Shown here one piece after another: positions 1 to 64,000 of a stretch of DNA of 64,000 nucleotides. Position 1 is the first letter of the stretch. Every line of letters begins with the position of its first letter. The notes under the pieces were generated by a model, which searched no databases, was not told the origin of the DNA, and saw nothing but the letters and a program-made list of their open reading frames with translations. Source of the stretch: an uncultured Bacteroidota bacterium (GTDB lineage Bacteria > Bacteroidota > Bacteroidia > Flavobacteriales > Flavobacteriaceae); assembly GCA_902557655.1 (NCBI GenBank), contig CACEAZ010000006.1, forward strand, positions 1 through 64,000. The letters run 5' to 3'. The translations under genes and the position numbers were made by a program.

Positions 1-357
1 GAAGTTGGTGGAATGATGTCTTTAGATGTTGCATTTCCTAGAAATGAAAAAGAATGGTTTGAGCAATTACCTGTAGAAATTGATAAACAAATAGAGAAAA
101 AGTTTTATTACGGTCATTTATTTTGTCATGTCCAACATCAAAATTATATTTTAAAAAAAGGAGTTAATTCCGAAAAACTAAAAAAAGAAATCCTTCAAAC
201 TTATAAAATAAGAGGTGCAGAATATCCGGCAGAACATAATGTAGGACATGAGTATCAAGCCAAAACTTCATTAATAAATTTTTACAAATCACTTGATCCA
301 ACAAACACATTTAACCCAGGAATTGGAATTTCAAGCAAATTAAAAAATTGGAAATAG
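1..357 (+). CDS. dld: D-lactate dehydrogenase (quinone), C-terminal fragment cut by window edge
   Basis: The reading frame is open from base 1 (EVGGMMSLDV...), so the ATG at 13 is probably internal and the gene starts outside the window. The fragment matches the C-terminal membrane-binding part of the FAD-dependent, quinone-linked D-lactate dehydrogenase (E. coli Dld type). Diagnostic stretches are GHLFCHVQHQ, YPAEHNVGHEY and DPTNTFNPGIG, ending in the basic SKLKNWK tail. The family oxidises D-lactate to pyruvate at the inner face of the cytoplasmic membrane and passes electrons to quinone. The FAD-binding domain is not visible here. The gene ends 2 bp from the end of the convergent GH109 gene. 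Family assignment rests on recalled motif similarity and is fairly secure. Confidence 0.85.
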   Translation, partial: EVGGMMSLDVAFPRNEKEWFEQLPVEIDKQIEKKFYYGHLFCHVQHQNYILKKGVNSEKLKKEILQTYKIRGAEYPAEHNVGHEYQAKTSLINFYKSLDPTNTFNPGIGISSKLKNWK

Positions 358-359
358 TT

Positions 360-1775
360 TTAGCTAATGATTTTTAAGGGTTTTGTTTTATTCCAATTGC
401 CTCTTGTGAAATCTGGAAACTTTTGAGGAGCTCCACCGCTATTTATTGAATTTGCACTTAAAGGAGTAACAGCACTCCAAAAACATCCTTCATAGACATT
501 TTGATCGAGTGGTTCTCCATTTCTTAAGCATTCAATGATTCTATATCTCATAATAAAATCCATCCCTCCGTGGCCTACGTGATTTCTCCCACCCATTTTT
601 TCTATAAGTAACTCTAAACGTTTATTTAAGGGATGATCGTATTTTTCATATAATATTTTTAAATTATCTCCTTGAACCCAAGAATGATGATCTTTTGTAA
701 TCCCCTCAACTCCATTTTCAAGTGCAACCCTTGTTGGAAAACCAGCTAAAATTCCTTTTGTACCTTGAATTAAATTGTGTCTAGTATATGGTCTCGGACT
801 GGTTTCATCCCATTGAATCATTATGGTTCTTCCCAGATTGGTTTTTATTATTGAAGTATTCATATCCCCATTTGAATAATTTAGTTTATTCCATTTATGA
901 CTACTCTCATAATTTTTTTTCGCATATAATTTTCTCCCTAAAGATGGAGATGAATAAGAAACTAAGGAATTAAAATTATCCTCACCCCTACCTAAATTCA
1001 TATACTGAGATACTGGTCCGAGTCCGTGCGTTGGATACAAATTTCCTTTGCTCTTTGAATAATGATGTGTTCTCCATGATCCAGTTCCTCTTTCCTCTTC
1101 TTTCATTTGAAATCTAAGTTCGTGTATATATGCAGCTTCAGCATGAAGAAAATCACCAATAACTCCTTTTCTACACATATTTAAATACATAAGCTCATCT
1201 CTACCATAGTTAACATTTTCCATCATCATACAATGCTTTCTTGTTTTTTCTGAGGTGTTAACTATATCCCATAGGTCTTCAATAGATGTTGCCATAGGCA
1301 CTTCAACAAACGCATGGGCTCCACTTTTCATGGTTTCAATTGCCATAAGGGCATGATTATCCCAATTTGTTGAGATGAATACTGCATCAGGTTTAACTTC
1401 CTTAAGCATAGCTATCCATTTATCTTTATTACCTGAATAAATGGCTATATTTTTATGTCTTTTGCCGTTTCCAATCCCTTGGCAGATGATAGATGATTTT
1501 TCAGCTAAATCTTTGTAAAGATCACTTATTCCCACAACTTCAGTTCCTTCAATTGCAGCAATCTGTTTAGCATGTCCACTACCTCTTGCCCCAACTCCAA
1601 TAAAAGCAACCCTAACTATATCTAATTTTGGCGCAGAAAAGTCACCCATATATTGTGAATTGTTTTTTTTATAATCATAAGATTCAATAGAGTCATACAG
1701 GTTTACCGCATTGGATTTTAATCCTAATAATAAAGCAGATGCTGAACTTAATTTTAAAAAATCTTTTCTTTTCAT
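360..1775 (-). CDS. Gfo/Idh/MocA-family oxidoreductase, probable GH109 glycosidase
   Basis: This 471-residue protein has an N-terminal export-like segment (MKRKDFLKLSSASALLLG) with a K-R-K start rather than a clean twin-arginine motif. A Rossmann dinucleotide-binding loop follows at about residues 58-67 (FIGVGARGSG). The stretch GNLYPTHGLGPVSQYMN (about 245-260), including the His of THGLGPV, is typical of family GH109, whose characterised members are NAD-dependent alpha-N-acetylgalactosaminidases. Related Gfo/Idh/MocA proteins have other sugar substrates, so the exact substrate is inferred. It is the last gene of a nine-gene minus-strand operon, starting 4 bp after bshA. A periplasmic or outer-membrane role in amino-sugar release is plausible next to the upstream NagZ-like enzyme. 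Confidence 0.85.
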   Translation of the reverse strand: MKRKDFLKLSSASALLLGLKSNAVNLYDSIESYDYKKNNSQYMGDFSAPKLDIVRVAFIGVGARGSGHAKQIAAIEGTEVVGISDLYKDLAEKSSIICQGIGNGKRHKNIAIYSGNKDKWIAMLKEVKPDAVFISTNWDNHALMAIETMKSGAHAFVEVPMATSIEDLWDIVNTSEKTRKHCMMMENVNYGRDELMYLNMCRKGVIGDFLHAEAAYIHELRFQMKEEERGTGSWRTHHYSKSKGNLYPTHGLGPVSQYMNLGRGEDNFNSLVSYSSPSLGRKLYAKKNYESSHKWNKLNYSNGDMNTSIIKTNLGRTIMIQWDETSPRPYTRHNLIQGTKGILAGFPTRVALENGVEGITKDHHSWVQGDNLKILYEKYDHPLNKRLELLIEKMGGRNHVGHGGMDFIMRYRIIECLRNGEPLDQNVYEGCFWSAVTPLSANSINSGGAPQKFPDFTRGNWNKTKPLKIIS

Positions 1776-1779
1776 TTTA

Positions 1780-2895
1780 TTACTGGTTAATTAGATTTTT
1801 ATAAATATTCTCATAATTGGGAACTATATTGTGTATGTCAAAATCCTCAGCTCTTTTTCTTGAATTTTTTTTGAAATCGTTTAATATTTGTTCATCAGAA
1901 AGTAGATTTATAGCATCATTTATCATTTTTTCTGTATCACCTACTTTACTTAATAAACCTGAAAAATTATCTTTGTTGACTTCCGGAATTCCTCCAGTAT
2001 CAGATGAAATTACAGGCACACCTGCAGCCATAGCTTCTAGTGCAGATAGACCGAAACTCTCAATTTCTGAAGGAAGTAAAAATAAATCACTGAATGACAA
2101 AATTTTATTTGTTTCATTACTTTTTCCGAAAAATACCACCTTGTCCTTGATTCCCAAAGATTTTACTTTTTTTTCAGCTTTCTTTTTTTCAGGCCCATCC
2201 CCAATCATAAATAATTTTGATTTGATTTTTTTATTAATCCCATAAAATATATCAATAACATCATTAATTCTCTTAACCTTTCTAAAATTACTTACATGTG
2301 TAATTATTTTATCAGTTGAACTTATCAAATTTTTTTTTGAATTTTTATATGTGTATTTATCTAAGTTGACAAAGTTTGGAATGACTTTTATGTCGTTTGA
2401 AATATTAAATAATTTTAATGTGTCTTCCTTTAAACTTTTTGAAACAGCTGTTACAAAATCAGAATTATTAATACTAAATTCTACTGCAGTTTTGTATGAA
2501 GGATGGCTACCGACAAGAGTAATGTCTGTTCCGTGTAATGTTGTAACGATTGGTATTTCAATATTTTGATCTTTAAGCATCTTTTTTGCCATATAGGCAG
2601 CATAGGCATGTGGTATTGCATAATGAACATGCATTATATCTATCTCATATTTCTTAACCATTTCAACTAGCTTTGATGATAAGGCTAATTCATAAGGAGG
2701 GTAATGAAATAAAGGATAATCTGGTACATTAACTTCGTGATAATGTACATTATTATCAAGTAATTCAAGCTTAACAGGTTGATTATAAGTTATAAAATGA
2801 ATTTCATAACCTTTTTTAGAAAGTTCAATTCCTAATTCCGTCGCTAAAACACCGCTACCCCCGAATGTAGGATAGCAAACTATTCCTATTACCAT
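1780..2895 (-). CDS. bshA: N-acetyl-alpha-D-glucosaminyl L-malate synthase (bacillithiol synthesis)
   Basis: This 371-residue GT4-fold glycosyltransferase transfers N-acetylglucosamine from UDP-GlcNAc to L-malate, the first step of bacillithiol synthesis in the cytosol. The N-terminus has the BshA-specific IGIVCYPTFGGSGVLATELG, followed by HVHYAIPHAYAA. The C-terminal half holds the GT4 nucleotide-sugar site with the paired-glutamate pattern ESFGLSALEAMAAGVPVISS and TGGIPEV. Length and motifs match the family throughout. It starts 2 bp downstream of the GH3/beta-lactamase gene, so it is probably co-transcribed with it. bshB and bshC are not in the window, so a working bacillithiol pathway is inferred only. 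Confidence 0.93.
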   Translation of the reverse strand: MVIGIVCYPTFGGSGVLATELGIELSKKGYEIHFITYNQPVKLELLDNNVHYHEVNVPDYPLFHYPPYELALSSKLVEMVKKYEIDIMHVHYAIPHAYAAYMAKKMLKDQNIEIPIVTTLHGTDITLVGSHPSYKTAVEFSINNSDFVTAVSKSLKEDTLKLFNISNDIKVIPNFVNLDKYTYKNSKKNLISSTDKIITHVSNFRKVKRINDVIDIFYGINKKIKSKLFMIGDGPEKKKAEKKVKSLGIKDKVVFFGKSNETNKILSFSDLFLLPSEIESFGLSALEAMAAGVPVISSDTGGIPEVNKDNFSGLLSKVGDTEKMINDAINLLSDEQILNDFKKNSRKRAEDFDIHNIVPNYENIYKNLINQ

Positions 2896-2897
2896 AT

Positions 2898-5810
2898 TTA
2901 TTCAATTATTGAGTTATATATGATTCTTTGTATTTCACTTCTAATATTTTCTTTAACAAGCTTTGATTGACTAGCTGTTTCACCACCTGGATACGATCTG
3001 TTTGATAGGAATACATAAACAATTTCTTTTTCTGGATCTGCCCAAGCAAATGTACCTGTCCATCCAGAATGACCAAAACTACTCATTGATACACAACCAC
3101 AGGTTGGACCATCGTCCTCTAATTGGGGTTTATCAAAACCTACTCCTCTTCTATTATCCTTATCACAATAATAACAATTATTAAACAAATTAATAGTTTC
3201 AGGTTTTAAAATTTGCTGATCAGCATAATTACCATTTTGCAAATACATTTGCATTACTTTAGCAACATTATTAGCATTCCCAAAAAGGCCTGCGTGAGAT
3301 GAAACACCTCCAAGCATAGCCGCAGCCATATCATGAACATATCCGCTAATTTCTTTATATCTAAAATATTCGTCAATTTCGGTGGGAGCTATATTTTTTG
3401 ATGAATATTTTAAAGTTGGATTATAATCTAATTTAATTCCAAGTTTTTGAAATATTAAATTGTCAATTATTTTATCCAAACTCTGCGAATAATGATTTTC
3501 TATGAATTCTTGTATTATCAGGTATGATAAGTCACTATACTTGTATTTTTTACTTAGTAAATCACTGTCTTTAATTATATTTCTTATAGTATCAGTATAA
3601 TCGGATCTCAAGAATAAATCTGGTGCAACTTTAACTGAATTTATTTTTGTTTTTTTGAATGTATAATATTCACTGGAAGGTTTTAAATTTTCATCTAACG
3701 TCAGCTTATAAAATGGTATCCAAGCTTGAAGTGAGGCGTTTCCAGACAAAAGTTCTTTTATTGAAATTTCCGCCTTATTAGAATCTTTATATCTTGGAAT
3801 AATTTCTTTTAGTCTTGTTTCAAGGGAAATCACTCCTTCTTCAACCAATTTCATGACAATCGGAGTAGTTACAAGAATCTTTGTAAGTGAGGCTAAATCA
3901 TAAATCGTGTTATTATTTACATTCAAATTTTCATTATATCTGAGTTTACCAAATGATTTTTCATAAATAATTTTCGAGTTTTTAGCAACCAAAATTTGAG
4001 CACCTGGTGTCATTTCATTATCAATTGCATATTCAATTATAGAATCTATTTTTGACAGTTTTATTGCATCAACCCCTACAGATTTTGGATCTCCATAACT
4101 TAATATATTAATCTTATCCAGTATTATGCCATCCCCTTCTTTAAATGATTCGTTAATTGTTACAGGTAAAATTCCTTTTACTGATTTTGCCCCATATATT
4201 TGCTGAGCTATTGTCTTTTGAAATTCCTGATTATTTTGAAAACCTACTAAAATTGAATTGTATGAATTTAAATTAAGCTGATTTAACATATAGGGATTGG
4301 TAAAAGATACTAGTATCTTTTTCTTATGCTGGTTAATAATTTTAAGCATTTCCAAATCAATTGAAGAAAACTTTTTATTCATATTCTCCCACGGAGTATT
4401 TGATTTAATGTGTATACTAACAATTATTGTTTCATAATTATTGACTATATCATTTAATTCATTTTCATCAATATCTTGTATTTTTACACTATTTAAATCC
4501 TTATATTTATTTAGGTAATTGTTAAACGCACTACCCTTATCATTACCAAACTGTAAGTTTATAACTTTATTAGATTTTGGTTTTAACGGAAGTAAATTGT
4601 TTTGATTTTTTATCAGTACAGGAATATTTTCTATTGAAGTATTTATTAAATTTCTAGAGGAAAATTTATTAAGATCATTTACAAGATTAAATTCTTCTAT
4701 GGGTTGATAATTGTTTAACCCTACTTTATATTTTGCCATTAATATTTTTCTTACAGATCTTGAGAGCCTCTCTTCGCTTATAGTACCTTTTTTATAAGCC
4801 TTCTTGATTGATTTTATACCTTTACTTATATCTGAAGACATCAAAAGAATATCATTTCCAGCTAAAAATGCCAAAAGATCAACATTCTTCTTTGTGAAAT
4901 TTGACACACCCTTCATCTCTAATGCATCTGTGATAATAAGCCCTTTAAACTTTAGTTTTTTAATTAATATTTTCTCGATAATATTTTTTGATAATGTTGA
5001 GGGTAGCATTTTCTCCTTTTCAAGTGAAGGAACGTTAAGATGTGCTACCATAATTGCTGACAATCCATTTTTAATTAATTGTTTGTAGGGGTACAATTCA
5101 ACTTCATTGATTCTTTTTTTACTAAAATCAATAGTTGGAAGAGTTAAATGTGAATCTTTTGATGTGTCTCCATGCCCTGGAAAGTGTTTAGCTGTGGCTA
5201 AAATGTTTTTTGATTGAATACCCTTTGTAAAACTTATTCCTTTTTTAGAAACGTTTATTTTATTTTCTCCGTAAGAACGATTTCCAATGATAGGATTTTT
5301 TGGATTAGTATTAATATCTACAACCGGTGCAAAATTCATATGAATACCTAATCTGTTAAATTGTACACCAATCTCTTCCCCTATTTTTTCTAAAATCAAA
5401 TCATTTTTAATTGCACCTAAACTCATATTCCAAGGGAAATTTGGGACAGAATCTAATCTCATCCCTGTACCCCACTCGCCATCGATACTAATCATTAAAG
5501 GTATATCGGAGGATTTTTGAAATTTATTTGTAAGATTTACCTGAATAGATGGGTTTCCTGTAGAGAAGATTATACCACCTATCTTGTGATTATTTATATC
5601 GTCTAATATCTTTTTTGAATTATTTTCTTTCCTTGATGTGGCTTGAACAAAAAACAGTTGTCCAATTTTCTCATCTATTGATAGGTTGTTATAAATTGAA
5701 TCCACCCATTTACTTTGATCTAAAAAATCTTTTGACATTAGAGGGTCTAAAGTCTGAGATTCAAGCTTAAAAAAAACTAAACAAATAATAAAAACTAATA
5801 AACGATTCAT
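2898..5810 (-). CDS. NagZ-like GH3 glycosidase fused to a beta-lactamase-type serine hydrolase
   Basis: The ORF track starts at 5831, but I chose the ATG at 5810. It overlaps the upstream stop as ATGA and begins a good signal peptide (MNRLLVFIICLVFFKLESQT), giving about 970 residues. The first part is a family-3 beta-N-acetylhexosaminidase domain with the NagZ His/Asp dyad loop KHFPGHGDTSKDSH and the nucleophile context IITDALEMKG. A GH3 C-terminal-like region follows. The last roughly 380 residues are a class-C-type beta-lactamase/transpeptidase-like domain with SxxK in DLASLTKI, a YSD motif (YKYSDLSY) in place of YxN, and HSG in FGHSGWTG. Active sites look intact in both halves. The known logic is peptidoglycan turnover in the periplasm; the serine-hydrolase substrate is unknown. 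Related fusions occur in other Bacteroidota. Confidence 0.9.
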   Translation of the reverse strand: MNRLLVFIICLVFFKLESQTLDPLMSKDFLDQSKWVDSIYNNLSIDEKIGQLFFVQATSRKENNSKKILDDINNHKIGGIIFSTGNPSIQVNLTNKFQKSSDIPLMISIDGEWGTGMRLDSVPNFPWNMSLGAIKNDLILEKIGEEIGVQFNRLGIHMNFAPVVDINTNPKNPIIGNRSYGENKINVSKKGISFTKGIQSKNILATAKHFPGHGDTSKDSHLTLPTIDFSKKRINEVELYPYKQLIKNGLSAIMVAHLNVPSLEKEKMLPSTLSKNIIEKILIKKLKFKGLIITDALEMKGVSNFTKKNVDLLAFLAGNDILLMSSDISKGIKSIKKAYKKGTISEERLSRSVRKILMAKYKVGLNNYQPIEEFNLVNDLNKFSSRNLINTSIENIPVLIKNQNNLLPLKPKSNKVINLQFGNDKGSAFNNYLNKYKDLNSVKIQDIDENELNDIVNNYETIIVSIHIKSNTPWENMNKKFSSIDLEMLKIINQHKKKILVSFTNPYMLNQLNLNSYNSILVGFQNNQEFQKTIAQQIYGAKSVKGILPVTINESFKEGDGIILDKINILSYGDPKSVGVDAIKLSKIDSIIEYAIDNEMTPGAQILVAKNSKIIYEKSFGKLRYNENLNVNNNTIYDLASLTKILVTTPIVMKLVEEGVISLETRLKEIIPRYKDSNKAEISIKELLSGNASLQAWIPFYKLTLDENLKPSSEYYTFKKTKINSVKVAPDLFLRSDYTDTIRNIIKDSDLLSKKYKYSDLSYLIIQEFIENHYSQSLDKIIDNLIFQKLGIKLDYNPTLKYSSKNIAPTEIDEYFRYKEISGYVHDMAAAMLGGVSSHAGLFGNANNVAKVMQMYLQNGNYADQQILKPETINLFNNCYYCDKDNRRGVGFDKPQLEDDGPTCGCVSMSSFGHSGWTGTFAWADPEKEIVYVFLSNRSYPGGETASQSKLVKENIRSEIQRIIYNSIIE

Positions 5811-6289
5811 TTCAAGTATTTTTTGTGCCAACTTTCTCTGACATCAACATTCCAATTATGATTTAATTCAAAGATATTTTTAACCAAGTTGTTAAAAACC
5901 ATTAATTCTTGATTATTTTCTAGACTTTTACAAAGGATTTTAAAATCATTAAGATGCTTTGTTTGAATTTCATCATTTAAAATATATTTAACGTGTAGTT
6001 TATCCATCAACTGTAAGTCAAATAAACATTCAAGTTCCTTAATAAATTTAATAAGCGAATCAATTGAGCACCCAGAAACCAAATTACTTTCATCAGCAGC
6101 TATTATAATAAATGTATTATTTCTAATTTCAAATGAAGATTTGAAATTCATTTGGTGTGATTTCCAATTATCTAGAAACAATTTTAATTTAGATTTGATC
6201 TTTTCAATAGTTGTGTTATCAATCATTTGTATTGACTGAAAAATCCAGACTCTTGAATCCTTACTTAACGATTTAAAATCAACAAACAT
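5807..6289 (-). CDS. Conserved Bacteroidota protein of unknown function (often mislabelled ABC transporter ATPase)
   Basis: This 160-residue soluble protein has no signal peptide or membrane segment. It resembles a short family widespread in Bacteroidota that databases often label 'ABC transporter ATPase'. That label is not supported here: there is no Walker A, Walker B or ABC signature. Recognisable family features are the N-terminal SRVWIFQS, the central NTFIIIAADE, and SGCSIDSLIKFIKEL, with a conserved Cys in GCSID. It abuts the CCG-domain Fe-S gene upstream with no gap and overlaps the GH3 start by 4 bp, so it is translated within the operon. The conserved position beside the Fe-S pair hints at a role with it, but no function can be assigned. 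Confidence 0.85.
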   Translation of the reverse strand: MFVDFKSLSKDSRVWIFQSIQMIDNTTIEKIKSKLKLFLDNWKSHQMNFKSSFEIRNNTFIIIAADESNLVSGCSIDSLIKFIKELECLFDLQLMDKLHVKYILNDEIQTKHLNDFKILCKSLENNQELMVFNNLVKNIFELNHNWNVDVRESWHKKYLK

Positions 6290-7078
6290 CTATAAATCTT
6301 TTGCCTTAACGATTAGTTCCGCAATATCCATAACTTCAACTTTATCCTCATTTTCAAATGATTTGGTGCCATCTGTTAACATTGTATTACAAAAAGGACA
6401 TCCGGTGGCAACAATTTTTGCAGAATTATTTTTTATTTCTTCTGCCCGTTCTATATTAATTTCTTTTTCTCCTTTTTCAGATTCCTTGAACATTTGTGCG
6501 CCTCCAGCACCACAGCATAATGCTTTTGATTTACATCTTTTTAGTTCAGATAATTCAGCATCAATTTTTTTTATAAGATTTCTAGGCGCATTATACTCAT
6601 TATTTGCTCTTCCTAAAAAACAAGGATCATGATATGTTATTTTTTTTCCTTTATAGGATCCCCCTTCTATAGAGAATCTATTATCATCCAATAGTTTATT
6701 AATAAATTGTGTGTGGTGATAAACTTCATAACTTCCGCCTAAGTCTGGATATTCGTTTTTTAAAGTGTTAAAACAGTGAGGACATGTTGTTACTATTGTT
6801 TTAATATCAAAAGAATTTAGAATTTCAATATTTGACATGGCTTGCATTTGAAAAAGAAATTCATTCCCTGCTCTCTTGGCTGGATCTCCCGTACATGACT
6901 CATCTTTGCCTAATACTCCAAAACTAATATTTGCAGAATTCAGAATTTTCACAAATGCTTTTGTAATCCTTTTAGCTCTGTCGTCAAAACTACCGGCACA
7001 TCCAACCCAAAATAAAATTTCAGGGGAAGTACCCTCATTTTGAAATTCTTCAATTGTTTTAATTTTTAACTCAATCAT
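6290..7078 (-). CDS. CCG-domain (heterodisulfide reductase-like) Fe-S protein
   Basis: This 262-residue cytoplasmic protein has two cysteine-rich CCG-type domains as in HdrB/HdrD, GlpC and GlcF/LutA families. Visible motifs are CPHCFNTL, the DPCFLGR cysteine, CCGAGGAQMF and CPFCNTML. Such domains bind a non-cubane or [4Fe-4S] cluster and pass electrons to thiol/disulfide or quinone partners. It starts 8 bp inside the HAD phosphatase gene and is one gene away from a membrane Fe-S protein with cytochrome-b-like helices. Together these look like a split HdrDE-type or GlpC-type membrane electron-transfer module. No catalytic dehydrogenase subunit lies beside it, so donor and acceptor are unknown. 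Confidence 0.9.
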   Translation of the reverse strand: MIELKIKTIEEFQNEGTSPEILFWVGCAGSFDDRAKRITKAFVKILNSANISFGVLGKDESCTGDPAKRAGNEFLFQMQAMSNIEILNSFDIKTIVTTCPHCFNTLKNEYPDLGGSYEVYHHTQFINKLLDDNRFSIEGGSYKGKKITYHDPCFLGRANNEYNAPRNLIKKIDAELSELKRCKSKALCCGAGGAQMFKESEKGEKEINIERAEEIKNNSAKIVATGCPFCNTMLTDGTKSFENEDKVEVMDIAELIVKAKDL

Positions 7079-7508
7079 CTTTAAAAACTTCGATTGTGAC
7101 TTCTTTCTTTATTAAATCTCCAAATGTTCCATTATATCTAGTAGCTTTAACTAAGTGATTATCTATCCAATGATAATTTCCTCCTCTTGGTTTACCCATT
7201 AGTAAAGAATGGTATTTAAATCCGTGTTCTCTTAACCAATTTTCAGTGACTATTCTGTGTTCCTCTACCCTAGAGGTGAAGAAACATATCATATGCCCCT
7301 CATTATACCATCTATTACAAGTCTCTAGAGCATCATCAAAGGGTAAGCAAGTAGCCATTCTTTCCGGTTCCTCATTTGGCACATCTTCTGTTATTGTTCC
7401 ATCAATGTCAATCAAATAATTTTTAACTCCCTCAGGCAGAACAGGACTAATTTTTTGACCTGATTCAACTTTTTCATGTAAAATTTTGTCTATCTCTTCT
7501 CTATTCAT
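7071..7508 (-). CDS. Small HAD-superfamily phosphatase (often annotated phosphoheptose isomerase)
   Basis: This 145-residue protein carries the HAD nucleophile loop as DIDGTI (Asp-x-Asp), the motif II Ser/Thr in FFTSR, and the acidic motif III region (WIDN). The cap is minimal, so substrates may be large or phosphosugars. Relatives in Bacteroidota are often called phosphoheptose isomerase, but the sequence shows a HAD hydrolase fold and no SIS domain. It sits between the two Fe-S genes, 6 bp after the membrane one and overlapping the CCG gene by 8 bp. Its substrate is unknown. A role in an LPS or capsule precursor step would fit the envelope genes in the operon, but that is inference. Confidence 0.85.
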   Translation of the reverse strand: MNREEIDKILHEKVESGQKISPVLPEGVKNYLIDIDGTITEDVPNEEPERMATCLPFDDALETCNRWYNEGHMICFFTSRVEEHRIVTENWLREHGFKYHSLLMGKPRGGNYHWIDNHLVKATRYNGTFGDLIKKEVTIEVFKDD

Positions 7509-7514
7509 AATTTT

Positions 7515-8795
7515 TTATTCATTCCAATTTAATCTGTCTTGTTGATTATAGGGCCATGGGGCTCCATTATTCTCAATATTGTTCATCATATTATTTAACT
7601 CAACTGGAGCCGATGATTCCTCCATTATTAAATTCCTTCTCATATCCATGATTATAGACAAGGGATTTATACTGATTGGGCATTCTTCAACACACGCATT
7701 ACATGATGTGCAAGCCCACAATTCTTCTTTAGAAATGTATTCTCCTAATAGTTTTTTATTATCCTCAATAAAGGAGCCATTCCTGTCTATGTTTTTACCA
7801 AATTCTTCAACTCTGTCTCTGGTTTCCATCATTATCTTTCTGGGAGACAATTTTTTTCCAGTGATATTTGCAGGGCAAACACTTGTACATCTACCACACT
7901 CTGTACATGAATAAGCATTTAAAATCTGTAACCATGATAAATCTGTAACATCAGAAACTCCAAACTTTATATCCTCATTAGTTTCTGGTTCGACAGCTTT
8001 ACCCATCATAATATTAACCTCATTTGTAACGGTTTTCATATTATTTAGTTTTCCTGAATTTGATATAGATCCGTAAAAAGTGTTTGGAAAGGCAAGAATA
8101 ATGTGCAGATGTTTTGAATAATATAAATAGTTGAGAAAAATTAATATACCAATAATATGGAGCCACCAAAAAGATCTTTCTAGATAATATAATGTTTGAT
8201 CAGAAAAACCCTCAAAAAATGGAAATATAAGACCGCTTACAATATTTCCATTGTTCATCATTTGAAACTCAACATCTGTAGCATTCATTAAGAGAAATAA
8301 ACTCATCAATATTATTTCAAAATATAAGATTAAATCGGCATCAAGCTTTGGCCACCCCACCATTTTATTTTCAAAAAATCTTTTGATTTTTACAATATTT
8401 CTTCTGGTCCAAAAAATAATTACTGCGATCAAAACAAGCACAGCAAAAATTTCAAATAAACCAATTAAAACTCCGTATAAGAAACCTATGGATGAAAATA
8501 TTCTATGAGTCCCAAAAACTCCATCTATTACTATTTCTATAAGTTCAATATTTATTATAATAAAACCTAGATAAACAATTATGTGAAGTAATCCAGCAAT
8601 AGGTCTACTTACCATTTTGGATTGACCCAGAGCTATTCTAGCCATATTTTTCCACCTCTGAGGCTTATTAGTTATTGGATCTGTTTTACCCTTGCCTAAA
8701 TTTATATTTCTTCTTAATCTTTTTAGATTTCTAATGAAAAAAGCTAATGATGATATCAAAAGAGCAGAAAAAATTATGTTTGGAATATATTGCAA
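7515..8795 (-). CDS. Membrane (Fe-S) oxidoreductase with cytochrome-b-like helices and ferredoxin domain
   Basis: This 426-residue protein has an N-terminal half with several hydrophobic helices, including a NarI/HdrE-like region (GLLHIIVYLGFIIINIE, FWWLHIIGILIFLNYLYY). The C-terminal soluble ferredoxin domain has two [4Fe-4S] motifs, CTECGRCTSVCP and CTSCNACVEECP. The His residues in the helices could ligate heme b. It is probably the membrane partner of the CCG protein two genes downstream, exchanging electrons between quinone and an unknown soluble redox pair. It abuts the mlaD-like gene directly (stop at 8796, start at 8795), so translational coupling is likely. Confidence 0.9.
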   Translation of the reverse strand: MQYIPNIIFSALLISSLAFFIRNLKRLRRNINLGKGKTDPITNKPQRWKNMARIALGQSKMVSRPIAGLLHIIVYLGFIIINIELIEIVIDGVFGTHRIFSSIGFLYGVLIGLFEIFAVLVLIAVIIFWTRRNIVKIKRFFENKMVGWPKLDADLILYFEIILMSLFLLMNATDVEFQMMNNGNIVSGLIFPFFEGFSDQTLYYLERSFWWLHIIGILIFLNYLYYSKHLHIILAFPNTFYGSISNSGKLNNMKTVTNEVNIMMGKAVEPETNEDIKFGVSDVTDLSWLQILNAYSCTECGRCTSVCPANITGKKLSPRKIMMETRDRVEEFGKNIDRNGSFIEDNKKLLGEYISKEELWACTSCNACVEECPISINPLSIIMDMRRNLIMEESSAPVELNNMMNNIENNGAPWPYNQQDRLNWNE

Positions 8796-9740
8796 TTAGT
8801 TATTCTTTTTAAAGTCTTTATTTTTTTTTCCAAATACCGAAAAATTAATATATCTACTTGGATTTAGTTTTACGTCCTTGATTAATATATTAAGCTCATT
8901 AGTGGCTTTTTCAAGATTTTCATATATAGACTTGTCTTGAATTAGCATTCCCATAGTACCGTTAGAATTATTTAAATTTTTAGACACTTTGTTAAGATTT
9001 TTGGCAAGTTCATTCAAATTATTGGTTAAATCACTAATATCTTTTTTGGAAACAGAATCAGTTATGGATTTCAGGTTATTACTTGTATCTTTTAAATCAT
9101 TAATAGTAAGCTCAATGCCTGGTGCACTTTTTTCGATCAAATTTGAAACTTTTTGTGAGGTATTTGAGAGATTCTGAGTTAGTAAAGAGAATTCCTTAAT
9201 ACTCGACTTAAGTTCAGTCTTAGTTTCCTCATCAAATAACTTGTTAATGTTTTCAAAAACTACTTCAGCACTTTGCATTACAGACTCGAGTTGTAACTGA
9301 ACTTGTGGTAAAATTTGATTTACCAACTCTGTTAGGCCAGGTTTTAAAACTCCCTTTAAAAAATCTCCGTCTAAGGCAATTGTTGAATCATTTTTATAAT
9401 CAGGGATTATTGCTATTGCCTTTCCCCCAATCAATCCTGTTTCATACAGTTCAGCGGTGCTAGTTTTTGGAAAAATAACATCATTTTCAATAATTATGTC
9501 AATTATGAGTTCTCTAGTATTTTCTGGATTAAAATTTATTTTATGAACCTTACCTATTTTAAATCCGTTGAGTGTTACAGGATTTGACATTGATAATCCA
9601 TCAACTTTAGAATAAGTAACCTTAAATTTTCTATTTTTTTCAAATAAATTTATTCCCTTCAAATAATTATAAGAAAAAACACTCATCATTATTCCGATAA
9701 TAGCCAAAAAACCAATTTTTATTTCTTTATTGAATTTCAT
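8796..9740 (-). CDS. MlaD/MCE-domain lipid transport protein
   Basis: This 314-residue protein has an N-terminal membrane anchor (IGFLAIIGIMMSVFSYNYL) followed by an MCE domain (about 35-115; VDGLSMSNPVTLNGFKIGKVHKI and ETGLIGGKAIAI). A long coiled-coil-prone, Asn/Leu/Ser-rich C-terminal region comes next. MCE proteins form periplasmic rings that move phospholipids between inner and outer membranes with an MlaE permease and MlaF ATPase. Those partners are not in this window, as is common for this locus in flavobacteria, where they lie elsewhere. It starts 36 bp after the amidase gene, so the first two operon genes both concern the envelope. Confidence 0.92.
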   Translation of the reverse strand: MKFNKEIKIGFLAIIGIMMSVFSYNYLKGINLFEKNRKFKVTYSKVDGLSMSNPVTLNGFKIGKVHKINFNPENTRELIIDIIIENDVIFPKTSTAELYETGLIGGKAIAIIPDYKNDSTIALDGDFLKGVLKPGLTELVNQILPQVQLQLESVMQSAEVVFENINKLFDEETKTELKSSIKEFSLLTQNLSNTSQKVSNLIEKSAPGIELTINDLKDTSNNLKSITDSVSKKDISDLTNNLNELAKNLNKVSKNLNNSNGTMGMLIQDKSIYENLEKATNELNILIKDVKLNPSRYINFSVFGKKNKDFKKNN

Positions 9741-9776
9741 TTAATAATCATCTGTTTATATAAATTTACTTATTTA

Positions 9777-10853
9777 CTAATCAACTTCAAATAGTTTACC
9801 ATTTTTAAAACCAACGATATATGCATTAGGATAACCGTTGCGTCTTGCAAATTTTTTCTTCTTTTTAATATCTGTAAGGTTTTTTGAACTCGAATAGAAG
9901 TACTTATACAAAGAACCTTGTTTTATCCTAGATAAGTCATTTAGACCCTTAAAGTTATATGATTTTAATTCAAGTTTTCTTTTACCCGCAGCTATTTGAA
10001 CCTTGTATAAAACTACATCAGTATTTTGCGGTTGAGCTATGTTATTTTCATAATAATTAATGGTTTTTTTGTATTTTTTTATGGCTTTGTAAATGCTATT
10101 TGAAATTTCAGCTTGCCCTTTTTTTGAGTTTAAATAGTCACCTTCTTTTTTATTAGTCATAAAACCAGCTTCAATTAAAATACTAGGCATATATGTGTTA
10201 TGAAGTACCCAAAAACCAGATTGTTTTACTCCTCTGTTTTTGATTTTTAAATCTTTTGTAAAGTTTTCCTGAACAAAACTCGCAAGCAAAATACTTTGAT
10301 CAAGATATTCCTCTTGCATTAGAGTTGTTCCAATTAGAGATTCAGTTGATGTTGGATTATAAGTTTCTTTATCCATTTGATAATGATCGTCTAAAAAGAC
10401 AATTTCGTTTTCCTTTTTAGCAATATTAAAATTAGCATTACTAACATGCAATCCGTAAACAAAAGTTTCTGAACCATGAACTGAACTGTCATGAAATGCA
10501 TTACAATGTATTGATATAAAAAGGTCGGCATCAACATCATTTGCAATTTTAGCTCTTTGTCTTAATGTTAAAAAGACATCTTTATCTCTAGTATAAATAA
10601 CCTCATCACCACTATTTTCTAACTTCTTTCCTAAATCTAAGGCTATTTTTAATACAATGTCTTTTTCTTTAATCCCACTTTGATTCGGTCTTCCAGGGTC
10701 TTTTCCACCATGTCCAGCATCAATTACTACTCTAAATTTGTTTTGAGAATCAAGTTCGTTTATGTTTGAAAGACCTAAAGCAAAGAACATAATTATTCCT
10801 TTCGCTGTTAAACTAAGGTTAAAAAAAAGGGAGTTTAAGTAAACTTTAGTCAT
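9777..10853 (-). CDS. N-acetylmuramoyl-L-alanine amidase (Amidase_3) with C-terminal SPOR-like domain
   Basis: This 358-residue protein has a hydrophobic N-terminal export region (GIIMFFALGLSNI). An Amidase_3 zinc hydrolase domain covers about 37-255. The zinc-site motifs are VVIDAGHGGKDPG, the Glu in KEKDI, SIHCNAF and the catalytic ILIEAGFMTN. The C-terminal roughly 75 residues (YKVQIAAGKRKL ... GYPNAYIVGF) look like a SPOR peptidoglycan-binding repeat, which would direct the enzyme to denuded septal glycan. It cleaves the amide between muramic acid and L-Ala in the periplasm during cell separation. It is first in the nine-gene operon and divergent from lptD. Confidence 0.92.
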   Translation of the reverse strand: MTKVYLNSLFFNLSLTAKGIIMFFALGLSNINELDSQNKFRVVIDAGHGGKDPGRPNQSGIKEKDIVLKIALDLGKKLENSGDEVIYTRDKDVFLTLRQRAKIANDVDADLFISIHCNAFHDSSVHGSETFVYGLHVSNANFNIAKKENEIVFLDDHYQMDKETYNPTSTESLIGTTLMQEEYLDQSILLASFVQENFTKDLKIKNRGVKQSGFWVLHNTYMPSILIEAGFMTNKKEGDYLNSKKGQAEISNSIYKAIKKYKKTINYYENNIAQPQNTDVVLYKVQIAAGKRKLELKSYNFKGLNDLSRIKQGSLYKYFYSSSKNLTDIKKKKKFARRNGYPNAYIVGFKNGKLFEVD

Positions 10854-10929
10854 AAATTATGTATTATAGCCTTAAAATATACGTAAATTTATAGCTGTTT
10901 TTCAGTTATACTAATATACATTCAATAGG

Positions 10930-13545
10930 TTGAAATCAAACTTTTTCAAATTAATTTTATTGTTAAGTTATACATTGTTTATAAACATGAATAATTATGC
11001 ATTCATACGTAATTATTCTATTGACACAATTGTTAAAAATGATTCAATTAATCAAAAAGATAAGTTGCTTTTAAGCAAAATCACCTATGAAGCTACCGAC
11101 ACAACTGCGATAAGCCCAAAAGATAAATTAATTAGATTATATAATAATGCCAAAATTACCTATGGGGATATGGAGATAACATCCGGAATTATTCTTGTAG
11201 ATTATGAAAAAAATGAAATTTACGCCGGAAGAATTAAAGACTCTCTTGGTGAGTATACTCAATTGCCGATATTTAAACAAGGTCAAGATGAAATAAGGCC
11301 AGATTCATTAAAATTTAACATGGATACTAAAAAGGCAATTATTTTTAATTCTAGAACAGAAGAAGCGGGTTTGAATATACTTTCAGACAAAACCAAAAAG
11401 GAAAATGACTCGGTATATTTTATGAACAGAGCTAAATTCACAACCTCTGCAGACATTGACAATCCAGAATATTATTTTTTACTCAGAAAAGCCAAGGTAA
11501 TCCCCGGAAAAAAAATTATTACAGGACCCACCAATATGTATATTGCAGACGTTCCTACACCAATTGGCCTGCCATTTGCTTATTTCCCTATTTCTAATAA
11601 AAGAAGCTCAGGTATTATATTTCCCTCTTTTGGAGAACAAAATTCCCGCGGGTATTTCATTCAAAATGGAGGTTATTATCTGCCAATAAATGACAACTTA
11701 GATTTGACATTACTTGGCGATTATTATACAAACGGAAGTTATGGTTTTAGAGTTGAGAACACCTATTTCTATAGATATAAGTTCAGAGGAAATTTAAGTT
11801 TCAGATTTGAGAATTTAATACGTAGTGAAAGAGGTTTTCCAGACTATTCTAAAAGTTCGATATATAATTTGAGATGGTCTCACAGCAAAGACTCAAAATC
11901 AAATCCAAATTCAAGATTCTCTGCTTCTGTTAATTTAGGAAGTAGTAAATATTATCAACAATCTGTAAATCAAATGAATGCAGCTAATTTTTTGAATAAT
12001 AGTTTGTCCTCATCCGTTTCTTATTCTAAAACTTTTCCAGGTGAACCTCAGGTAAATATTAGTTTGTCAGCTACACATTCACAAAACACTAATACCCAGG
12101 CCATTAATATGACTTTACCAACATTTCAAGGAAGTATCTCTAGAATATATCCATTTGCCCCGAAAGGTGGAAGCAAACGAGGTGCAATTCAAAATATTAA
12201 TTTTCAATATAATGTGCGTGGTGAAAACAGAATTTTAACCACTGATTCCTTGTTTTTTAAGAAGGAAATGTTTGAGTCAGCTAAATCAGGTTTTCAGCAT
12301 TCAATTCCAATTAGTACTAACTTTAAACTATTTAAATACCTAAGTTTTTCTACAAGCGCTAATTTTAAAGAAACCTGGGTTTTTAAAACAATTAACAAGG
12401 ACTATAACATACAATTACAGGAGGTGGAAACAACCGAAGATCGAGGTTTTGATTCATTTAGAACTTATAATTTCTCAACCTCACTAGGAACCACAGTGTA
12501 TGGAATGTATAATTTTTCTGAAAAAAGTAAAATTAAAACAATTAGGCATGTTATGAGACCTTCGGTAAGTTATGGTATTTCACCAGCGTTTAACCAGTAT
12601 TATGACACATATGAAGTAGTTTCCGCAGATGGGTTGACCACTTCTGATATAGAATATTCTAGATTTGAAGAATCTATATTTGGAATACCAAATAAGAATT
12701 ATGCAAGCTCAATGTCCTTATCATTAAATAATAATATCGAGGCAAAAGTAATTGATAAAGAAAGTGAAGAGAATGAATTAAAAAAAATAGTATTACTAAA
12801 TAATTTAAATTTTTCTACTTCTTACAACTTAGCCGCAGATTCTTTAAATTTATCTCCAGTTAGAATGAGCGGAGGAACACAATTATTTAAAAATAAAATG
12901 AATGTGAATTTTGGAGCAACACTAGATCCTTACACGCTAGATGAAAATAATGTTAGAATTAATAAATTTAATATTAATAATAATGGAGGCTTATTTAGAC
13001 TAACAAGTGCCAATATAACCTTTAATTATTCTTTAAATAACAGTAGTTTGGAAAAAGAAGAAGAAGAAACAAATGATTCATCAATAAATGAATCACTAAG
13101 AAACGGAGGAAGAGATGATGATTTATTCGGAAGGGCTATGGATACCTCATCTTCAGATTTTATGGATACTGAGGATAACGATGAAGAAGTATTAAGTGAT
13201 TTGTATTCTTATAAAATACCATGGTCATTAAGGTTAGCATATGCAGTAAATTACAACAATTCTATAGGGCAAAATGAAATTTCTTCTCATTCGTTGATGT
13301 TTTCAGGAGATGTAGAGTTATCTCCAAAATGGAATGCAGGTATATCATCAGGTTATGATTTTAAAAATCAAGGTATCACATATACTCAATTAAGATTTGA
13401 GAGAGACTTACTAAGTTGGAGGATGAACTTTAGCTGGATACCTTTTAGCACAAATAAATCATGGAATTTCTTCATCGGAATAAAAAGTGGTATGCTTAGC
13501 GATATTAAATACGATAAAAGAAGACAAAGAGATAAAATATTATAA
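10930..13545 (+). CDS. lptD: Putative LPS assembly outer-membrane protein LptD
   Basis: This 871-residue protein has a signal-peptide-like N-terminus (FFKLILLLSYTLFINMNNYAF). A short OstA-like N-terminal domain (about 65-160; LIRLYNNAKITYGDMEITSG) precedes a large, aromatic-rich beta-barrel that ends in SDIKYDKRRQRD. The motif region TNMYIADVPTPIGLPFAYFP is characteristic of the Bacteroidota LptD family, which inserts lipopolysaccharide into the outer leaflet. The start is a TTG; an in-frame TAA at 10912 leaves no upstream ATG, and the first internal ATG would cut into the signal peptide. An acidic insert (EEEETNDSS ... EDNDEEVLSD) lies near 705-760. It is divergent from the amidase operon. 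Confidence 0.9.
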   Translation: MKSNFFKLILLLSYTLFINMNNYAFIRNYSIDTIVKNDSINQKDKLLLSKITYEATDTTAISPKDKLIRLYNNAKITYGDMEITSGIILVDYEKNEIYAGRIKDSLGEYTQLPIFKQGQDEIRPDSLKFNMDTKKAIIFNSRTEEAGLNILSDKTKKENDSVYFMNRAKFTTSADIDNPEYYFLLRKAKVIPGKKIITGPTNMYIADVPTPIGLPFAYFPISNKRSSGIIFPSFGEQNSRGYFIQNGGYYLPINDNLDLTLLGDYYTNGSYGFRVENTYFYRYKFRGNLSFRFENLIRSERGFPDYSKSSIYNLRWSHSKDSKSNPNSRFSASVNLGSSKYYQQSVNQMNAANFLNNSLSSSVSYSKTFPGEPQVNISLSATHSQNTNTQAINMTLPTFQGSISRIYPFAPKGGSKRGAIQNINFQYNVRGENRILTTDSLFFKKEMFESAKSGFQHSIPISTNFKLFKYLSFSTSANFKETWVFKTINKDYNIQLQEVETTEDRGFDSFRTYNFSTSLGTTVYGMYNFSEKSKIKTIRHVMRPSVSYGISPAFNQYYDTYEVVSADGLTTSDIEYSRFEESIFGIPNKNYASSMSLSLNNNIEAKVIDKESEENELKKIVLLNNLNFSTSYNLAADSLNLSPVRMSGGTQLFKNKMNVNFGATLDPYTLDENNVRINKFNINNNGGLFRLTSANITFNYSLNNSSLEKEEEETNDSSINESLRNGGRDDDLFGRAMDTSSSDFMDTEDNDEEVLSDLYSYKIPWSLRLAYAVNYNNSIGQNEISSHSLMFSGDVELSPKWNAGISSGYDFKNQGITYTQLRFERDLLSWRMNFSWIPFSTNKSWNFFIGIKSGMLSDIKYDKRRQRDKIL

Positions 13546-13554
13546 ATTTATACT

Positions 13555-13935
13555 ATGAAAAAAATAATAAAAACGGACAATGCTCCAAAACCAATAGGAC
13601 CTTATAATCAAGCTGTAATCGCCGGAAATTATTTATTTATTTCTGGACAGATTGCTTTAAATCCAAAATCAGGGGATTTAATTGTTAATTGCATTGAAGA
13701 TGAAACAAAACAAGTGATGGAAAATTTAAAAGCTATTTTATCAGAAGCCTCATTAACATTTGAGAATGTTGTTAAAACAACAATATTCCTTTCTAGTATG
13801 GATAATTTTAAATCTGTAAATGAAATCTATGGTTCTTATTTAAAAGATGAGACTGCACCAGCACGTGAAACAGTTGAAGTCAGTAAATTACCAGTAGGAG
13901 TTAACGTAGAAATATCAATGATCGCTATTCTGTAG
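13555..13935 (+). CDS. ridA: RidA-family enamine/imine deaminase
   Basis: This 126-residue protein is full length for RidA (YjgF/YER057c/UK114). It hydrolyses reactive 2-aminoacrylate and related enamine intermediates made by PLP enzymes to 2-ketoacids. Motifs seen are the N-terminal APKPIGPYNQAV, FISGQIALNP, and the C-terminal APARETVEVSKLPVGVNVEI containing the substrate-binding Arg. It acts in the cytosol as a trimer in known relatives. It follows lptD by 9 bp, and its last 21 bp overlap the 3' end of the convergent sugar-kinase gene. Confidence 0.95.
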   Translation: MKKIIKTDNAPKPIGPYNQAVIAGNYLFISGQIALNPKSGDLIVNCIEDETKQVMENLKAILSEASLTFENVVKTTIFLSSMDNFKSVNEIYGSYLKDETAPARETVEVSKLPVGVNVEISMIAIL

Positions 13936-14784
13936 TTGTCTTTTATGAAAATCTAGTAATCCATCAATTGGTTTTCTAATTATATTACCAGCTTTCAAAC
14001 CATATTCTTTTAAGCATTTTTTTAGTTCATCCTTCAAATAAAATGAAATTGAGCCAACAAAATGTATTGGAATATTTTTTGCATCAGAAAATTGTAATAT
14101 TTGTCTTTCAATAAATAGATTAAAACCTCTTTTAATTAGTGATTGTCCATAATCTGAATCTTTATTTTGAATTAAAAATTTAGCAAATGTTGCTAGATAT
14201 GTGTTTGGGTTAGGTTGCTTATAAAGATTATCTTTAATTGTTTCAGCATCTAAATTAAATTCATTATTAAATTTTTTTGCTGTCTCTTCAGGTATTCTGT
14301 TAAAATAATAGTCTCTTAACATTTGTCTTCCAAAATAATTTCCACTTGCGTCATCCATTAAAATATATCCTAATGATATAACCCTTTGATCAATATTTTC
14401 TCCATCAAAATATGTGCAATTTGATCCTGTACCTAAAATACAAACAATTGATTTTGATTTTATTTCTGCTGTTGAATATATAGCTGCATATGTATCTTCT
14501 TTTATAGAATAATATTCACAGTTTATAAATATATCTTCAAATACGTTTTTAATTAAAACCCTTGGAGGCTCTGTTCCACAACCTGCTCCATAAAAATGTA
14601 TTTCTTTTACATCTTTTCTAAACTTGTATAATTCAAAGTTATTTACAATTCTTTCTTTGAGTATATGATTTGTTAGCACCTGTGGGTTAAGTCCAAGAGT
14701 TTGTGTTTCAAATAACGTTTCTCCGCTTTTATTTATTGAAATCCAATCGGTTTTAGTTGAACCGCTGTCTACAATTAAAATCAT
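13915..14784 (-). CDS. BadF/BadG-type ATPase, N-acetylglucosamine-kinase-like
   Basis: This 289-residue protein of the ASKHA fold has a phosphate-1 loop LIVDSGSTKTDW at the N-terminus and a phosphate-2 loop CILGTGSNCTYFDG at about 115-130. Both are typical of the BadF/BadG/BcrA/BcrD ATPase group that includes eukaryotic-type N-acetylglucosamine kinase. It lacks the radical-enzyme activase cysteines. The likely job is phosphorylation of an amino sugar during peptidoglycan or chitin salvage; substrate is inferred. It is third in the pfkA-gap operon, starting 37 bp after gap. The 3' end overlaps ridA by 21 bp in convergent orientation. Confidence 0.85.
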   Translation of the reverse strand: MILIVDSGSTKTDWISINKSGETLFETQTLGLNPQVLTNHILKERIVNNFELYKFRKDVKEIHFYGAGCGTEPPRVLIKNVFEDIFINCEYYSIKEDTYAAIYSTAEIKSKSIVCILGTGSNCTYFDGENIDQRVISLGYILMDDASGNYFGRQMLRDYYFNRIPEETAKKFNNEFNLDAETIKDNLYKQPNPNTYLATFAKFLIQNKDSDYGQSLIKRGFNLFIERQILQFSDAKNIPIHFVGSISFYLKDELKKCLKEYGLKAGNIIRKPIDGLLDFHKRQLQNSDH

Positions 14785-14821
14785 ATTGATAGCTTATTGG
14801 TGGTTAGTTTGTTTAATATAA

Positions 14822-15832
<1,011 letters not shown>

Positions 15833-15837
15833 TTAAT

Positions 15838-16824
15838 TTATATTGACATTATATCACTGACTTTTAAAAGCTCAGTATTTATTTTTGTAATTCCTTTTAT
15901 TGCTTTTTTGAAGGGAGTTACTGTAACAACATTATTTTGTAAACCAACCATAATATTACTTTCTCCCTTAATCATTAGTTCAACGGCTTTAACCCCAAAC
16001 CTACTAGCTAAAACTCTATCAAAGCATGTGGGAGAACCACCTCTTTGCATATGACCAAGTACAGAAACTCTTGCGTCATAATCAGGTAAATGTTTTTCAA
16101 CATATTTTTTTAATTCATATACATTTTCCCCGGTATCATCTCCTTCAGCAACAACTACTATACTAGATGATTTTCCTGTTTTTTTACTTCTCTTTAAAGA
16201 TTGGATTAACCTTTGCTCACCCAAATTTTCTTCAGGGATTAATATTTCTTCTGCACCTGAAGCAACACCTGTATTAAGAGCTATGTGACCTGCATCTCTA
16301 CCCATTACTTCAATAAAGAATAATCGGTTATGTGAACTCGCAGTATCTCTTATCTTATCAATAGCACTCATTACTGTATTACAAGCAGAATCAAAACCAA
16401 TTGTATGAGAGGTTCCAAATATATCATTGTCAATTGTTGCAGGAATACCAATGACAGGAAAGTTATATTCTTTACCAAAGATCAAACCTCCAGTAAATGT
16501 TCCGTCACCGCCAATTGCAATTAAACCATCAATATTATTAGATTTTAAAGTTTTATAAGCCTTATCTCTCCCTTCTTTAGATCTAAAATCTTTAGATCTT
16601 GCTGTTTTTAAGATAGTTCCCCCCTTATTAATTATACCCTTAACACTTCTTGCATTTAGCTCAATCATTTTACCATTGATTAAGCCATCGTATCCTTTGT
16701 AAAAACCCATCGGGGTTATATCTTTATAAACACATGTACGAACAACCGATCTAATGGCAGCATTCATCCCCGGTGCATCTCCACCAGACGTGATAATACC
16801 TATTTTTTTAAGGGATTTTTCCAT
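15838..16824 (-). CDS. pfkA: ATP-dependent 6-phosphofructokinase
   Basis: This 328-residue enzyme is of the standard bacterial PfkA length. Key sites are the ATP-binding ITSGGDAPGMNAAIRSVVR at the N-terminus and IGGDGTFTGG (about 102). GGDG rather than GGDD points to ATP, not pyrophosphate, as donor. The catalytic loop is IPATIDNDIFGTSHTIGFD, with MGRDAGHIAL further on. It makes fructose-1,6-bisphosphate. It is first in the pfkA-gap-kinase operon and is transcribed divergently from tsaD. A -7-like box lies 5 nt before its ATG. Confidence 0.97.
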   Translation of the reverse strand: MEKSLKKIGIITSGGDAPGMNAAIRSVVRTCVYKDITPMGFYKGYDGLINGKMIELNARSVKGIINKGGTILKTARSKDFRSKEGRDKAYKTLKSNNIDGLIAIGGDGTFTGGLIFGKEYNFPVIGIPATIDNDIFGTSHTIGFDSACNTVMSAIDKIRDTASSHNRLFFIEVMGRDAGHIALNTGVASGAEEILIPEENLGEQRLIQSLKRSKKTGKSSSIVVVAEGDDTGENVYELKKYVEKHLPDYDARVSVLGHMQRGGSPTCFDRVLASRFGVKAVELMIKGESNIMVGLQNNVVTVTPFKKAIKGITKINTELLKVSDIMSI

Positions 16825-16829
16825 CCCTG

Positions 16830-16837
16830 TAAATATA
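16830..16837 (-). promoter_or_regulatory. Candidate -7 box of the pfkA operon, next to the start codon
   Basis: The minus strand reads TATATTTA followed by CAGGG and then the pfkA ATG at 16824. It differs from the Bacteroidota -7 consensus TAnnTTTG only at the last base. Because the box is 5 nt from the ATG, transcription would begin at or next to the start codon. No clear -33 TTG was found, so this is tentative. Confidence 0.35.
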
Positions 16838-16899
16838 ATAATCTATTAGATTAATCATAAGCATTTTTTTAAATCTTTTTTTAATTAAAAAAGTAACTA

Positions 16900-16907
16900 T
16901 AAATTTG
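16900..16907 (+). promoter_or_regulatory. Candidate -7 box of tsaD, next to the start codon
   Basis: The sequence TAAATTTG matches the Bacteroidota -7 consensus TAnnTTTG exactly and ends 4 nt before the tsaD ATG at 16912. A T-rich tract (CTTTTTTT) lies where a -33 element would be, but without the TTG core. The geometry predicts a leaderless or near-leaderless tsaD mRNA. Confidence 0.45.
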
Positions 16908-16911
16908 AAGC

Positions 16912-17919
16912 ATGAATGATGATATTTATATTTTGGCAATCGAAACGTCATGTGATGACACATCCATAGCAATAATGAGTAATAATACAGTGTTATCAAA
17001 TATTGTCTCTAGTCAGCAAATTCACGAACTTTTTGGAGGTGTAGTCCCAGAATTAGCATCAAGAGAGCATGATAAATTAATTGTACCTGTTCTTAGAGAG
17101 GCCTTACATAAATCTAAAATATCCCTAAATCAAATCGATGCTATAGCATACACTAGAGGTCCGGGTTTACTTGGTTCATTGCTAGTTGGAAGCTCATTTG
17201 CAAAATCCTTATCTCTTTCTTTAAATATTCCTTTAGTTGAAATAAATCATATGCATGCTCATATTTTATCAATATTTATTGAGGATAACATTGACAAGCC
17301 TGAATTTCCTTTTATAGCATTAACAGTGTCTGGTGGTCACACCCAATTAGTTCTTGTTGAAAGTCCGATAAAATTCACTGAAATTGGAACAACTCTGGAT
17401 GATGCTGCTGGTGAAGCATTTGATAAGTCAGGAAAAATTCTTGGGTTGGATTATCCTGCTGGACCTACAATTGATAAATTGTCTAAAAACGGTGATCCAA
17501 AAAGATTTGTTTTTACAAAACCAAAGGTTAAAGATTTAAATTTTAGTTTTTCTGGGCTGAAAACTAATTTTAAAAATTTTATCAATTCAAAATCAGAAGA
17601 TTTTATTAAAAACAATTTAAACCATCTTTGCGCATCACTACAACACACTATTATTGAAATTTTGATTGAGAAAATATTAAATGCCCAAAAAATACATATA
17701 ATTAATGATTTTGTCGTTTGCGGAGGAGTTTCTGCAAATTCATATTTAAGACAAAAACTTTTAGATTTAAAAGATTCGCATGATATAAAATCTTACCTTC
17801 CCAATGTATGCTATTCGACTGATAATGCAGCCATGATTGGAGTCAATGCTTATTATAAGTTTAAGCATTCTATTTTTGGTGAACTAAGTGATCAAAGCAT
17901 ATCTAGATACCCTGTTTAA
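16912..17919 (+). CDS. tsaD: tRNA N6-adenosine threonylcarbamoyltransferase
   Basis: This 335-residue ASKHA-fold enzyme transfers threonylcarbamoyl to A37 of ANN-decoding tRNAs, together with TsaB and TsaE, which are not in this window. Seen are AIETSCDDTSIAI at the N-terminus, the metal-binding HMHAH (about 111), VSGGHTQLVLV, and FVVCGGVSANSYLR near the C-terminus. Its stop overlaps the rsmE start by 1 bp (TAATG), so the pair is translationally coupled. Neighbouring rsmE is also an RNA-modification gene. Confidence 0.97.
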   Translation: MNDDIYILAIETSCDDTSIAIMSNNTVLSNIVSSQQIHELFGGVVPELASREHDKLIVPVLREALHKSKISLNQIDAIAYTRGPGLLGSLLVGSSFAKSLSLSLNIPLVEINHMHAHILSIFIEDNIDKPEFPFIALTVSGGHTQLVLVESPIKFTEIGTTLDDAAGEAFDKSGKILGLDYPAGPTIDKLSKNGDPKRFVFTKPKVKDLNFSFSGLKTNFKNFINSKSEDFIKNNLNHLCASLQHTIIEILIEKILNAQKIHIINDFVVCGGVSANSYLRQKLLDLKDSHDIKSYLPNVCYSTDNAAMIGVNAYYKFKHSIFGELSDQSISRYPV

Positions 17920-18626
17920 TGAATTTATTCTATTCTAATAATATTGATAACGATAAAGGACAAATTTCTCTTACTGATCAGGAGAATAGGCATTTAATAA
18001 AAGTTTTAAGAAAATCAATTGGTGAAGTAATAAGTGTAACAGACGGAATCGGGAATATATACAAGTGTGAAATAATTAATACTGACAAAACCTCGTCCAC
18101 CCTTTCGATTATCAATTTTGATAAAAACGATTCAATTTTTCCCAAGCTTAGTATAGCTATTTCTCTAACAAAAAAAACAAATCGTTTTGAATGGTTTTTG
18201 GAAAAGGCCACTGAAATAGGAATTTATGAGATTACACCCATAATTTCTGAATATACAGAAAAATCTAATTTAAATATTGATAGGTCAAATAAATTATTGG
18301 TTTCTGCAATGAAGCAATCTTTACGATCCAGATTACCAATATTAAACATACCAATGAGTTTTGAGGATTATGTAAATGAGAAAAAATACGCAGAAAATAA
18401 TTTTATTGCCACATGTAAAAAAAATAATTACTCCTTATTTGAAGAAAAATTGATCAAAGGTTGCCCTGCTAATGTTTTAATTGGTCCTGAGGGTGGATTT
18501 TCAAAGAATGAATTAAATTTTGCAAAAAACACTAACTTTATGCCAATATCACTAGGAAACTATAGATATAGAACGGAAACAGCTGGAATTAGCGTATGTA
18601 TGATTTTTTCACTAATTAATAAATAA
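17919..18626 (+). CDS. rsmE: 16S rRNA (uracil1498-N3)-methyltransferase
   Basis: This 235-residue SPOUT methyltransferase has an N-terminal PUA-like region (about 1-65; NRHLIKVLRKSIGEVI). The knotted C-terminal domain carries KATEIGIYEITPI, the SAM-binding LIGPEGGFSKNE, and the closing LGNYRYRTETAGI. It methylates U1498 of 16S rRNA in the small subunit. It is coupled to tsaD upstream and lies 4 bp before the AI-2E family gene. Confidence 0.96.
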   Translation: MNLFYSNNIDNDKGQISLTDQENRHLIKVLRKSIGEVISVTDGIGNIYKCEIINTDKTSSTLSIINFDKNDSIFPKLSIAISLTKKTNRFEWFLEKATEIGIYEITPIISEYTEKSNLNIDRSNKLLVSAMKQSLRSRLPILNIPMSFEDYVNEKKYAENNFIATCKKNNYSLFEEKLIKGCPANVLIGPEGGFSKNELNFAKNTNFMPISLGNYRYRTETAGISVCMIFSLINK

Positions 18627-18630
18627 AAAT

Positions 18631-19701
18631 ATGAATTCAGGAGACCTTGTTAAGTCAGTGATTAAATTATCATTAATTGCTCTTTTAATATTTGTTTTAT
18701 ATAAATTAAAATTAGGTTTATTATACGTATTTATAGCCTTAATTTTAACCTTAATTGTCAATCCTTTAAACAAACTATTTTTTAAAAAACTAAAGCTTAG
18801 TAAAACTTTTTCATCTATTATTTCAATTACTTTCCTGATTTCATTTTTTGCTATGATTATCGGATTAATTGTGCCAGTTTTAACCAAACAAGGTCAAAAC
18901 CTTTCACTCTTGAATAATAAGGAGTTTAGGGCAAATTTTGATTCAACCATTACAACGATAAATAATTATTTTGAAAATCAACAATTAAGTATTTTTGATT
19001 TTTTCACAGATTTAAATATTATCTCAGATATTGATTTTAGTTTTGTTACTCAACTTTTCAATTCAATTATTTCACAAATAGGAAGCTTGAGTATAGGTAT
19101 TCTTTCTGTCTTATTTATTACTTTTTTCTTCTTAAAAGACGGAAATAAAATCTTTGAAAACTTTATAGATTTTTTTCCAAGAAAACAAAGTGCTAAATTA
19201 AAAGCCTCTTTTGATACAATAAATATCCTTTTAACCAGATATTTCACTGGTGTTTTGATACAGGTTTTAATTCTTTTTGTTTTCTACTATACACTTCTTC
19301 TTATTCTAGGTGTTGAGAATTCATTTGTTATCGCCTTTATTTGTGCTATCCTAAATATTATTCCATACTTGGGCCCTCTAATAAGTGTAATCTTAATGAT
19401 GGTTTTATCCATAACAAGTAATTTAGATAATATTGTTTTAGATAATTATATATTTAATTCCGTGTTTATTTTTGTTGGTTTTTCAATTATTCAATTTGTC
19501 GACAATTTTTTTCTTCAACCCTATATATTTTCATCTTCGGTAAAATCACATCCTCTCGAAGTTTTTATTGTTATTATATTTTCTGGAATTCTTTTTGGTA
19601 TTTTCGGTTTGATTATAGCAATACCTCTATACACAACGTTGAAGGTAATTTTTGTAAGCTTTTTTGATATTAGGAAAATAATATCAAATCTTGTGAAATA
19701 A
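18631..19701 (+). CDS. AI-2E/PerM-family membrane transporter
   Basis: This 356-residue integral membrane protein has about eight hydrophobic segments and no signal peptide. The arrangement is that of the AI-2E (TqsA/PerM) family: paired helices, a soluble middle segment (about 95-150), and a C-terminal block with FICAILNIIPYLGPLISV and FFLQPYIFSSSVKSHPLEVFIVI. Both are family landmarks. Substrates of most members are unknown; AI-2 export was shown for TqsA, and other members act in Na+/H+ exchange. No luxS or quorum gene is nearby, so I would not assign AI-2. It is the end of the tsaD-rsmE transcript. Confidence 0.88.
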   Translation: MNSGDLVKSVIKLSLIALLIFVLYKLKLGLLYVFIALILTLIVNPLNKLFFKKLKLSKTFSSIISITFLISFFAMIIGLIVPVLTKQGQNLSLLNNKEFRANFDSTITTINNYFENQQLSIFDFFTDLNIISDIDFSFVTQLFNSIISQIGSLSIGILSVLFITFFFLKDGNKIFENFIDFFPRKQSAKLKASFDTINILLTRYFTGVLIQVLILFVFYYTLLLILGVENSFVIAFICAILNIIPYLGPLISVILMMVLSITSNLDNIVLDNYIFNSVFIFVGFSIIQFVDNFFLQPYIFSSSVKSHPLEVFIVIIFSGILFGIFGLIIAIPLYTTLKVIFVSFFDIRKIISNLVK

Positions 19702-19705
19702 TTTA

Positions 19706-19819
19706 TTATTTCAATTTTGTACTTTTATTTAAAACTAACCAATGAAAAAAACATTTATTCTTGCGAATCTTATTTAATTTTTCTCTTCTCATGTCCAACG
19801 TTAATTTTACGTGAGCCAT
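19706..19819 (-). pseudogene. Relic of a tyrosine recombinase (integrase) gene start
   Basis: On the minus strand a 37-codon frame starts MAHVKLTLDMRREKL and then runs into unrelated codons and a stop. The first 12 or so residues match the usual opening of Bacteroidota phage/ICE tyrosine integrases (arm-type DNA-binding domain, typically M-A-x-V-K-L-x-L-D-x-R-R). No core-binding or catalytic domain follows; the AI-2E gene occupies that space. It is oriented like, and lies just downstream of, the tRNA-Arg gene, as an integrase next to attL would be. The best reading is a decayed remnant of an integrated element. A chance match to a short peptide cannot be excluded. Confidence 0.6.
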
Positions 19820-19843
19820 AAGCAAATAATTTAGTGTTAGAAA

Positions 19844-19881
19844 ATGTGCAAACGATGTGCAAACTTTTGTTGATAATCAAC
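19844..19881. repeat. Tandem 10-mer repeat and 13-nt inverted repeat upstream of the integrase relic
   Basis: The 10-mer ATGTGCAAAC occurs twice, at 19844-19853 and 19855-19864, separated by one base. The near-palindrome GTTGATAATCAAC follows at 19869-19881. They lie just upstream of the relic integrase start. Tandem short direct repeats at this position resemble arm-type integrase-binding sites or an integrase operator, which is inference from location. Confidence 0.6.
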
Positions 19882-19914
19882 GTTTTGACAGACAAAACAT
19901 AAGCATCCTAAAAC

Positions 19915-19941
19915 AAAAAACCTCCTGAATTAATCAGAAGG
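19915..19941 (-). terminator. Intrinsic terminator of the tRNA operon
   Basis: The minus strand reads CCTTCTGATTAATTCAGGAGG followed by six T residues. The eight-pair stem (one G-T pair) has an AT-rich loop and ends with a U tract 10 nt after the tRNA-Arg 3' end. It is oriented to stop the tRNA transcript, and it separates the tRNA-Arg end from the integrase relic. Confidence 0.75.
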
Positions 19942-19951
19942 CTGTAATCTG

Positions 19952-20025
19952 TGATCGCGAAAGGATTCGAACCTTTGACCGTCTGCTTAGAAGGCAGATG
20001 CTCTATCCAGCTGAGCTACGCGACC
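19952..20025 (-). tRNA. tRNA-Arg(TCT)
   Basis: The minus strand folds as a 74-nt cloverleaf. The acceptor stem GGTCGCG pairs with CGCGATC, including one G-U. The D arm is GCTC...GAGC, the anticodon arm TCTGC-CTTCTAA-GCAGA has anticodon TCT, and the T arm is AAAGG-TTCGAAT-CCTTT. The discriminator is A and CCA is not encoded (next bases CAG). The gene is last in a three-tRNA operon, 13 nt after tRNA-Pro. Its 3' end borders the integrase relic, which suggests past use as an attachment site. Confidence 0.95.
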
Positions 20026-20038
20026 TTACTAAAAAATG

Positions 20039-20113
20039 TCGGGGTGGCAGGATTCGAACCTGCGACCTCCGCGTCCCAAACGCGGCGCGATAACCGGGCT
20101 ACGCTACACCCCG
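20039..20113 (-). tRNA. tRNA-Pro(TGG)
   Basis: The minus strand gives a 75-nt cloverleaf. The acceptor CGGGGTG pairs fully with CACCCCG, the anticodon arm CCGCG-TTTGGGA-CGCGG has anticodon TGG, and the T arm is GCAGG-TTCGAAT-CCTGC, with discriminator A. CCA is not encoded. It is the middle gene of the tRNA operon. Two ORF-track entries crossing it are artefacts. Confidence 0.95.
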
Positions 20114-20116
20114 AGA

Positions 20117-20203
20117 TGGCGGAGAGACAGGGATTCGAACCCTGGCGACGTTTGCACGTCGACAGATTAGCAATCTGCTCCATTACCACTCTGGCACCTC
20201 TCC
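20117..20203 (-). tRNA. tRNA-Ser(GCT)
   Basis: The minus strand gives a class II cloverleaf. The acceptor GGAGAGG pairs with TCTCTCC, and the anticodon stem CAGAT/ATCTG carries anticodon GCT. The long variable arm CGACGTGCAAACGTCG forms a hairpin, and the T arm is CAGGG-TTCGAAT-CCCTG. The discriminator G is followed by CCA in the DNA, so the end is put at 20117; without CCA it is 20120. It is the first gene of the tRNA operon. Confidence 0.95.
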
Positions 20204-20237
20204 AATACTCTATAATAGTATTTATAAAATGCGGTTG

Positions 20238-20268
20238 CAAAAATAGTTTTTCATTACAAACAACGCAA
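20238..20268 (-). promoter_or_regulatory. Promoter of the tRNA-Ser-Pro-Arg operon
   Basis: The minus strand has TTG (20268-20266), a 20-nt spacer and TATTTTTG (20245-20238). This matches the Bacteroidota pattern of a -33 TTG/TTTG, about 19-21 nt, then TAnnTTTG. Transcription would start roughly 30 nt before tRNA-Ser. It is the cleanest two-part promoter I found in the window. Confidence 0.6.
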
Positions 20269-20285
20269 CTATAAACAATATTTTT

Positions 20286-22355
20286 TTAATTACTATTTTC
20301 TGGGTATTCAATTCTGACGTGATAAATGTTTTTTAATTTTTCTTTTAAAACACTTTTAATGGTTGAAATATTCTTAAAAGTTAATTCACAATCAACAAAC
20401 TGATCTTCTTCAATTTGCTTATCAATAATAGTTTCAACAAAATTATCAATCTTTGAATTATCAGGTTTTTCTAAACTTTTGGTGGCAGCTTCTACTGAGT
20501 CACACATCATCACAAGAGCCATTTCAATACTAAATGGCTTAGGTCCATCATAACAAAACGCATCTTTACTTTTTTCCCCATTCTCATCAAGATGTTTAGA
20601 ATAAAAATATGATATTAAATTAGTTCCGTGATGAGTTCTTATAAAATCAATTATCCTATCAGGTAATCCTGCATTTTTAGCAATATTAACACCATCTTTT
20701 ACATGATCTTTTATAATCCCTACACTTTTTTCAGAATTTAGTTTATCATGAGGATTTTGTTCTGAAAGTTGGTTTTCAATAAAGTATGATGGATTGTTTA
20801 TTTTTCCTATATCATGATGTAATGCGCCAACACGTGATAATAATGCATTTGCATTAATTTTATTTGCACAAGCTTCAGAAAGGTTTGCAACATTTAAAGA
20901 ATGATGAAAAGTCCCAGGTGCTTTGTCAGATAATTCTTTCATTAGTTTTGAATTTGTATCAGATAATTCTAAAAGGGAAACATCTGAAACCAAACCAAAT
21001 ATTTTTTCATATATATAAATTAAAGGATAGATGAATAACGTTAACAAACCACATAATATAAATAGTAAGAAATTAAACATTGGTAAGTTTTCAATACTTC
21101 CTTCATGTATCACATAAAATGAAAAATAAGCTAACATGTAGACAAAAGTTATCTGAGCTACGGCTATAAAAAGATTTGCTCTTTTATATATATTGTCTGA
21201 GGTTAAAATGGTTACTACTCCGGCGATAATATTTAGGAAAATAAACTCATAACTATTAGGCACCACAAAACCTAATAACATGATTGTTACTGAATGAATA
21301 AAAAAAGCTATCCTAGAATCAAAAAAGGCTTTAAATAATAAAGGAATAATACAAAGAGGTATAATGTAAACATAATTGGAGTTAAAGTCTATTACCCAAG
21401 TTGTAATTAGTATGATTAAAGTGATATTAAAATAAACAAAAGCTATTCTGTTATTATTCTCATAAATTTCTTTTTCAAATTTTCTTATGAATAGTACAAT
21501 CATCAGTAATGATAATATAACCAACAGCGAGTATGCGGTTACAATTAAATAAACATCAGAAAATGATCCATCATTAACTTCATATTCTTTTTTTAAGGAT
21601 TCTAGTATGTTTAGCTTCTCCCCTTCTACAATTTCTCCTTTGGAAATAATTAATGTTTCTTTTTCAATAAAACCTCTGTTAGGAGATATTTTACTTTCAG
21701 ATTCCTCCAATGCTTTTATGGATAATGACTCATTAAAACTAAGATTCGGGGATATCAAATCAAACACGACTGATATTATTTCAGATTTATATGTTTCTGT
21801 ATCGTATTCTAGGATTTTATTATTTACAAATAAAAGTAAACTCTCGGGTTTAATAAGAAGATCAAAATCGGTTAATTTAATCTGTTTGTTGTCTAAAAGA
21901 ATTGAAATTGTTTGATTTTTACTAAAATCAAAATTCTCGTCTAGTAAGCCAGTATTATAAACATCATTTATAATTTTTATAGAATGTTTTTTAATTATTT
22001 CTAGATCAACATTTTTATAATTTTTAAAAAGAGTATCATCTTTTAATTCTCTAAATCTTTTGGAAATTCTCCTATTAGAATTAGTTGCCGATGATGTATC
22101 AATTTCAAAAAAAAGTGGAGTATTTAATTTTACATATTCAATCTCACTATTTATTTCATCGGAAGATTTTTTAATAGCAAAATCAAAAGGAGCATACAGA
22201 TTTTCTGACTGCCAAGGTCTTCCATTCTCAAAGCTATATTTAAATTTTCCGCTTTTTGGAAAGAAATAAATAATTAAAAATGCAGAAAGAATAAAAAGGA
22301 GTATTCGAAAAAGTCTTGAAAATCCTTTATTTATTTTATTAAATAGTTTTCCCAT
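20286..22355 (-). CDS. 7TM-HD family phosphohydrolase (PgpH/YqfF-like)
   Basis: This 689-residue membrane protein has an N-terminal transmembrane segment and an extracytoplasmic 7TMR-HDED-type domain (about 45-270). A bundle of about seven helices follows (about 270-460). The cytosolic HD domain has TFHHSLNVANLSEACA, the metal-binding ALHHDIGK, IKDHVKDGV and RTHHGT. Characterised relatives (Listeria PgpH) hydrolyse the second messenger c-di-AMP, and the HD metal ligands are all present, so that activity is the best guess. It is a single gene between the tRNA operon and a divergent thiolase gene. A TAAATTTA box about 14 nt before the ATG may be its -7 element. Confidence 0.9.
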   Translation of the reverse strand: MGKLFNKINKGFSRLFRILLFILSAFLIIYFFPKSGKFKYSFENGRPWQSENLYAPFDFAIKKSSDEINSEIEYVKLNTPLFFEIDTSSATNSNRRISKRFRELKDDTLFKNYKNVDLEIIKKHSIKIINDVYNTGLLDENFDFSKNQTISILLDNKQIKLTDFDLLIKPESLLLFVNNKILEYDTETYKSEIISVVFDLISPNLSFNESLSIKALEESESKISPNRGFIEKETLIISKGEIVEGEKLNILESLKKEYEVNDGSFSDVYLIVTAYSLLVILSLLMIVLFIRKFEKEIYENNNRIAFVYFNITLIILITTWVIDFNSNYVYIIPLCIIPLLFKAFFDSRIAFFIHSVTIMLLGFVVPNSYEFIFLNIIAGVVTILTSDNIYKRANLFIAVAQITFVYMLAYFSFYVIHEGSIENLPMFNFLLFILCGLLTLFIYPLIYIYEKIFGLVSDVSLLELSDTNSKLMKELSDKAPGTFHHSLNVANLSEACANKINANALLSRVGALHHDIGKINNPSYFIENQLSEQNPHDKLNSEKSVGIIKDHVKDGVNIAKNAGLPDRIIDFIRTHHGTNLISYFYSKHLDENGEKSKDAFCYDGPKPFSIEMALVMMCDSVEAATKSLEKPDNSKIDNFVETIIDKQIEEDQFVDCELTFKNISTIKSVLKEKLKNIYHVRIEYPENSN

Positions 22356-22434
22356 AATATTGATTTAATAAATTTACTAAATATTTAAGGGTTTAGTACA
22401 ATTTTTAATTTATTAACTTTATTGAAAGAAATTT

Positions 22435-23610
22435 ATGATGAACGAAGTAGTTATTGTAAGCGCTGTAAGAACACCTCTTGGTTGTTTTATGGGATCTTTA
22501 TCTCATTTGTCAGCGGTAGATTTAGGTATTCAGTCTGTAGAAGGTGCATTAAGAAAGATAAATCTAGATAAGTCATTTATTGATGAGCTAATTATCGGAC
22601 ATGTTTTACAAGCTGGATGTGGTCAAGCTCCAGCAAGACAAATTGCTGTTGGGGCTGGTTTAAAGTCTCAAATACCTTGTTTCAGTGTAAATAAGGTTTG
22701 TTCATCAGGATTAAAAGCTGTTGATTTAGCTTTTCAGTCCATAGCCCTAGGTAAAAATGAAATAGTTATTGCTGGGGGAGTTGAAAGTATGAGTAATTCT
22801 CCTCATTATTTAAATTTAAGAAAGGCTACTAAGTTTGGGAATTCCTCATCAATTGATGGTATGATGAATGATGGTTTGACAGATGTTTACAGTAAAAGCT
22901 CTATGGGTGTATTAGCAGATAATTGTGCTAGTGATTATTCTATTTCTAGAGAATCTCAGGACGAGTATGCTATTAACTCATACGTGAAATCAATAAAATC
23001 AACAGAAAATAATTATTTTTCAGATGAAATCATACCCGTTTTTTACAAAGACAAAAAAGGAAATGAAATTGTAATTGAGAAAGATGAGCAAATTTCAAAA
23101 GTAAAATTTGATAAGATACCTAAACTCTCACCTGCATTCGTTAAAAATGGATCGGTTACAGCTGCTAATTCTTCACCGATTAGTGACGGTGCTTCAATTT
23201 TAGTTTTAATGAGTTCAAAAAAAGCAAAAGAAATGGATATCAAACCTTTGGCTAAAGTTATTGATTTTCATGATGCAGCAATTGAGCCTGACAAGTTTAC
23301 TATAGCTCCTTCAAAGGCCATAAAGGAATTAGCTCTTAAAACTGATAGTAATCTAGAGGATATTGATTTATTTGAAATTAATGAGGCTTTTTCCATGGTT
23401 CCAATTGTTAATACGAATATTTTAAGTTTAGATGATAAAAAGGTAAATATTAATGGAGGCGCCGTTTCTTTAGGTCATCCCCTGGGTTGTTCTGGAGCTA
23501 GAATACTTACTACTTTAATTCATAACTTACACAGGCTCAAAAAGAAAAAGGGAATTGCTGCCATTTGTAACGGTGGTGGAGGTGCTTCTTCAGTCCAGAT
23601 TAAAATTTAA
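22435..23610 (+). CDS. Acetyl-CoA C-acetyl/acyltransferase (thiolase)
   Basis: This 391-residue thiolase is full length. The nucleophilic Cys is in NKVCSSGLKAVD (about 88). The C-terminal catalytic motifs are NINGGAVSLGHPLGCSGARIL (His about 349) and CNGGGGASSVQI (Cys about 380). It condenses two acetyl-CoA or cleaves 3-ketoacyl-CoA. The sequence alone does not separate the biosynthetic AtoB type from a degradative role, and no beta-oxidation partner is adjacent. The start is one of two consecutive ATG codons. It lies 6 bp before the NlpC/P60 gene. Confidence 0.93.
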   Translation: MMNEVVIVSAVRTPLGCFMGSLSHLSAVDLGIQSVEGALRKINLDKSFIDELIIGHVLQAGCGQAPARQIAVGAGLKSQIPCFSVNKVCSSGLKAVDLAFQSIALGKNEIVIAGGVESMSNSPHYLNLRKATKFGNSSSIDGMMNDGLTDVYSKSSMGVLADNCASDYSISRESQDEYAINSYVKSIKSTENNYFSDEIIPVFYKDKKGNEIVIEKDEQISKVKFDKIPKLSPAFVKNGSVTAANSSPISDGASILVLMSSKKAKEMDIKPLAKVIDFHDAAIEPDKFTIAPSKAIKELALKTDSNLEDIDLFEINEAFSMVPIVNTNILSLDDKKVNINGGAVSLGHPLGCSGARILTTLIHNLHRLKKKKGIAAICNGGGGASSVQIKI

Positions 23611-23616
23611 TTTTCT

Positions 23617-24360
23617 ATGATACTTGGAATTTGTAACCTTAGTATTGTTCCGGTGCGAATTGTAGATTCTGATAAATCAGAAATGATCAATCAATTAATT
23701 TACGGAGATATAATCGAAATTTTAGAGGAAAAAGAAAAATGGGTAAAAATAAAGTCAGTATTCGATGATTATATTGGATGGATTGATAAAAAACAATATT
23801 TTAAAATTGATGATGATATTGAGTTAAATCTAAACAACCCTGTTTATAGTATAAATTTGGTTGAATTTATCGAAAACAATAACAATGAATTAGTTACAAT
23901 TCCTATTGGCTCAGATATATCAAATATTTCATTAATGAACCATAAATTTGATGGAAAAACTATTTCTGGCAAAAACAATAGAAATTCTATTGTAAATACA
24001 GCTTTATTGTTTTTAAACTCACCTTATTTTTGGGGAGGTAAAACACCTTTTGGTATTGACTGTTCTGGTTTTACCCAGATGGTTTATAAAATAAATGGAT
24101 ATAAGCTTTCTAGAGATGCTAAAGATCAAGCGAATCAAGGGGAAACTCTAAGCTTTATTGAGGAATCAGAAGCTGGTGATTTAGCGTTTTTTAACAATGA
24201 TCAAGGAGATATAATCCATGTAGGAATTATACTACAAAACAATCACATCATTCATGCAAGCGGAAAAGTTAGGATTGATAGAATTGATCACAGTGGTATT
24301 TACAATAATGATCTAAATAAGCATACTCACTCTCTACGTTATATTAAGAAAATTATATAA
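23617..24360 (+). CDS. C40-family (NlpC/P60) cysteine peptidase with SH3 region
   Basis: This 247-residue protein begins with a bacterial SH3-like region (about 1-70; QLIYGDIIEILEEKEKWVKIKS and YIGWIDKKQY). The NlpC/P60 catalytic domain follows, with Cys in FGIDCSGFTQMVYK, His in DIIHVGII and a third polar site in HIIHASGKVRI. Members cut D-Glu/meso-DAP bonds in peptidoglycan peptides. I see no signal peptide, so it may act on imported muropeptides in the cytosol, as YkfC-type enzymes do. It is convergent with the TPR gene with no gap between stops. Confidence 0.9.
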   Translation: MILGICNLSIVPVRIVDSDKSEMINQLIYGDIIEILEEKEKWVKIKSVFDDYIGWIDKKQYFKIDDDIELNLNNPVYSINLVEFIENNNNELVTIPIGSDISNISLMNHKFDGKTISGKNNRNSIVNTALLFLNSPYFWGGKTPFGIDCSGFTQMVYKINGYKLSRDAKDQANQGETLSFIEESEAGDLAFFNNDQGDIIHVGIILQNNHIIHASGKVRIDRIDHSGIYNNDLNKHTHSLRYIKKII

Positions 24361-25635
24361 CTATTTATTTTCTAAACCAACAACAATAGTTTTGTACTTG
24401 TTTTCGGACTCAACATCCCCAAGTGCTGAAAAAATATTTTTTAGAGTTCTAGCAGCATTAAGATTATCATTTTCAAGTTCATAAACTTTTTCCAAATAAG
24501 GGATGGCACTTCGATACAGGTTTTCCCTTTCTATTTTTAGCTCATCATATCTGTTGTAATCTGCTGTACTCATTCCTAAGGAATTCATTTCTTCGATTAT
24601 CGCACCTTCTTTTTCTAAAGTAAGTGCTGCAGCATTCAAATAAGCTTTGGTGTATGATGGATCCATAGCTATTGCTTTATTATAATAATCAACAGCCTTT
24701 TCATGATCCCCTTTGTCTGCGTTTACTACTCCAAGATTAAAAATTAGATCAACATTATTTGGTTCAATTTCTAGTGCTTTAGTAATTAAACTTTGATACA
24801 TGTCAACTTCACCCATCTCCCACCTAATATTAGATTCAAGTAAAATCAAATTAATGTCAAGTGGATCTATTGATTTGGCTTTTTCTAAAAATTTGAGTGA
24901 GTTATCAAAATCTTCTTTAATTCTGTAGATCGCAGCTATAGATCTTAAAATATCAATTTCTACAGATTTAGCCATTTCATCTCTTGGTGAAATATGTGTT
25001 GTTAGAACATCTACTGAAAAGTCACGTGATTTCATATCTTGAAAAACCTGCTCTTTACCAGATTCCTTTTCGGTAGCATAGTAATTTATTGAAATTCCTG
25101 TATAACCTAAATCAATCAATTTTTCATAAAAGTTTAAAGCTACACCATAAGATTTAGCCTCAGTTGCTACAAGGGCTGCGTTATATAAGTAAAGAGTGTC
25201 TCTTTTAGAAACATTATAAGCTGCTTCTAAACTTTTATATGACAATTCATAATCTTTATTTTCAAGAGCAGATCTCGAATCATTAACAAACGAATTAAAT
25301 AAATTAGTTAAGATATCATCGATTTTTGTAGAATATATTTTCGAACCTTTTTCTTCTATTTCTTTTGAATTATTAAAATTTTCAATACTAGATAATTTAT
25401 TTTCAAAAGAGCTTTCTCCATTTTGATAATTAGCAAGACCGCTTAAGTAATAAAATTTTGCTTTGGTTTTGTCATCAGCAGAATCTATTAAATCATTTAA
25501 TGATTCAAGTATATTTATTGCTTCAGTATAATTATTAGATTTTATAAGCTTTTCTACAGTTTTTAGTTCTTTTTTTTGACTAAAACTAAAATGTGTAATA
25601 CCAATAGTTATCAGAATTAAAATTAATTTTTTCAT
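24361..25635 (-). CDS. Exported tetratricopeptide-repeat protein
   Basis: This 424-residue protein has a signal peptide ([20 protein letters not shown]) and TPR-type helical repeats through most of its length. The clearest repeats are NSLKFLEKAKSIDPLDINLILL, and VDLIFNLGVVNADKGDHEKAVDYYNKAIAMDPSYTKAYLNAA near 300-340. It is probably periplasmic and serves as a protein-interaction scaffold, with no specific partner known. Its ATG overlaps the gyrA stop by 1 bp (TAATG), so it is made from the gyrA transcript; I recall this pairing from other flavobacteria. Confidence 0.88.
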   Translation of the reverse strand: MKKLILILITIGITHFSFSQKKELKTVEKLIKSNNYTEAINILESLNDLIDSADDKTKAKFYYLSGLANYQNGESSFENKLSSIENFNNSKEIEEKGSKIYSTKIDDILTNLFNSFVNDSRSALENKDYELSYKSLEAAYNVSKRDTLYLYNAALVATEAKSYGVALNFYEKLIDLGYTGISINYYATEKESGKEQVFQDMKSRDFSVDVLTTHISPRDEMAKSVEIDILRSIAAIYRIKEDFDNSLKFLEKAKSIDPLDINLILLESNIRWEMGEVDMYQSLITKALEIEPNNVDLIFNLGVVNADKGDHEKAVDYYNKAIAMDPSYTKAYLNAAALTLEKEGAIIEEMNSLGMSTADYNRYDELKIERENLYRSAIPYLEKVYELENDNLNAARTLKNIFSALGDVESENKYKTIVVGLENK

Positions 25636-28136
25636 TATTCTTCGTTTGAATTATTTTCTTCAATTATTTCAATATTTTCTTCATGATTTTCCTCATCCTC
25701 TTCATGAACAACTTTTGCAACAGCAGCGATAGAGTCACTTTCCTTCAAATTTATCAATTTTACTCCTTGAGTTGCTCTACCCATAACTCTTAAGTTCTTT
25801 ACAGCCATTCTAATTGCGATTCCGGACTTATTTATAATCATAAGACCATTAGTATCATCAACATTTTTAATAGCCACTAAATCGCCTGTTTTTTCTGTGA
25901 TGGAAATCGTTTTTACACCTTTTCCACCTCTATTAGTTATTCTGTAGTCTTCAAGTCTCGATCTTTTGCCATAACCATTTGATGAAACAACAAGTATATT
26001 GCTTTCCATGTCATTTACAGAAACCATTCCGATAACTTCATCATTATCATGTTGCAATCTAATACCTCTAACACCAGAAGCATTCCTTCCCATTGGTCTT
26101 GTTTTAGCTTCTTCAAACCTAATCGCTTTTCCTGATTTTAATGCAAGCATTACCTGACTATTACCATCTGTTAATTTTGCTTCAAGTAGTTCATCGTTTT
26201 CTTTTATAGTTATTGCATTTATTCCGTTTGATCTGGGTCTAGAATATTGTTCTAAAGAAGTTTTTTTAACCTGACCTTTTTTAGTTGCCATTATCACATA
26301 ATGAGAATTTATATAATCCTCATCTTTCAAATCTTTTGTACAGATAAAGGCTTTAACTTTATCATCTTGTTCAATATTAATTAAATTTTGTATCGCTCTA
26401 CCCTTAGAAGTCTTACTACCTTCAGGAATTTCATAAACTCTCATCCAAAAGCATTTTCCTTTTTGGGTAAAAAATAACATGTATTGGTGATTGGTTCCAA
26501 TAAAAATATCTTCAAGAAAATCTTCATTTCTAGTCGTTGATGCCTTTTGGCCAACCCCACCTCTATTTTGAATTTTATATTCGTCTAATGAAGTTCTTTT
26601 AATATATCCTGCATGTGAAATTGTAATGACAACTTTCTCATCAGGTATCATATCCTCAATTGAAAGATCGCCACCAGCATATTCTATTACAGATCTTCTT
26701 TCATCTCCATACTTGTCCTTGATTTCATTTAATTCATCTGAAATAATATTCATTCTTCTGTTCTCATTTCCAAGAATATCCTTTAAATCTTCAATGAGCT
26801 TTTTAATTTCTTCATATTCAGATCTAAGTTTATCTTGTTCTAATCCGGTTAATTGTCTTAACCTCATCTCCACAATTGCCTTTGCTTGGACTTCAGAAAG
26901 CTTAAACTTCTTAATTAAGTTATTTCTAGCATCCTCAGCATTTTTTGAAGCCTTTATTAAAGCTATTACATCATCAATATTGTCTGAAGCAATTATTAAA
27001 CCTTCAAGTATATGACATCTGTCTTCCGCTTTTTTTAATTCAAACTTGGTCCTTCTAACTACTACATCATGTCTATGATCAACAAAATGCTTGATCATTT
27101 CCTTTAGATTTAGCATCTGAGGGCGACCTTTTACAAGAGCAATAGTATTTACACTAAAAGAAGACTGAAGTGGACTGTATTTATATAATTTATTTAGAAC
27201 GATATTAGGGATTGCATCTCTTTTTAAAACAAAAACAATCCTCATTCCATTACGGTCAGATTCATCCCTTATTGTAGAAATTCCGTCTAATTTTTTATCA
27301 TTAACTAAGTCCGCAATTTTTTTAATCATATCAGCTTTATTGACCTGATATGGAATTTCAGTAACTATAATAGATTCTCTTCCGTTAACTTCTTCAATCT
27401 CTGCTTTTCCTCGGATTACTACCTTACCTCTTCCACTATGAAATGCATCTTTAACACCATCATAACCGTGAATAATTCCACCCGTAGGAAAATCAGGGGC
27501 TTTAACATATTGCATTAAACCATCAATATCAATTGAATTGTCTTTAATATATTCTAAAGTACCGTTTATAACCTCTGTAAGATTGTGTGGTGGTATATTA
27601 GTCGCCATACCCACTGCAATACCAGAAGCACCATTTACAAGTAGCGCTGGAATCTTTGTAGGCAAAACAGTTGGTTCCTTTAAAGTGTCATCAAAATTTA
27701 ATTTATAATCAACTGTATCTTTTTCTATGTCAGAAAGCATTTCTTCTGAAATCTTCTGCATTCTAGCCTCTGTATACCTCATTGCTGCAGGACTGTCACC
27801 GTCAACGGAACCAAAATTTCCTTGACCATCTACTAGCATGTATCTTAAACTCCATTCCTGAGCCATCCTAACCATGGTGTCGTAGATTGCTGAATCACCG
27901 TGAGGATGATATTTACCCATTACTTCACCAACAATTCTTGCAGATTTTTTATGAGCTGTTGAAGCTCTAACTCCTAAATCGTGCATTCCATATAAAACTC
28001 TTCTGTGAACAGGTTTTAACCCATCTCTAACATCAGGGAGTGCTCTTGAAACTATAACAGACATTGAGTAATCAATGTATGCGGATTTCATTTCATCTTC
28101 AATATTAATAGGTATTAATTTTTCGCCGTCATTCAT
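25635..28136 (-). CDS. gyrA: DNA gyrase subunit A
   Basis: This 833-residue topoisomerase subunit cleaves and rejoins DNA during negative supercoiling. The N-terminal region has [22 protein letters not shown], and the quinolone-determining stretch is [19 protein letters not shown] with the sensitive-type Ser after GD. The catalytic Tyr lies in [10 protein letters not shown]. The C-terminal beta-pinwheel includes the gyrase-specific box [10 protein letters not shown] short acidic tail ([18 protein letters not shown]) closes the protein. A TATATTTG box at 28179-28186 probably drives it. Confidence 0.97.
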
Positions 28137-28178
28137 AATAAAAAATTAGTTTAATTATATCATATAAATAGTAGTAAA

Positions 28179-28186
28179 CAAATATA
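28179..28186 (-). promoter_or_regulatory. Candidate -7 box of gyrA
   Basis: The minus strand has TATATTTG, an exact TAnnTTTG match about 43 nt before the gyrA ATG. The -33 element is not clear; a TTTG lies only 10 nt upstream, too near. The 161-bp gap between gyrA and clpC otherwise shows only AT-rich sequence and no gene. Confidence 0.4.
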
Positions 28187-28327
28187 ATAATTTAGCCAAA
28201 TTATTGTTCGCTTAATTGATTGTTAAAATTGATAATTTATTAACAATTTACCATCCATAAATTTTAAATAGTAATAGTGTTGTTTTAAAAAATCTTTATG
28301 ATTATTTTTATACAAATTGTTTTTGTT

Positions 28328-30868
28328 ATGGATGATAATTTTTCACCTAGAGTAAAAGATGTTATTACCTTTAGTAAAGAAGAGGCTTTAAGACTTGGTC
28401 ATGATTTCATAGGGACTGAGCATTTAGTACTTGGTATTATAAGAAATGGTGAAGGAAAGGCAATCGATATATTAAATTTTTTAGGTATTGATTTAAATGA
28501 ATTAAGAAGAAAAGTTGAATCTCTAAATCCAATAAATTTTGATAACGATGTTAAAGAATCGTCTAAAAAAAATCTTCATCTTACAAGACAAGCTGAGCGT
28601 GCTTTAAAAACTACATTTTTAGAAGCTAAGCTATTTCAAAGTTCGTTAATCAATACTGCTCACCTACTCTTATGCATCTTAAGAAACGAGAATGATCCTA
28701 CGGCGAAAATTTTCAATAACATGGAAGTTAATTATAATGTTGTTAAAGATGAGTATAAGTCTATCATAGGAAAAGATGACTTTTCTGAAGAAAGCGAAGC
28801 TGATCACTCTGAAACCAGTGAAATTGAGGATCTAAAGTCTTCAAAATCAAGTACGAAATCAAAATCTTCAAAAAAATCAAAAACTCCGGTTTTAGACAAT
28901 TTTGGAAAGGATCTTACTTTAATGGCTGAAAATAATGAATTAGACCCAATAATTGGAAGGGAAGTTGAAATCCAAAGAGTTTCACAAATTCTAAGTAGAA
29001 GAAAGAAGAATAATCCCTTATTAATTGGTGAGCCAGGTGTAGGTAAATCCGCTATTGCAGAGGGATTAGCAATTAGAATTATTAAGAAAAAAGTTTCTAG
29101 AGTTTTATTTAATAAAAGAATAATCTCCTTAGATCTTGCCAGTTTAGTTGCAGGAACTAAATACAGAGGTCAATTTGAAGAAAGAATGAAGGCTGTAATG
29201 AATGAGCTTGAAAAAAATTCTGATGTTATTCTTTTTATAGATGAAATTCATACAATTGTTGGTGCTGGTGGTGCAACAGGAAGTCTTGACGCTTCAAATA
29301 TGTTTAAGCCTGCTCTTGCAAGAGGCACGATTCAATGTATAGGCGCCACGACACTTGATGAGTATAGAAACTCTATTGAAAAAGATGGCGCACTTGAAAG
29401 AAGATTTCAAAAAATTATAGTAGAACAAACCAATGAAGAAGAAACTTTAGAGATTCTCAAAAATATTAAAGACAAGTATGAAGACCATCATAATGTAATC
29501 TATACAGACGAGGCTTTACTTGCTTGTGTTAAACTTACATCTAGATACATGACAGACAGACATCTTCCTGATAAAGCCATTGATGCTCTAGATGAAGCTG
29601 GGTCAAGAGTTCATTTAACGAATCTTGATGTTCCTTTGCATATCACTGATCTTGAATCGGAATTAGACAATGTTAAAAGTGATAAAAATCAAGCTGTAAA
29701 AAATCAAAAGTATGAACAAGCAGCAAGTTTTAGAGATAAGGAGAAAATTATTGAAAAAAAATTAAATAGTGCACAAATTCTTTGGGAAGAAGAGTGTAAA
29801 AAAAATAAAGAGATTGTAAACGAAGAAAGCATTGCTGATGTAGTTTCAATGATGACAGGTATTCCTTTAAACAAATTGAAACAATCAGAGAGTAATAAAT
29901 TATCTAATCTTACATCAATAGTAAAGAAAAGTATTATTGGACAAGATAAAGCTATTGAAAAGGTAGTAAAATCAATCCAAAGAAACAGAGCGGGATTAAA
30001 GGATCCAAAGAAACCAATTGGCTCATTTATATTTTTGGGGCAAACAGGTGTAGGAAAAACTCAGTTAGCAAAGATCCTTGCAAAAGAATTATTTGACTCT
30101 GAAGATGCGTTAATTCGTGTGGATATGAGTGAATATATGGAGAAGTTTGCAATTTCTAGATTAATTGGTGCTCCTCCAGGTTATGTTGGTTATGAAGACG
30201 GTGGTCAGCTTACAGAAAAGATTAGAAGAAAGCCTTATGCAGTAGTTTTGTTAGATGAAATAGAAAAGGCACATCCAGATGTGTTTAATATGCTTTTACA
30301 GGTTCTGGATGATGGGTTTTTGACAGATAGTCTTGGAAGAAAAATTGATTTCACTAATTGTGTGATTATTATGACTTCAAATATTGGAGTTAAAAAGATT
30401 CAAGATTTTGGATCTGGAGTTGGATTTGGAACAACAGCAAAAAAATCTCAAGAAGATTCGTTTACCCAAAAGACTATTATGAATTCACTACAAAAAAAGT
30501 TTGCTCCAGAATTTTTAAATAGAATAGATGAAGTCATAATTTTTAATTCATTATCTGAACAAAACATTCATTCAATTATTGAAATTGAATTAGAAAAATT
30601 ATACGAAAGGATTAATGAATTAGGCTATAAAATTAAACTATCAAAAAAGGCTAAAGATTTTTTATGTAAAAAAGGTTACGATAAAAAATATGGAGCAAGA
30701 CCCTTAAAAAGAACCATCCAAAAGCATGTTGAGGACCTAATAGCGGCAGAGATATTAAATTCTTCTATAAATGACGGAGATACAATTACAATCGACCATG
30801 TTTCTAAAAAATCTGAACTATCTATCAAGATAAAAAACTCTAAAGAAACAAAAACATCAAAGAAATAA
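28328..30868 (+). CDS. clpC: Clp protease ATP-binding subunit ClpC
   Basis: The ORF track starts at 28298, but family alignment from memory supports the ATG at 28328 (MDDNFSPRVKDVITFSKEEA), giving 846 residues. The order is Clp N-domain repeats (about 1-150), a Lys/Ser-rich linker (KSSKSSTKSKSSKKSK), AAA D1 with Walker A GEPGVGKSA, a UVR/middle segment (NQKYEQAASFRDKEK), AAA D2 with GQTGVGKTQ, and a ClpB-type C-terminal D2-small domain. It unfolds substrates for ClpP in the cytosol. Its 3' end overlaps the convergent hutH gene by 12 bp. Confidence 0.96.
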   Translation: MDDNFSPRVKDVITFSKEEALRLGHDFIGTEHLVLGIIRNGEGKAIDILNFLGIDLNELRRKVESLNPINFDNDVKESSKKNLHLTRQAERALKTTFLEAKLFQSSLINTAHLLLCILRNENDPTAKIFNNMEVNYNVVKDEYKSIIGKDDFSEESEADHSETSEIEDLKSSKSSTKSKSSKKSKTPVLDNFGKDLTLMAENNELDPIIGREVEIQRVSQILSRRKKNNPLLIGEPGVGKSAIAEGLAIRIIKKKVSRVLFNKRIISLDLASLVAGTKYRGQFEERMKAVMNELEKNSDVILFIDEIHTIVGAGGATGSLDASNMFKPALARGTIQCIGATTLDEYRNSIEKDGALERRFQKIIVEQTNEEETLEILKNIKDKYEDHHNVIYTDEALLACVKLTSRYMTDRHLPDKAIDALDEAGSRVHLTNLDVPLHITDLESELDNVKSDKNQAVKNQKYEQAASFRDKEKIIEKKLNSAQILWEEECKKNKEIVNEESIADVVSMMTGIPLNKLKQSESNKLSNLTSIVKKSIIGQDKAIEKVVKSIQRNRAGLKDPKKPIGSFIFLGQTGVGKTQLAKILAKELFDSEDALIRVDMSEYMEKFAISRLIGAPPGYVGYEDGGQLTEKIRRKPYAVVLLDEIEKAHPDVFNMLLQVLDDGFLTDSLGRKIDFTNCVIIMTSNIGVKKIQDFGSGVGFGTTAKKSQEDSFTQKTIMNSLQKKFAPEFLNRIDEVIIFNSLSEQNIHSIIEIELEKLYERINELGYKIKLSKKAKDFLCKKGYDKKYGARPLKRTIQKHVEDLIAAEILNSSINDGDTITIDHVSKKSELSIKIKNSKETKTSKK

Positions 30869-32356
30869 TTTTTTGATTTTATAATTTTTAATAAAATTAT
30901 TTACTTTTTTAATTTCAACGTACATTATCTTATCATTTGAAATTTTAGAAGAAACAACCCTTAGTTTTTTTAAAAATTCACTGATTATTTTAGAGGATTT
31001 AATAATATTAAAGTCTTTAGCTTGTGCTGCAGAAATCAATTCAACAGCTAGAATATCATAAAGATTGGAACATATTTCTCTTAATTGATTTGCTCCGTTA
31101 GCACCCATACTTACGTGATCCTCTTGTCCGTTTGAGGAAGTAATCGAATCTATGCTTGAAGGAGTTGAAAGTTGTTTATTAGCACTAACCAAACTTGCTG
31201 CAGTATATTGAATAATCATAAGACCGGAATTTAACCCCGGATTCTTTGTTAAAAAAGAAGGTAAGTTTCTTTTACCTGACATTAGATTAAAAGTTCTTCG
31301 TTCAGAAATATTTCCTAATTCTGAAAGAGAAATTTTTAAAAAATCAATTATTAATGCCAAAGGTTGTCCGTGAAAATTACCACCTGAAATTATTTTATTT
31401 TCATTTGGAAAGATTAATGGGTTATCAGTTACAGAGTTTACTTCTATTTCAATAACCTTAGAGCAGTAATTTATTGAATCTAATGTTGCTCCATGAACTT
31501 GTGGAATACATCTAAACGAATAAGGATCCTGAACATCTTCTTTAGAGATTGAACCTATACTGCTACCTTTCAAAAAGCTTAAAACTCTCTTTGATACATC
31601 AATTTGGCCTTTTTGTGGTCTAATCTGCGAGATAAGTTTATCAAAGGGCGACAGATCGCAATTAAATGCCTCTAATGATATGCAAGAAATTTTATCTGCT
31701 AAATAAGAAATTCTGTATGCATCAAACAATGAATATAATAAAGAAGATAGCATAAACTGTGTTCCGTTAATTAATGCTAAGCCTTCTTTTGAACCAAGAC
31801 TTATTTTTTTTAGAGAGTATTTCTTAAGAACTTTTTTGGAATTAATAATTTTCCCTTTATATTCAACCTCGCCTTCCCCTATTATTGGCAATGACATATG
31901 AGATAAAGGGGATAGATCCCCGGAAGCACCCAATGAACCATACTTATATACCACAGGAAATATATTGTTATTGTAAAAAAATAATAATCTTTCAACAGTT
32001 TCTAATTTGATTCCACTAAAACCTTTAGATAATGAAATTATTTTTAGTAACATCATCAGCTTAACAATGTTAGACTCTACTTTTTCACCTGTTCCACAAG
32101 CGTGTGACCTAAGTAAATTAATTTGCAGAATTTCTAAATTATCATTATCTATTTTTACATTATGAAGATCTCCAAAACCTGTATTTACTCCATAAAATGG
32201 TTTGTTTTCATCTCTAATTTTTTTCTCTAAAAAAGACCTCGACTTGTTAATATTTGAAATAACCGTTTTTGATAGAGATAGTTTTTTATCCTTAAAAACT
32301 ATATCATATATTTCATCTATTGAAATATTTTTATTTTTTATTGTGTAGTTGGTCAT
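30857..32356 (-). CDS. hutH: Histidine ammonia-lyase
   Basis: This 499-residue member of the aromatic amino-acid lyase family converts histidine to urocanate and ammonia. The MIO prosthetic group forms from the Ala-Ser-Gly triad in GSLGASGDLSPLSH (about 142-155). Also seen are the YGVNTGFG motif near residue 60 and the C-terminal NGQEDHVSMG. Histidine-type active-site residues fit HAL better than PAL or TAL, but substrate is inferred. No hutU, hutI or hutG is adjacent, so any pathway would be dispersed. It overlaps clpC convergently by 12 bp and is divergent from gcvT. Confidence 0.9.
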   Translation of the reverse strand: MTNYTIKNKNISIDEIYDIVFKDKKLSLSKTVISNINKSRSFLEKKIRDENKPFYGVNTGFGDLHNVKIDNDNLEILQINLLRSHACGTGEKVESNIVKLMMLLKIISLSKGFSGIKLETVERLLFFYNNNIFPVVYKYGSLGASGDLSPLSHMSLPIIGEGEVEYKGKIINSKKVLKKYSLKKISLGSKEGLALINGTQFMLSSLLYSLFDAYRISYLADKISCISLEAFNCDLSPFDKLISQIRPQKGQIDVSKRVLSFLKGSSIGSISKEDVQDPYSFRCIPQVHGATLDSINYCSKVIEIEVNSVTDNPLIFPNENKIISGGNFHGQPLALIIDFLKISLSELGNISERRTFNLMSGKRNLPSFLTKNPGLNSGLMIIQYTAASLVSANKQLSTPSSIDSITSSNGQEDHVSMGANGANQLREICSNLYDILAVELISAAQAKDFNIIKSSKIISEFLKKLRVVSSKISNDKIMYVEIKKVNNFIKNYKIKKLFL

Positions 32357-32384
32357 TAAAAATATATTATGAACTAAAAATAGT

Positions 32385-32392
32385 TAAATTTG
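32385..32392 (+). promoter_or_regulatory. Candidate -7 box of gcvT
   Basis: TAAATTTG matches TAnnTTTG exactly and lies 41 nt before the gcvT ATG, within the hutH-gcvT divergent gap. The spacing would give a leader of about 35 nt. No consensus -33 TTTG is seen. Confidence 0.4.
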
Positions 32393-32433
32393 TTTCACAC
32401 TAAAAATTAATTCTCTAAAACATAGTAATTGTG

Positions 32434-33495
32434 ATGAAGAAAACCGCATTGTATGAAAAGCATTTAGAATTAAATGCTAAAATGATTGATTTTGCTGGAT
32501 ACCTGATGCCAGTACAATATGAAGGTGTTGTTGCAGAACATATTTCTGTAAAGAAAGATGTGGGTGTATTTGATGTGTCTCATATGGGGGAATTTTATAT
32601 TCATGGAGACAAAGCTGAAGAGTTTCTACAAAGTGTTCTTAGTAATGATATTAGTATTCTAAAAAATGGCCAAGCACAGTACAACTGTATTCCAAACGAG
32701 TCTGGAGGTATTGTTGATGATTTAATTCTCTATAAATTTGAAACCAACAGATATATGCTTGTTGTTAATGCTTCAAATATCAATAAAGACTGGGAGTTTT
32801 TAGCAAATAAAAATGTATTTGGTGTCCAAATGATTAATGTTTCAGATGATTACTCCCTCATTTCTGTTCAAGGGCCCAAATCAAAAAATGTTTTACAATC
32901 AATATTTGATTTTGATTTAGAAAGTGTTGGTTATTATCATTTTGTTTTTTTAGACGGTCTTATTATCTCTAACACAGGATATACTGGATGTGGAGGTTTT
33001 GAAATATATTGTAAAAATGAATTTGCATCAGATTTATGGGATAAAATTTTTAAGGCAGGAAAAGATTATAAAATCAAACCTATTGGATTAGCGGCTAGAG
33101 ATACATTGAGATTAGAGATGGGTTTTTGTCTCTATGGAAACGATATTAACGATAATACATCCCCTATTGAAGCAGGATTGTCATGGATAACCAAAACCAA
33201 TAAAATATTTACCTCCTCCAATATATTTAAAAATCAAAAAGAAAAAGGAGTTAATAAAAAATTAATCGGTTTCAAGATGCTTGAAAAATCCATTCCAAGA
33301 AAAGATTATGAAATTTTAAATTCAGATCATAAAATAATAGGGATAGTTACTTCTGGAACCATGTCACCTTCATTAAACTTTGGAATAGGTCTTGGTTATG
33401 TTAAAAGTGGCTTTGAAGAAATTGATACCGAGATTTTTATAAAAATTAGAAAGAATATAAAAAAAGCTATAATAGTTAAAACTCCATTCAAATAA
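32434..33495 (+). CDS. gcvT: Glycine cleavage system aminomethyltransferase (T-protein)
   Basis: The track start at 32431 is a GTG followed at once by an ATG at 32434. I take the ATG, giving 353 residues. GcvT transfers the aminomethyl carbon from lipoyl-H-protein to tetrahydrofolate and releases ammonia. Motifs are YEGVVAEHISVKKDVGVFDVSHMGEF at the N-terminus, the folate-site NTGYTGCGGFEIYC, ARDTLRLEMGFCLYGNDI, and TSGTMSPSLNFGIGLGYV. No gcvH or gcvP is adjacent, as is common in Bacteroidota. It lies 2 bp before yebC. Confidence 0.95.
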   Translation: MKKTALYEKHLELNAKMIDFAGYLMPVQYEGVVAEHISVKKDVGVFDVSHMGEFYIHGDKAEEFLQSVLSNDISILKNGQAQYNCIPNESGGIVDDLILYKFETNRYMLVVNASNINKDWEFLANKNVFGVQMINVSDDYSLISVQGPKSKNVLQSIFDFDLESVGYYHFVFLDGLIISNTGYTGCGGFEIYCKNEFASDLWDKIFKAGKDYKIKPIGLAARDTLRLEMGFCLYGNDINDNTSPIEAGLSWITKTNKIFTSSNIFKNQKEKGVNKKLIGFKMLEKSIPRKDYEILNSDHKIIGIVTSGTMSPSLNFGIGLGYVKSGFEEIDTEIFIKIRKNIKKAIIVKTPFK

Positions 33496-33497
33496 TT

Positions 33498-34205
33498 ATG
33501 GGACGAGCATTTGAATTTAGAAAGGCTAGAAAAATGAAACGATGGTCTGCCATGAGTAAGGCATTCACGAGAATTGGTAAAGATATAGTTATGGCTGTTA
33601 AGGATGGTGGTCCTGACCCCGACTCAAATTCAAAATTGCGTGCAGTAATTCAAAATGCCAAGTCTGTTAATATGCCCAAAGATAATGTTGAGCGTGCAAT
33701 TAAAAGAGCATCTGACAAATCACTTGGGGAATATAAAGAAGTTTTATTTGAAGGATATGCTCCACATGGTGTTGCTGTATTGGTTGAAACAGCAACAGAT
33801 AATAATACACGAACAGTTGCAAATATTAGAAGTTATTTTAACAAACACAATGGAAATTTAGGCACTTCAGGATCGGTATCTTTTATGTTTGATCATACAT
33901 GTAGCTTTAAAATAAATAAACTAAATATAGACATTGAAGAATTAGAATTAGAATTAATTGATTACGGAGCTGAGGAATTATTCACTGATGATGAGTCGAT
34001 TTTAATTTATGCGTCGTTTGATTGTTTTGGAGAAATGCAAAAAATACTTGAGGAGTTAAATCATGAAATAATTTCATCCAGTTTTGATAGAATACCAAAC
34101 AATTTTAAAGAAGTTTCTGAGATTCAAAAGTTAGAAATCGATAAACTACTGGAAAAAATTGAAAATGATGATGACGTTCAAAATGTATTTCACAATATGA
34201 AATAG
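33498..34205 (+). CDS. yebC: YebC/PmpR-family protein
   Basis: This 235-residue protein is full length for the YebC/TACO1 family. The N-terminus is MGRAFEFRKARKMKRWSAMSKAFTRIGKDIVMAVK, then NMPKDNVERAIKRA, and YAPHGVAVLVETATDNNTRTVA in the central domain. Family members were long called transcriptional regulators; recent work on relatives links them to translation of proline-rich stretches, so the role is not certain. It is probably co-transcribed with gcvT and ends 1 bp from the convergent acyltransferase gene. Confidence 0.95.
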   Translation: MGRAFEFRKARKMKRWSAMSKAFTRIGKDIVMAVKDGGPDPDSNSKLRAVIQNAKSVNMPKDNVERAIKRASDKSLGEYKEVLFEGYAPHGVAVLVETATDNNTRTVANIRSYFNKHNGNLGTSGSVSFMFDHTCSFKINKLNIDIEELELELIDYGAEELFTDDESILIYASFDCFGEMQKILEELNHEIISSSFDRIPNNFKEVSEIQKLEIDKLLEKIENDDDVQNVFHNMK

Positions 34206-34206
34206 C

Positions 34207-34770
34207 CTAGTCTACCCGAAAGCTATTTTTTTCAACTTTACCTACTACCCCACTAAAAAATCCTTCTATGTATTCAAAGTCCTTCTTAATATCTTCACTT
34301 GGGTAAAAGGGGTCAGAAATAAAACTTTTTTTGTTTTTATAGTCCATAGTAATCATTATGATCGGGACTTCTGCAGTTTTAGCTATATAATAAAAACCTG
34401 TTTTAAATTTTTCAACACTAGCTCTAGTTCCTTCTGGAGATAAGGATATTCTAAACTCTTTCTTTGTATCAAATAGGTTTGCAATGTACTGAACAAGATT
34501 GTTTTTTGAAGATCTGTTAACAGGAATTCCGCCATAATATTTTAAAAAAAGAGAGGTCGGAAAAACAAATAACTCTTCTTTCGCTAAAAAATTTGACTTA
34601 AACCCAATTGCACCCTTTACGAATAAACCTAAAAAAAGATCAAACCAATGTGTATGGGGAGCAGATATTAATACTGCCTTTTGAACCTTTTCCTTTGAAA
34701 GGTTTTTATTACCCGTAATCTTCCAACCTAATAGATAGATCAATATTAATTTAGATAGAGCCTTTTTCAT
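34207..34770 (-). CDS. PlsC-like lysophospholipid acyltransferase
   Basis: This 187-residue protein is short for PlsC (usually about 240) but keeps the acyltransferase core. It has the HX4D catalytic motif in APHTHWFD (about 36-41), a FXXGGXP-type region (KYYGGIPVNRSS), and the substrate-binding EGTR in LSPEGTRASV. An N-terminal hydrophobic stretch (LILIYLLGW) may seat it at the membrane. It could acylate lysophosphatidate or another glycerolipid; substrate not determined. Its start is 20 bp inside kdsB, so the two are tightly coupled, and a lipid-A or envelope role would fit that partner. Confidence 0.88.
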   Translation of the reverse strand: MKKALSKLILIYLLGWKITGNKNLSKEKVQKAVLISAPHTHWFDLFLGLFVKGAIGFKSNFLAKEELFVFPTSLFLKYYGGIPVNRSSKNNLVQYIANLFDTKKEFRISLSPEGTRASVEKFKTGFYYIAKTAEVPIIMITMDYKNKKSFISDPFYPSEDIKKDFEYIEGFFSGVVGKVEKNSFRVD

Positions 34771-35491
34771 TTATCATTTTTCTTGCCATTTCTAAATCTT
34801 CTAATGTATCAATACCGATAAATTTTTCGTCAGATTCAATCATTTTTATAGCTATCCCGTTTTCAACCATACGAAGTGCTTCAATCTTTTCTGCAGTTTC
34901 CAAGTCTCCAATTTTTAAACTTGAAAATTTTGTTAAAAAACTTTTTCTAAAAGCATAAACACCAACATGCTTGAAGTAATTTATCGAAGAATCATTTCTT
35001 TTAAATGGAATTATACTTCTAGAAAAATATATTGCATTTTGATTTTCGTCTGTTATTACTTTGACATTATTGGGATTTTCTACATCATAATTACTTTTAA
35101 ACCTTGACATTACAGAAACAACATTTATTGATTTCTCATTATCCTCAAGGAATTTATCTATAATTAATTTTAATGTTTTTGAATTTATAAAGGGTTCGTC
35201 ACCTTGAATATTGATAATAATTTCTGAATTAATTTCATCAGAAACATCCGCTATCCTATCCGTACCAGTTTCATATTCCTTGTTTTTAAATATGTAATTA
35301 ACATCATTTTTATTTAATTCTTCTTTAATTAGTTTACTATTAGTAACTACGATTACATCATTAAATAAATTTGATTTCAACGCAGACTCATAAGTCCTAA
35401 TTATTAGAGATTTACCGCAAATATCCATTAGTAATTTATTGGGAAGCCTACTTGAATCAAGTCTTGCCGGAATAACTGCTGTTATATTCAT
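34751..35491 (-). CDS. kdsB: 3-deoxy-manno-octulosonate cytidylyltransferase
   Basis: This 246-residue enzyme activates Kdo with CTP to give CMP-Kdo for lipid-A core assembly in the cytosol. The N-terminal nucleotide site is VIPARLDSSRLPNKLLMDI. The central region holds ETGTDRIADV and INIQGDEPFI, and YFKHVGVYAFRKSFL follows. Length is standard. It is the second gene of a helicase-kdsB-acyltransferase transcript and overlaps the acyltransferase by 20 bp. Together with lptD in the same window it shows that the cell makes Kdo-type LPS. Confidence 0.96.
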   Translation of the reverse strand: MNITAVIPARLDSSRLPNKLLMDICGKSLIIRTYESALKSNLFNDVIVVTNSKLIKEELNKNDVNYIFKNKEYETGTDRIADVSDEINSEIIINIQGDEPFINSKTLKLIIDKFLEDNEKSINVVSVMSRFKSNYDVENPNNVKVITDENQNAIYFSRSIIPFKRNDSSINYFKHVGVYAFRKSFLTKFSSLKIGDLETAEKIEALRMVENGIAIKMIESDEKFIGIDTLEDLEMARKMINEKGSI

Positions 35492-35515
35492 AAATTAAAT
35501 GTAGGGGGTTAATTT

Positions 35516-36937
35516 TTATAAATCAAAAAATTCTTTATTAAATCCTATTAAATGTAATTTATTTTTTGCCCTAGTCATTGCTGTATATAACCATCTGAAA
35601 AAATCCTCATCCATTCCATTTGGCAAATAAGGAAATTCTAAAAAAATTGAATCCCATTGACCACCTTGGGACTTATGACATGTAAACGAATATGCAAATT
35701 TAACCTGTAAAGCATTAAAGTACTTATTTTTTTTAACACTTAAATGTCTTTTATATTTTGTTTTTATATCCATATAATCTTTGAGTATTTCCTGATATAA
35801 GTTGGTGGTTTCTGAATATTCTAAAGAAGAGGTATTGATATCTAATGTATCTAGAATTAATACTGTTTCAAACGACTTTATTTTTGGATAGTCAACCATT
35901 GTTATTTTAACCTCAGCAAAACGATATCCATACAATTTCTTGATACTGTAAATTTCTTCAATTTTAATGATATCTCCATTTGCAATAAAACCTAAATCCC
36001 TTTTATTATTTAACCAATGATAATTGTTTTTTACTACCATTAATAGATCTCCAACGGTAATTATATTTTCGTTCATTAGAATTATTTCCCTGATGTTTTT
36101 ATTGTAGACATTAGCTCTTTTATTTGATCTTACTATAACTGCTGTCTCATCTATTCCAAATGAATTATATGAGTCATTAAGTAAATTCATTAGATCTTCT
36201 CCATCCTCTACTCTAATAAGATCTTTAAATCCTGAGATTTTAAAATTTATATTATCAAATAGATTTGATTCAATTTTATTTCTAATTGATGTAGCGTAAG
36301 AAAGAATCCCGGAATTTAAATCTTGTCTTACTACATCTGTAAGCTCCACAGATTCTATCTTTTTATCATACTCTTTTTCAAGGTATTCATCATTTAGGGA
36401 GTATGAAATGTTAGATTTTATTGGGGGTAATTGTGCGGAATCTCCAACAATCAAAAGCTTACACTTAAATCCGGAATAAACATATTGAATAATATTATCT
36501 AAAAGAGACTGGGAAAAAAGACCAATCCCCTCAGATCTATTAGTTCCAATCATGGAGGCTTCGTCAACAATAAATAAAGTGTTTTTATGTTTATTAACCT
36601 TTAATGAAAAGTCAAGGTTGCCGGAAAAATTACTTTTCGCGTAAAATATTTCTTTGTGAATTGTAAATGCTTCCTTTTCACAATATCCAGAAAGAACTTT
36701 TGCAGATCTTCCTGTTGGGGCAAGTAATATTACAGATTTTTTAATTTTCCATAAGTTTTTTACAACATTCGATATTATAAATGTTTTTCCCGTTCCAGCA
36801 TAACCTCTTAAAACAAAAATTGATTCATTTTTTTTATTAGAAATAAACAAACATATTTCCTTTACAGCTTTTTCTTGATTACTGTTTAAAGTGTTGGAGG
36901 GAGTATTAATAATGATTGAGCTTAGAGATTCCTCCAT
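35516..36937 (-). CDS. RecD-like superfamily 1 DNA helicase
   Basis: This 473-residue protein has Walker A in RGYAGTGKTFI (about 45), Walker B in LFIVDEASM, motif III GDSAQLPPIKS, and motif VI-type FAYSFTCHKSQGGQWDSIFLE with WLYTAMTRAKNKL at the C-terminus. This fits a short RecD2/PIF1-like 5'-3' helicase without the long N-terminal RecD2 extension. It is not next to recB or recC, so it probably works alone in DNA repair or replication. The kdsB gene follows by 24 bp. Similar stand-alone proteins are common in flavobacteria. Confidence 0.9.
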   Translation of the reverse strand: MEESLSSIIINTPSNTLNSNQEKAVKEICLFISNKKNESIFVLRGYAGTGKTFIISNVVKNLWKIKKSVILLAPTGRSAKVLSGYCEKEAFTIHKEIFYAKSNFSGNLDFSLKVNKHKNTLFIVDEASMIGTNRSEGIGLFSQSLLDNIIQYVYSGFKCKLLIVGDSAQLPPIKSNISYSLNDEYLEKEYDKKIESVELTDVVRQDLNSGILSYATSIRNKIESNLFDNINFKISGFKDLIRVEDGEDLMNLLNDSYNSFGIDETAVIVRSNKRANVYNKNIREIILMNENIITVGDLLMVVKNNYHWLNNKRDLGFIANGDIIKIEEIYSIKKLYGYRFAEVKITMVDYPKIKSFETVLILDTLDINTSSLEYSETTNLYQEILKDYMDIKTKYKRHLSVKKNKYFNALQVKFAYSFTCHKSQGGQWDSIFLEFPYLPNGMDEDFFRWLYTAMTRAKNKLHLIGFNKEFFDL

Positions 36938-37012
36938 TTAACCTAAAATAATTGAATATCAAATATATAAATGTTTTTGTTCTCATAGATTTTTACAAAT
37001 AAAAAAAAATTG

Positions 37013-37020
37013 TAGTTTTG
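37013..37020 (+). promoter_or_regulatory. Candidate -7 box of the 37044-39120 transcript
   Basis: TAGTTTTG fits TAnnTTTG and lies 23 nt before the first ATG of the unknown membrane protein gene. The upstream sequence is a poly-A tract with no clear -33 motif. Confidence 0.35.
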
Positions 37021-37043
37021 CTTATCTTACAATTAAAATTTCC

Positions 37044-37784
37044 ATGATGATGAAAATTCTTCTTTTTCTTTCTATTCCAATAGCAATAGGAATTGTTATT
37101 TATATTAGAACATATATGCAAGATAAACACAAACCCTATGTTTTGGGAGTATTATGGTTTTTTATATTGATTTTTAGTTTTTTGTTGTTTTCATCGATTA
37201 ATAGTGAAATTAAATTTGATCAGATTAAAAACGACAGATATCAGTTAGTAATAAAAAATCTAAAAGATATAAGAGATTCTCAGTTAGCTCACAGAAATGT
37301 TAAGGGAATATTTCAAAATAACTGGGACAGTCTTGTAAAGTTCGTTGAAGTTGACTCTTTTACAATAACTCAAAGAAGAGATTCTAGTGTTCTGGACAAA
37401 GAAATGACTAAAAGATACGGAGGCGTTAAAACTTATAAAGACATCGTAATTGTTGACACTTTAGGATTTGTTTCAGTTAAGGATTCATTATTTGGTTTTG
37501 ACAATAGGTATGAAAACATGATGTTTGTTCCATTTTCAGAAGATAAGGATACAAAATTTGACTTAAATGCTGGCTTTTTAAATCAAAATGGTATTAATAT
37601 TCCTGTTTTTGAAGCTAAAGTAAAAAAGAAAGTAATATTATATGATCAAGCGATAAATCTTGTACTAAAAGAAAATCAAGTTCAATCAGTTGACGGGGTT
37701 AATGGTTCCTTTTTGAAGATTGGATCCATGAAGGAGGTTAATACTAATGGAAATTGGCCAAAAAACTACTCTAAAGACAAATAA
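37044..37784 (+). CDS. Conserved membrane-anchored protein of unknown function
   Basis: This 246-residue protein has two N-terminal transmembrane helices (ILLFLSIPIAIGIVIYI and VLGVLWFFILIFSFLLFSSI). A hydrophilic domain of about 185 residues follows, starting with a helical stretch (IKNLKDIRDSQLAHRNVKG). I do not recognise a named domain. The stretch LKDIRDSQLAHRNVKGIFQNNWDSLVKFV is similar to what I recall from hypothetical proteins beside DUF3822 genes in other flavobacteria. With two helices, the soluble part would face the cytosol or periplasm depending on topology, which I cannot settle. It precedes the DUF3822 gene by 23 bp and is likely co-transcribed with it and rsmD. Confidence 0.85.
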   Translation: MMMKILLFLSIPIAIGIVIYIRTYMQDKHKPYVLGVLWFFILIFSFLLFSSINSEIKFDQIKNDRYQLVIKNLKDIRDSQLAHRNVKGIFQNNWDSLVKFVEVDSFTITQRRDSSVLDKEMTKRYGGVKTYKDIVIVDTLGFVSVKDSLFGFDNRYENMMFVPFSEDKDTKFDLNAGFLNQNGINIPVFEAKVKKKVILYDQAINLVLKENQVQSVDGVNGSFLKIGSMKEVNTNGNWPKNYSKDK

Positions 37785-37807
37785 ACCCCAATTTTAATTT
37801 TAACAAT

Positions 37808-38578
37808 ATGCTTACCATTCACATTAATGATAACTGGTTAGTATTTTGTATGTTTTCAGAAAATAAATTAATTGAATTAAATAAGATTAATTTTTTAGAA
37901 AAAAAATCACCCACCTTTTTATTAAAAAGTATCAAAAAGTATTTTAAAAATTCTTCGGAAAAATTGTCTGTTTTGGAAAATGTTAAATTGGTATACTACA
38001 ATACAAATTCTACATTAGTTCCAACAGACCTTTTTGATGAAAAAAACTCACTTAATTTCTTAAAATTTAATGCAAAAATTCAAGTTGATGATTTTACAGC
38101 TAATGATTCACTAATCGATAATGAAATTAAAAACATTTATGTACCATATGTTAATATAAATAATTACATATTTGAAAAATTTAATTCCTTTGAATACCAT
38201 CACTACTCTACAATATTAATTGAAGAACTTAAGAAGAGACTTAACAGTAACTTTAGTAATGCAGTGTTTTTAAATATAGGAGATAAAAATATCGATATTA
38301 CTCATTTTAATAAAGGTAAGATTATATTTTATAACTCCTTCGAATTTTCGAATAACGAGGATGTTTTATATTATCTTCTTTACTGTTTAAATGAACTAAA
38401 TTTAGACACAAAAAAAATATTAGTTTCATGTATGGGGCAAATAACAATTGAATCCGCTTTGTATGAGCTTTTATACACATATATACAAAATATAGAAATT
38501 TTGGATTTTGAGTTGAGCGATAATGATCAATACAATAAAATACTGAACTCAAACATTTTATTAAATCTCTATAAATGA
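37808..38578 (+). CDS. DUF3822-family protein
   Basis: This 256-residue soluble protein has no signal peptide. Its position directly before rsmD, overlapping it by 4 bp (ATGA), and the pattern of a central aromatic stretch (NIYVPYVNINNYIFEKFNSFEYHHYSTI) followed by FLNIGDKNIDITHFNKGKIIFYNSFEF match the DUF3822 family of Bacteroidota. That family has a fold thought to resemble ASKHA/FtsA-type proteins. The function is unknown. The NIGDKNIDI...IIFYNSF segment resembles a duplicated actin-like hairpin, which is inference only. Confidence 0.85.
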   Translation: MLTIHINDNWLVFCMFSENKLIELNKINFLEKKSPTFLLKSIKKYFKNSSEKLSVLENVKLVYYNTNSTLVPTDLFDEKNSLNFLKFNAKIQVDDFTANDSLIDNEIKNIYVPYVNINNYIFEKFNSFEYHHYSTILIEELKKRLNSNFSNAVFLNIGDKNIDITHFNKGKIIFYNSFEFSNNEDVLYYLLYCLNELNLDTKKILVSCMGQITIESALYELLYTYIQNIEILDFELSDNDQYNKILNSNILLNLYK

Positions 38579-39120
38579 GAATTATTTCAGGAGAATTTGG
38601 TGGATTAAGAATAAATATTCCTAAAAACTTACCCATTCGCCCAACTACTGACATGGCTAAGGAGGGGGTTTTTAATACTTTAAATAACTTAATCAATTTA
38701 GAATCGACAAATGTATTGGATTTATTTTCAGGTTCAGGATCATTAGGTTTAGAATGTTACTCAAGAGGCTCTAAAAATATCACTTTTGTTGAAAAGAATA
38801 AAAAGTGCATCAAGCAACTATACAGCACAACTAAATCTCTTAATATTCGTGCTGAAATAATTTTAAATGATGTTTTTAAATACATCAGAAAAACATCCAA
38901 GAAGTTTGATTTAGTTTTTGCCGATCCACCATATGATTTTAGTGAACAAGATTATCTTTTATTGATTAAAGAGATTCAAAAAAATATTTTAAGAAATCAA
39001 GAAAGTATTTTGGTGTTAGAACATTTTAAAAAGAAAACATTTAGGGAAATTCAAGGGTTTATGTTTTTAAAAAATTACGGAGATTGTTCATTTAGTTTTA
39101 TAAATCAAAAAAGCGGGTAA
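38575..39120 (+). CDS. rsmD: 16S rRNA (guanine966-N2)-methyltransferase
   Basis: This 181-residue Rossmann-type methyltransferase opens with RIISGEFGGLRINIP and RPTTDMAKEGVFNTL. The SAM-binding motif I is LDLFSGSGSLGLEC (about 47-60) and the catalytic N-methylase motif is VFADPPYDF (about 121). It modifies G966 in 16S rRNA. The stop codon lies inside the hairpin that also terminates the convergent RNase P RNA gene, so its 3' end is shared with a regulatory structure. It is the last gene of the 37044 transcript. Confidence 0.95.
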   Translation: MRIISGEFGGLRINIPKNLPIRPTTDMAKEGVFNTLNNLINLESTNVLDLFSGSGSLGLECYSRGSKNITFVEKNKKCIKQLYSTTKSLNIRAEIILNDVFKYIRKTSKKFDLVFADPPYDFSEQDYLLLIKEIQKNILRNQESILVLEHFKKKTFREIQGFMFLKNYGDCSFSFINQKSG

Positions 39121-39131
39121 AACCCGCTTTT
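39109..39131. terminator. Bidirectional terminator between rsmD and rnpB
   Basis: AAAAGCGGGT, a 3-nt AAA loop and ACCCGCTTTT form a perfect 10-bp stem. On the minus strand it follows the RNase P RNA 3' end within about 3 nt and is continued by further T residues, so it is a good intrinsic terminator for rnpB. On the plus strand it includes the last codons and the TAA of rsmD and ends in TTTT. One hairpin thus serves both convergent transcripts. Confidence 0.85.
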
Positions 39132-39133
39132 AA

Positions 39134-39418
39134 GTGAATCTATAAGCCGAATTCTGTACTCATTAAGAGTTCTTGTCATTTATCTTGATATATGATTGCT
39201 CATATATTCTAGCTGCCTACCCTCCAACATTGAACGTACAATTCTCAAAAGCTGGTTTACATGGCATTTCACCACACAGAGTTTACCCGATTTCACTACA
39301 GCATTACCTGTACATTCTTTCTGTTGCACTTTTCCTAACCTTTCGGCCGATGGCTGTTAGCCACTGTGTTGTACTATGGTGTTCGGACTTTCCTCTATTA
39401 ATAGCGACAAGACGATTC
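39134..39418 (-). ncRNA. rnpB: RNase P RNA (bacterial type A, compact)
   Basis: The minus strand contains the universally conserved RNase P elements. The 5' CR-I/P4 strand is GAGGAAAGTCCGAACACC, then AGTGCAACAGAAAG, GGGTAAACTC, and the 3' CR-V/P4 strand ACAGAATTCGGCTTATAG, followed by a short closing tail. This is the catalytic RNA that removes 5' leaders from tRNA precursors. The span of about 285 nt is short compared with about 377 nt in E. coli, so some peripheral helices look reduced. The 5' end is set from the promoter and is good to a few bases. ORF-track entry 39173-39424 is its antisense artefact. Confidence 0.93.
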
Positions 39419-39424
39419 AATTAG

Positions 39425-39432
39425 CAAAAATA
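39425..39432 (-). promoter_or_regulatory. Candidate -7 box of rnpB
   Basis: The minus strand has TATTTTTG, matching TAnnTTTG, 6 nt before the predicted RNase P RNA 5' end. The expected -33 position shows only a weak ATGG. The rest of the 120-bp gap to dnaX is AT-rich without a gene. Confidence 0.5.
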
Positions 39433-39540
39433 GATAATTGTTAATATAAATCCATAATAATGCAATTTTATTGATTATTTAATCTTATCAATTTCCTATA
39501 TTTATTAATCTATCTATTTAACGACATTTGGTTTTATCAT

Positions 39541-41163
39541 ATGAGTAATTTTATAATTTCTGCAAGAAAATACAGACCTGTAAACTTTGATGATGTAATC
39601 GGTCAAAAGGTAATCACTAATACCTTGAGGGAAGCTATAAAAAACAATAAATTGGCTCAGGCATTATTATTTACGGGTCCAAGAGGTGTCGGTAAAACAA
39701 GTTGTGCGAGAATAGTTGCTAGAGAGCTAAACAATTTTGAGATTAGTGATGATAATTCTTATAATATTTTTGAACTAGATGCTGCATCAAACAATGGTGT
39801 TGAAGGAATACGAAATTTAATTGAACAAACCAGAATTCCTCCACAAACAGGTAAATTTAAAGTTTACATCATTGATGAGGTTCATATGCTGTCATCTGGT
39901 GCTTTTAATGCTTTTTTAAAAACTTTAGAAGAACCACCTGCACATTGTGTATTTATATTGGCTACAACAGAAAAACATAAAATTATTCCAACAATTTTAT
40001 CAAGATGTCAAATTTACAATTTCAAAAGAATAACAAATGAAGGGATTGTAGATCATTTAAAAAACATATGTAAACTTGAAAAAATAAAGTTTGAAGATAA
40101 TGCTCTCATACAAATCGCAAATAAAAGTGATGGAGCTATGAGAGATGCATTGCAATTATTTGACAAAGTTGTTGGGGTTAATAAAGAATTGACTTCCAAA
40201 TTAGTAAGTGAGAACTTGAATACCGTTGATTTTGAAACATATATCAAATTATTTGAATTCATTAACAACAATGACATTCCTAATTTAATTGTTGAAATTA
40301 ATAGTGTTCTAGATAATGGTATTTCAGGAGATATCTTTATTTCAGGCTTATCCTCTTTTTTCAGAGATGTATTAGTTTGTAAAAATAAACTATCGCAAAA
40401 TCTAGTGAATTACGATGAAGCTAATTTTAAGTTACTGTTAGATGTTTCGAGTAAAGTTGATTACAATTATTTAATTGAATACATGAATATTTTGAATGAT
40501 GCTGAAATAAACTTTCAAAAAAGCATAAATCAGAAGCTTTTAATTGAATTAACAATGCTAAAAATCGTCTCATTAGAATATAATGAGGAAAAAAAAAAGT
40601 TTAAATATAAACTAATACCGACATTTCGTTTTCAAGAACAAGTTTTTCTACAAGACAGCAATAATGCTCAAAAGCAAAAGAAGAAAACCCCTCTTGCAAA
40701 TATTAAAATTGAAAATTTTAAAACATCAACTCTTTCTCTAAAAAGTATTCAAAAAAATAAAGAAATTGAATCAGAATCTGAAGTTCAAGATGATCATTTT
40801 GAGGAAAAATTGGTTACAATTGAAGATGTTCTAGAATTATGGGATGAATATATACAGATTCAAGAAGATAAGGGTAGATACAATATCGCCTCTATTCTTC
40901 GAATTTCTACCCCTACTCTAAAGGAAAATCATATTCATTATAAAGTTTCTAATAATACTTCTGCACTTGAAATTGATTTAGAAAAACATCAATTAGTTCA
41001 GTTTTTAAGAAATAGATTAAAAGCTAAAATTGAATTAATACTGACTACTGATAAAACTATTGACAAAAAGCTAACCTACACAAATAAAGACAAATACAAT
41101 CTTTTAAAAGAAAAGAATCCTTTGATTGAGGAATTAAAGAACACCTTTAAATTATCCATTTAA
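39541..41163 (+). CDS. dnaX: DNA polymerase III subunit gamma/tau
   Basis: This 540-residue clamp-loader ATPase opens with ARKYRPVNFDDVIGQ. Walker A is GPRGVGKTSC, followed by FELDAASNNGVEGIRNLIEQ, IIDEVHMLSSGAFNAFLKTLEEPP (Walker B) and the arginine-finger SRCQIYNFKRI. The four-Cys zinc module that normally sits between Walker A and ELDAASN is absent: only about 18 residues (ARELNNFEISDDNSYNIF) lie there. I recall the same lack in other flavobacteria, so it seems lineage-wide. The C-terminal tau-like region is Lys/Glu-rich and low in similarity. Its 3' end overlaps the convergent ppx gene by 12 bp. Confidence 0.95.
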   Translation: MSNFIISARKYRPVNFDDVIGQKVITNTLREAIKNNKLAQALLFTGPRGVGKTSCARIVARELNNFEISDDNSYNIFELDAASNNGVEGIRNLIEQTRIPPQTGKFKVYIIDEVHMLSSGAFNAFLKTLEEPPAHCVFILATTEKHKIIPTILSRCQIYNFKRITNEGIVDHLKNICKLEKIKFEDNALIQIANKSDGAMRDALQLFDKVVGVNKELTSKLVSENLNTVDFETYIKLFEFINNNDIPNLIVEINSVLDNGISGDIFISGLSSFFRDVLVCKNKLSQNLVNYDEANFKLLLDVSSKVDYNYLIEYMNILNDAEINFQKSINQKLLIELTMLKIVSLEYNEEKKKFKYKLIPTFRFQEQVFLQDSNNAQKQKKKTPLANIKIENFKTSTLSLKSIQKNKEIESESEVQDDHFEEKLVTIEDVLELWDEYIQIQEDKGRYNIASILRISTPTLKENHIHYKVSNNTSALEIDLEKHQLVQFLRNRLKAKIELILTTDKTIDKKLTYTNKDKYNLLKEKNPLIEELKNTFKLSI

Positions 41164-42060
41164 TAATTGACCATAATCATTAATTGTGTCTATATTTCTA
41201 ATAATCCCATCAGCTAAACCAATTCTCGGGACAATAAAACTTTTAGATTTGCATTTTGACATGGCTAATAAGTAAATTTTAATTGCAGGAATAATTACAT
41301 CTGCTCTATCAGGGTTAAGCTGAAGATCAGCAACTCTTTGGTTAAAATTTAAATTTTTAATTAAATTTTCAATTCCTGTAAGCTCATTGTAATCTATTAT
41401 TTCGGTCGTCTTCTTATTAGATATTTTTAATATTTTACTTGCATTACCACCCGATCCAATAACAATAATATTTTGTTTACCAACTGTGTTTTCAACTATC
41501 CAGTTTTCAAAAGAAACCCATTCATTTTTATCAATATTATTTTTTAAAGCTCTAACAGTTCCAATTTTAAAAGATTTAGATTTAACAATTTTATCATCAA
41601 TAATAATATTCAATTCAGTACTACCTCCTCCCACATCAACATATAAGTAATGATTTGAAAAGTTTAGTTTAGAATTAAGAAAAACATTAGCTATTATAGT
41701 TGCTTCATCCTTTCCAGAAATTATGTCAATTAAAATATCATGACTTTTAAAAATATCATCAATAATTTTAGATGAATTTAAAGCCTCACGCATAGCGGAA
41801 GTTGCTACTGCCTTAAAAGCATCTACTTTATGTAAAATCATTAGTAATTTAAAGGCTTTTAAAGCTTCACCGAGTTTTTTTATACTTTTCTTTGATAGTT
41901 TGCCCTTTGAAAAAACATCTTCTCCAAGTCTTAAAGGAACTCTTACAAGGCTAATTTTCTTATATAAGATATCATTAGGCCTTTTTATAACACTCGAAAT
42001 TAATAGCCTAACAGCATTTGAACCGATATCAATGGCAGCAAGCTTTCTAATAGTATTCAT
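41152..42060 (-). CDS. Ppx/GppA-family exopolyphosphatase
   Basis: This 302-residue ASKHA-fold protein corresponds to the two N-terminal domains of Ppx/GppA, without the HD-like C-terminal part of E. coli Ppx. Motifs are AAIDIGSNAVRLLI at the N-terminus, TSAMREALNSS, YLYVDVGGGSTELNI and VIGSGGNASKI. It hydrolyses polyphosphate or pppGpp; the two cannot be separated here. It is last in the pyrR-pyrB-rnz-pdxH-ppx transcript, 2 bp after pdxH. Confidence 0.92.
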   Translation of the reverse strand: MNTIRKLAAIDIGSNAVRLLISSVIKRPNDILYKKISLVRVPLRLGEDVFSKGKLSKKSIKKLGEALKAFKLLMILHKVDAFKAVATSAMREALNSSKIIDDIFKSHDILIDIISGKDEATIIANVFLNSKLNFSNHYLYVDVGGGSTELNIIIDDKIVKSKSFKIGTVRALKNNIDKNEWVSFENWIVENTVGKQNIIVIGSGGNASKILKISNKKTTEIIDYNELTGIENLIKNLNFNQRVADLQLNPDRADVIIPAIKIYLLAMSKCKSKSFIVPRIGLADGIIRNIDTINDYGQLLNG

Positions 42061-42062
42061 AA

Positions 42063-42710
42063 TTATGGGCTTAATCGATCAATTTTCCATTTTTTATCAA
42101 TTAAACTGTAACGGATTCTATCATGTAATCTATTATCTCCTCCTTGCCAAAATTCATATTCAATGGGTTTTACAAGAAAACCTCCCCAATTAACTGGTCT
42201 CTTGATTTCTTTGTTTGAAAATTCTTTAGTAAGTTTTTTAAATCTTTGTTCTAAAATAACTCTAGAGTCAATTACAGAGCTTTGATTTGAAGAAACAAGG
42301 GCACCAATCTTACTCCCTTTTGGTCGTGAGTTAAAATATTCATCACTAATTTTATTCGATGTTTTATCTGCGTAACCTTTAATAATAACCTGCCTCTCTA
42401 ATTGTTCCCAAAAAAAAGATATAGAAACTTTATTATTATCAGAAATAGAAACAGATTTTTCACTGTTGTAGTTTGTAAAAAAAATAAAACCTTCATCAGA
42501 GTAGAATTTAAGTAATACAACTCTTCCTTTAGGGAACCCTTTGTTATCTATTGTTGATAATGTCATTGCATTTGGTTCGAAATCACCTTTAATAGAAGTC
42601 GCATCATTAAACCAATTATCAAACAAATTCATAGGAGATTCTGGAACAGAATCTTCATTAATAATGTTTTTTGAATATGATTTTCTAAAATTACTAATAT
42701 CTCTTTGCAT
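42063..42710 (-). CDS. pdxH: Pyridoxamine 5'-phosphate oxidase
   Basis: This 215-residue FMN enzyme makes pyridoxal 5'-phosphate from PNP or PMP. Seen are AMTLSTIDNKGFPKGRVVLLK in the FMN-binding barrel, SFFWEQLERQVIIKG, and the C-terminal signature RPVNWGGFLVKPIEYEFWQGGDNRLHDRI. Length is standard. It sits between rnz and ppx in a mixed metabolic operon, 33 bp after rnz. Confidence 0.96.
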   Translation of the reverse strand: MQRDISNFRKSYSKNIINEDSVPESPMNLFDNWFNDATSIKGDFEPNAMTLSTIDNKGFPKGRVVLLKFYSDEGFIFFTNYNSEKSVSISDNNKVSISFFWEQLERQVIIKGYADKTSNKISDEYFNSRPKGSKIGALVSSNQSSVIDSRVILEQRFKKLTKEFSNKEIKRPVNWGGFLVKPIEYEFWQGGDNRLHDRIRYSLIDKKWKIDRLSP

Positions 42711-42743
42711 GGTTCAAATTTAAAAAATAAATAACCTATTTTA

Positions 42744-43649
42744 TTAAATAACTATCTTTTTACCTTCCTCTGAAAGCATTACGTCATTAAAAAATTCTTT
42801 TGTTTCATTAAAAAATTCTTGAATATCATCATATCTAGATGAAAAGTGACCAATTAATAATTTTTTTACTTGTGCTTTTTGCGCTAATATTCCAGTATCT
42901 TTAGTAGTTGAATGAAATGTTGATATGGCCTTATCCTGATGTCTTTGTAAAAAAGTGGTTTCACAATATAATAAATCAACTCCCTTGATTGTATCAATTA
43001 TAGATTCACAAAAAGAAGTATCACTACAATATGCGTATGATTTTGATTTATCTCCTTCTTTTGTGACATCAAGATAACTCACCTCATTCCCGTTTTCGTC
43101 AATGACATTCAAACCTTTTGTAAATTTATTATAGTAAATTTTATCAATTTTTTTATCCTTTAATTTATCTATTAAAAGTTTTCTTTTCTTTGGTTGCTCT
43201 TTAATCAGAAAACCGTTAGTGTAAATTGAATGTTTTAATGGGATAGTTTGAACGATATATGATGGGCATTCAAATATTCTTATTGATTTTTCTGATTTTA
43301 GCCCATTTAATTTTAGTTCATAACTAAATTTCATTTTTGCATGCTTTATATGAGCTTGAACAATTCTTAAGACCGAAACAGGACAAAATATTTCTAACTT
43401 TTTATCTCTCTTTAGTAACGATAAGGTGGTTAGCAAGCCCATCAACCCAAAGAAATGGTCTCCATGAGCATGTGATATTAATATAATTTCAATATTTGAG
43501 AGTTTTATTTTATTTCTTCTTAGCTGAAACTGTACTCCTTCACAACAATCAATTAAAATATTTTTATTTCCCACCTGCAATACATGTGAGGAGGAAAAAT
43601 GGTTAAGCTTTGGGATTGCACCTTGTGAACCAAGTATTGTTAAATTCAA
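42744..43649 (-). CDS. rnz: Ribonuclease Z
   Basis: This 301-residue metallo-beta-lactamase-fold nuclease removes 3' trailers of tRNA precursors. The zinc motif is SHAHGDHFFGLMGLL (HxHxDH, about 59-67), followed by the exosite region and C-terminal YCSDTSF, the Asp/His ligands, and STFHSTTKD and IGHFSSRYDD. Because the window's tRNA-Pro and tRNA-Arg genes lack encoded CCA, RNase Z would be needed to mature them. It overlaps pyrB by 4 bp. Confidence 0.95.
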   Translation of the reverse strand: MNLTILGSQGAIPKLNHFSSSHVLQVGNKNILIDCCEGVQFQLRRNKIKLSNIEIILISHAHGDHFFGLMGLLTTLSLLKRDKKLEIFCPVSVLRIVQAHIKHAKMKFSYELKLNGLKSEKSIRIFECPSYIVQTIPLKHSIYTNGFLIKEQPKKRKLLIDKLKDKKIDKIYYNKFTKGLNVIDENGNEVSYLDVTKEGDKSKSYAYCSDTSFCESIIDTIKGVDLLYCETTFLQRHQDKAISTFHSTTKDTGILAQKAQVKKLLIGHFSSRYDDIQEFFNETKEFFNDVMLSEEGKKIVI

Positions 43650-44578
43650 TGATTTATATTTTTTTTTGCCAATAGATATATAACTGCCATTCTAATCGCT
43701 ACTCCATTCTCTACTTGATTTAAAATAATAGAATTATCAGAATCTGCTACTTCGCTAGTTATTTCCACACCTCTGTTAATCGGCCCTGGATGCATTATTA
43801 TAATTTTCTTGTTTAATTTATTTAATCTCTCCTTCGTAAGACCATAATACCTCTTATATTCTCTAACCGACGGAAAGTAACTTTCAGACATTCTTTCATT
43901 TTGAAGTCTTAACATATTTGCAACGTCACACCATTCTAGAGCTTTATCAAGATTATTTTCAACTTTTACACCTAATTCTTTAATATATTTAGGAAGTAAG
44001 GTGTTAGGTCCACAAACAGAAACATTTGCCCCTTGTAATTGTAGTGCAAAAATATTTGACAAGGCTACTCTACTGTGAAGAATATCACCAACTATAAGTA
44101 TATTTCTATTTTTTAAATCACCCAACTTCTCTCTCATTGAGTATGAATCAAGTAAAGCTTGAGTGGGATGTTCATGGGCTCCATCACCAGCATTTATGAT
44201 TGTAGAATTTACCTTTTTAGATAATAAATGAGGTGCACCTGGATTTGAATGCCTTATCACAATCATATCGACTTTCATGGCTAAGATATTATTTACGGTA
44301 TCAATCAGTGATTCACCCTTTTTTAATGATGATTGAGATGATGAAAAATTTAATACATCAGCGGATAATCTTTTTTGAGCGAGTTCAAATGATAATTTTG
44401 TTCTTGTTGAATTTTCAAAAAATAAATTAGCAATTGTAATATCTCTTAACGAAGGAACTTTTTTAATTGGCCTATTAATTACTTCTTTGAAATTATCTGC
44501 AGTCTTAAAAATGAGTTCTAAATCGTTTAGATTTAGATATTTAATTCCTAATAAATGATCAACGCTTAAGCTATCCAT
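43646..44578 (-). CDS. pyrB: Aspartate carbamoyltransferase catalytic subunit
   Basis: This 310-residue enzyme carbamoylates aspartate in pyrimidine synthesis. The carbamoyl-phosphate site is FFENSTRTKLSFELA (about 54), the second motif is GAHEHPTQALLD, and the C-terminal IMHPGPINRGVEI is present. There is no pyrI next to it. It starts 8 bp inside pyrR and overlaps rnz by 4 bp, so the first three genes form one coupled unit. Confidence 0.97.
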   Translation of the reverse strand: MDSLSVDHLLGIKYLNLNDLELIFKTADNFKEVINRPIKKVPSLRDITIANLFFENSTRTKLSFELAQKRLSADVLNFSSSQSSLKKGESLIDTVNNILAMKVDMIVIRHSNPGAPHLLSKKVNSTIINAGDGAHEHPTQALLDSYSMREKLGDLKNRNILIVGDILHSRVALSNIFALQLQGANVSVCGPNTLLPKYIKELGVKVENNLDKALEWCDVANMLRLQNERMSESYFPSVREYKRYYGLTKERLNKLNKKIIIMHPGPINRGVEITSEVADSDNSIILNQVENGVAIRMAVIYLLAKKNINH

Positions 44579-45119
44579 TTTCTATATTTTCTAAATAAAT
44601 ATAATTCCCAAATTTTTTATTATTCCAACCAACATTCACTTTTTGATCTTCATAAACGTCTACCTGAATACCTTTATAATCTGGTTGAATGGGTAACTCC
44701 CTGCTGAATCTTCTATCAACTAAAACTAATAATTCTATGGTTTTTGGTCTTCCGAAAGTTTCAATGGCGGTTAAAGCCGCTCTAATTGTTCTTCCTGTAT
44801 ACAAAACATCATCAATAAATACAACGTGTTTATCCTCAACTAGTAATTTAAATTCGGTTTTATTTGGAATTAAAACATCTTCACTTCTTCTAAAGTCATC
44901 TCTAAAAAAAGTTATATCAAGGTATCCAAAGTTGATATTTGGTAAATTGTATTTTTCACTTAGAATATTAACGATTTTATCACATAACTCTACTCCTCTA
45001 GGCTGTAGTCCAACTAGAACTGTATTTTTAAAATCACTGTGATTTTCGGTAAGTTGGCAAGCAAGTCTATCTAGAGAAATCTCTAACTGTTTTTCGTTTA
45101 GTAGTATACTTTTACCCAT
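44571..45119 (-). CDS. pyrR: PyrR: pyrimidine operon attenuator / uracil phosphoribosyltransferase
   Basis: This 182-residue PRT-fold protein is close in length to Bacillus PyrR. The PRPP-binding site is VVFIDDVLYTGRTIRAALTAI (about 94-114), and the N-terminal TENHSDFKNTVLVGLQPRGVELC precedes it. It may have uracil phosphoribosyltransferase activity and may bind pyr mRNA. It directly precedes pyrB. I found no anti-terminator/terminator pair between 45120 and 45180 other than the rpsA terminator, so RNA attenuation is unproven here. Confidence 0.93.
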   Translation of the reverse strand: MGKSILLNEKQLEISLDRLACQLTENHSDFKNTVLVGLQPRGVELCDKIVNILSEKYNLPNINFGYLDITFFRDDFRRSEDVLIPNKTEFKLLVEDKHVVFIDDVLYTGRTIRAALTAIETFGRPKTIELLVLVDRRFSRELPIQPDYKGIQVDVYEDQKVNVGWNNKKFGNYIYLENIENG

Positions 45120-45145
45120 TATGTATTTAATAATACTTTTAATTT

Positions 45146-45176
45146 AAAAAAAAAGCCTTTCAATTGAAAGGCTTTT
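45146..45176 (-). terminator. Intrinsic terminator after rpsA
   Basis: The minus strand reads AAAAGCCTTTCAATTGAAAGGC and then nine or more T residues, a few bases after the rpsA stop. The stem is nearly perfect, an inverted repeat around CAATTG. It is the strongest terminator in the window and separates rpsA from pyrR, which lies 26 nt further on. Confidence 0.9.
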
Positions 45177-45180
45177 ATTA

Positions 45181-47070
45181 TTATTTTCCATCCATTTTAT
45201 TCTTGAGTTCCTGCAATTGCTCATTTGCATCTCCAAGTGTATTTTTAGATGATTCTTTATCCTCCTTCATTTTTTTAGTCATTACTTTCTTATTCATTTC
45301 TTCAACATCTCTGAAGGTTTGAGTATGGGATAATACAACTCTTTTGGTGTCTTTGTTGAACTCTATAACTTTTAGGTCAACAACTTCACCTTTTTGAAGT
45401 TTACTACCATCATCCTTTATCATATGTCTAGAAGGAATAAATGCAATTACATCCTCATTAAATTGAACTGTAGCACCTTTAGGTACAATCTCTGTAACTT
45501 CTGAGTTATGAATAGAATCTAAAGAGAATTCAGATTCGTATTTGTTCCATGGATTTTCAGATAACTGTTTATGTCCTAGACTTAACTTCCTGTTGTCTAC
45601 ATCTAATTCTAGCACAACAACTTCAATGTTCTCTCCAGTATTACAGAATTCTCGAGGGTGTTTAATTTTCTTTGTCCATGAAAGATCAGAAATATAGATT
45701 AATCCGTCAACACCTTCTTCAAGTTCAACAAACACACCAAAGTTAGTGAAGTTTCTAACTATACCTTTATGTTTTGAATCAACAGGGTATTTTTTGGTTA
45801 TGTCAGTCCATGGATCGGGTGTTAACTGCTTAACACCAAGAGACATTTTTCTCTCTTCTCTGTCGAAGGTTAAAATTTTTGCCTCAATTTGATCACCTAC
45901 ATTAAAGAAGTCTTGAGCAGATCTTAAATGAGTAGACCATGACATTTCTGACACATGTATAAGACCTTCTACTCCTTCAGAAATTTCTACAAAAGCTCCG
46001 TAATCAGCAATAACAACAACCTTTCCTTTAACAACATCTCCAACTTTTACGTCGTCAGCTAAAGCCTCCCATGGATGTTTACTTAATTGTTTTAATCCCA
46101 ACTGAATTCTTGATTTATCTTCATCAAAATCAAGAATAACAACTTTTATTTGCTCATCCAGCTCGACTAATTCATTTGGATGATTAATTCTTGACCATGA
46201 TAAATCTGTAATATGAATCAACCCATCAACTCCACCTAAATCCATAAACACACCATATGAAGTTATATTTTTAACAACTCCTTCTAAAATTTGACCTTTT
46301 TCAAGTTGCTTTATAATTTCTTTTTTCTGGAGCTCGATATCAGCTTCAATAAGGGCTTTATGTGAAACAACCACGTTTTTAAATTCATGATTAATCTTAA
46401 CAACTTTAAATTCCATTGTCTTATTTACATACTGATCGTAATCTCTAATTGGTTTTACATCAATCTGTGAGCCAGGTAAGAATGCTTCGATTCCAAAAAC
46501 ATCAACAATCATTCCTCCTTTTGTTCTACATTTTACAAAACCATTAACAATTTCTCCAGTATCGTGAGCATTATTAACTCTTTCCCAAGCTTTAATAACT
46601 CTTGCTTTTCTATGTGATAAAATTAGCTGACCAGTGGCATCTTCTCTAATATCAATTAAAACTTCAACCTTATCTCCAACAGATAAATTTGGGTTGTATC
46701 TAAATTCATTTAGAGAGATGACTCCTTCCGATTTGGCATTGATATCTATAATAGCTTCTCTTTCTGTCATATGAACAACAGTACCTTCAACAACATTGTT
46801 AGTAAGAGTTTCTACAAAATTTTCTTCAACTAATTTTTCAAATTCTTTTATTTGCTTATCATCAACCTGGTCAATTCCCTCTTCGTAATTGTGCCAATCA
46901 AATTTTGATAGATCAACGTTTTCTTCAGTTGACTCAGCTTTTTCAGTTGATATAGTTTCTTCTTGAATTTCAGTTACAATTTCAGTAGTTTCTTCGTTTG
47001 TAACTTTCACATCTACTTGTTCGTTTGTAGTTTCTAAAGTAGATTCTTTTTTTTCTGCTTTTTTTGGCAT
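45181..47070 (-). CDS. rpsA: 30S ribosomal protein S1
   Basis: The track start at 47091 is a TTG (MEYKFFI); the ATG at 47070 begins MPKKAEKKESTLE, a normal S1 opening, giving 629 residues. A Glu/Thr-rich acidic N-terminal tail (about 1-70) precedes six S1 OB-fold repeats. The repeats show as V(K/R)NxTxFGVFV(D/E)LxxGVDGLIHxSDxSW in the third to fifth copies. S1 binds mRNA to the 30S subunit and assists initiation on mRNAs without a strong Shine-Dalgarno, which suits this lineage. A 149-bp leader before it, after cmk, carries no gene and could host autoregulation. Confidence 0.96.
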   Translation of the reverse strand: MPKKAEKKESTLETTNEQVDVKVTNEETTEIVTEIQEETISTEKAESTEENVDLSKFDWHNYEEGIDQVDDKQIKEFEKLVEENFVETLTNNVVEGTVVHMTEREAIIDINAKSEGVISLNEFRYNPNLSVGDKVEVLIDIREDATGQLILSHRKARVIKAWERVNNAHDTGEIVNGFVKCRTKGGMIVDVFGIEAFLPGSQIDVKPIRDYDQYVNKTMEFKVVKINHEFKNVVVSHKALIEADIELQKKEIIKQLEKGQILEGVVKNITSYGVFMDLGGVDGLIHITDLSWSRINHPNELVELDEQIKVVILDFDEDKSRIQLGLKQLSKHPWEALADDVKVGDVVKGKVVVIADYGAFVEISEGVEGLIHVSEMSWSTHLRSAQDFFNVGDQIEAKILTFDREERKMSLGVKQLTPDPWTDITKKYPVDSKHKGIVRNFTNFGVFVELEEGVDGLIYISDLSWTKKIKHPREFCNTGENIEVVVLELDVDNRKLSLGHKQLSENPWNKYESEFSLDSIHNSEVTEIVPKGATVQFNEDVIAFIPSRHMIKDDGSKLQKGEVVDLKVIEFNKDTKRVVLSHTQTFRDVEEMNKKVMTKKMKEDKESSKNTLGDANEQLQELKNKMDGK

Positions 47071-47219
47071 GATAAAAAATTTGTATTCCAAAATTTTCTA
47101 CTGATTTAACACACAAACCTTGGAAGGCATTTACATTAAATTAAGCATTTGCTTCAGTATTAGGTGACAAAATGCACGCGAAAATAAAAAATATTATGAT
47201 AAAAACCTTAGGTTAAATA

Positions 47220-47906
47220 TTAATTATTTAATTTTTCTTTAATTAAGGAAGAGATTTTAAGTAATTGATCTTCAATACTTAAAAAACTGTTATCTATCAC
47301 AACCGCATCCTTTTGGATAATCAAAGGGGAATCTTTTCTAGTGGAGTCTAGGTTGTCTCTATATGTTATATTTTCTAATACTTCATGAAATTCTACTTTT
47401 TCACCAGAATCAACCATTTCATTGTATCTTCTTTTCGCTCGAACCTCAGGGGAAGCTGTTAAGAAAAGCTTAAGATCAGCATCTGGAAAAACAACAGAGC
47501 CAATGTCTCTACCATCCATTACTATGCCCTTATTTCTGTCAATATTTCTCTGAAGTTTTACCATTTCCTTTCTAATTTTAGGAATTGCCGCTACAACACT
47601 TACTTTTTGAGACACCTTTAAGCTTTTAATTTCATTCTCAATATTTCGATCATTTAAAAATATTTCGGAAATTAAATTTTTATTAAACTTAAAATGAATT
47701 TTGTTATTATTTAATAGGTTGATAAACTGATCTATATTATTATCAATTAAATCCATTAAATTATTTTCCACAGCATATAATGTAACTGCTCTGTACATTG
47801 AACCTGAATTTATATATGTATAACCTAATGAAACCGCCAATTCCTTAGCAATAGAACTCTTTCCAGTTGATGCATGTCCATCAATAGCTATAGTTAGTTT
47901 TTTCAT
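47220..47906 (-). CDS. cmk: Cytidylate kinase
   Basis: This 228-residue NMP kinase has the P-loop AIDGHASTGKSSIAKELA at the N-terminus, YINSGSMYRAVTLYA for substrate binding, and MDGRDIGSVVFPDADLKLFLTAS. It phosphorylates CMP and dCMP. It shares one base with the porQ stop region (start 47906), so it is coupled to porQ. The cmk-rpsA neighbourhood is conserved in many bacteria. Confidence 0.96.
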   Translation of the reverse strand: MKKLTIAIDGHASTGKSSIAKELAVSLGYTYINSGSMYRAVTLYAVENNLMDLIDNNIDQFINLLNNNKIHFKFNKNLISEIFLNDRNIENEIKSLKVSQKVSVVAAIPKIRKEMVKLQRNIDRNKGIVMDGRDIGSVVFPDADLKLFLTASPEVRAKRRYNEMVDSGEKVEFHEVLENITYRDNLDSTRKDSPLIIQKDAVVIDNSFLSIEDQLLKISSLIKEKLNN

Positions 47907-48934
47907 TAGTTTAAATCAATTTGAAGTCCTACATAATTAACATTTGACGCACTAGAGTATCTTGCATGACTATAATTGAAACGAAGTTTATTAAATTTCA
48001 TTCCAAATCCAAAAGATACTCCGGAAAAGTTTCTTTGTTCAAGAATTTTAAGTTCTTCAGACCTTCTAAAACTGTATCCTAACTGAACCGAAAATATGGA
48101 TTCTGGGAATATTTCCACACCGATGATTGCGTGCCTCAATAGTTCATTAATGAACGATATATTCTCTTCCGTAACATTTCCATCTAGATCAGTTATTATT
48201 CTTGAAGGGTTTGATAAGCCAATTGGCCACTTTTGTATATTTTCCAGGGTTAAATGCCATTTAATTGGTGCATTATCAAGTCTTTGAGAAAATCCAAGGT
48301 TAACTTCAAAAGGTAATGATTCTCTTACTTCATCATATGCCTTAATTTGAAAACCAATATTTCTAAAAACTAAGGACATATTAATATCATTTTCATCTGT
48401 ATAGAATAGACCAAAATCAGCAGCCAAACCGTAAGAATTATATTGTTCAAAGGTTGAGGTTATAAATTTTAAATTTGCTCCAATTCGAATGGGTAAATTA
48501 TTTATGTTATTTGCATACCCAACAGATAGAACAGATTCATTTCCTGTAAATTCTGAGGTGAAATTCCCATACTCATCGTATCCCATAAAATCTCCGTAAT
48601 TTATATATGAAAAACCAAAATGAATTGTATTTCCTCTATTATCAAGAGTGTATGCATAGGAGAGTGAACCGAAAGAAATATCAGAAAAATAGCTGAAATA
48701 GTTTACACTTAAAATATTATCCATTTCAGGGTTAATTGTCGATGGATTATATAAACCTGAAGTAACATCAGAGCCAAAATTAGTAATCGTTTTTCCTCCG
48801 AGTGCTAATTGTCTTGGTGAGGTTGATATATTTAAAAATTGATAAGTAGATTCTCCTGCTGATTGACTGTAGACATTATCTAAAAAAACTGTAATTAAAA
48901 TTAAAATTAATAAAACTGTTCTTTTTAAATACAT
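47906..48934 (-). CDS. porQ: Type IX secretion system protein PorQ
   Basis: This 342-residue outer-membrane beta-barrel protein has a signal peptide (VLLILILITVFLDNVYS). The conserved PorQ opening follows: AGESTYQFLNISTSPRQLALGGKTITN. Alternating aromatic strands of the PorV/PorQ/FadL-like fold run to the C-terminal LQIDLN. In the type IX system PorQ helps hold PorZ at the surface for attachment of cargo to A-LPS. Its presence shows the cell secretes T9SS proteins, although none with a clear C-terminal T9SS sorting domain was seen in this window. It lies between lon and cmk. Confidence 0.9.
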   Translation of the reverse strand: MYLKRTVLLILILITVFLDNVYSQSAGESTYQFLNISTSPRQLALGGKTITNFGSDVTSGLYNPSTINPEMDNILSVNYFSYFSDISFGSLSYAYTLDNRGNTIHFGFSYINYGDFMGYDEYGNFTSEFTGNESVLSVGYANNINNLPIRIGANLKFITSTFEQYNSYGLAADFGLFYTDENDINMSLVFRNIGFQIKAYDEVRESLPFEVNLGFSQRLDNAPIKWHLTLENIQKWPIGLSNPSRIITDLDGNVTEENISFINELLRHAIIGVEIFPESIFSVQLGYSFRRSEELKILEQRNFSGVSFGFGMKFNKLRFNYSHARYSSASNVNYVGLQIDLN

Positions 48935-48963
48935 AAATTCAAAACTACAATAAAACTAATTTA

Positions 48964-51414
48964 TTATAAATTTTTATGATTTTTAACCTTTTGGTTGGTC
49001 AGCGCTAATCTAATTACTTCACTCATTTCTGAAACATAATGGAATTTTAGCCCTTTAATATATTTTTTATTGATCTCATTTACATCAGGTTCATTCTGTT
49101 TACACAAGATAATCTCTTTAATTTTAGCTCTTTTTGCAGCTAGTATTTTTTCTTTAATCCCACCTACTGGGAGCACCTTCCCTCTTAATGTAATTTCACC
49201 CGTCATTGCCATCCTCGACTTGATCCTTTTTTGGGTAAATAAAGAAACTAATGAAGTTAACATGGCAATTCCAGCACTAGGACCATCTTTGGGGGTTGCT
49301 CCTTCAGGTACATGAATGTGAATATTGTATTTGTTAAAAATTTCTGAATTTATATTAAATTTAGTAGAGTATGATTTAATATATTCCAAAGCGATTTTGG
49401 CAGATTCCGTCATGACTTTACCAAGGTTACCAGTGATTGACAACTTTCCCTTTCCTTCTGTTAAAATTGATTCTATAAATAATATGTCACCTCCTACTCT
49501 AGTCCAAGCTAATCCTGTAACAACTCCAGCAATTTCGTTAGACTCATACTCATCCCTTAGAAGCTTTGAAGGACCCAGTATAGTAGTCATATCTTCTAAA
49601 TTTATATTGGGATCGTATTTTACATCAGTCGCAATATTTTTAGCGCAATTTCTAACGATTTTAGCTATATTTTTTTCCAATCCTCTCACTCCGGATTCTC
49701 TTGTGTAACCTTCGATTAGTTTCTCCATAACCTTATTGCTAATTTTTATTTGGTTTGGAATTAAACCGTGTTCTTTTATCTGTTTCGGTAATAAAAATCT
49801 TTTTCCAATTTGAATTTTATCCTCAGTTGTATAACCACTAACATTTATAATTTCCATTCTATCTAGCAGAGCGGGCTGAATATTAGAAAGATTATTGGAG
49901 GTAGCTACAAACATTACCTTAGATAGATCGAAACCCTTTTCTAAATAATTATCATAAAATTCATTATTTTGTTCTGGGTCCAAAACTTCTAGCATTGCCG
50001 ACGACGGATCTCCTACATTTGAAGATGTTAATTTATCAATTTCGTCAAGAACAAACACAGGATTTGAAGTGTTTGCCTTCTTTATATTTTGAATAATTCT
50101 TCCTGGCATTGCGCCTATGTATGTTTTTCTATGTCCTCTTATCTCCGCTTCATCTCTTAATCCACCTAGTGATATCCTTACATACTTTCTTCCGATAGCT
50201 TCTGCGATTGATTTACCAAGTGAGGTTTTTCCAACCCCAGGGGGTCCTTGAAGGCATAAAATCGGAGACTTCATGTCTTTACGTAACTTTAATACCGCTA
50301 GATATTCAATAATTCTTTTTTTAACATCTTCTAGACCGAAATGATCTCTATCTAAGATTTTGTTTGCTTTAATCAAATCAAACTTATCCTTTGAAAATTC
50401 ATTCCAGGGAAGATCTAGTAATAGATCCAAATAATTTCTTTGAACAGAATACTCAGAAACCTGAGGGTTCATTCTCTGAAGCTTTGATAGTTCTTTTTCA
50501 AAATGATTTTTAATTTCTTTATTCCACTTTTTTCCTTTAGCTCTCTTTTTCATTTCATCAATTTCAGAATCATGACTGACCCCTCCAAGTTCTTCTTGAA
50601 TGGTTTTCATTTGCTGATGAAGGAAATATTCTCTTTGTTGTTGACTTAAATCATTTTGAACTTTAGATTGAATGTCATTTTTAATTTTTAATTTTTTAAA
50701 CTCAACATTCATATGCTTTAATGTTTTTAAAGCTCTTTTTTGTAAGTCATTTATCTCTAGTATAGCTTGTTTTTCTTTAACAGGGAGATTTAAATTAGAT
50801 GACACAAAGTTTATTAAGAACGATTTGCTTTCTATGTTTTTAATGGCAAATGAAGCTTCAGATGGAATATTTGGATTTCTTTTAATTATTTCTAGTGATA
50901 AGTCTTTTATAGAGTCAATAGTAGCACTAAACTTTGAGTTGGTATTTCCTGGATTTTCTTCAGGGTAATCCTTTATATTAGATGTAATATAGGGGGAATC
51001 TGAAATAACTCTCTCAATCTCAAATCTCTTCTTTCCTTGAATAATAACTGTAGTATTACCGTCCGGCATCTGAAGAACTTTTAAAATCTTTGCAACTGTA
51101 CCAATAGTATAAATATCATTTACTTTTGGATCTTCAACACTTTCATCTTTTTGTGCAACTACTCCAATTAATTTATTAAAATTATTAGCGTCTTTTATAA
51201 GTTTAATAGACTTATCTCTTGAGGCTGTTATTGGAATTACAACACCCGGAAATAAAACTGTGTTTCTAAGGGACAAAATAGGTAAAGTAGAGGGTAATTC
51301 TTCTTTACTAATCTCAATTTCATCTTCCGGCGTCATTAAAGGAATCAACTCTGAGTTTTCATCGATATCTTGAGCTGACAAATTGTCAATATTAAATAGA
51401 TTTTTTTTAGACAT
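48964..51414 (-). CDS. lon: ATP-dependent protease Lon
   Basis: This 816-residue LonA protease has an N-terminal substrate domain (about 40-240; LPILSLRNTVLFPGVVIPI) and an AAA module with Walker A GPPGVGKTSLGKS and VFVLDEIDKLTSS. The C-terminal protease has the Ser-Lys dyad: Ser in EGATPKDGPSAGIAM and Lys in LRGKVLPVGGIKEK. It degrades misfolded and regulatory proteins in the cytosol. porQ follows by 29 bp. Confidence 0.97.
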   Translation of the reverse strand: MSKKNLFNIDNLSAQDIDENSELIPLMTPEDEIEISKEELPSTLPILSLRNTVLFPGVVIPITASRDKSIKLIKDANNFNKLIGVVAQKDESVEDPKVNDIYTIGTVAKILKVLQMPDGNTTVIIQGKKRFEIERVISDSPYITSNIKDYPEENPGNTNSKFSATIDSIKDLSLEIIKRNPNIPSEASFAIKNIESKSFLINFVSSNLNLPVKEKQAILEINDLQKRALKTLKHMNVEFKKLKIKNDIQSKVQNDLSQQQREYFLHQQMKTIQEELGGVSHDSEIDEMKKRAKGKKWNKEIKNHFEKELSKLQRMNPQVSEYSVQRNYLDLLLDLPWNEFSKDKFDLIKANKILDRDHFGLEDVKKRIIEYLAVLKLRKDMKSPILCLQGPPGVGKTSLGKSIAEAIGRKYVRISLGGLRDEAEIRGHRKTYIGAMPGRIIQNIKKANTSNPVFVLDEIDKLTSSNVGDPSSAMLEVLDPEQNNEFYDNYLEKGFDLSKVMFVATSNNLSNIQPALLDRMEIINVSGYTTEDKIQIGKRFLLPKQIKEHGLIPNQIKISNKVMEKLIEGYTRESGVRGLEKNIAKIVRNCAKNIATDVKYDPNINLEDMTTILGPSKLLRDEYESNEIAGVVTGLAWTRVGGDILFIESILTEGKGKLSITGNLGKVMTESAKIALEYIKSYSTKFNINSEIFNKYNIHIHVPEGATPKDGPSAGIAMLTSLVSLFTQKRIKSRMAMTGEITLRGKVLPVGGIKEKILAAKRAKIKEIILCKQNEPDVNEINKKYIKGLKFHYVSEMSEVIRLALTNQKVKNHKNL

Positions 51415-51515
51415 ATTAAATAAATATTACAAAATGAGTGATATCTTATCTGGAATTAGAAATTAAAATCATCATTTATAATATATATATTTCAACTACT
51501 ATGCCATTAAAATAA

Positions 51516-52823
51516 TTAGCTTTTTGACATTTTAAACAGTAAATATATTGATGGAATAAATAATAAGGCAAAAAGTAAAATAGCAAGCCTTATACTTCCC
51601 GTAAATATATCCATAGTTGCATATAATGATGTTCCGATAACAATACTTAGTTTTTGTGAAACATCGTAAAAACTAAAGTAGGAAGTTGAATATTTTTCAT
51701 CAATCAATTTAGAATATGTAGATCTAGAAAGAGATTGTATTCCTCCCATCCCTAAACCTATAAATCCTGCAGCGCAATAGAATTCAAATGGTGTAGAAAC
51801 AAAATAACCAAACAAACAAATTACAGCCCACAAAACATTTATCACTATTAACGTGTTAATGTTTCCAAATCGATTAGATAATTTAGCTCCGAGATAAGCA
51901 CCTGCAGCTGCCAATATTTGAATAACTATAATGGCTATTATTAGACCCGATTGCATAGTTTCCTCATTAGACCAACTAATTTCATTTAAATCTGCGCCAA
52001 AATAACTTGCCAGCAGAATAATAGTTTGAGTAGGTATGGTGAAAATAAAAAATGAGAGCAAAAATATTCTAAGTTTTTTATTTGATTTTAACTGATTTAA
52101 AACATCAATTAACTGATTAAATCCACTCAATAACGTTTTGGACGAGTATAAGTTTGTCTTTTTTATATTATAGTAACTTTTTCCAGGTAAATAGTAAAAG
52201 GAATATTGACTAAAAACTAGCCACCAAATACCAACCAAAACAAATGAAATTTTAACAGCTTGGGTTTTTCCATCAATATTGAAATAATCAGGAAATTGAG
52301 TTAATAATAGGCAGAAAATTAGAAGTATGATACTCCCAAGATAACCTAAAGAATATCCCTTTGCACTAGTAATATCTTGTTCATCTACAGTTGCAATATC
52401 AGGTAAATAAGAATTGTAAAAAACCAAGCTACCCCAAAAACCCACAACTGCGAAGAAATAATAAATCATTCCCAGATCAAAATTATCTAAATCAAAAGTG
52501 TATAGTAAAATGCATGAAATTGCTCCGATGTAGCAGAAAATCTGCATAAATAATTTTTTATAACCTGTATGATCTGCAATACCAGATAATATTGGAGAAA
52601 TTACTGCTAAAATTATAAAAGTAAATGAAGACACATAGCCAATAAATGCGTCGTTTTCAATTGAATTGAGCCAAAGGAAATCAACAGGTTCACCCTTTGT
52701 AATACTTTTGAAGTAGATAGGAAAAATTGCTGTAGAAATAACAAGTGGATACACAGAGTTTGCCCAGTCATAAAAGGCCCAAGCATTTAATAATTTTTTA
52801 TCTCCTTTTTTATAAAGTCTCAT
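51516..52823 (-). CDS. UMF1-type MFS permease
   Basis: This 435-residue protein has about twelve hydrophobic helices. The opening NAWAFYDWANSVYPLVISTAIFPIYF and the later GLGMGGIQSLSRSTYSKL are typical of the UMF1/Atg22-like branch of the major facilitator family. Substrates of bacterial members are unknown; the yeast relative Atg22 exports amino acids. It is a single gene, divergent from msrB, with 101 bp to the lon gene. Confidence 0.88.
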   Translation of the reverse strand: MRLYKKGDKKLLNAWAFYDWANSVYPLVISTAIFPIYFKSITKGEPVDFLWLNSIENDAFIGYVSSFTFIILAVISPILSGIADHTGYKKLFMQIFCYIGAISCILLYTFDLDNFDLGMIYYFFAVVGFWGSLVFYNSYLPDIATVDEQDITSAKGYSLGYLGSIILLIFCLLLTQFPDYFNIDGKTQAVKISFVLVGIWWLVFSQYSFYYLPGKSYYNIKKTNLYSSKTLLSGFNQLIDVLNQLKSNKKLRIFLLSFFIFTIPTQTIILLASYFGADLNEISWSNEETMQSGLIIAIIVIQILAAAGAYLGAKLSNRFGNINTLIVINVLWAVICLFGYFVSTPFEFYCAAGFIGLGMGGIQSLSRSTYSKLIDEKYSTSYFSFYDVSQKLSIVIGTSLYATMDIFTGSIRLAILLFALLFIPSIYLLFKMSKS

Positions 52824-52833
52824 TTAATTAAAA

Positions 52834-52841
52834 TAAATTTG
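52834..52841 (+). promoter_or_regulatory. Candidate -7 box of msrB-lpdA
   Basis: TAAATTTG matches TAnnTTTG exactly and lies 57 nt before the msrB ATG in the divergent gap with the MFS gene. The -33 position is T-rich without a TTG core. Confidence 0.4.
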
Positions 52842-52898
52842 CAGTGTTATAAAGAGTTATTAATATAATAATATTTTAATCATTTATTTAACTTAATT

Positions 52899-53399
52899 AT
52901 GATGAAAAATTACTTACTGTCATTTATTTTACTTTTTACAGCTACAACTAAACTTATATCTCAAAATAAATCATATTCAAAAGACAAAATAATGAGTGAA
53001 AAAAAAATAATTAAATCTGATAAGGAATGGAAAGAAATTCTAAGCGAAGAAGAATTTCATATTTTAAGAAATAAAGGGACAGAATACCCGCATACAGGAA
53101 AATACAACCTTCATTTTGAAAATGGTGTTTATAATTGTAATGGCTGCAATACTCCATTATTTGAAAGTGATCAAAAATTTGAATCTGATTGTGGTTGGCC
53201 AAGTTTTGACGATGCAATAGAGGGTGCTGTGAAATATGTTGATGATTTTTCTCATAACATGGTAAGAACAGAAATTGTATGTGTTAGATGTGACGGTCAT
53301 TTAGGTCATGTTTTTGATGATGGACCCACGGATACAGGTAAAAGGTATTGTGTAAATTCAATCAGTATAGATTTTAATAAAAACCCAAATAAAAAATAA
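52899..53399 (+). CDS. msrB: Exported peptide-methionine (R)-S-oxide reductase
   Basis: This 166-residue protein has a signal peptide (YLLSFILLFTATTKLISQ), so it works in the periplasm. The MsrB core has the zinc cysteine pairs CNGCN and CVRCDGHLGHVF. The catalytic Cys is in RYCVNSISIDF. The opening KSDKEWKEILSEEEFHILRNKGTE is standard. It reduces methionine-R-sulfoxide in oxidised envelope proteins. The lpdA gene follows by 3 bp. Confidence 0.96.
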   Translation: MMKNYLLSFILLFTATTKLISQNKSYSKDKIMSEKKIIKSDKEWKEILSEEEFHILRNKGTEYPHTGKYNLHFENGVYNCNGCNTPLFESDQKFESDCGWPSFDDAIEGAVKYVDDFSHNMVRTEIVCVRCDGHLGHVFDDGPTDTGKRYCVNSISIDFNKNPNKK

Positions 53400-53402
53400 T
53401 AT

Positions 53403-54779
53403 ATGAGTAATTATGATGTAATAGTTTTAGGAAGTGGTCCGGGGGGATATGTTACTGCAATTAGAGCTTCTCAATTAGGCTTAAAAACTGCAGTTGTAGA
53501 AAAAGAAAGTTTAGGTGGTGTTTGTTTGAATTGGGGCTGTATTCCTACAAAAGCTTTATTAAAATCAGCACAGGTATTTGAATACTTAAATCACGCTGAT
53601 GATTATGGGTTATCCGCTGACAATGTAACTCAAGATTTTAAAAAAATTATTGGAAGAAGCAGAAATGTCGCATCTGGAATGAGTAAAGGTGTTACTTTTT
53701 TAATGAAGAAAAATAAAATTGATGTACTTAAAGGATTTGGCAAAGTGAAAAAAAACAATATCGTTTCGGTGGATGGCAATGAATATACTGCTAAACATAT
53801 AATTATAGCAACTGGTGCAAGATCTAGGGTCCTACCCTCGATTGAGCAGGATGGAAAACAAATTATCGGTTATCGTGAAGCAATGACTTTAGAAAAACAA
53901 CCAAAGAGCATTACAATTGTTGGCTCTGGTGCAATTGGAATTGAATTTGCATATTTCTATAACAGTTTAGGTACTGATGTAACTGTTGTTGAATACTTGC
54001 CAAATATTGTCCCTTTAGAAGACAGTGATATTTCAAAAGAATTAGAAAAATCATTCAAAAAGAAGGGTATAAAAATTATGACATCATCTGAAGTAATGTC
54101 TGTTGAGAAAACCAAAAATAAAGTGATCGCACTGGTTAAAAATAATGGAGAAGAAATAAAGATTGAATCTGAAATTCTCCTTTCAGCAGTTGGAATTAAA
54201 TCTAACATAGAAAATATTGGATTAGAAGAAGTTGGGATTGCAACAGATAAGGATAAAATCCTAGTTGATAAATATTATTCTACTAATATACCTGGATACT
54301 ATGCGATTGGCGATGTAGTAGCAGGTCCAGCTTTGGCTCATGTTGCTTCTGCTGAAGGAATACTATGTGTTGAAAAAATTGCTGGTCATAATGTTACTCC
54401 TATTGATTATGGAAATATCCCTGGATGTACTTATTGCAGTCCTGAAATATCAAGTGTTGGATTAACCGAGAAACAAGCAATTGAAAAAGGTTATAAAATT
54501 AAAGTTGGAAAATTTCCGTTTTCTGCTTCTGGTAAAGCTAGCGCTTCAGGGACAAAAGAAGGATTTGTCAAGGTAATATTTGACGAAAAATACGGTGAAT
54601 GGCTTGGATGTCATATGATTGGATCTGGTGTTACAGATATGATAGCTGAAGCAGTATTGGGTAGAAAACTTGAAACAACAGGAACGGAAGTCTTAAAAGC
54701 TATTCATCCACATCCGACAATGTCAGAGGCTGTAATGGAAGCTGTTGCAGATGCATATGATGAGGTTATTCATCTTTAG
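53403..54779 (+). CDS. lpdA: Dihydrolipoyl dehydrogenase
   Basis: This 458-residue flavoprotein disulfide reductase has the FAD site VLGSGPGGYVTAIRASQLG, the redox-active pair in GGVCLNWGCIPTKALLK, the NAD site IVGSGAIGIEFAYF, and the catalytic His-Glu in HPHPTMSEAVMEA near the C-terminus. It reoxidises dihydrolipoamide of 2-oxoacid dehydrogenases and of the glycine cleavage system, whose T-protein gene is in this window. It is convergent with aroQ with a 14-bp overlap. Confidence 0.96.
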   Translation: MSNYDVIVLGSGPGGYVTAIRASQLGLKTAVVEKESLGGVCLNWGCIPTKALLKSAQVFEYLNHADDYGLSADNVTQDFKKIIGRSRNVASGMSKGVTFLMKKNKIDVLKGFGKVKKNNIVSVDGNEYTAKHIIIATGARSRVLPSIEQDGKQIIGYREAMTLEKQPKSITIVGSGAIGIEFAYFYNSLGTDVTVVEYLPNIVPLEDSDISKELEKSFKKKGIKIMTSSEVMSVEKTKNKVIALVKNNGEEIKIESEILLSAVGIKSNIENIGLEEVGIATDKDKILVDKYYSTNIPGYYAIGDVVAGPALAHVASAEGILCVEKIAGHNVTPIDYGNIPGCTYCSPEISSVGLTEKQAIEKGYKIKVGKFPFSASGKASASGTKEGFVKVIFDEKYGEWLGCHMIGSGVTDMIAEAVLGRKLETTGTEVLKAIHPHPTMSEAVMEAVADAYDEVIHL

Positions 54780-55191
54780 TGAATGATTGAATTGCTAAAT
54801 CATAAGATTTAAGTCCAAAACCACAAATAACCCCCTGAACATTCTTAGAAATTAGAGACTTATGTCTTATTTCTTCCCTGGAGTAAATATTGGAGATATG
54901 AACCTCAATCACTGGGGTTTCAATTGCAGATATTGCATCTGCAATTCCAACAGATGTATGTGTGTAAGCCGCTGCATTTAAAATTATGCCCGAATATGAA
55001 AAGCCAACTTCCTGTAACTTATCAATTATTTCACCTTCAATATTGGATTGATAGTAATCAATTTGAAAAGCAGGATATGACTTTTTAAGCTCAACAAGAT
55101 AGTTTTCGAAAGATACGTCGCCATAAATACTGGTTTCTCTTTTCCCTAAAAGATTTAAATTTGGTCCGTTTATGATGATAATATTTTTCAT
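54766..55191 (-). CDS. aroQ: Type II 3-dehydroquinate dehydratase
   Basis: This 141-residue enzyme makes 3-dehydroshikimate in the shikimate pathway. The opening IIINGPNLNLLGKRE carries the Asn/Arg site. The catalytic region GIILNAAAYTHTSVGIADAI and the later EVHISNIYSREEIRHKSLIS with its essential His are present. It is short, as is usual. It is divergent from xerD (38-bp gap), an arrangement I recall from other flavobacteria. Confidence 0.96.
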   Translation of the reverse strand: MKNIIIINGPNLNLLGKRETSIYGDVSFENYLVELKKSYPAFQIDYYQSNIEGEIIDKLQEVGFSYSGIILNAAAYTHTSVGIADAISAIETPVIEVHISNIYSREEIRHKSLISKNVQGVICGFGLKSYDLAIQSFTKDE

Positions 55192-55229
55192 TTCGTAAAT
55201 TTATTAAAATTAGAATATATTAATACAAT

Positions 55230-56135
55230 ATGAACTGGAAAGATTCAATTAATGATTTTAAAGATTATTTAAGAATCGAAAGAGGTTTAAGCAACAACTC
55301 TGTTTTAAGTTATGAAAATGATTTAAAAAAGTTAAGTACTTTTTTAAATAGTAAAGGAGAAGAAATAAAACCTGTTGACGTAAATTCAGATTTAATTAAA
55401 GAATTTATATACAATGTTTCAAAAGAAATAAAATCTAATTCTCAATCTAGAGTAATATCCGGTATTAGAAGTTTTTTTGACTATCTATTATTTGAAGGAT
55501 TAATTGAATCAAATCCTGTAATCAATATTGAGTCCCCAAAATTGAGCAGAAAATTACCAAGTACACTTTCAGAAAATGAGATAAATATCTTAATTAAAAA
55601 CATTGATAAAAATAAAAATGAATCTGAAAGAAATATTGCTATTATTGAAACATTATATGGTTGTGGTTTGAGAGTTAGCGAACTAATTGGATTGAAAATT
55701 TCAGATTTGTTTTTTGACGAAGATTTTATAAAAGTAACTGGTAAAGGAAACAAACAAAGATTGGTGCCTGTAAGTCCTGTAAATAAGATCTATATCAACA
55801 ATTATCTTAATAATTCAAGAAAAAAAATAAAAATTGATTCGTTATTTTCCGATATTTTATTTTTAAACCGAAGAGGTAAGTCTTTAACACGTGCTATGAT
55901 TTTTACAATTATTAAGGATCTTGCTAAAATTTCAGGAATTAAAAAAAATATTTCACCTCATACCTTTAGGCATTCATTTGCAACACATTTACTTGAAAAC
56001 GGAGCAGATTTAAAAACAATTCAACAATTATTGGGTCATGAAAGTATTACAACAACTGAAATATACATGCACCTGGATAACAAAGCATTGATAAAAGTAA
56101 TGAGTAAATTTCATCCAAGATCTAAAACTACTTAG
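55230..56135 (+). CDS. xerD: Tyrosine recombinase XerD/XerC-type
   Basis: This 301-residue recombinase has the SAM-like core-binding domain (about 1-90). The catalytic domain contains the Arg in [10 protein letters not shown] (about 151), the Lys in [31 protein letters not shown], and the nucleophile Tyr in [17 protein letters not shown]. All R-K-H-R-H/W-Y residues are in place. It resolves chromosome dimers at dif with FtsK. It is a single-copy core gene rather than a mobile-element integrase. The 3' end overlaps the convergent rny gene by 8 bp. Confidence 0.94.
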
Positions 56136-57699
56136 CAATATTTACTGATCTTGTTTCCCTTATTACAGTAACTTTTACTTGGCCTGGGTAAGTCATATCA
56201 GTTTGAATCTTCTGAGAAATCTTAAATGACAATTCTGATGACTGATTATCATTTACTTTATCACTCTCTACCATCACTCTAAGTTCTCTTCCGGCCTGTA
56301 TTGCGTAAGCTTTTTCAACACCATCAAATTCCAATGCAATTTCCTCTAGATTTTTTAATCTCTCTATATATGAATCTAAAACCTGTCTTCTTGCGCCAGG
56401 TCTAGCTCCTGACATTGCATCACAAACCTGAACAATTGGTGATATCAAACAGTTCATTTCAATTTCATCATGATGTGCGCCAATTGCATTACAAACATCA
56501 GGGGTCTCTCCAAATTTTTCGGCCCATTGCATTCCTAAAATAGCATGAGGAGTCTCAATATCTTTTTCAATACTTGGGACTTTACCTATATCATGAAGTA
56601 GACCTGCTCTTTTAGCTGATTTAGGATCTATACCCATCTCAGAAGACATTATTGCACATAGTTTAGCAACCTCTTTAGAATGTTGTAATAAATTTTGACC
56701 ATAGGAAGATCTGTATTTCATTCTTCCCACATATTTAATTAATTCCGGGTGTAATCGGTTTATACCGAGATCAATAACTGTTCTTTTACCAACATCAATA
56801 ATTTCTTGATCAATCTCTTTTTTTGTTTTTTTAACAACTTCTTCGATTCTTGCAGGATGAATTCTTCCATCTTTTACTAATTTATATAAAGACATTCTTG
56901 CAATTTCTCTTCTAATAGAATCAAAACAGGAAAGAATAATTGCTTCTGGGGTATCATCAACAATAATTTCTACTCCAGTGGCTGCTTCTAATGCTCTAAT
57001 ATTTCTTCCTTCCCTTCCAATTATTCTTCCTTTTAAATCATCCGATTCAATATTAAAAACTGAAACCGTATTGTCGATTGCTTCTTCTGCCCCAATTCTT
57101 TGAATTGTATTTAAGATAATTTTTTTAGCATCTTGTTTAACAGATAATTCAGCTTCTTCCATTTTCTCCTTTGCATATAATAGGGCATCGTTTTCTGCAT
57201 CTTTTTTTAATGATTCTAAAATACTTTCCTTTGCTTCTGACTCGGTTAAGCCAGAGATAACTTCAAGTTGCTTTATTTGCTTTTTTCTAACTATTTCCAA
57301 CTCATCCTCTTTTTTATTCAGAGCAGATATTTTAGTATCAAGGTTTTTTGACTTTTGCTCTAGTTCAGAATTTAAAAGCTCCTGTTTATTAAGTACGGTT
57401 TCAATCTTTGATTCTTTTAAAGAAATCTCTCTTTCAACTATCTTAATTTTATCTTCTCTTGAAAAGATGATTTTTTCATGTTCAGATTTTAATTCTAAAA
57501 ATTTTTCCTTTGCTTGAATAATCTTGTTCTTTTTGACACTCTCTCCTTTTTCATTAGCATCATCAATAATTCGTTGAGCATCTTTTTTTGCTTTGTTAAT
57601 TAGCCCTAAAGATTTGTTTTTGTTAAGTAATTTTAAAAATGCCAAACCCAGCACAAAACCTATTAGTAATGAAATAATCACATTTGTTGTTATATCCAT
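56128..57699 (-). CDS. rny: Ribonuclease Y
   Basis: The track start at 57729 is a TTG with an odd leader; the ATG at 57699 begins the usual membrane anchor ([25 protein letters not shown]), giving 523 residues. A long coiled coil (about 30-200) follows, then a KH domain ([28 protein letters not shown]), and an HD nuclease domain ([20 protein letters not shown]). It initiates mRNA decay at the membrane. The 198 bp upstream hold the candidate 6S RNA. Confidence 0.96.
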
Positions 57700-57743
57700 A
57701 TTAAAATTTATTAAATAAAAAACCCACAAAAGTCATTTTATTT

Positions 57744-57853
57744 AAACTCCATTTTAACAGGTTTAGGGCTACAAGACTGATCAAAAATCTGAGTAAATCA
57801 GCACGATTTAACAATCTAAACTCACCCTTCTTAATTGATTAGCGTTGAGTTTA
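57744..57853 (-). ncRNA. ssrS: Candidate 6S RNA (6S-Flavo-like)
   Basis: The gap between zapA and rny can form a 6S-like rod on the minus strand. The closing stem TAAACTC/GAGTTTA joins the two ends. A bulged central bubble follows, then an inner stem GTTTAG/CTAAAC, and an apical stem (CTGAT/ATCAG or CTGA/TCAG). The span of about 110 nt and the position directly downstream of zapA match known 6S RNA (ssrS) contexts and the 6S-Flavo motif described for flavobacteria. 6S RNA binds RNA polymerase holoenzyme and is regulated by growth phase. The stems are short and AT-rich, so chance pairing is possible; the exact ends are uncertain. Confidence 0.5.
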
Positions 57854-57897
57854 CAAAAAAAACTAATGTAGGCAGTTTATTAAACTACAATATAAAA

Positions 57898-58185
57898 CTA
57901 GTCAGTTTGATCAAAAGATTTAATTAATTCAGAAATTTTAACTTCCACATCATTTAAAATATTTTTTTCGTCTAAACTTTCTTGTTTTTTACTAGATGCT
58001 ATTTGCAATGCACACATAGCCAATGCATCTTGTTTGTCCTGAACAGAATAATTCTGTTCAAATTTTTTAATCAAATTATTTATTTGTTGAGCTGCCAGCC
58101 TTAAACCTTCTTCTTGTGAAGGGCTTATTGTCAAAGGATAAACCCTATTAGCAACAGAAAGTTTAATTTTTAACTTATTGCTCAT
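57898..58185 (-). CDS. zapA: Cell division protein ZapA
   Basis: This 95-residue protein has the compact ZapA fold pattern: KIKLSVANRVYPLTISPSQEEGLRLAAQQINNLIKKFEQ, then a helical region with DALAMCALQIASSK. ZapA cross-links FtsZ filaments at the division ring. It lies 3 bp after a short coiled-coil gene and is followed by the candidate 6S RNA. Cytosolic, no signal peptide. Confidence 0.92.
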   Translation of the reverse strand: MSNKLKIKLSVANRVYPLTISPSQEEGLRLAAQQINNLIKKFEQNYSVQDKQDALAMCALQIASSKKQESLDEKNILNDVEVKISELIKSFDQTD

Positions 58186-58188
58186 AAA

Positions 58189-58479
58189 TTAGTCTGATAA
58201 TTGAGAAATGCATAAATCTATCTCTTTAATTAATAGATTTATCTCATTTCTTGTCTCATTAATATTATTTTTACTGCCCGAGATAGTGTTAGCTACTTTC
58301 AGTGCTTTAAACCTTTCATCTAGTAGTTTAAAATTGTTCACGGCGTCATCTTTTTCATCGGATAATATTACATTTTGAGCTCTTAACTTATCATTCATAT
58401 TTCTTAGGTTTGATATTTCTAAGATATTTTCTTTGATTTTGTTTTCTAAATCCGCTAAAAGAGCATTAATTTTATCCAT
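58189..58479 (-). CDS. Short coiled-coil protein upstream of zapA
   Basis: This 96-residue protein is almost entirely helical. A heptad-rich coiled coil (INALLADLENKIKENILEISNLRNMNDKLRAQ, about 4-65) leads into a second short helix. There is no signal or membrane segment. No named domain was recognised. Location directly before zapA suggests a partner in the division ring, comparable to ZapB, a small coiled-coil protein in gammaproteobacteria, but there is no sequence proof of homology. It is the first gene of the zapA transcript, with a TAAATTTG box near its start. Confidence 0.85.
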   Translation of the reverse strand: MDKINALLADLENKIKENILEISNLRNMNDKLRAQNVILSDEKDDAVNNFKLLDERFKALKVANTISGSKNNINETRNEINLLIKEIDLCISQLSD

Positions 58480-58496
58480 AGCAAAACACTATGTAG

Positions 58497-58504
58497 CAAA
58501 TTTA
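58497..58504 (-). promoter_or_regulatory. Candidate -7 box of the coiled-coil-zapA operon
   Basis: The minus strand has TAAATTTG, an exact TAnnTTTG match, 17 nt before the ATG of the coiled-coil gene, giving a predicted leader of about 11 nt. No clear -33 element is seen. Confidence 0.45.
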
Positions 58505-58571
58505 ACATTCAAAATTAAATTTTCAGAGTTTTTCATTTAATAATTCTATAATAATATTATTTTAGTTTGTA

Positions 58572-60272
58572 ATGAGAGTTGGTTTATTTCTGATTGCCGT
58601 TTTAATAAATTTGAACATTTGGTCACAAAATTCTGGTGACTACCCTCTTGATATTCCAATTATTTTGTCAAGTAGTTTTGGAGAATTAAGACCTAATCAT
58701 TTTCATGCAGGAATCGATATAAAAACAAAAGGAATTGAAGGCTTTAAAATCTATTCCATTGGTGATGGATACATAAGTAGACTTCAAATTACACATGGAG
58801 GTAACGGAAAAGCTATATACATCAAACACGATAATGGTCAGTCTAGTGTTTATGCACATCTTCAAAAATTTTCCCCTAGAATTGAAAAGATAGTTAAGGA
58901 AATTCAATATACTAATCAATCATATACTTTTAGAAAGTATCCAAAAAAAAATGAGTTTAGAATTTCTAGTAAAGAAATGATTGGGCTAACAGGAAATACC
59001 GGCAGAAGCACTGCACCTCATCTTCATTATGAGCTAAGAGATGAAAAGGATAGACCAATAAACCCCATGAAGTTTAAGTCATACTCTGTTAATGACACTA
59101 TATCGCCAATTCTATTGGGAGTTTTTTATAAAAATTTTAGAATTGACAACAAAGGTGCTTTTCAATATGATCAATCAGGTTTTTCAAAATTAAAAATTAA
59201 AAAAATTAACTCCTCATTATATATAGCTGATACTTTAAAAACTAATGGATTTATTAGTTTTGGTGTCAATAGTTATGATAAAATGAATAATACTCAAAAT
59301 AAAATGGGGTTATCAAAAATCATATCAAAAAATAACGGAAAAATTATATTTGAAATTGATTTTAATAAATTCTCTTTTGACGAATGGCATCATATAAATA
59401 ATTTCATTGATTACTCCACTTATAAAAAATCAAACTTTAGAATTCAAAAGTTGTTCATCGAAGACTCTAACCCTTTAAGCATGTATAAAAGGGATTTAGG
59501 CAATGGAATCATAGAAATTAAAAATGAGGACTTAACCTCTATCTATAATATTAAGTTGTATGATTATAATGATAATTTAACCGAAGTTTTAATCCCGATT
59601 ACTGCAATTGAAAAAAGTTATGATGAAGGTAAAAAAATTGGTTTAAAAGATATAGTTAAAATTAATAATGATAGTACTTATAAATTTGATTTAAATAATT
59701 CATCGATACATATTTCAAAAAACACATTTTATCATAACACTGCTATTGAAATTTACAATAAAGAAGAAATTTTACATGTAGATCAAGATACTATTCCTTT
59801 ACTAAAACCAATTACAATTAAATTTGATGTAAAACGTTATAATGAATCAATAAAAGACAGAATGTTTGTAGCAAAAATTGGTAAGGAAAATAATTATTCA
59901 TTTATTTCAAATAAAAGAGATAATGATAAAATTATCGCAAAAATTAAAACTTTAGGCGACTATAAAATTAAATTGGACACCATACCTCCGTCAATTAAAA
60001 TTTTAAATTTAGAAGACAATCAATGGGTGTCAGACTTAAAAAAATTAAAAGTTTATATTTCTGATAAATCTTCTGGAATTAAATCATATAACGGATGGAT
60101 TAACGACCAATGGATTCTATTAGAATATAATCCCTCAAAAGGATTGCTTACATATGATTTTAACGACAATATAAATTCATCAAATACTAGAAATGATTTA
60201 TCTATAAAAATCGAAGATAATGCAGGAAATATTTCAGAGTTAAATAAAGTTTTTTACAGAGAAATCAAATGA
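58572..60272 (+). CDS. M23-family metallopeptidase (LytM-like), exported
   Basis: This 566-residue protein has a signal peptide (VGLFLIAVLINLNIWSQ). The M23 domain is at the N-terminal side (about 25-155). Zinc ligands are in NHFHAGIDIKT (HxxxD), SVYAHLQKF and TAPHLHYELRD (HxH), and all are present. The remaining roughly 400 residues have beta-rich segments and no recognised domain. The known role is hydrolysis of peptidoglycan cross-bridges or regulation of amidases. Its stop overlaps the TonB receptor start by 4 bp, an unusual partner for an envelope hydrolase. Confidence 0.92.
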   Translation: MRVGLFLIAVLINLNIWSQNSGDYPLDIPIILSSSFGELRPNHFHAGIDIKTKGIEGFKIYSIGDGYISRLQITHGGNGKAIYIKHDNGQSSVYAHLQKFSPRIEKIVKEIQYTNQSYTFRKYPKKNEFRISSKEMIGLTGNTGRSTAPHLHYELRDEKDRPINPMKFKSYSVNDTISPILLGVFYKNFRIDNKGAFQYDQSGFSKLKIKKINSSLYIADTLKTNGFISFGVNSYDKMNNTQNKMGLSKIISKNNGKIIFEIDFNKFSFDEWHHINNFIDYSTYKKSNFRIQKLFIEDSNPLSMYKRDLGNGIIEIKNEDLTSIYNIKLYDYNDNLTEVLIPITAIEKSYDEGKKIGLKDIVKINNDSTYKFDLNNSSIHISKNTFYHNTAIEIYNKEEILHVDQDTIPLLKPITIKFDVKRYNESIKDRMFVAKIGKENNYSFISNKRDNDKIIAKIKTLGDYKIKLDTIPPSIKILNLEDNQWVSDLKKLKVYISDKSSGIKSYNGWINDQWILLEYNPSKGLLTYDFNDNINSSNTRNDLSIKIEDNAGNISELNKVFYREIK

Positions 60273-62719
60273 TAAAATATTGTCTTACATTAATTTATTT
60301 TCTACTATCAACCATAGTTTATAGTCAAGAATCTATTATTACAGGGTTGATTTTAGATGAAAATAATTTACCTATACAGAGTGTAAATATTTCTATTGGT
60401 GAAAATATTGGTTCGGTAAGTGATGAAAATGGATATTATAAACTTAAAATAAGTTCTGATAAAATACATGAAGTAATATTTACCCATATAAACTTTGAAA
60501 AAGTAAAAATATCAGTTCAGTTAGACGATAAAGAAGTATTTGAATTCAACCCTGTGTTAAGTCAAAAATTTGAACAAATTTCTGAAGTTGTTATAAATAG
60601 TAATTCCAGGACCAGAATAAAATCAATATTAAACCTCTCACCTAAAAAATTAAGAAATATCAAAGGAGTTCAACCTGGAATTGAAAATATATTAAAAACC
60701 TTACCAGGTGTTAGTATAAATAATGAAATGAGTTCTCAATACTCTGTTAGAGGAGGTAATTTTGATGAAAATCTCATATACGTTAATGGAATCGAAATAT
60801 ACAGGCCTTTATTGGTAAGATCAGGGCAACAGGAAGGATTAAGTTTTGTGAATTCTGAAATGACTGAAAATGTAAATTTTTCATCCGGTGGTTTTGAATC
60901 AAAATACGGAGATAAAATGTCATCAGTCTTGGATATTAAATATAGGGTGCCAAAGAATAATGATCTCAGATTAAATTCTAGCTTACTTGGTGCAAGTATT
61001 GTTTCAGATAATGTGATGAAGGATGGTAAAATAACCAATATGTTAGGAATAAGGTACAGAAATAATAGTTTGCTGGTTAATTCAAAGGAAACTAATTCAA
61101 ATTTCAGACCTTCTTTCTTTGATGTCCAAAATTACCTAAATTTTAATATTAATGAAAAATTAAATATTGGAAGTATTTTAAATTATTCTAATAACATATA
61201 TAATTTTAAACCCGTAAACAGACAAACTAATTTTGGTACATTAGAAGATCCCTTAGCCTTAGTTATATTTTATCAAGGTGAAGAAAAAGATAATTATATA
61301 AGTTATTTTAATTCAATTTTTGTTGATTATAAGTTAAACCCATTAACTACAATAAATTTAACATCTTCTTATTATAATTCAAACGAGAAAGAATATTATG
61401 ATATTCTCGCCCAATATAATTTGGCTGAAGTAAACAATAATATCGGAAGTGAAGATTTAGGGGAAATTGAATTTAGTCAAGGCGTCGGAAGTCAACTTAA
61501 TCATGCAAGAAATGATTTAAATGCTCAAATATTCAATATAGAATCTAAAATTAAACTGATCAGAGAAAAAAATGAATTTAATATATCTTTTAAATATTCT
61601 GACGAAAAGATAAATGATAGAATAGTTGAATGGGAAGTTATTGATTCTGCAGGTTATTTAATAGATCCTCCATTCATCATAAATCTATCTGAACAACCTT
61701 ATGATGCCAACGAAGGCCCTATAGTTCCATTTCAAAATATTAGATCAACAACTAATACAAAAATTAATAGATTTCAATCCTATATTCAATGGGAAAATGA
61801 AAGTTATTTAAGTGACAATAAGATCTTTTATAATCTTGGTCTTAGATATCATGCATGGAGGGTAAACTCAAACCGATTTAAATCAATTTTTAGCCCTAGA
61901 CTACAGATAAGTTTAATCCCAAAAAATAATCCAAATATGATATACAGATTAAAGTATGGGATTTATAACCAGCCGCCATTTTATAAAGAATTAAGAGCAA
62001 ATGATGGCTCTTTAAACTCAAATGTTGAAGCTCAAAAGTCAACTCATTATGTGTTGTCAAATGAATATAATTTTGATATGTGGAATAGATCATTTAAACT
62101 AACATCCGAAATATATTATAAAGACTTAGAAAATGTAAACCCATACACTCTAGAGAATGTTAGAATTAGATATTCAGCCACTAATAATACTGAAGCTTAT
62201 GCATATGGTTTGGATTTTAGGATTAATGGAGAGTTTGTTAAGGGTACAGAGTCATGGTTTAGTTTTGGGTATTTAAAAACAGAGGAAAATATTAACAACA
62301 GAGGCTTCATCTCTAGACCAACTGATCAAAGATTAAAGTTTGGTGTTCTTTTTCAAGATTATGTACCAAACATACCTAAACTTAAAATGTTTATAAATCT
62401 AATTTATAATACTGGATTACCTGGCGGGTCGCCTAGTTATTCAGATCCTTATGAGTATTTAAACAGACTGCCTGATTACAAAAGAGCTGATATGGGTATT
62501 TCTTATGAAATCTCAAATAAAACAATTAGTAATAGTAATCAAAACTTCATGAATAAAATCGATAAAATTTCTATTGGTTTTGAGATTTTCAATATGTTTA
62601 ACATGCAAAACTCCATCACTAATACTTGGGTAAGAGATGTTTACACCAAAAGACAATTTAGCATCCCAAATTATCTAACACCAAGAATATTTAATCTGAA
62701 TTTAGATATTGATTTTTAA
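60269..62719 (+). CDS. TonB-dependent receptor with carboxypeptidase-like regulatory domain
   Basis: This 816-residue outer-membrane protein has a signal peptide (CLTLIYFLLSTIVYS). A carboxypeptidase-D regulatory-like domain (about 22-100; ITGLILDENNLPIQSVNISIGENIGSVSDENGYYKL) comes first. A plug domain follows with LPGVSINNEMSSQYSVRGGNFDENLIYVNGIEI, then a 22-strand-type barrel that ends with FNMQNSITNTWVRDVYTKRQF ... LNLDIDF. It takes up an unknown large nutrient or metal complex using TonB energy. No SusD partner follows, so it is not a standard polysaccharide-utilisation pair. It is coupled to the M23 gene. Confidence 0.93.
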   Translation: MIKYCLTLIYFLLSTIVYSQESIITGLILDENNLPIQSVNISIGENIGSVSDENGYYKLKISSDKIHEVIFTHINFEKVKISVQLDDKEVFEFNPVLSQKFEQISEVVINSNSRTRIKSILNLSPKKLRNIKGVQPGIENILKTLPGVSINNEMSSQYSVRGGNFDENLIYVNGIEIYRPLLVRSGQQEGLSFVNSEMTENVNFSSGGFESKYGDKMSSVLDIKYRVPKNNDLRLNSSLLGASIVSDNVMKDGKITNMLGIRYRNNSLLVNSKETNSNFRPSFFDVQNYLNFNINEKLNIGSILNYSNNIYNFKPVNRQTNFGTLEDPLALVIFYQGEEKDNYISYFNSIFVDYKLNPLTTINLTSSYYNSNEKEYYDILAQYNLAEVNNNIGSEDLGEIEFSQGVGSQLNHARNDLNAQIFNIESKIKLIREKNEFNISFKYSDEKINDRIVEWEVIDSAGYLIDPPFIINLSEQPYDANEGPIVPFQNIRSTTNTKINRFQSYIQWENESYLSDNKIFYNLGLRYHAWRVNSNRFKSIFSPRLQISLIPKNNPNMIYRLKYGIYNQPPFYKELRANDGSLNSNVEAQKSTHYVLSNEYNFDMWNRSFKLTSEIYYKDLENVNPYTLENVRIRYSATNNTEAYAYGLDFRINGEFVKGTESWFSFGYLKTEENINNRGFISRPTDQRLKFGVLFQDYVPNIPKLKMFINLIYNTGLPGGSPSYSDPYEYLNRLPDYKRADMGISYEISNKTISNSNQNFMNKIDKISIGFEIFNMFNMQNSITNTWVRDVYTKRQFSIPNYLTPRIFNLNLDIDF

Positions 62720-63861
62720 GCAATTAAATTTTTAATCTCTTTAACGGTGTAATCAATTTCATCTTTGGTATTGTAAATACTAAATGAAAATCTTAATGAA
62801 ATTTTACAATTATCCTCTTTGTTTTGTATCTCATTTAAAACATGTGATCCGTTGTCACTACCGCTTTGACAAGCGCTTCCTTTAGAACAAGCAATGCCTT
62901 TCATATCTAATTTAAACATAAATAAACCTCCTGTTTTTTTATCAACAGGTAATAAAACATTAACTAAAGTATATGTAGACTTGGATAAATCAGCAGAATT
63001 TCCATTAAATTTTATGTTTTCAATTTCATTTGAAATTTTAGAAATAAAATATGACTTAATTTCTGACACATATTGTTTTTCTTTAGATAAATTATTTAAT
63101 GAAATTTTTAATGCCTCAGACATGCCATATATGTTATGAACAGATTCAGTTCCTGCCCTAAAACCTTTTTCCTGCATACCACCAGTTATAAATGATCCTA
63201 ATTGGGTATTCTTTTTAACAAATGCAAAACCTACTCCCTTAGGACCATGAAATTTGTGGGCACTAGCTACAAAGAAGTCTAAACCAAGTTCATTAAAATC
63301 TAAATCATAATGACCAACAGATTGAACCGTATCACTATGAAATAAGGCATGGTATTTTTTGCATATTTTTGAAATTAATTGAATGTCAGAAATATTTCCT
63401 AGTTCATTATTTATATGCATTAAACTAACCAGCGTTTTTACCTTAGAATTTGATAAAATGTTTTCAAGGTCAGTGTAGTCAATATCTCCGTTATTAAGGG
63501 TTTTTACATAACTAATTTTCAAATTGTCTATAGTAGATAGATAATCTAGTGTATGGGTTACTGCATGGTGTTCTATTTTAGATGAAACAATATGCTTAAT
63601 TCCTAAGTTTTTAACACAATTCCTTAAGATCATATTATCACCCTCTGTTCCACCAGAAGTAAAAATAATTTCGGATGAAGAAACGTTTAATAGGCCTGCT
63701 ATCTCTTTTCTAGAATTCTCAACTATAGCTTTAGATGATCGACCATAACTGTGTGTAGATGAAGGGTTTCCGTAGTCTTTTTTAATTACCTCAGTAATAG
63801 CATTAATTACCTCGTCCCTTACTTTTGTAGTAGCAGCATTATCAAGATATACTTTCGACAT
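62716..63861 (-). CDS. Cysteine desulfurase (IscS/NifS-like)
   Basis: This 381-residue PLP enzyme takes sulfur from cysteine for Fe-S or thionucleoside assembly. The opening is VYLDNAATTKVRDEV, the PLP-lysine region is ASAHKFHGPKGVGF (about 200), and the catalytic Cys loop is IACSKGSACQSGSDNGSHVL (about 335). Family IV cysteine desulfurases share these. No IscU, IscA or TusA gene is nearby, so the acceptor is unknown. It overlaps the TonB receptor by 4 bp at the 3' end. Confidence 0.94.
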   Translation of the reverse strand: MSKVYLDNAATTKVRDEVINAITEVIKKDYGNPSSTHSYGRSSKAIVENSRKEIAGLLNVSSSEIIFTSGGTEGDNMILRNCVKNLGIKHIVSSKIEHHAVTHTLDYLSTIDNLKISYVKTLNNGDIDYTDLENILSNSKVKTLVSLMHINNELGNISDIQLISKICKKYHALFHSDTVQSVGHYDLDFNELGLDFFVASAHKFHGPKGVGFAFVKKNTQLGSFITGGMQEKGFRAGTESVHNIYGMSEALKISLNNLSKEKQYVSEIKSYFISKISNEIENIKFNGNSADLSKSTYTLVNVLLPVDKKTGGLFMFKLDMKGIACSKGSACQSGSDNGSHVLNEIQNKEDNCKISLRFSFSIYNTKDEIDYTVKEIKNLIA

Positions 63862-63892
63862 ACAATTTGGTTAGTATTGCTAATTTATAAAT

Positions 63893-64000
63893 TTATACCT
63901 CAAATTCCTTTAATGATGATATAATTATATCAATACAATCATCAAGCTCTTTCCTGTTAATAATTAAAGGAGGCGCAAATCTGATAATATTCCCATGGGT
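63893..64000 (-). CDS. rocD: Ornithine--oxo-acid aminotransferase, C-terminal fragment cut by window edge
   Basis: The last 35 codons on the minus strand read THGNIIRFAPPLIINRKEL and then end in a stop at 63893-63895. This is the C-terminus of class-III aminotransferases, closest in memory to RocD, where T-H-x-x-x-I-R-F-A-P-P-L is typical. The remainder lies beyond the window. It transfers the delta-amino group of ornithine to 2-oxoglutarate. It is 31 bp upstream of the cysteine desulfurase start, in the same direction. Confidence 0.75.
   Translation of the reverse strand, partial: THGNIIRFAPPLIINRKELDDCIDIIISSLKEFEV

Follow-up and report, generated by a model that had tools for sequence, protein, structure and literature searches.

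The gap between zapA and rny in the window (the whole 64,000-nt stretch of DNA analysed here) very probably encodes, on the minus strand, a 6S-type RNA of the 6S-Flavo family from an uncultured marine flavobacterium, folded as a rod of about 155 nt; we put the probability of this reading at roughly 0.93. A search of the whole window against Rfam 15 matched RF01685 (6S-Flavo) above its gathering threshold (E 3.9e-17; score and coordinates in Table 1), with an alignment spanning model positions 1-108 of 108, and no other Rfam family reached its threshold at this locus. RF00013, the canonical 6S RNA, had no match in the window at gathering and none in the corresponding genome at E 0.001, and RF01693 (Bacteroidales-1) scored 18.7 bits against a gathering value of 60, so that the RNA is not a member of that family. 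The assembly holds a single 6S-Flavo copy. The RNA is therefore a new member of a known family, and the addition made here is a fuller structure, with boundaries, than the Rfam model provides. Elsewhere in the window, a class A RNase P RNA lies on the minus strand at 39127-39423 (191 bits).

The description of 6S-Flavo RNA dates from 2010 (Weinberg et al., PMC2864571). In Flavobacterium psychrophilum, a 6S RNA was detected and reported to be transcribed (PMC9723704), and a 6S RNA together with product RNAs has been reported for Bacteroides thetaiotaomicron (PMC7366714). The literature searched yielded no direct biochemical proof for 6S-Flavo, including polymerase binding and product RNAs. The identity of the RNA, its structure and boundaries, its conservation and its synteny are shown here. 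An initial annotation, made from the letters of the window, had placed a 6S-Flavo-like RNA between zapA and rny, naming no strand, and had suggested a covariance-model search and a comparison of relatives as checks. The search is positive, covariation among relatives is abundant, and together with the family-wide conservation of the locus they bear out this identity. Several elements that it described are present on the minus strand, which also carries zapA and rny: a gap without coding sequence following zapA, the large bubble and the apical hairpin.

The secondary structure was evaluated on an alignment of 85 sequences (A1) built without any structure information. Across helices P1-P5, 96.7% of the cells are paired, against at most 47% when the strands are slid, and two-sided compensatory changes occur at 31 of 38 pairs; no shuffle reached either value, where the shuffle control can be inflated by kinship among the sequences and the slid control retains that kinship. 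RNAalifold recovers the same helices. From the outside inward, the rod consists of P1 with its U-tract, the closing helix P2, a large central bubble, P3, P4 and the apical hairpin (Table 1), i.e., the large-bubble rod with flanking helices that is a feature of the 6S class, here backed by covariation. The 12-bp terminal helix P1 has 97.8% standard pairs and two-sided changes at 11 of 12 pairs, for example from A-U to G-C in 22 sequences and from C-G to U-A in 16, while the window copy carries two U-U mismatches near its middle. P2, which contains the closing stem already noted in the initial annotation, is paired in 95.4% of the cells with two-sided changes at 6 of 12 pairs.

Table 1. Features of the 6S-Flavo locus, in window coordinates.
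Feature	Position	Strand	Basis or remark
6S-Flavo RNA gene, proposed full extent (~155-160 nt; 5' end approximate)	57717..57876	-	full-length model and fold
Core matched by Rfam RF01685 (6S-Flavo)	57744..57850	-	103.4 bits, gathering 85
Terminal helix P1, 5' strand GCCUACAUUAGU	57862..57873	-	missing from Rfam structure
Terminal helix P1, 3' strand ACUUUUGUGGGU	57722..57733	-	pairs with 57873-57862
Closing helix P2, 5' strand UAAACUC	57847..57853	-	covariation; closing stem of initial annotation
Closing helix P2, 3' strand GAGUUUA	57743..57749	-	covariation
Central bubble, 5' strand (expected product-RNA template)	57829..57846	-	analogy with 6S RNA
UAAACCUG in bubble 3' strand	57758..57765	-	weak TAnnTTTG resemblance; complement of GGAGUUUA
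Helix P3, 5' strand AGGGU	57824..57828	-	two-sided changes at 5/5 pairs
Helix P3, 3' strand GCCCU	57765..57769	-	covariation
Helix P4, 5' strand AGAUU	57813..57817	-	two-sided changes at 5/5 pairs
Helix P4, 3' strand AGUCU	57774..57778	-	covariation
Apical hairpin CUGA/UCAG	57789..57801	-	folding and covariation analyses
U-tract immediately 3' of P1; its first U forms the closing G-U pair of P1	57717..57722	-	T-run in relatives
zapA, upstream neighbour	57898..58185	-	Pfam PF05164, E 9.7e-18
rny (RNase Y), downstream neighbour	56128..57699	-	Pfam PF12072, HD and KH domains

Judged from the alignments, the RNA is about 155 nt long (about 57876-57717) and thus longer than both the Rfam model and the span of about 110 nt (57744-57853) first assigned to it; the latter was too short, as the covarying terminal helix and the T-tract lie outside. 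A full-length covariance model (R1) matches 57705-57876 on the minus strand with 144.6 bits. For the full-length RNA, the folding energy is -37.6 kcal/mol (z -2.70, with 2 of 200 shuffles as good), whereas the shorter span alone (116 nt) has a z of -1.20 and does not fold significantly better than shuffles. Beyond the Rfam model, nearly all relatives carry, upstream, a strand resembling GCCUACAUURGU and, downstream, one resembling ACYRRUGUAGGC that is followed by a T-tract. The trinucleotide ACU at 57874-57876, just before the terminal helix, is near-invariant in relatives (A 100%, C 94%, U 99%) though unpaired, and may mark the transcript start. We rejected TACATTAG as a promoter -7 box: its letters covary with the 3' end of the RNA (TAC/GUA, TGC/GCA, TAU/AUA) and hence belong to the RNA.

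A run of at least five T directly follows the P1 3' strand in 114 of 118 loci. Since this strand runs straight into the T-tract, the end helix of the RNA, together with the U-tract, is probably its intrinsic terminator. The P1 duplex has a mean of -17.9 kcal/mol (-13.4 in the window); the most stable local fold within the final 45 nt has -5.6 kcal/mol, and a control with shuffled strands -4.5. Intrinsic termination, if it occurs, would most likely use P1, the long-range helix closing the rod, as its stem.

Of 151 genomes in the family, 148 carry the RNA, with one match each; these include all 126 near-complete ones, and none of the 14 control genomes has it. Across the phylum, beyond the family itself, RF01685 reaches three sister-family genomes and one marginal case; RF01693, also a 6S-type family, gives weak matches at this locus in that sister family and in one member of the family. 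Among named relatives, the marine single-cell genome AG-313-I08 is nearest, with rny 98% identical and an identical 6S core sequence. Among 118 aligned loci, zapA always adjoins the RNA, and rny lies downstream on the same strand in nearly all.

Several observations concern the surroundings and possible relatives of this locus. Directly upstream of zapA (58189-58479, minus strand), a 96-residue coiled-coil-looking protein has no Pfam match and could by its position be a ZapB-like partner. Relatives possess a 13-nt box, GTTCTTTAAAATA, 23-28 nt before GCCUAC, which is degenerate in the window (around 57886-57899). The box matches at 11 or more of 13 positions in 82 of 115 loci, against 0.4% of shuffles, and is unlike TAnnTTTG; it may be the promoter of the 6S RNA or a processing site. 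We rejected it as a general promoter element, since in two relatives each genome contains the exact string only 2-3 times, a frequency similar to that of the reversed control. In another family of the class (f8), loci L182-L185 (at about 1600-1750) give weak full-length R1 matches with E of 1e-4 to 1e-6. At the equivalent position they have CUCAAAACUUGUC, or a sequence close to it, as a common block; neither zapA nor rny was detected within about 1.5 kb. These candidates are possibly an undescribed 6S variant at another locus, and since the block is common to such distant candidates, the motif may be old.

We also have to consider that the conserved element could be a structured part of the zapA-rny transcript, such as an rny leader or a site for autoregulation by RNase Y, and not a 6S RNA acting freely in trans. 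The layout is indeed compact, with medians of 27 nt from the zapA stop to the RNA and 27 nt between the end of the RNA and the long reading frame that comes next, and the RNA is co-oriented with rny in nearly all genomes. We nevertheless consider this very unlikely. The RNA ends in a helix and T-tract ahead of rny, and its rod-and-bubble anatomy and Rfam match are those of 6S. Furthermore, five small flavobacterial genomes (G056, G068, G096, G053, G066; 83-90% complete) retain the RNA beside zapA although no RNase Y gene is detectable anywhere in them. In the congener G056 (L060, 1600-2600), the 6S RNA is immediately followed by a tyrosine recombinase that in the window lies beyond rny, an arrangement that resembles a clean loss of rny.

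Still less probable is the fold originally drawn for this gap, a 110-nt rod with an inner stem GUUUAG/CUAAAC. The two strands are perfectly complementary in the window and in some relatives, but only 66.7% of the cells pair and covariation does not exceed that of shuffles; moreover, this stem crosses and excludes P3, in which all five pairs show two-sided changes. We have discarded it, and P3 (AGGGU/GCCCU) takes its place. A chance complementarity within AT-rich sequence that serves no RNA function would agree with the insignificant fold of the shorter span, and is refuted by the covariance-model match, the near-universal conservation and the compensatory changes, which leave it a negligible probability.

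6S RNAs use the 5' strand of the bubble as the template for their product RNA. By homology, the rod described here would imitate an open promoter and occupy the RNA polymerase holoenzyme with the housekeeping sigma factor, and we infer that synthesis of a short product RNA would release the sequestered enzyme. In the bubble 5' strand, the AAC of ACUCAAC is invariant in all 85 sequences. Analogy with E. coli and B. subtilis suggests the invariant C at 57844 as the start of the product RNA; the polymerase would probably copy the 5' bubble strand from this C through ACUC. The product RNA would begin with G opposite this C and run through P2, with the predicted start GUUGAGUUUA (the complement of UAAACUCAAC). 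Its synthesis would open P2 and free GGAGUUUA, which may then snap into a hairpin with UAAACYU of the 3' bubble strand, whereupon the polymerase would be let go. Complementarity of UAAACYU and GGAGUUUA amounts to 88.1% and is best in register, with no covariation beyond shuffles. The predicted probability of this hairpin in the window rises from 0.03 to 0.88 with the template strand blocked (family mean 0.24). An alternative hairpin on the 5' side, ACUCA/UGAGU, pairs in 82.9% of the cells; its columns are nearly invariant, a Flavobacterium-like group breaks the pairing, and the rearrangement likewise shows no covariation beyond shuffles.

The conservation of the bubble 3' strand allows a further interpretation. 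In its UAAACYUG motif, an A and a U are conserved at two positions in 84 and 85 of the 85 sequences, respectively. The -10-like region of E. coli 6S lies in the 3' strand of the central bubble (PMC8876501), a place that the 3' bubble strand would occupy here, and the -7 promoter box of Bacteroidota reads TAnnTTTG (PMC9723704). UAAACYUG lies in the expected strand at a spacing plausible for a -7 box, with C at position 5 in 81 of 85 sequences. Every relative has a best agreement of 4-5 of 6 between the 3' bubble strand and TAnnTTTG; as 82% of the shuffled versions of that strand also score at least 4, this resemblance is not significant. Promoter mimicry, to which the initial annotation had drawn attention, is not demonstrated by the sequence. 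We regard it as rather unlikely that the invariant A and U represent the -7 box in RNA form, such that the 6S RNA follows the unusual promoter code of the phylum, with the terminal helix serving as an intrinsic terminator as well. A conserved 3'-bubble hairpin, with release of the E. coli type, competes with promoter-box mimicry in explaining UAAACYUG.

That a streamlined marine flavobacterium keeps a 6S RNA is settled. The 6S-Flavo structure is now fuller and testable, comprising P1, P2 and a probable terminator, while the public model stops short of both closing helices. The correct full-length RNA is needed for testing whether 6S RNA imitates the unusual TAnnTTTG promoters in Bacteroidota.

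Comparison with known systems places the RNA among the 6S RNAs. With canonical 6S/SsrS (RF00013) it shares the rod, the central bubble and the adjacency to zapA, as in beta- and gamma-proteobacteria (PMC7641849), whereas its downstream neighbour is rny instead of ygfA/fau. According to cited work, the E. coli ssrS transcript is terminated by Rho and processed; for the window RNA an intrinsic terminator is predicted. RF01693, labelled "6S-Bacteroidales RNA suggested", likewise is a rod with an ACUC/GAGU closing pairing, and the two ends of its consensus, AGCCGC...GUGCGGCUUU, can pair into a similar terminal helix with a U-tract. The window RNA has the same helices P3-P5 and the same conserved ACUCAAC and GGAGUUU as RF01685, but differs from the Rfam structure, whose two ends are unpaired and which stops short of the limits of the RNA, by the addition of P2, P1 and the U-tract.
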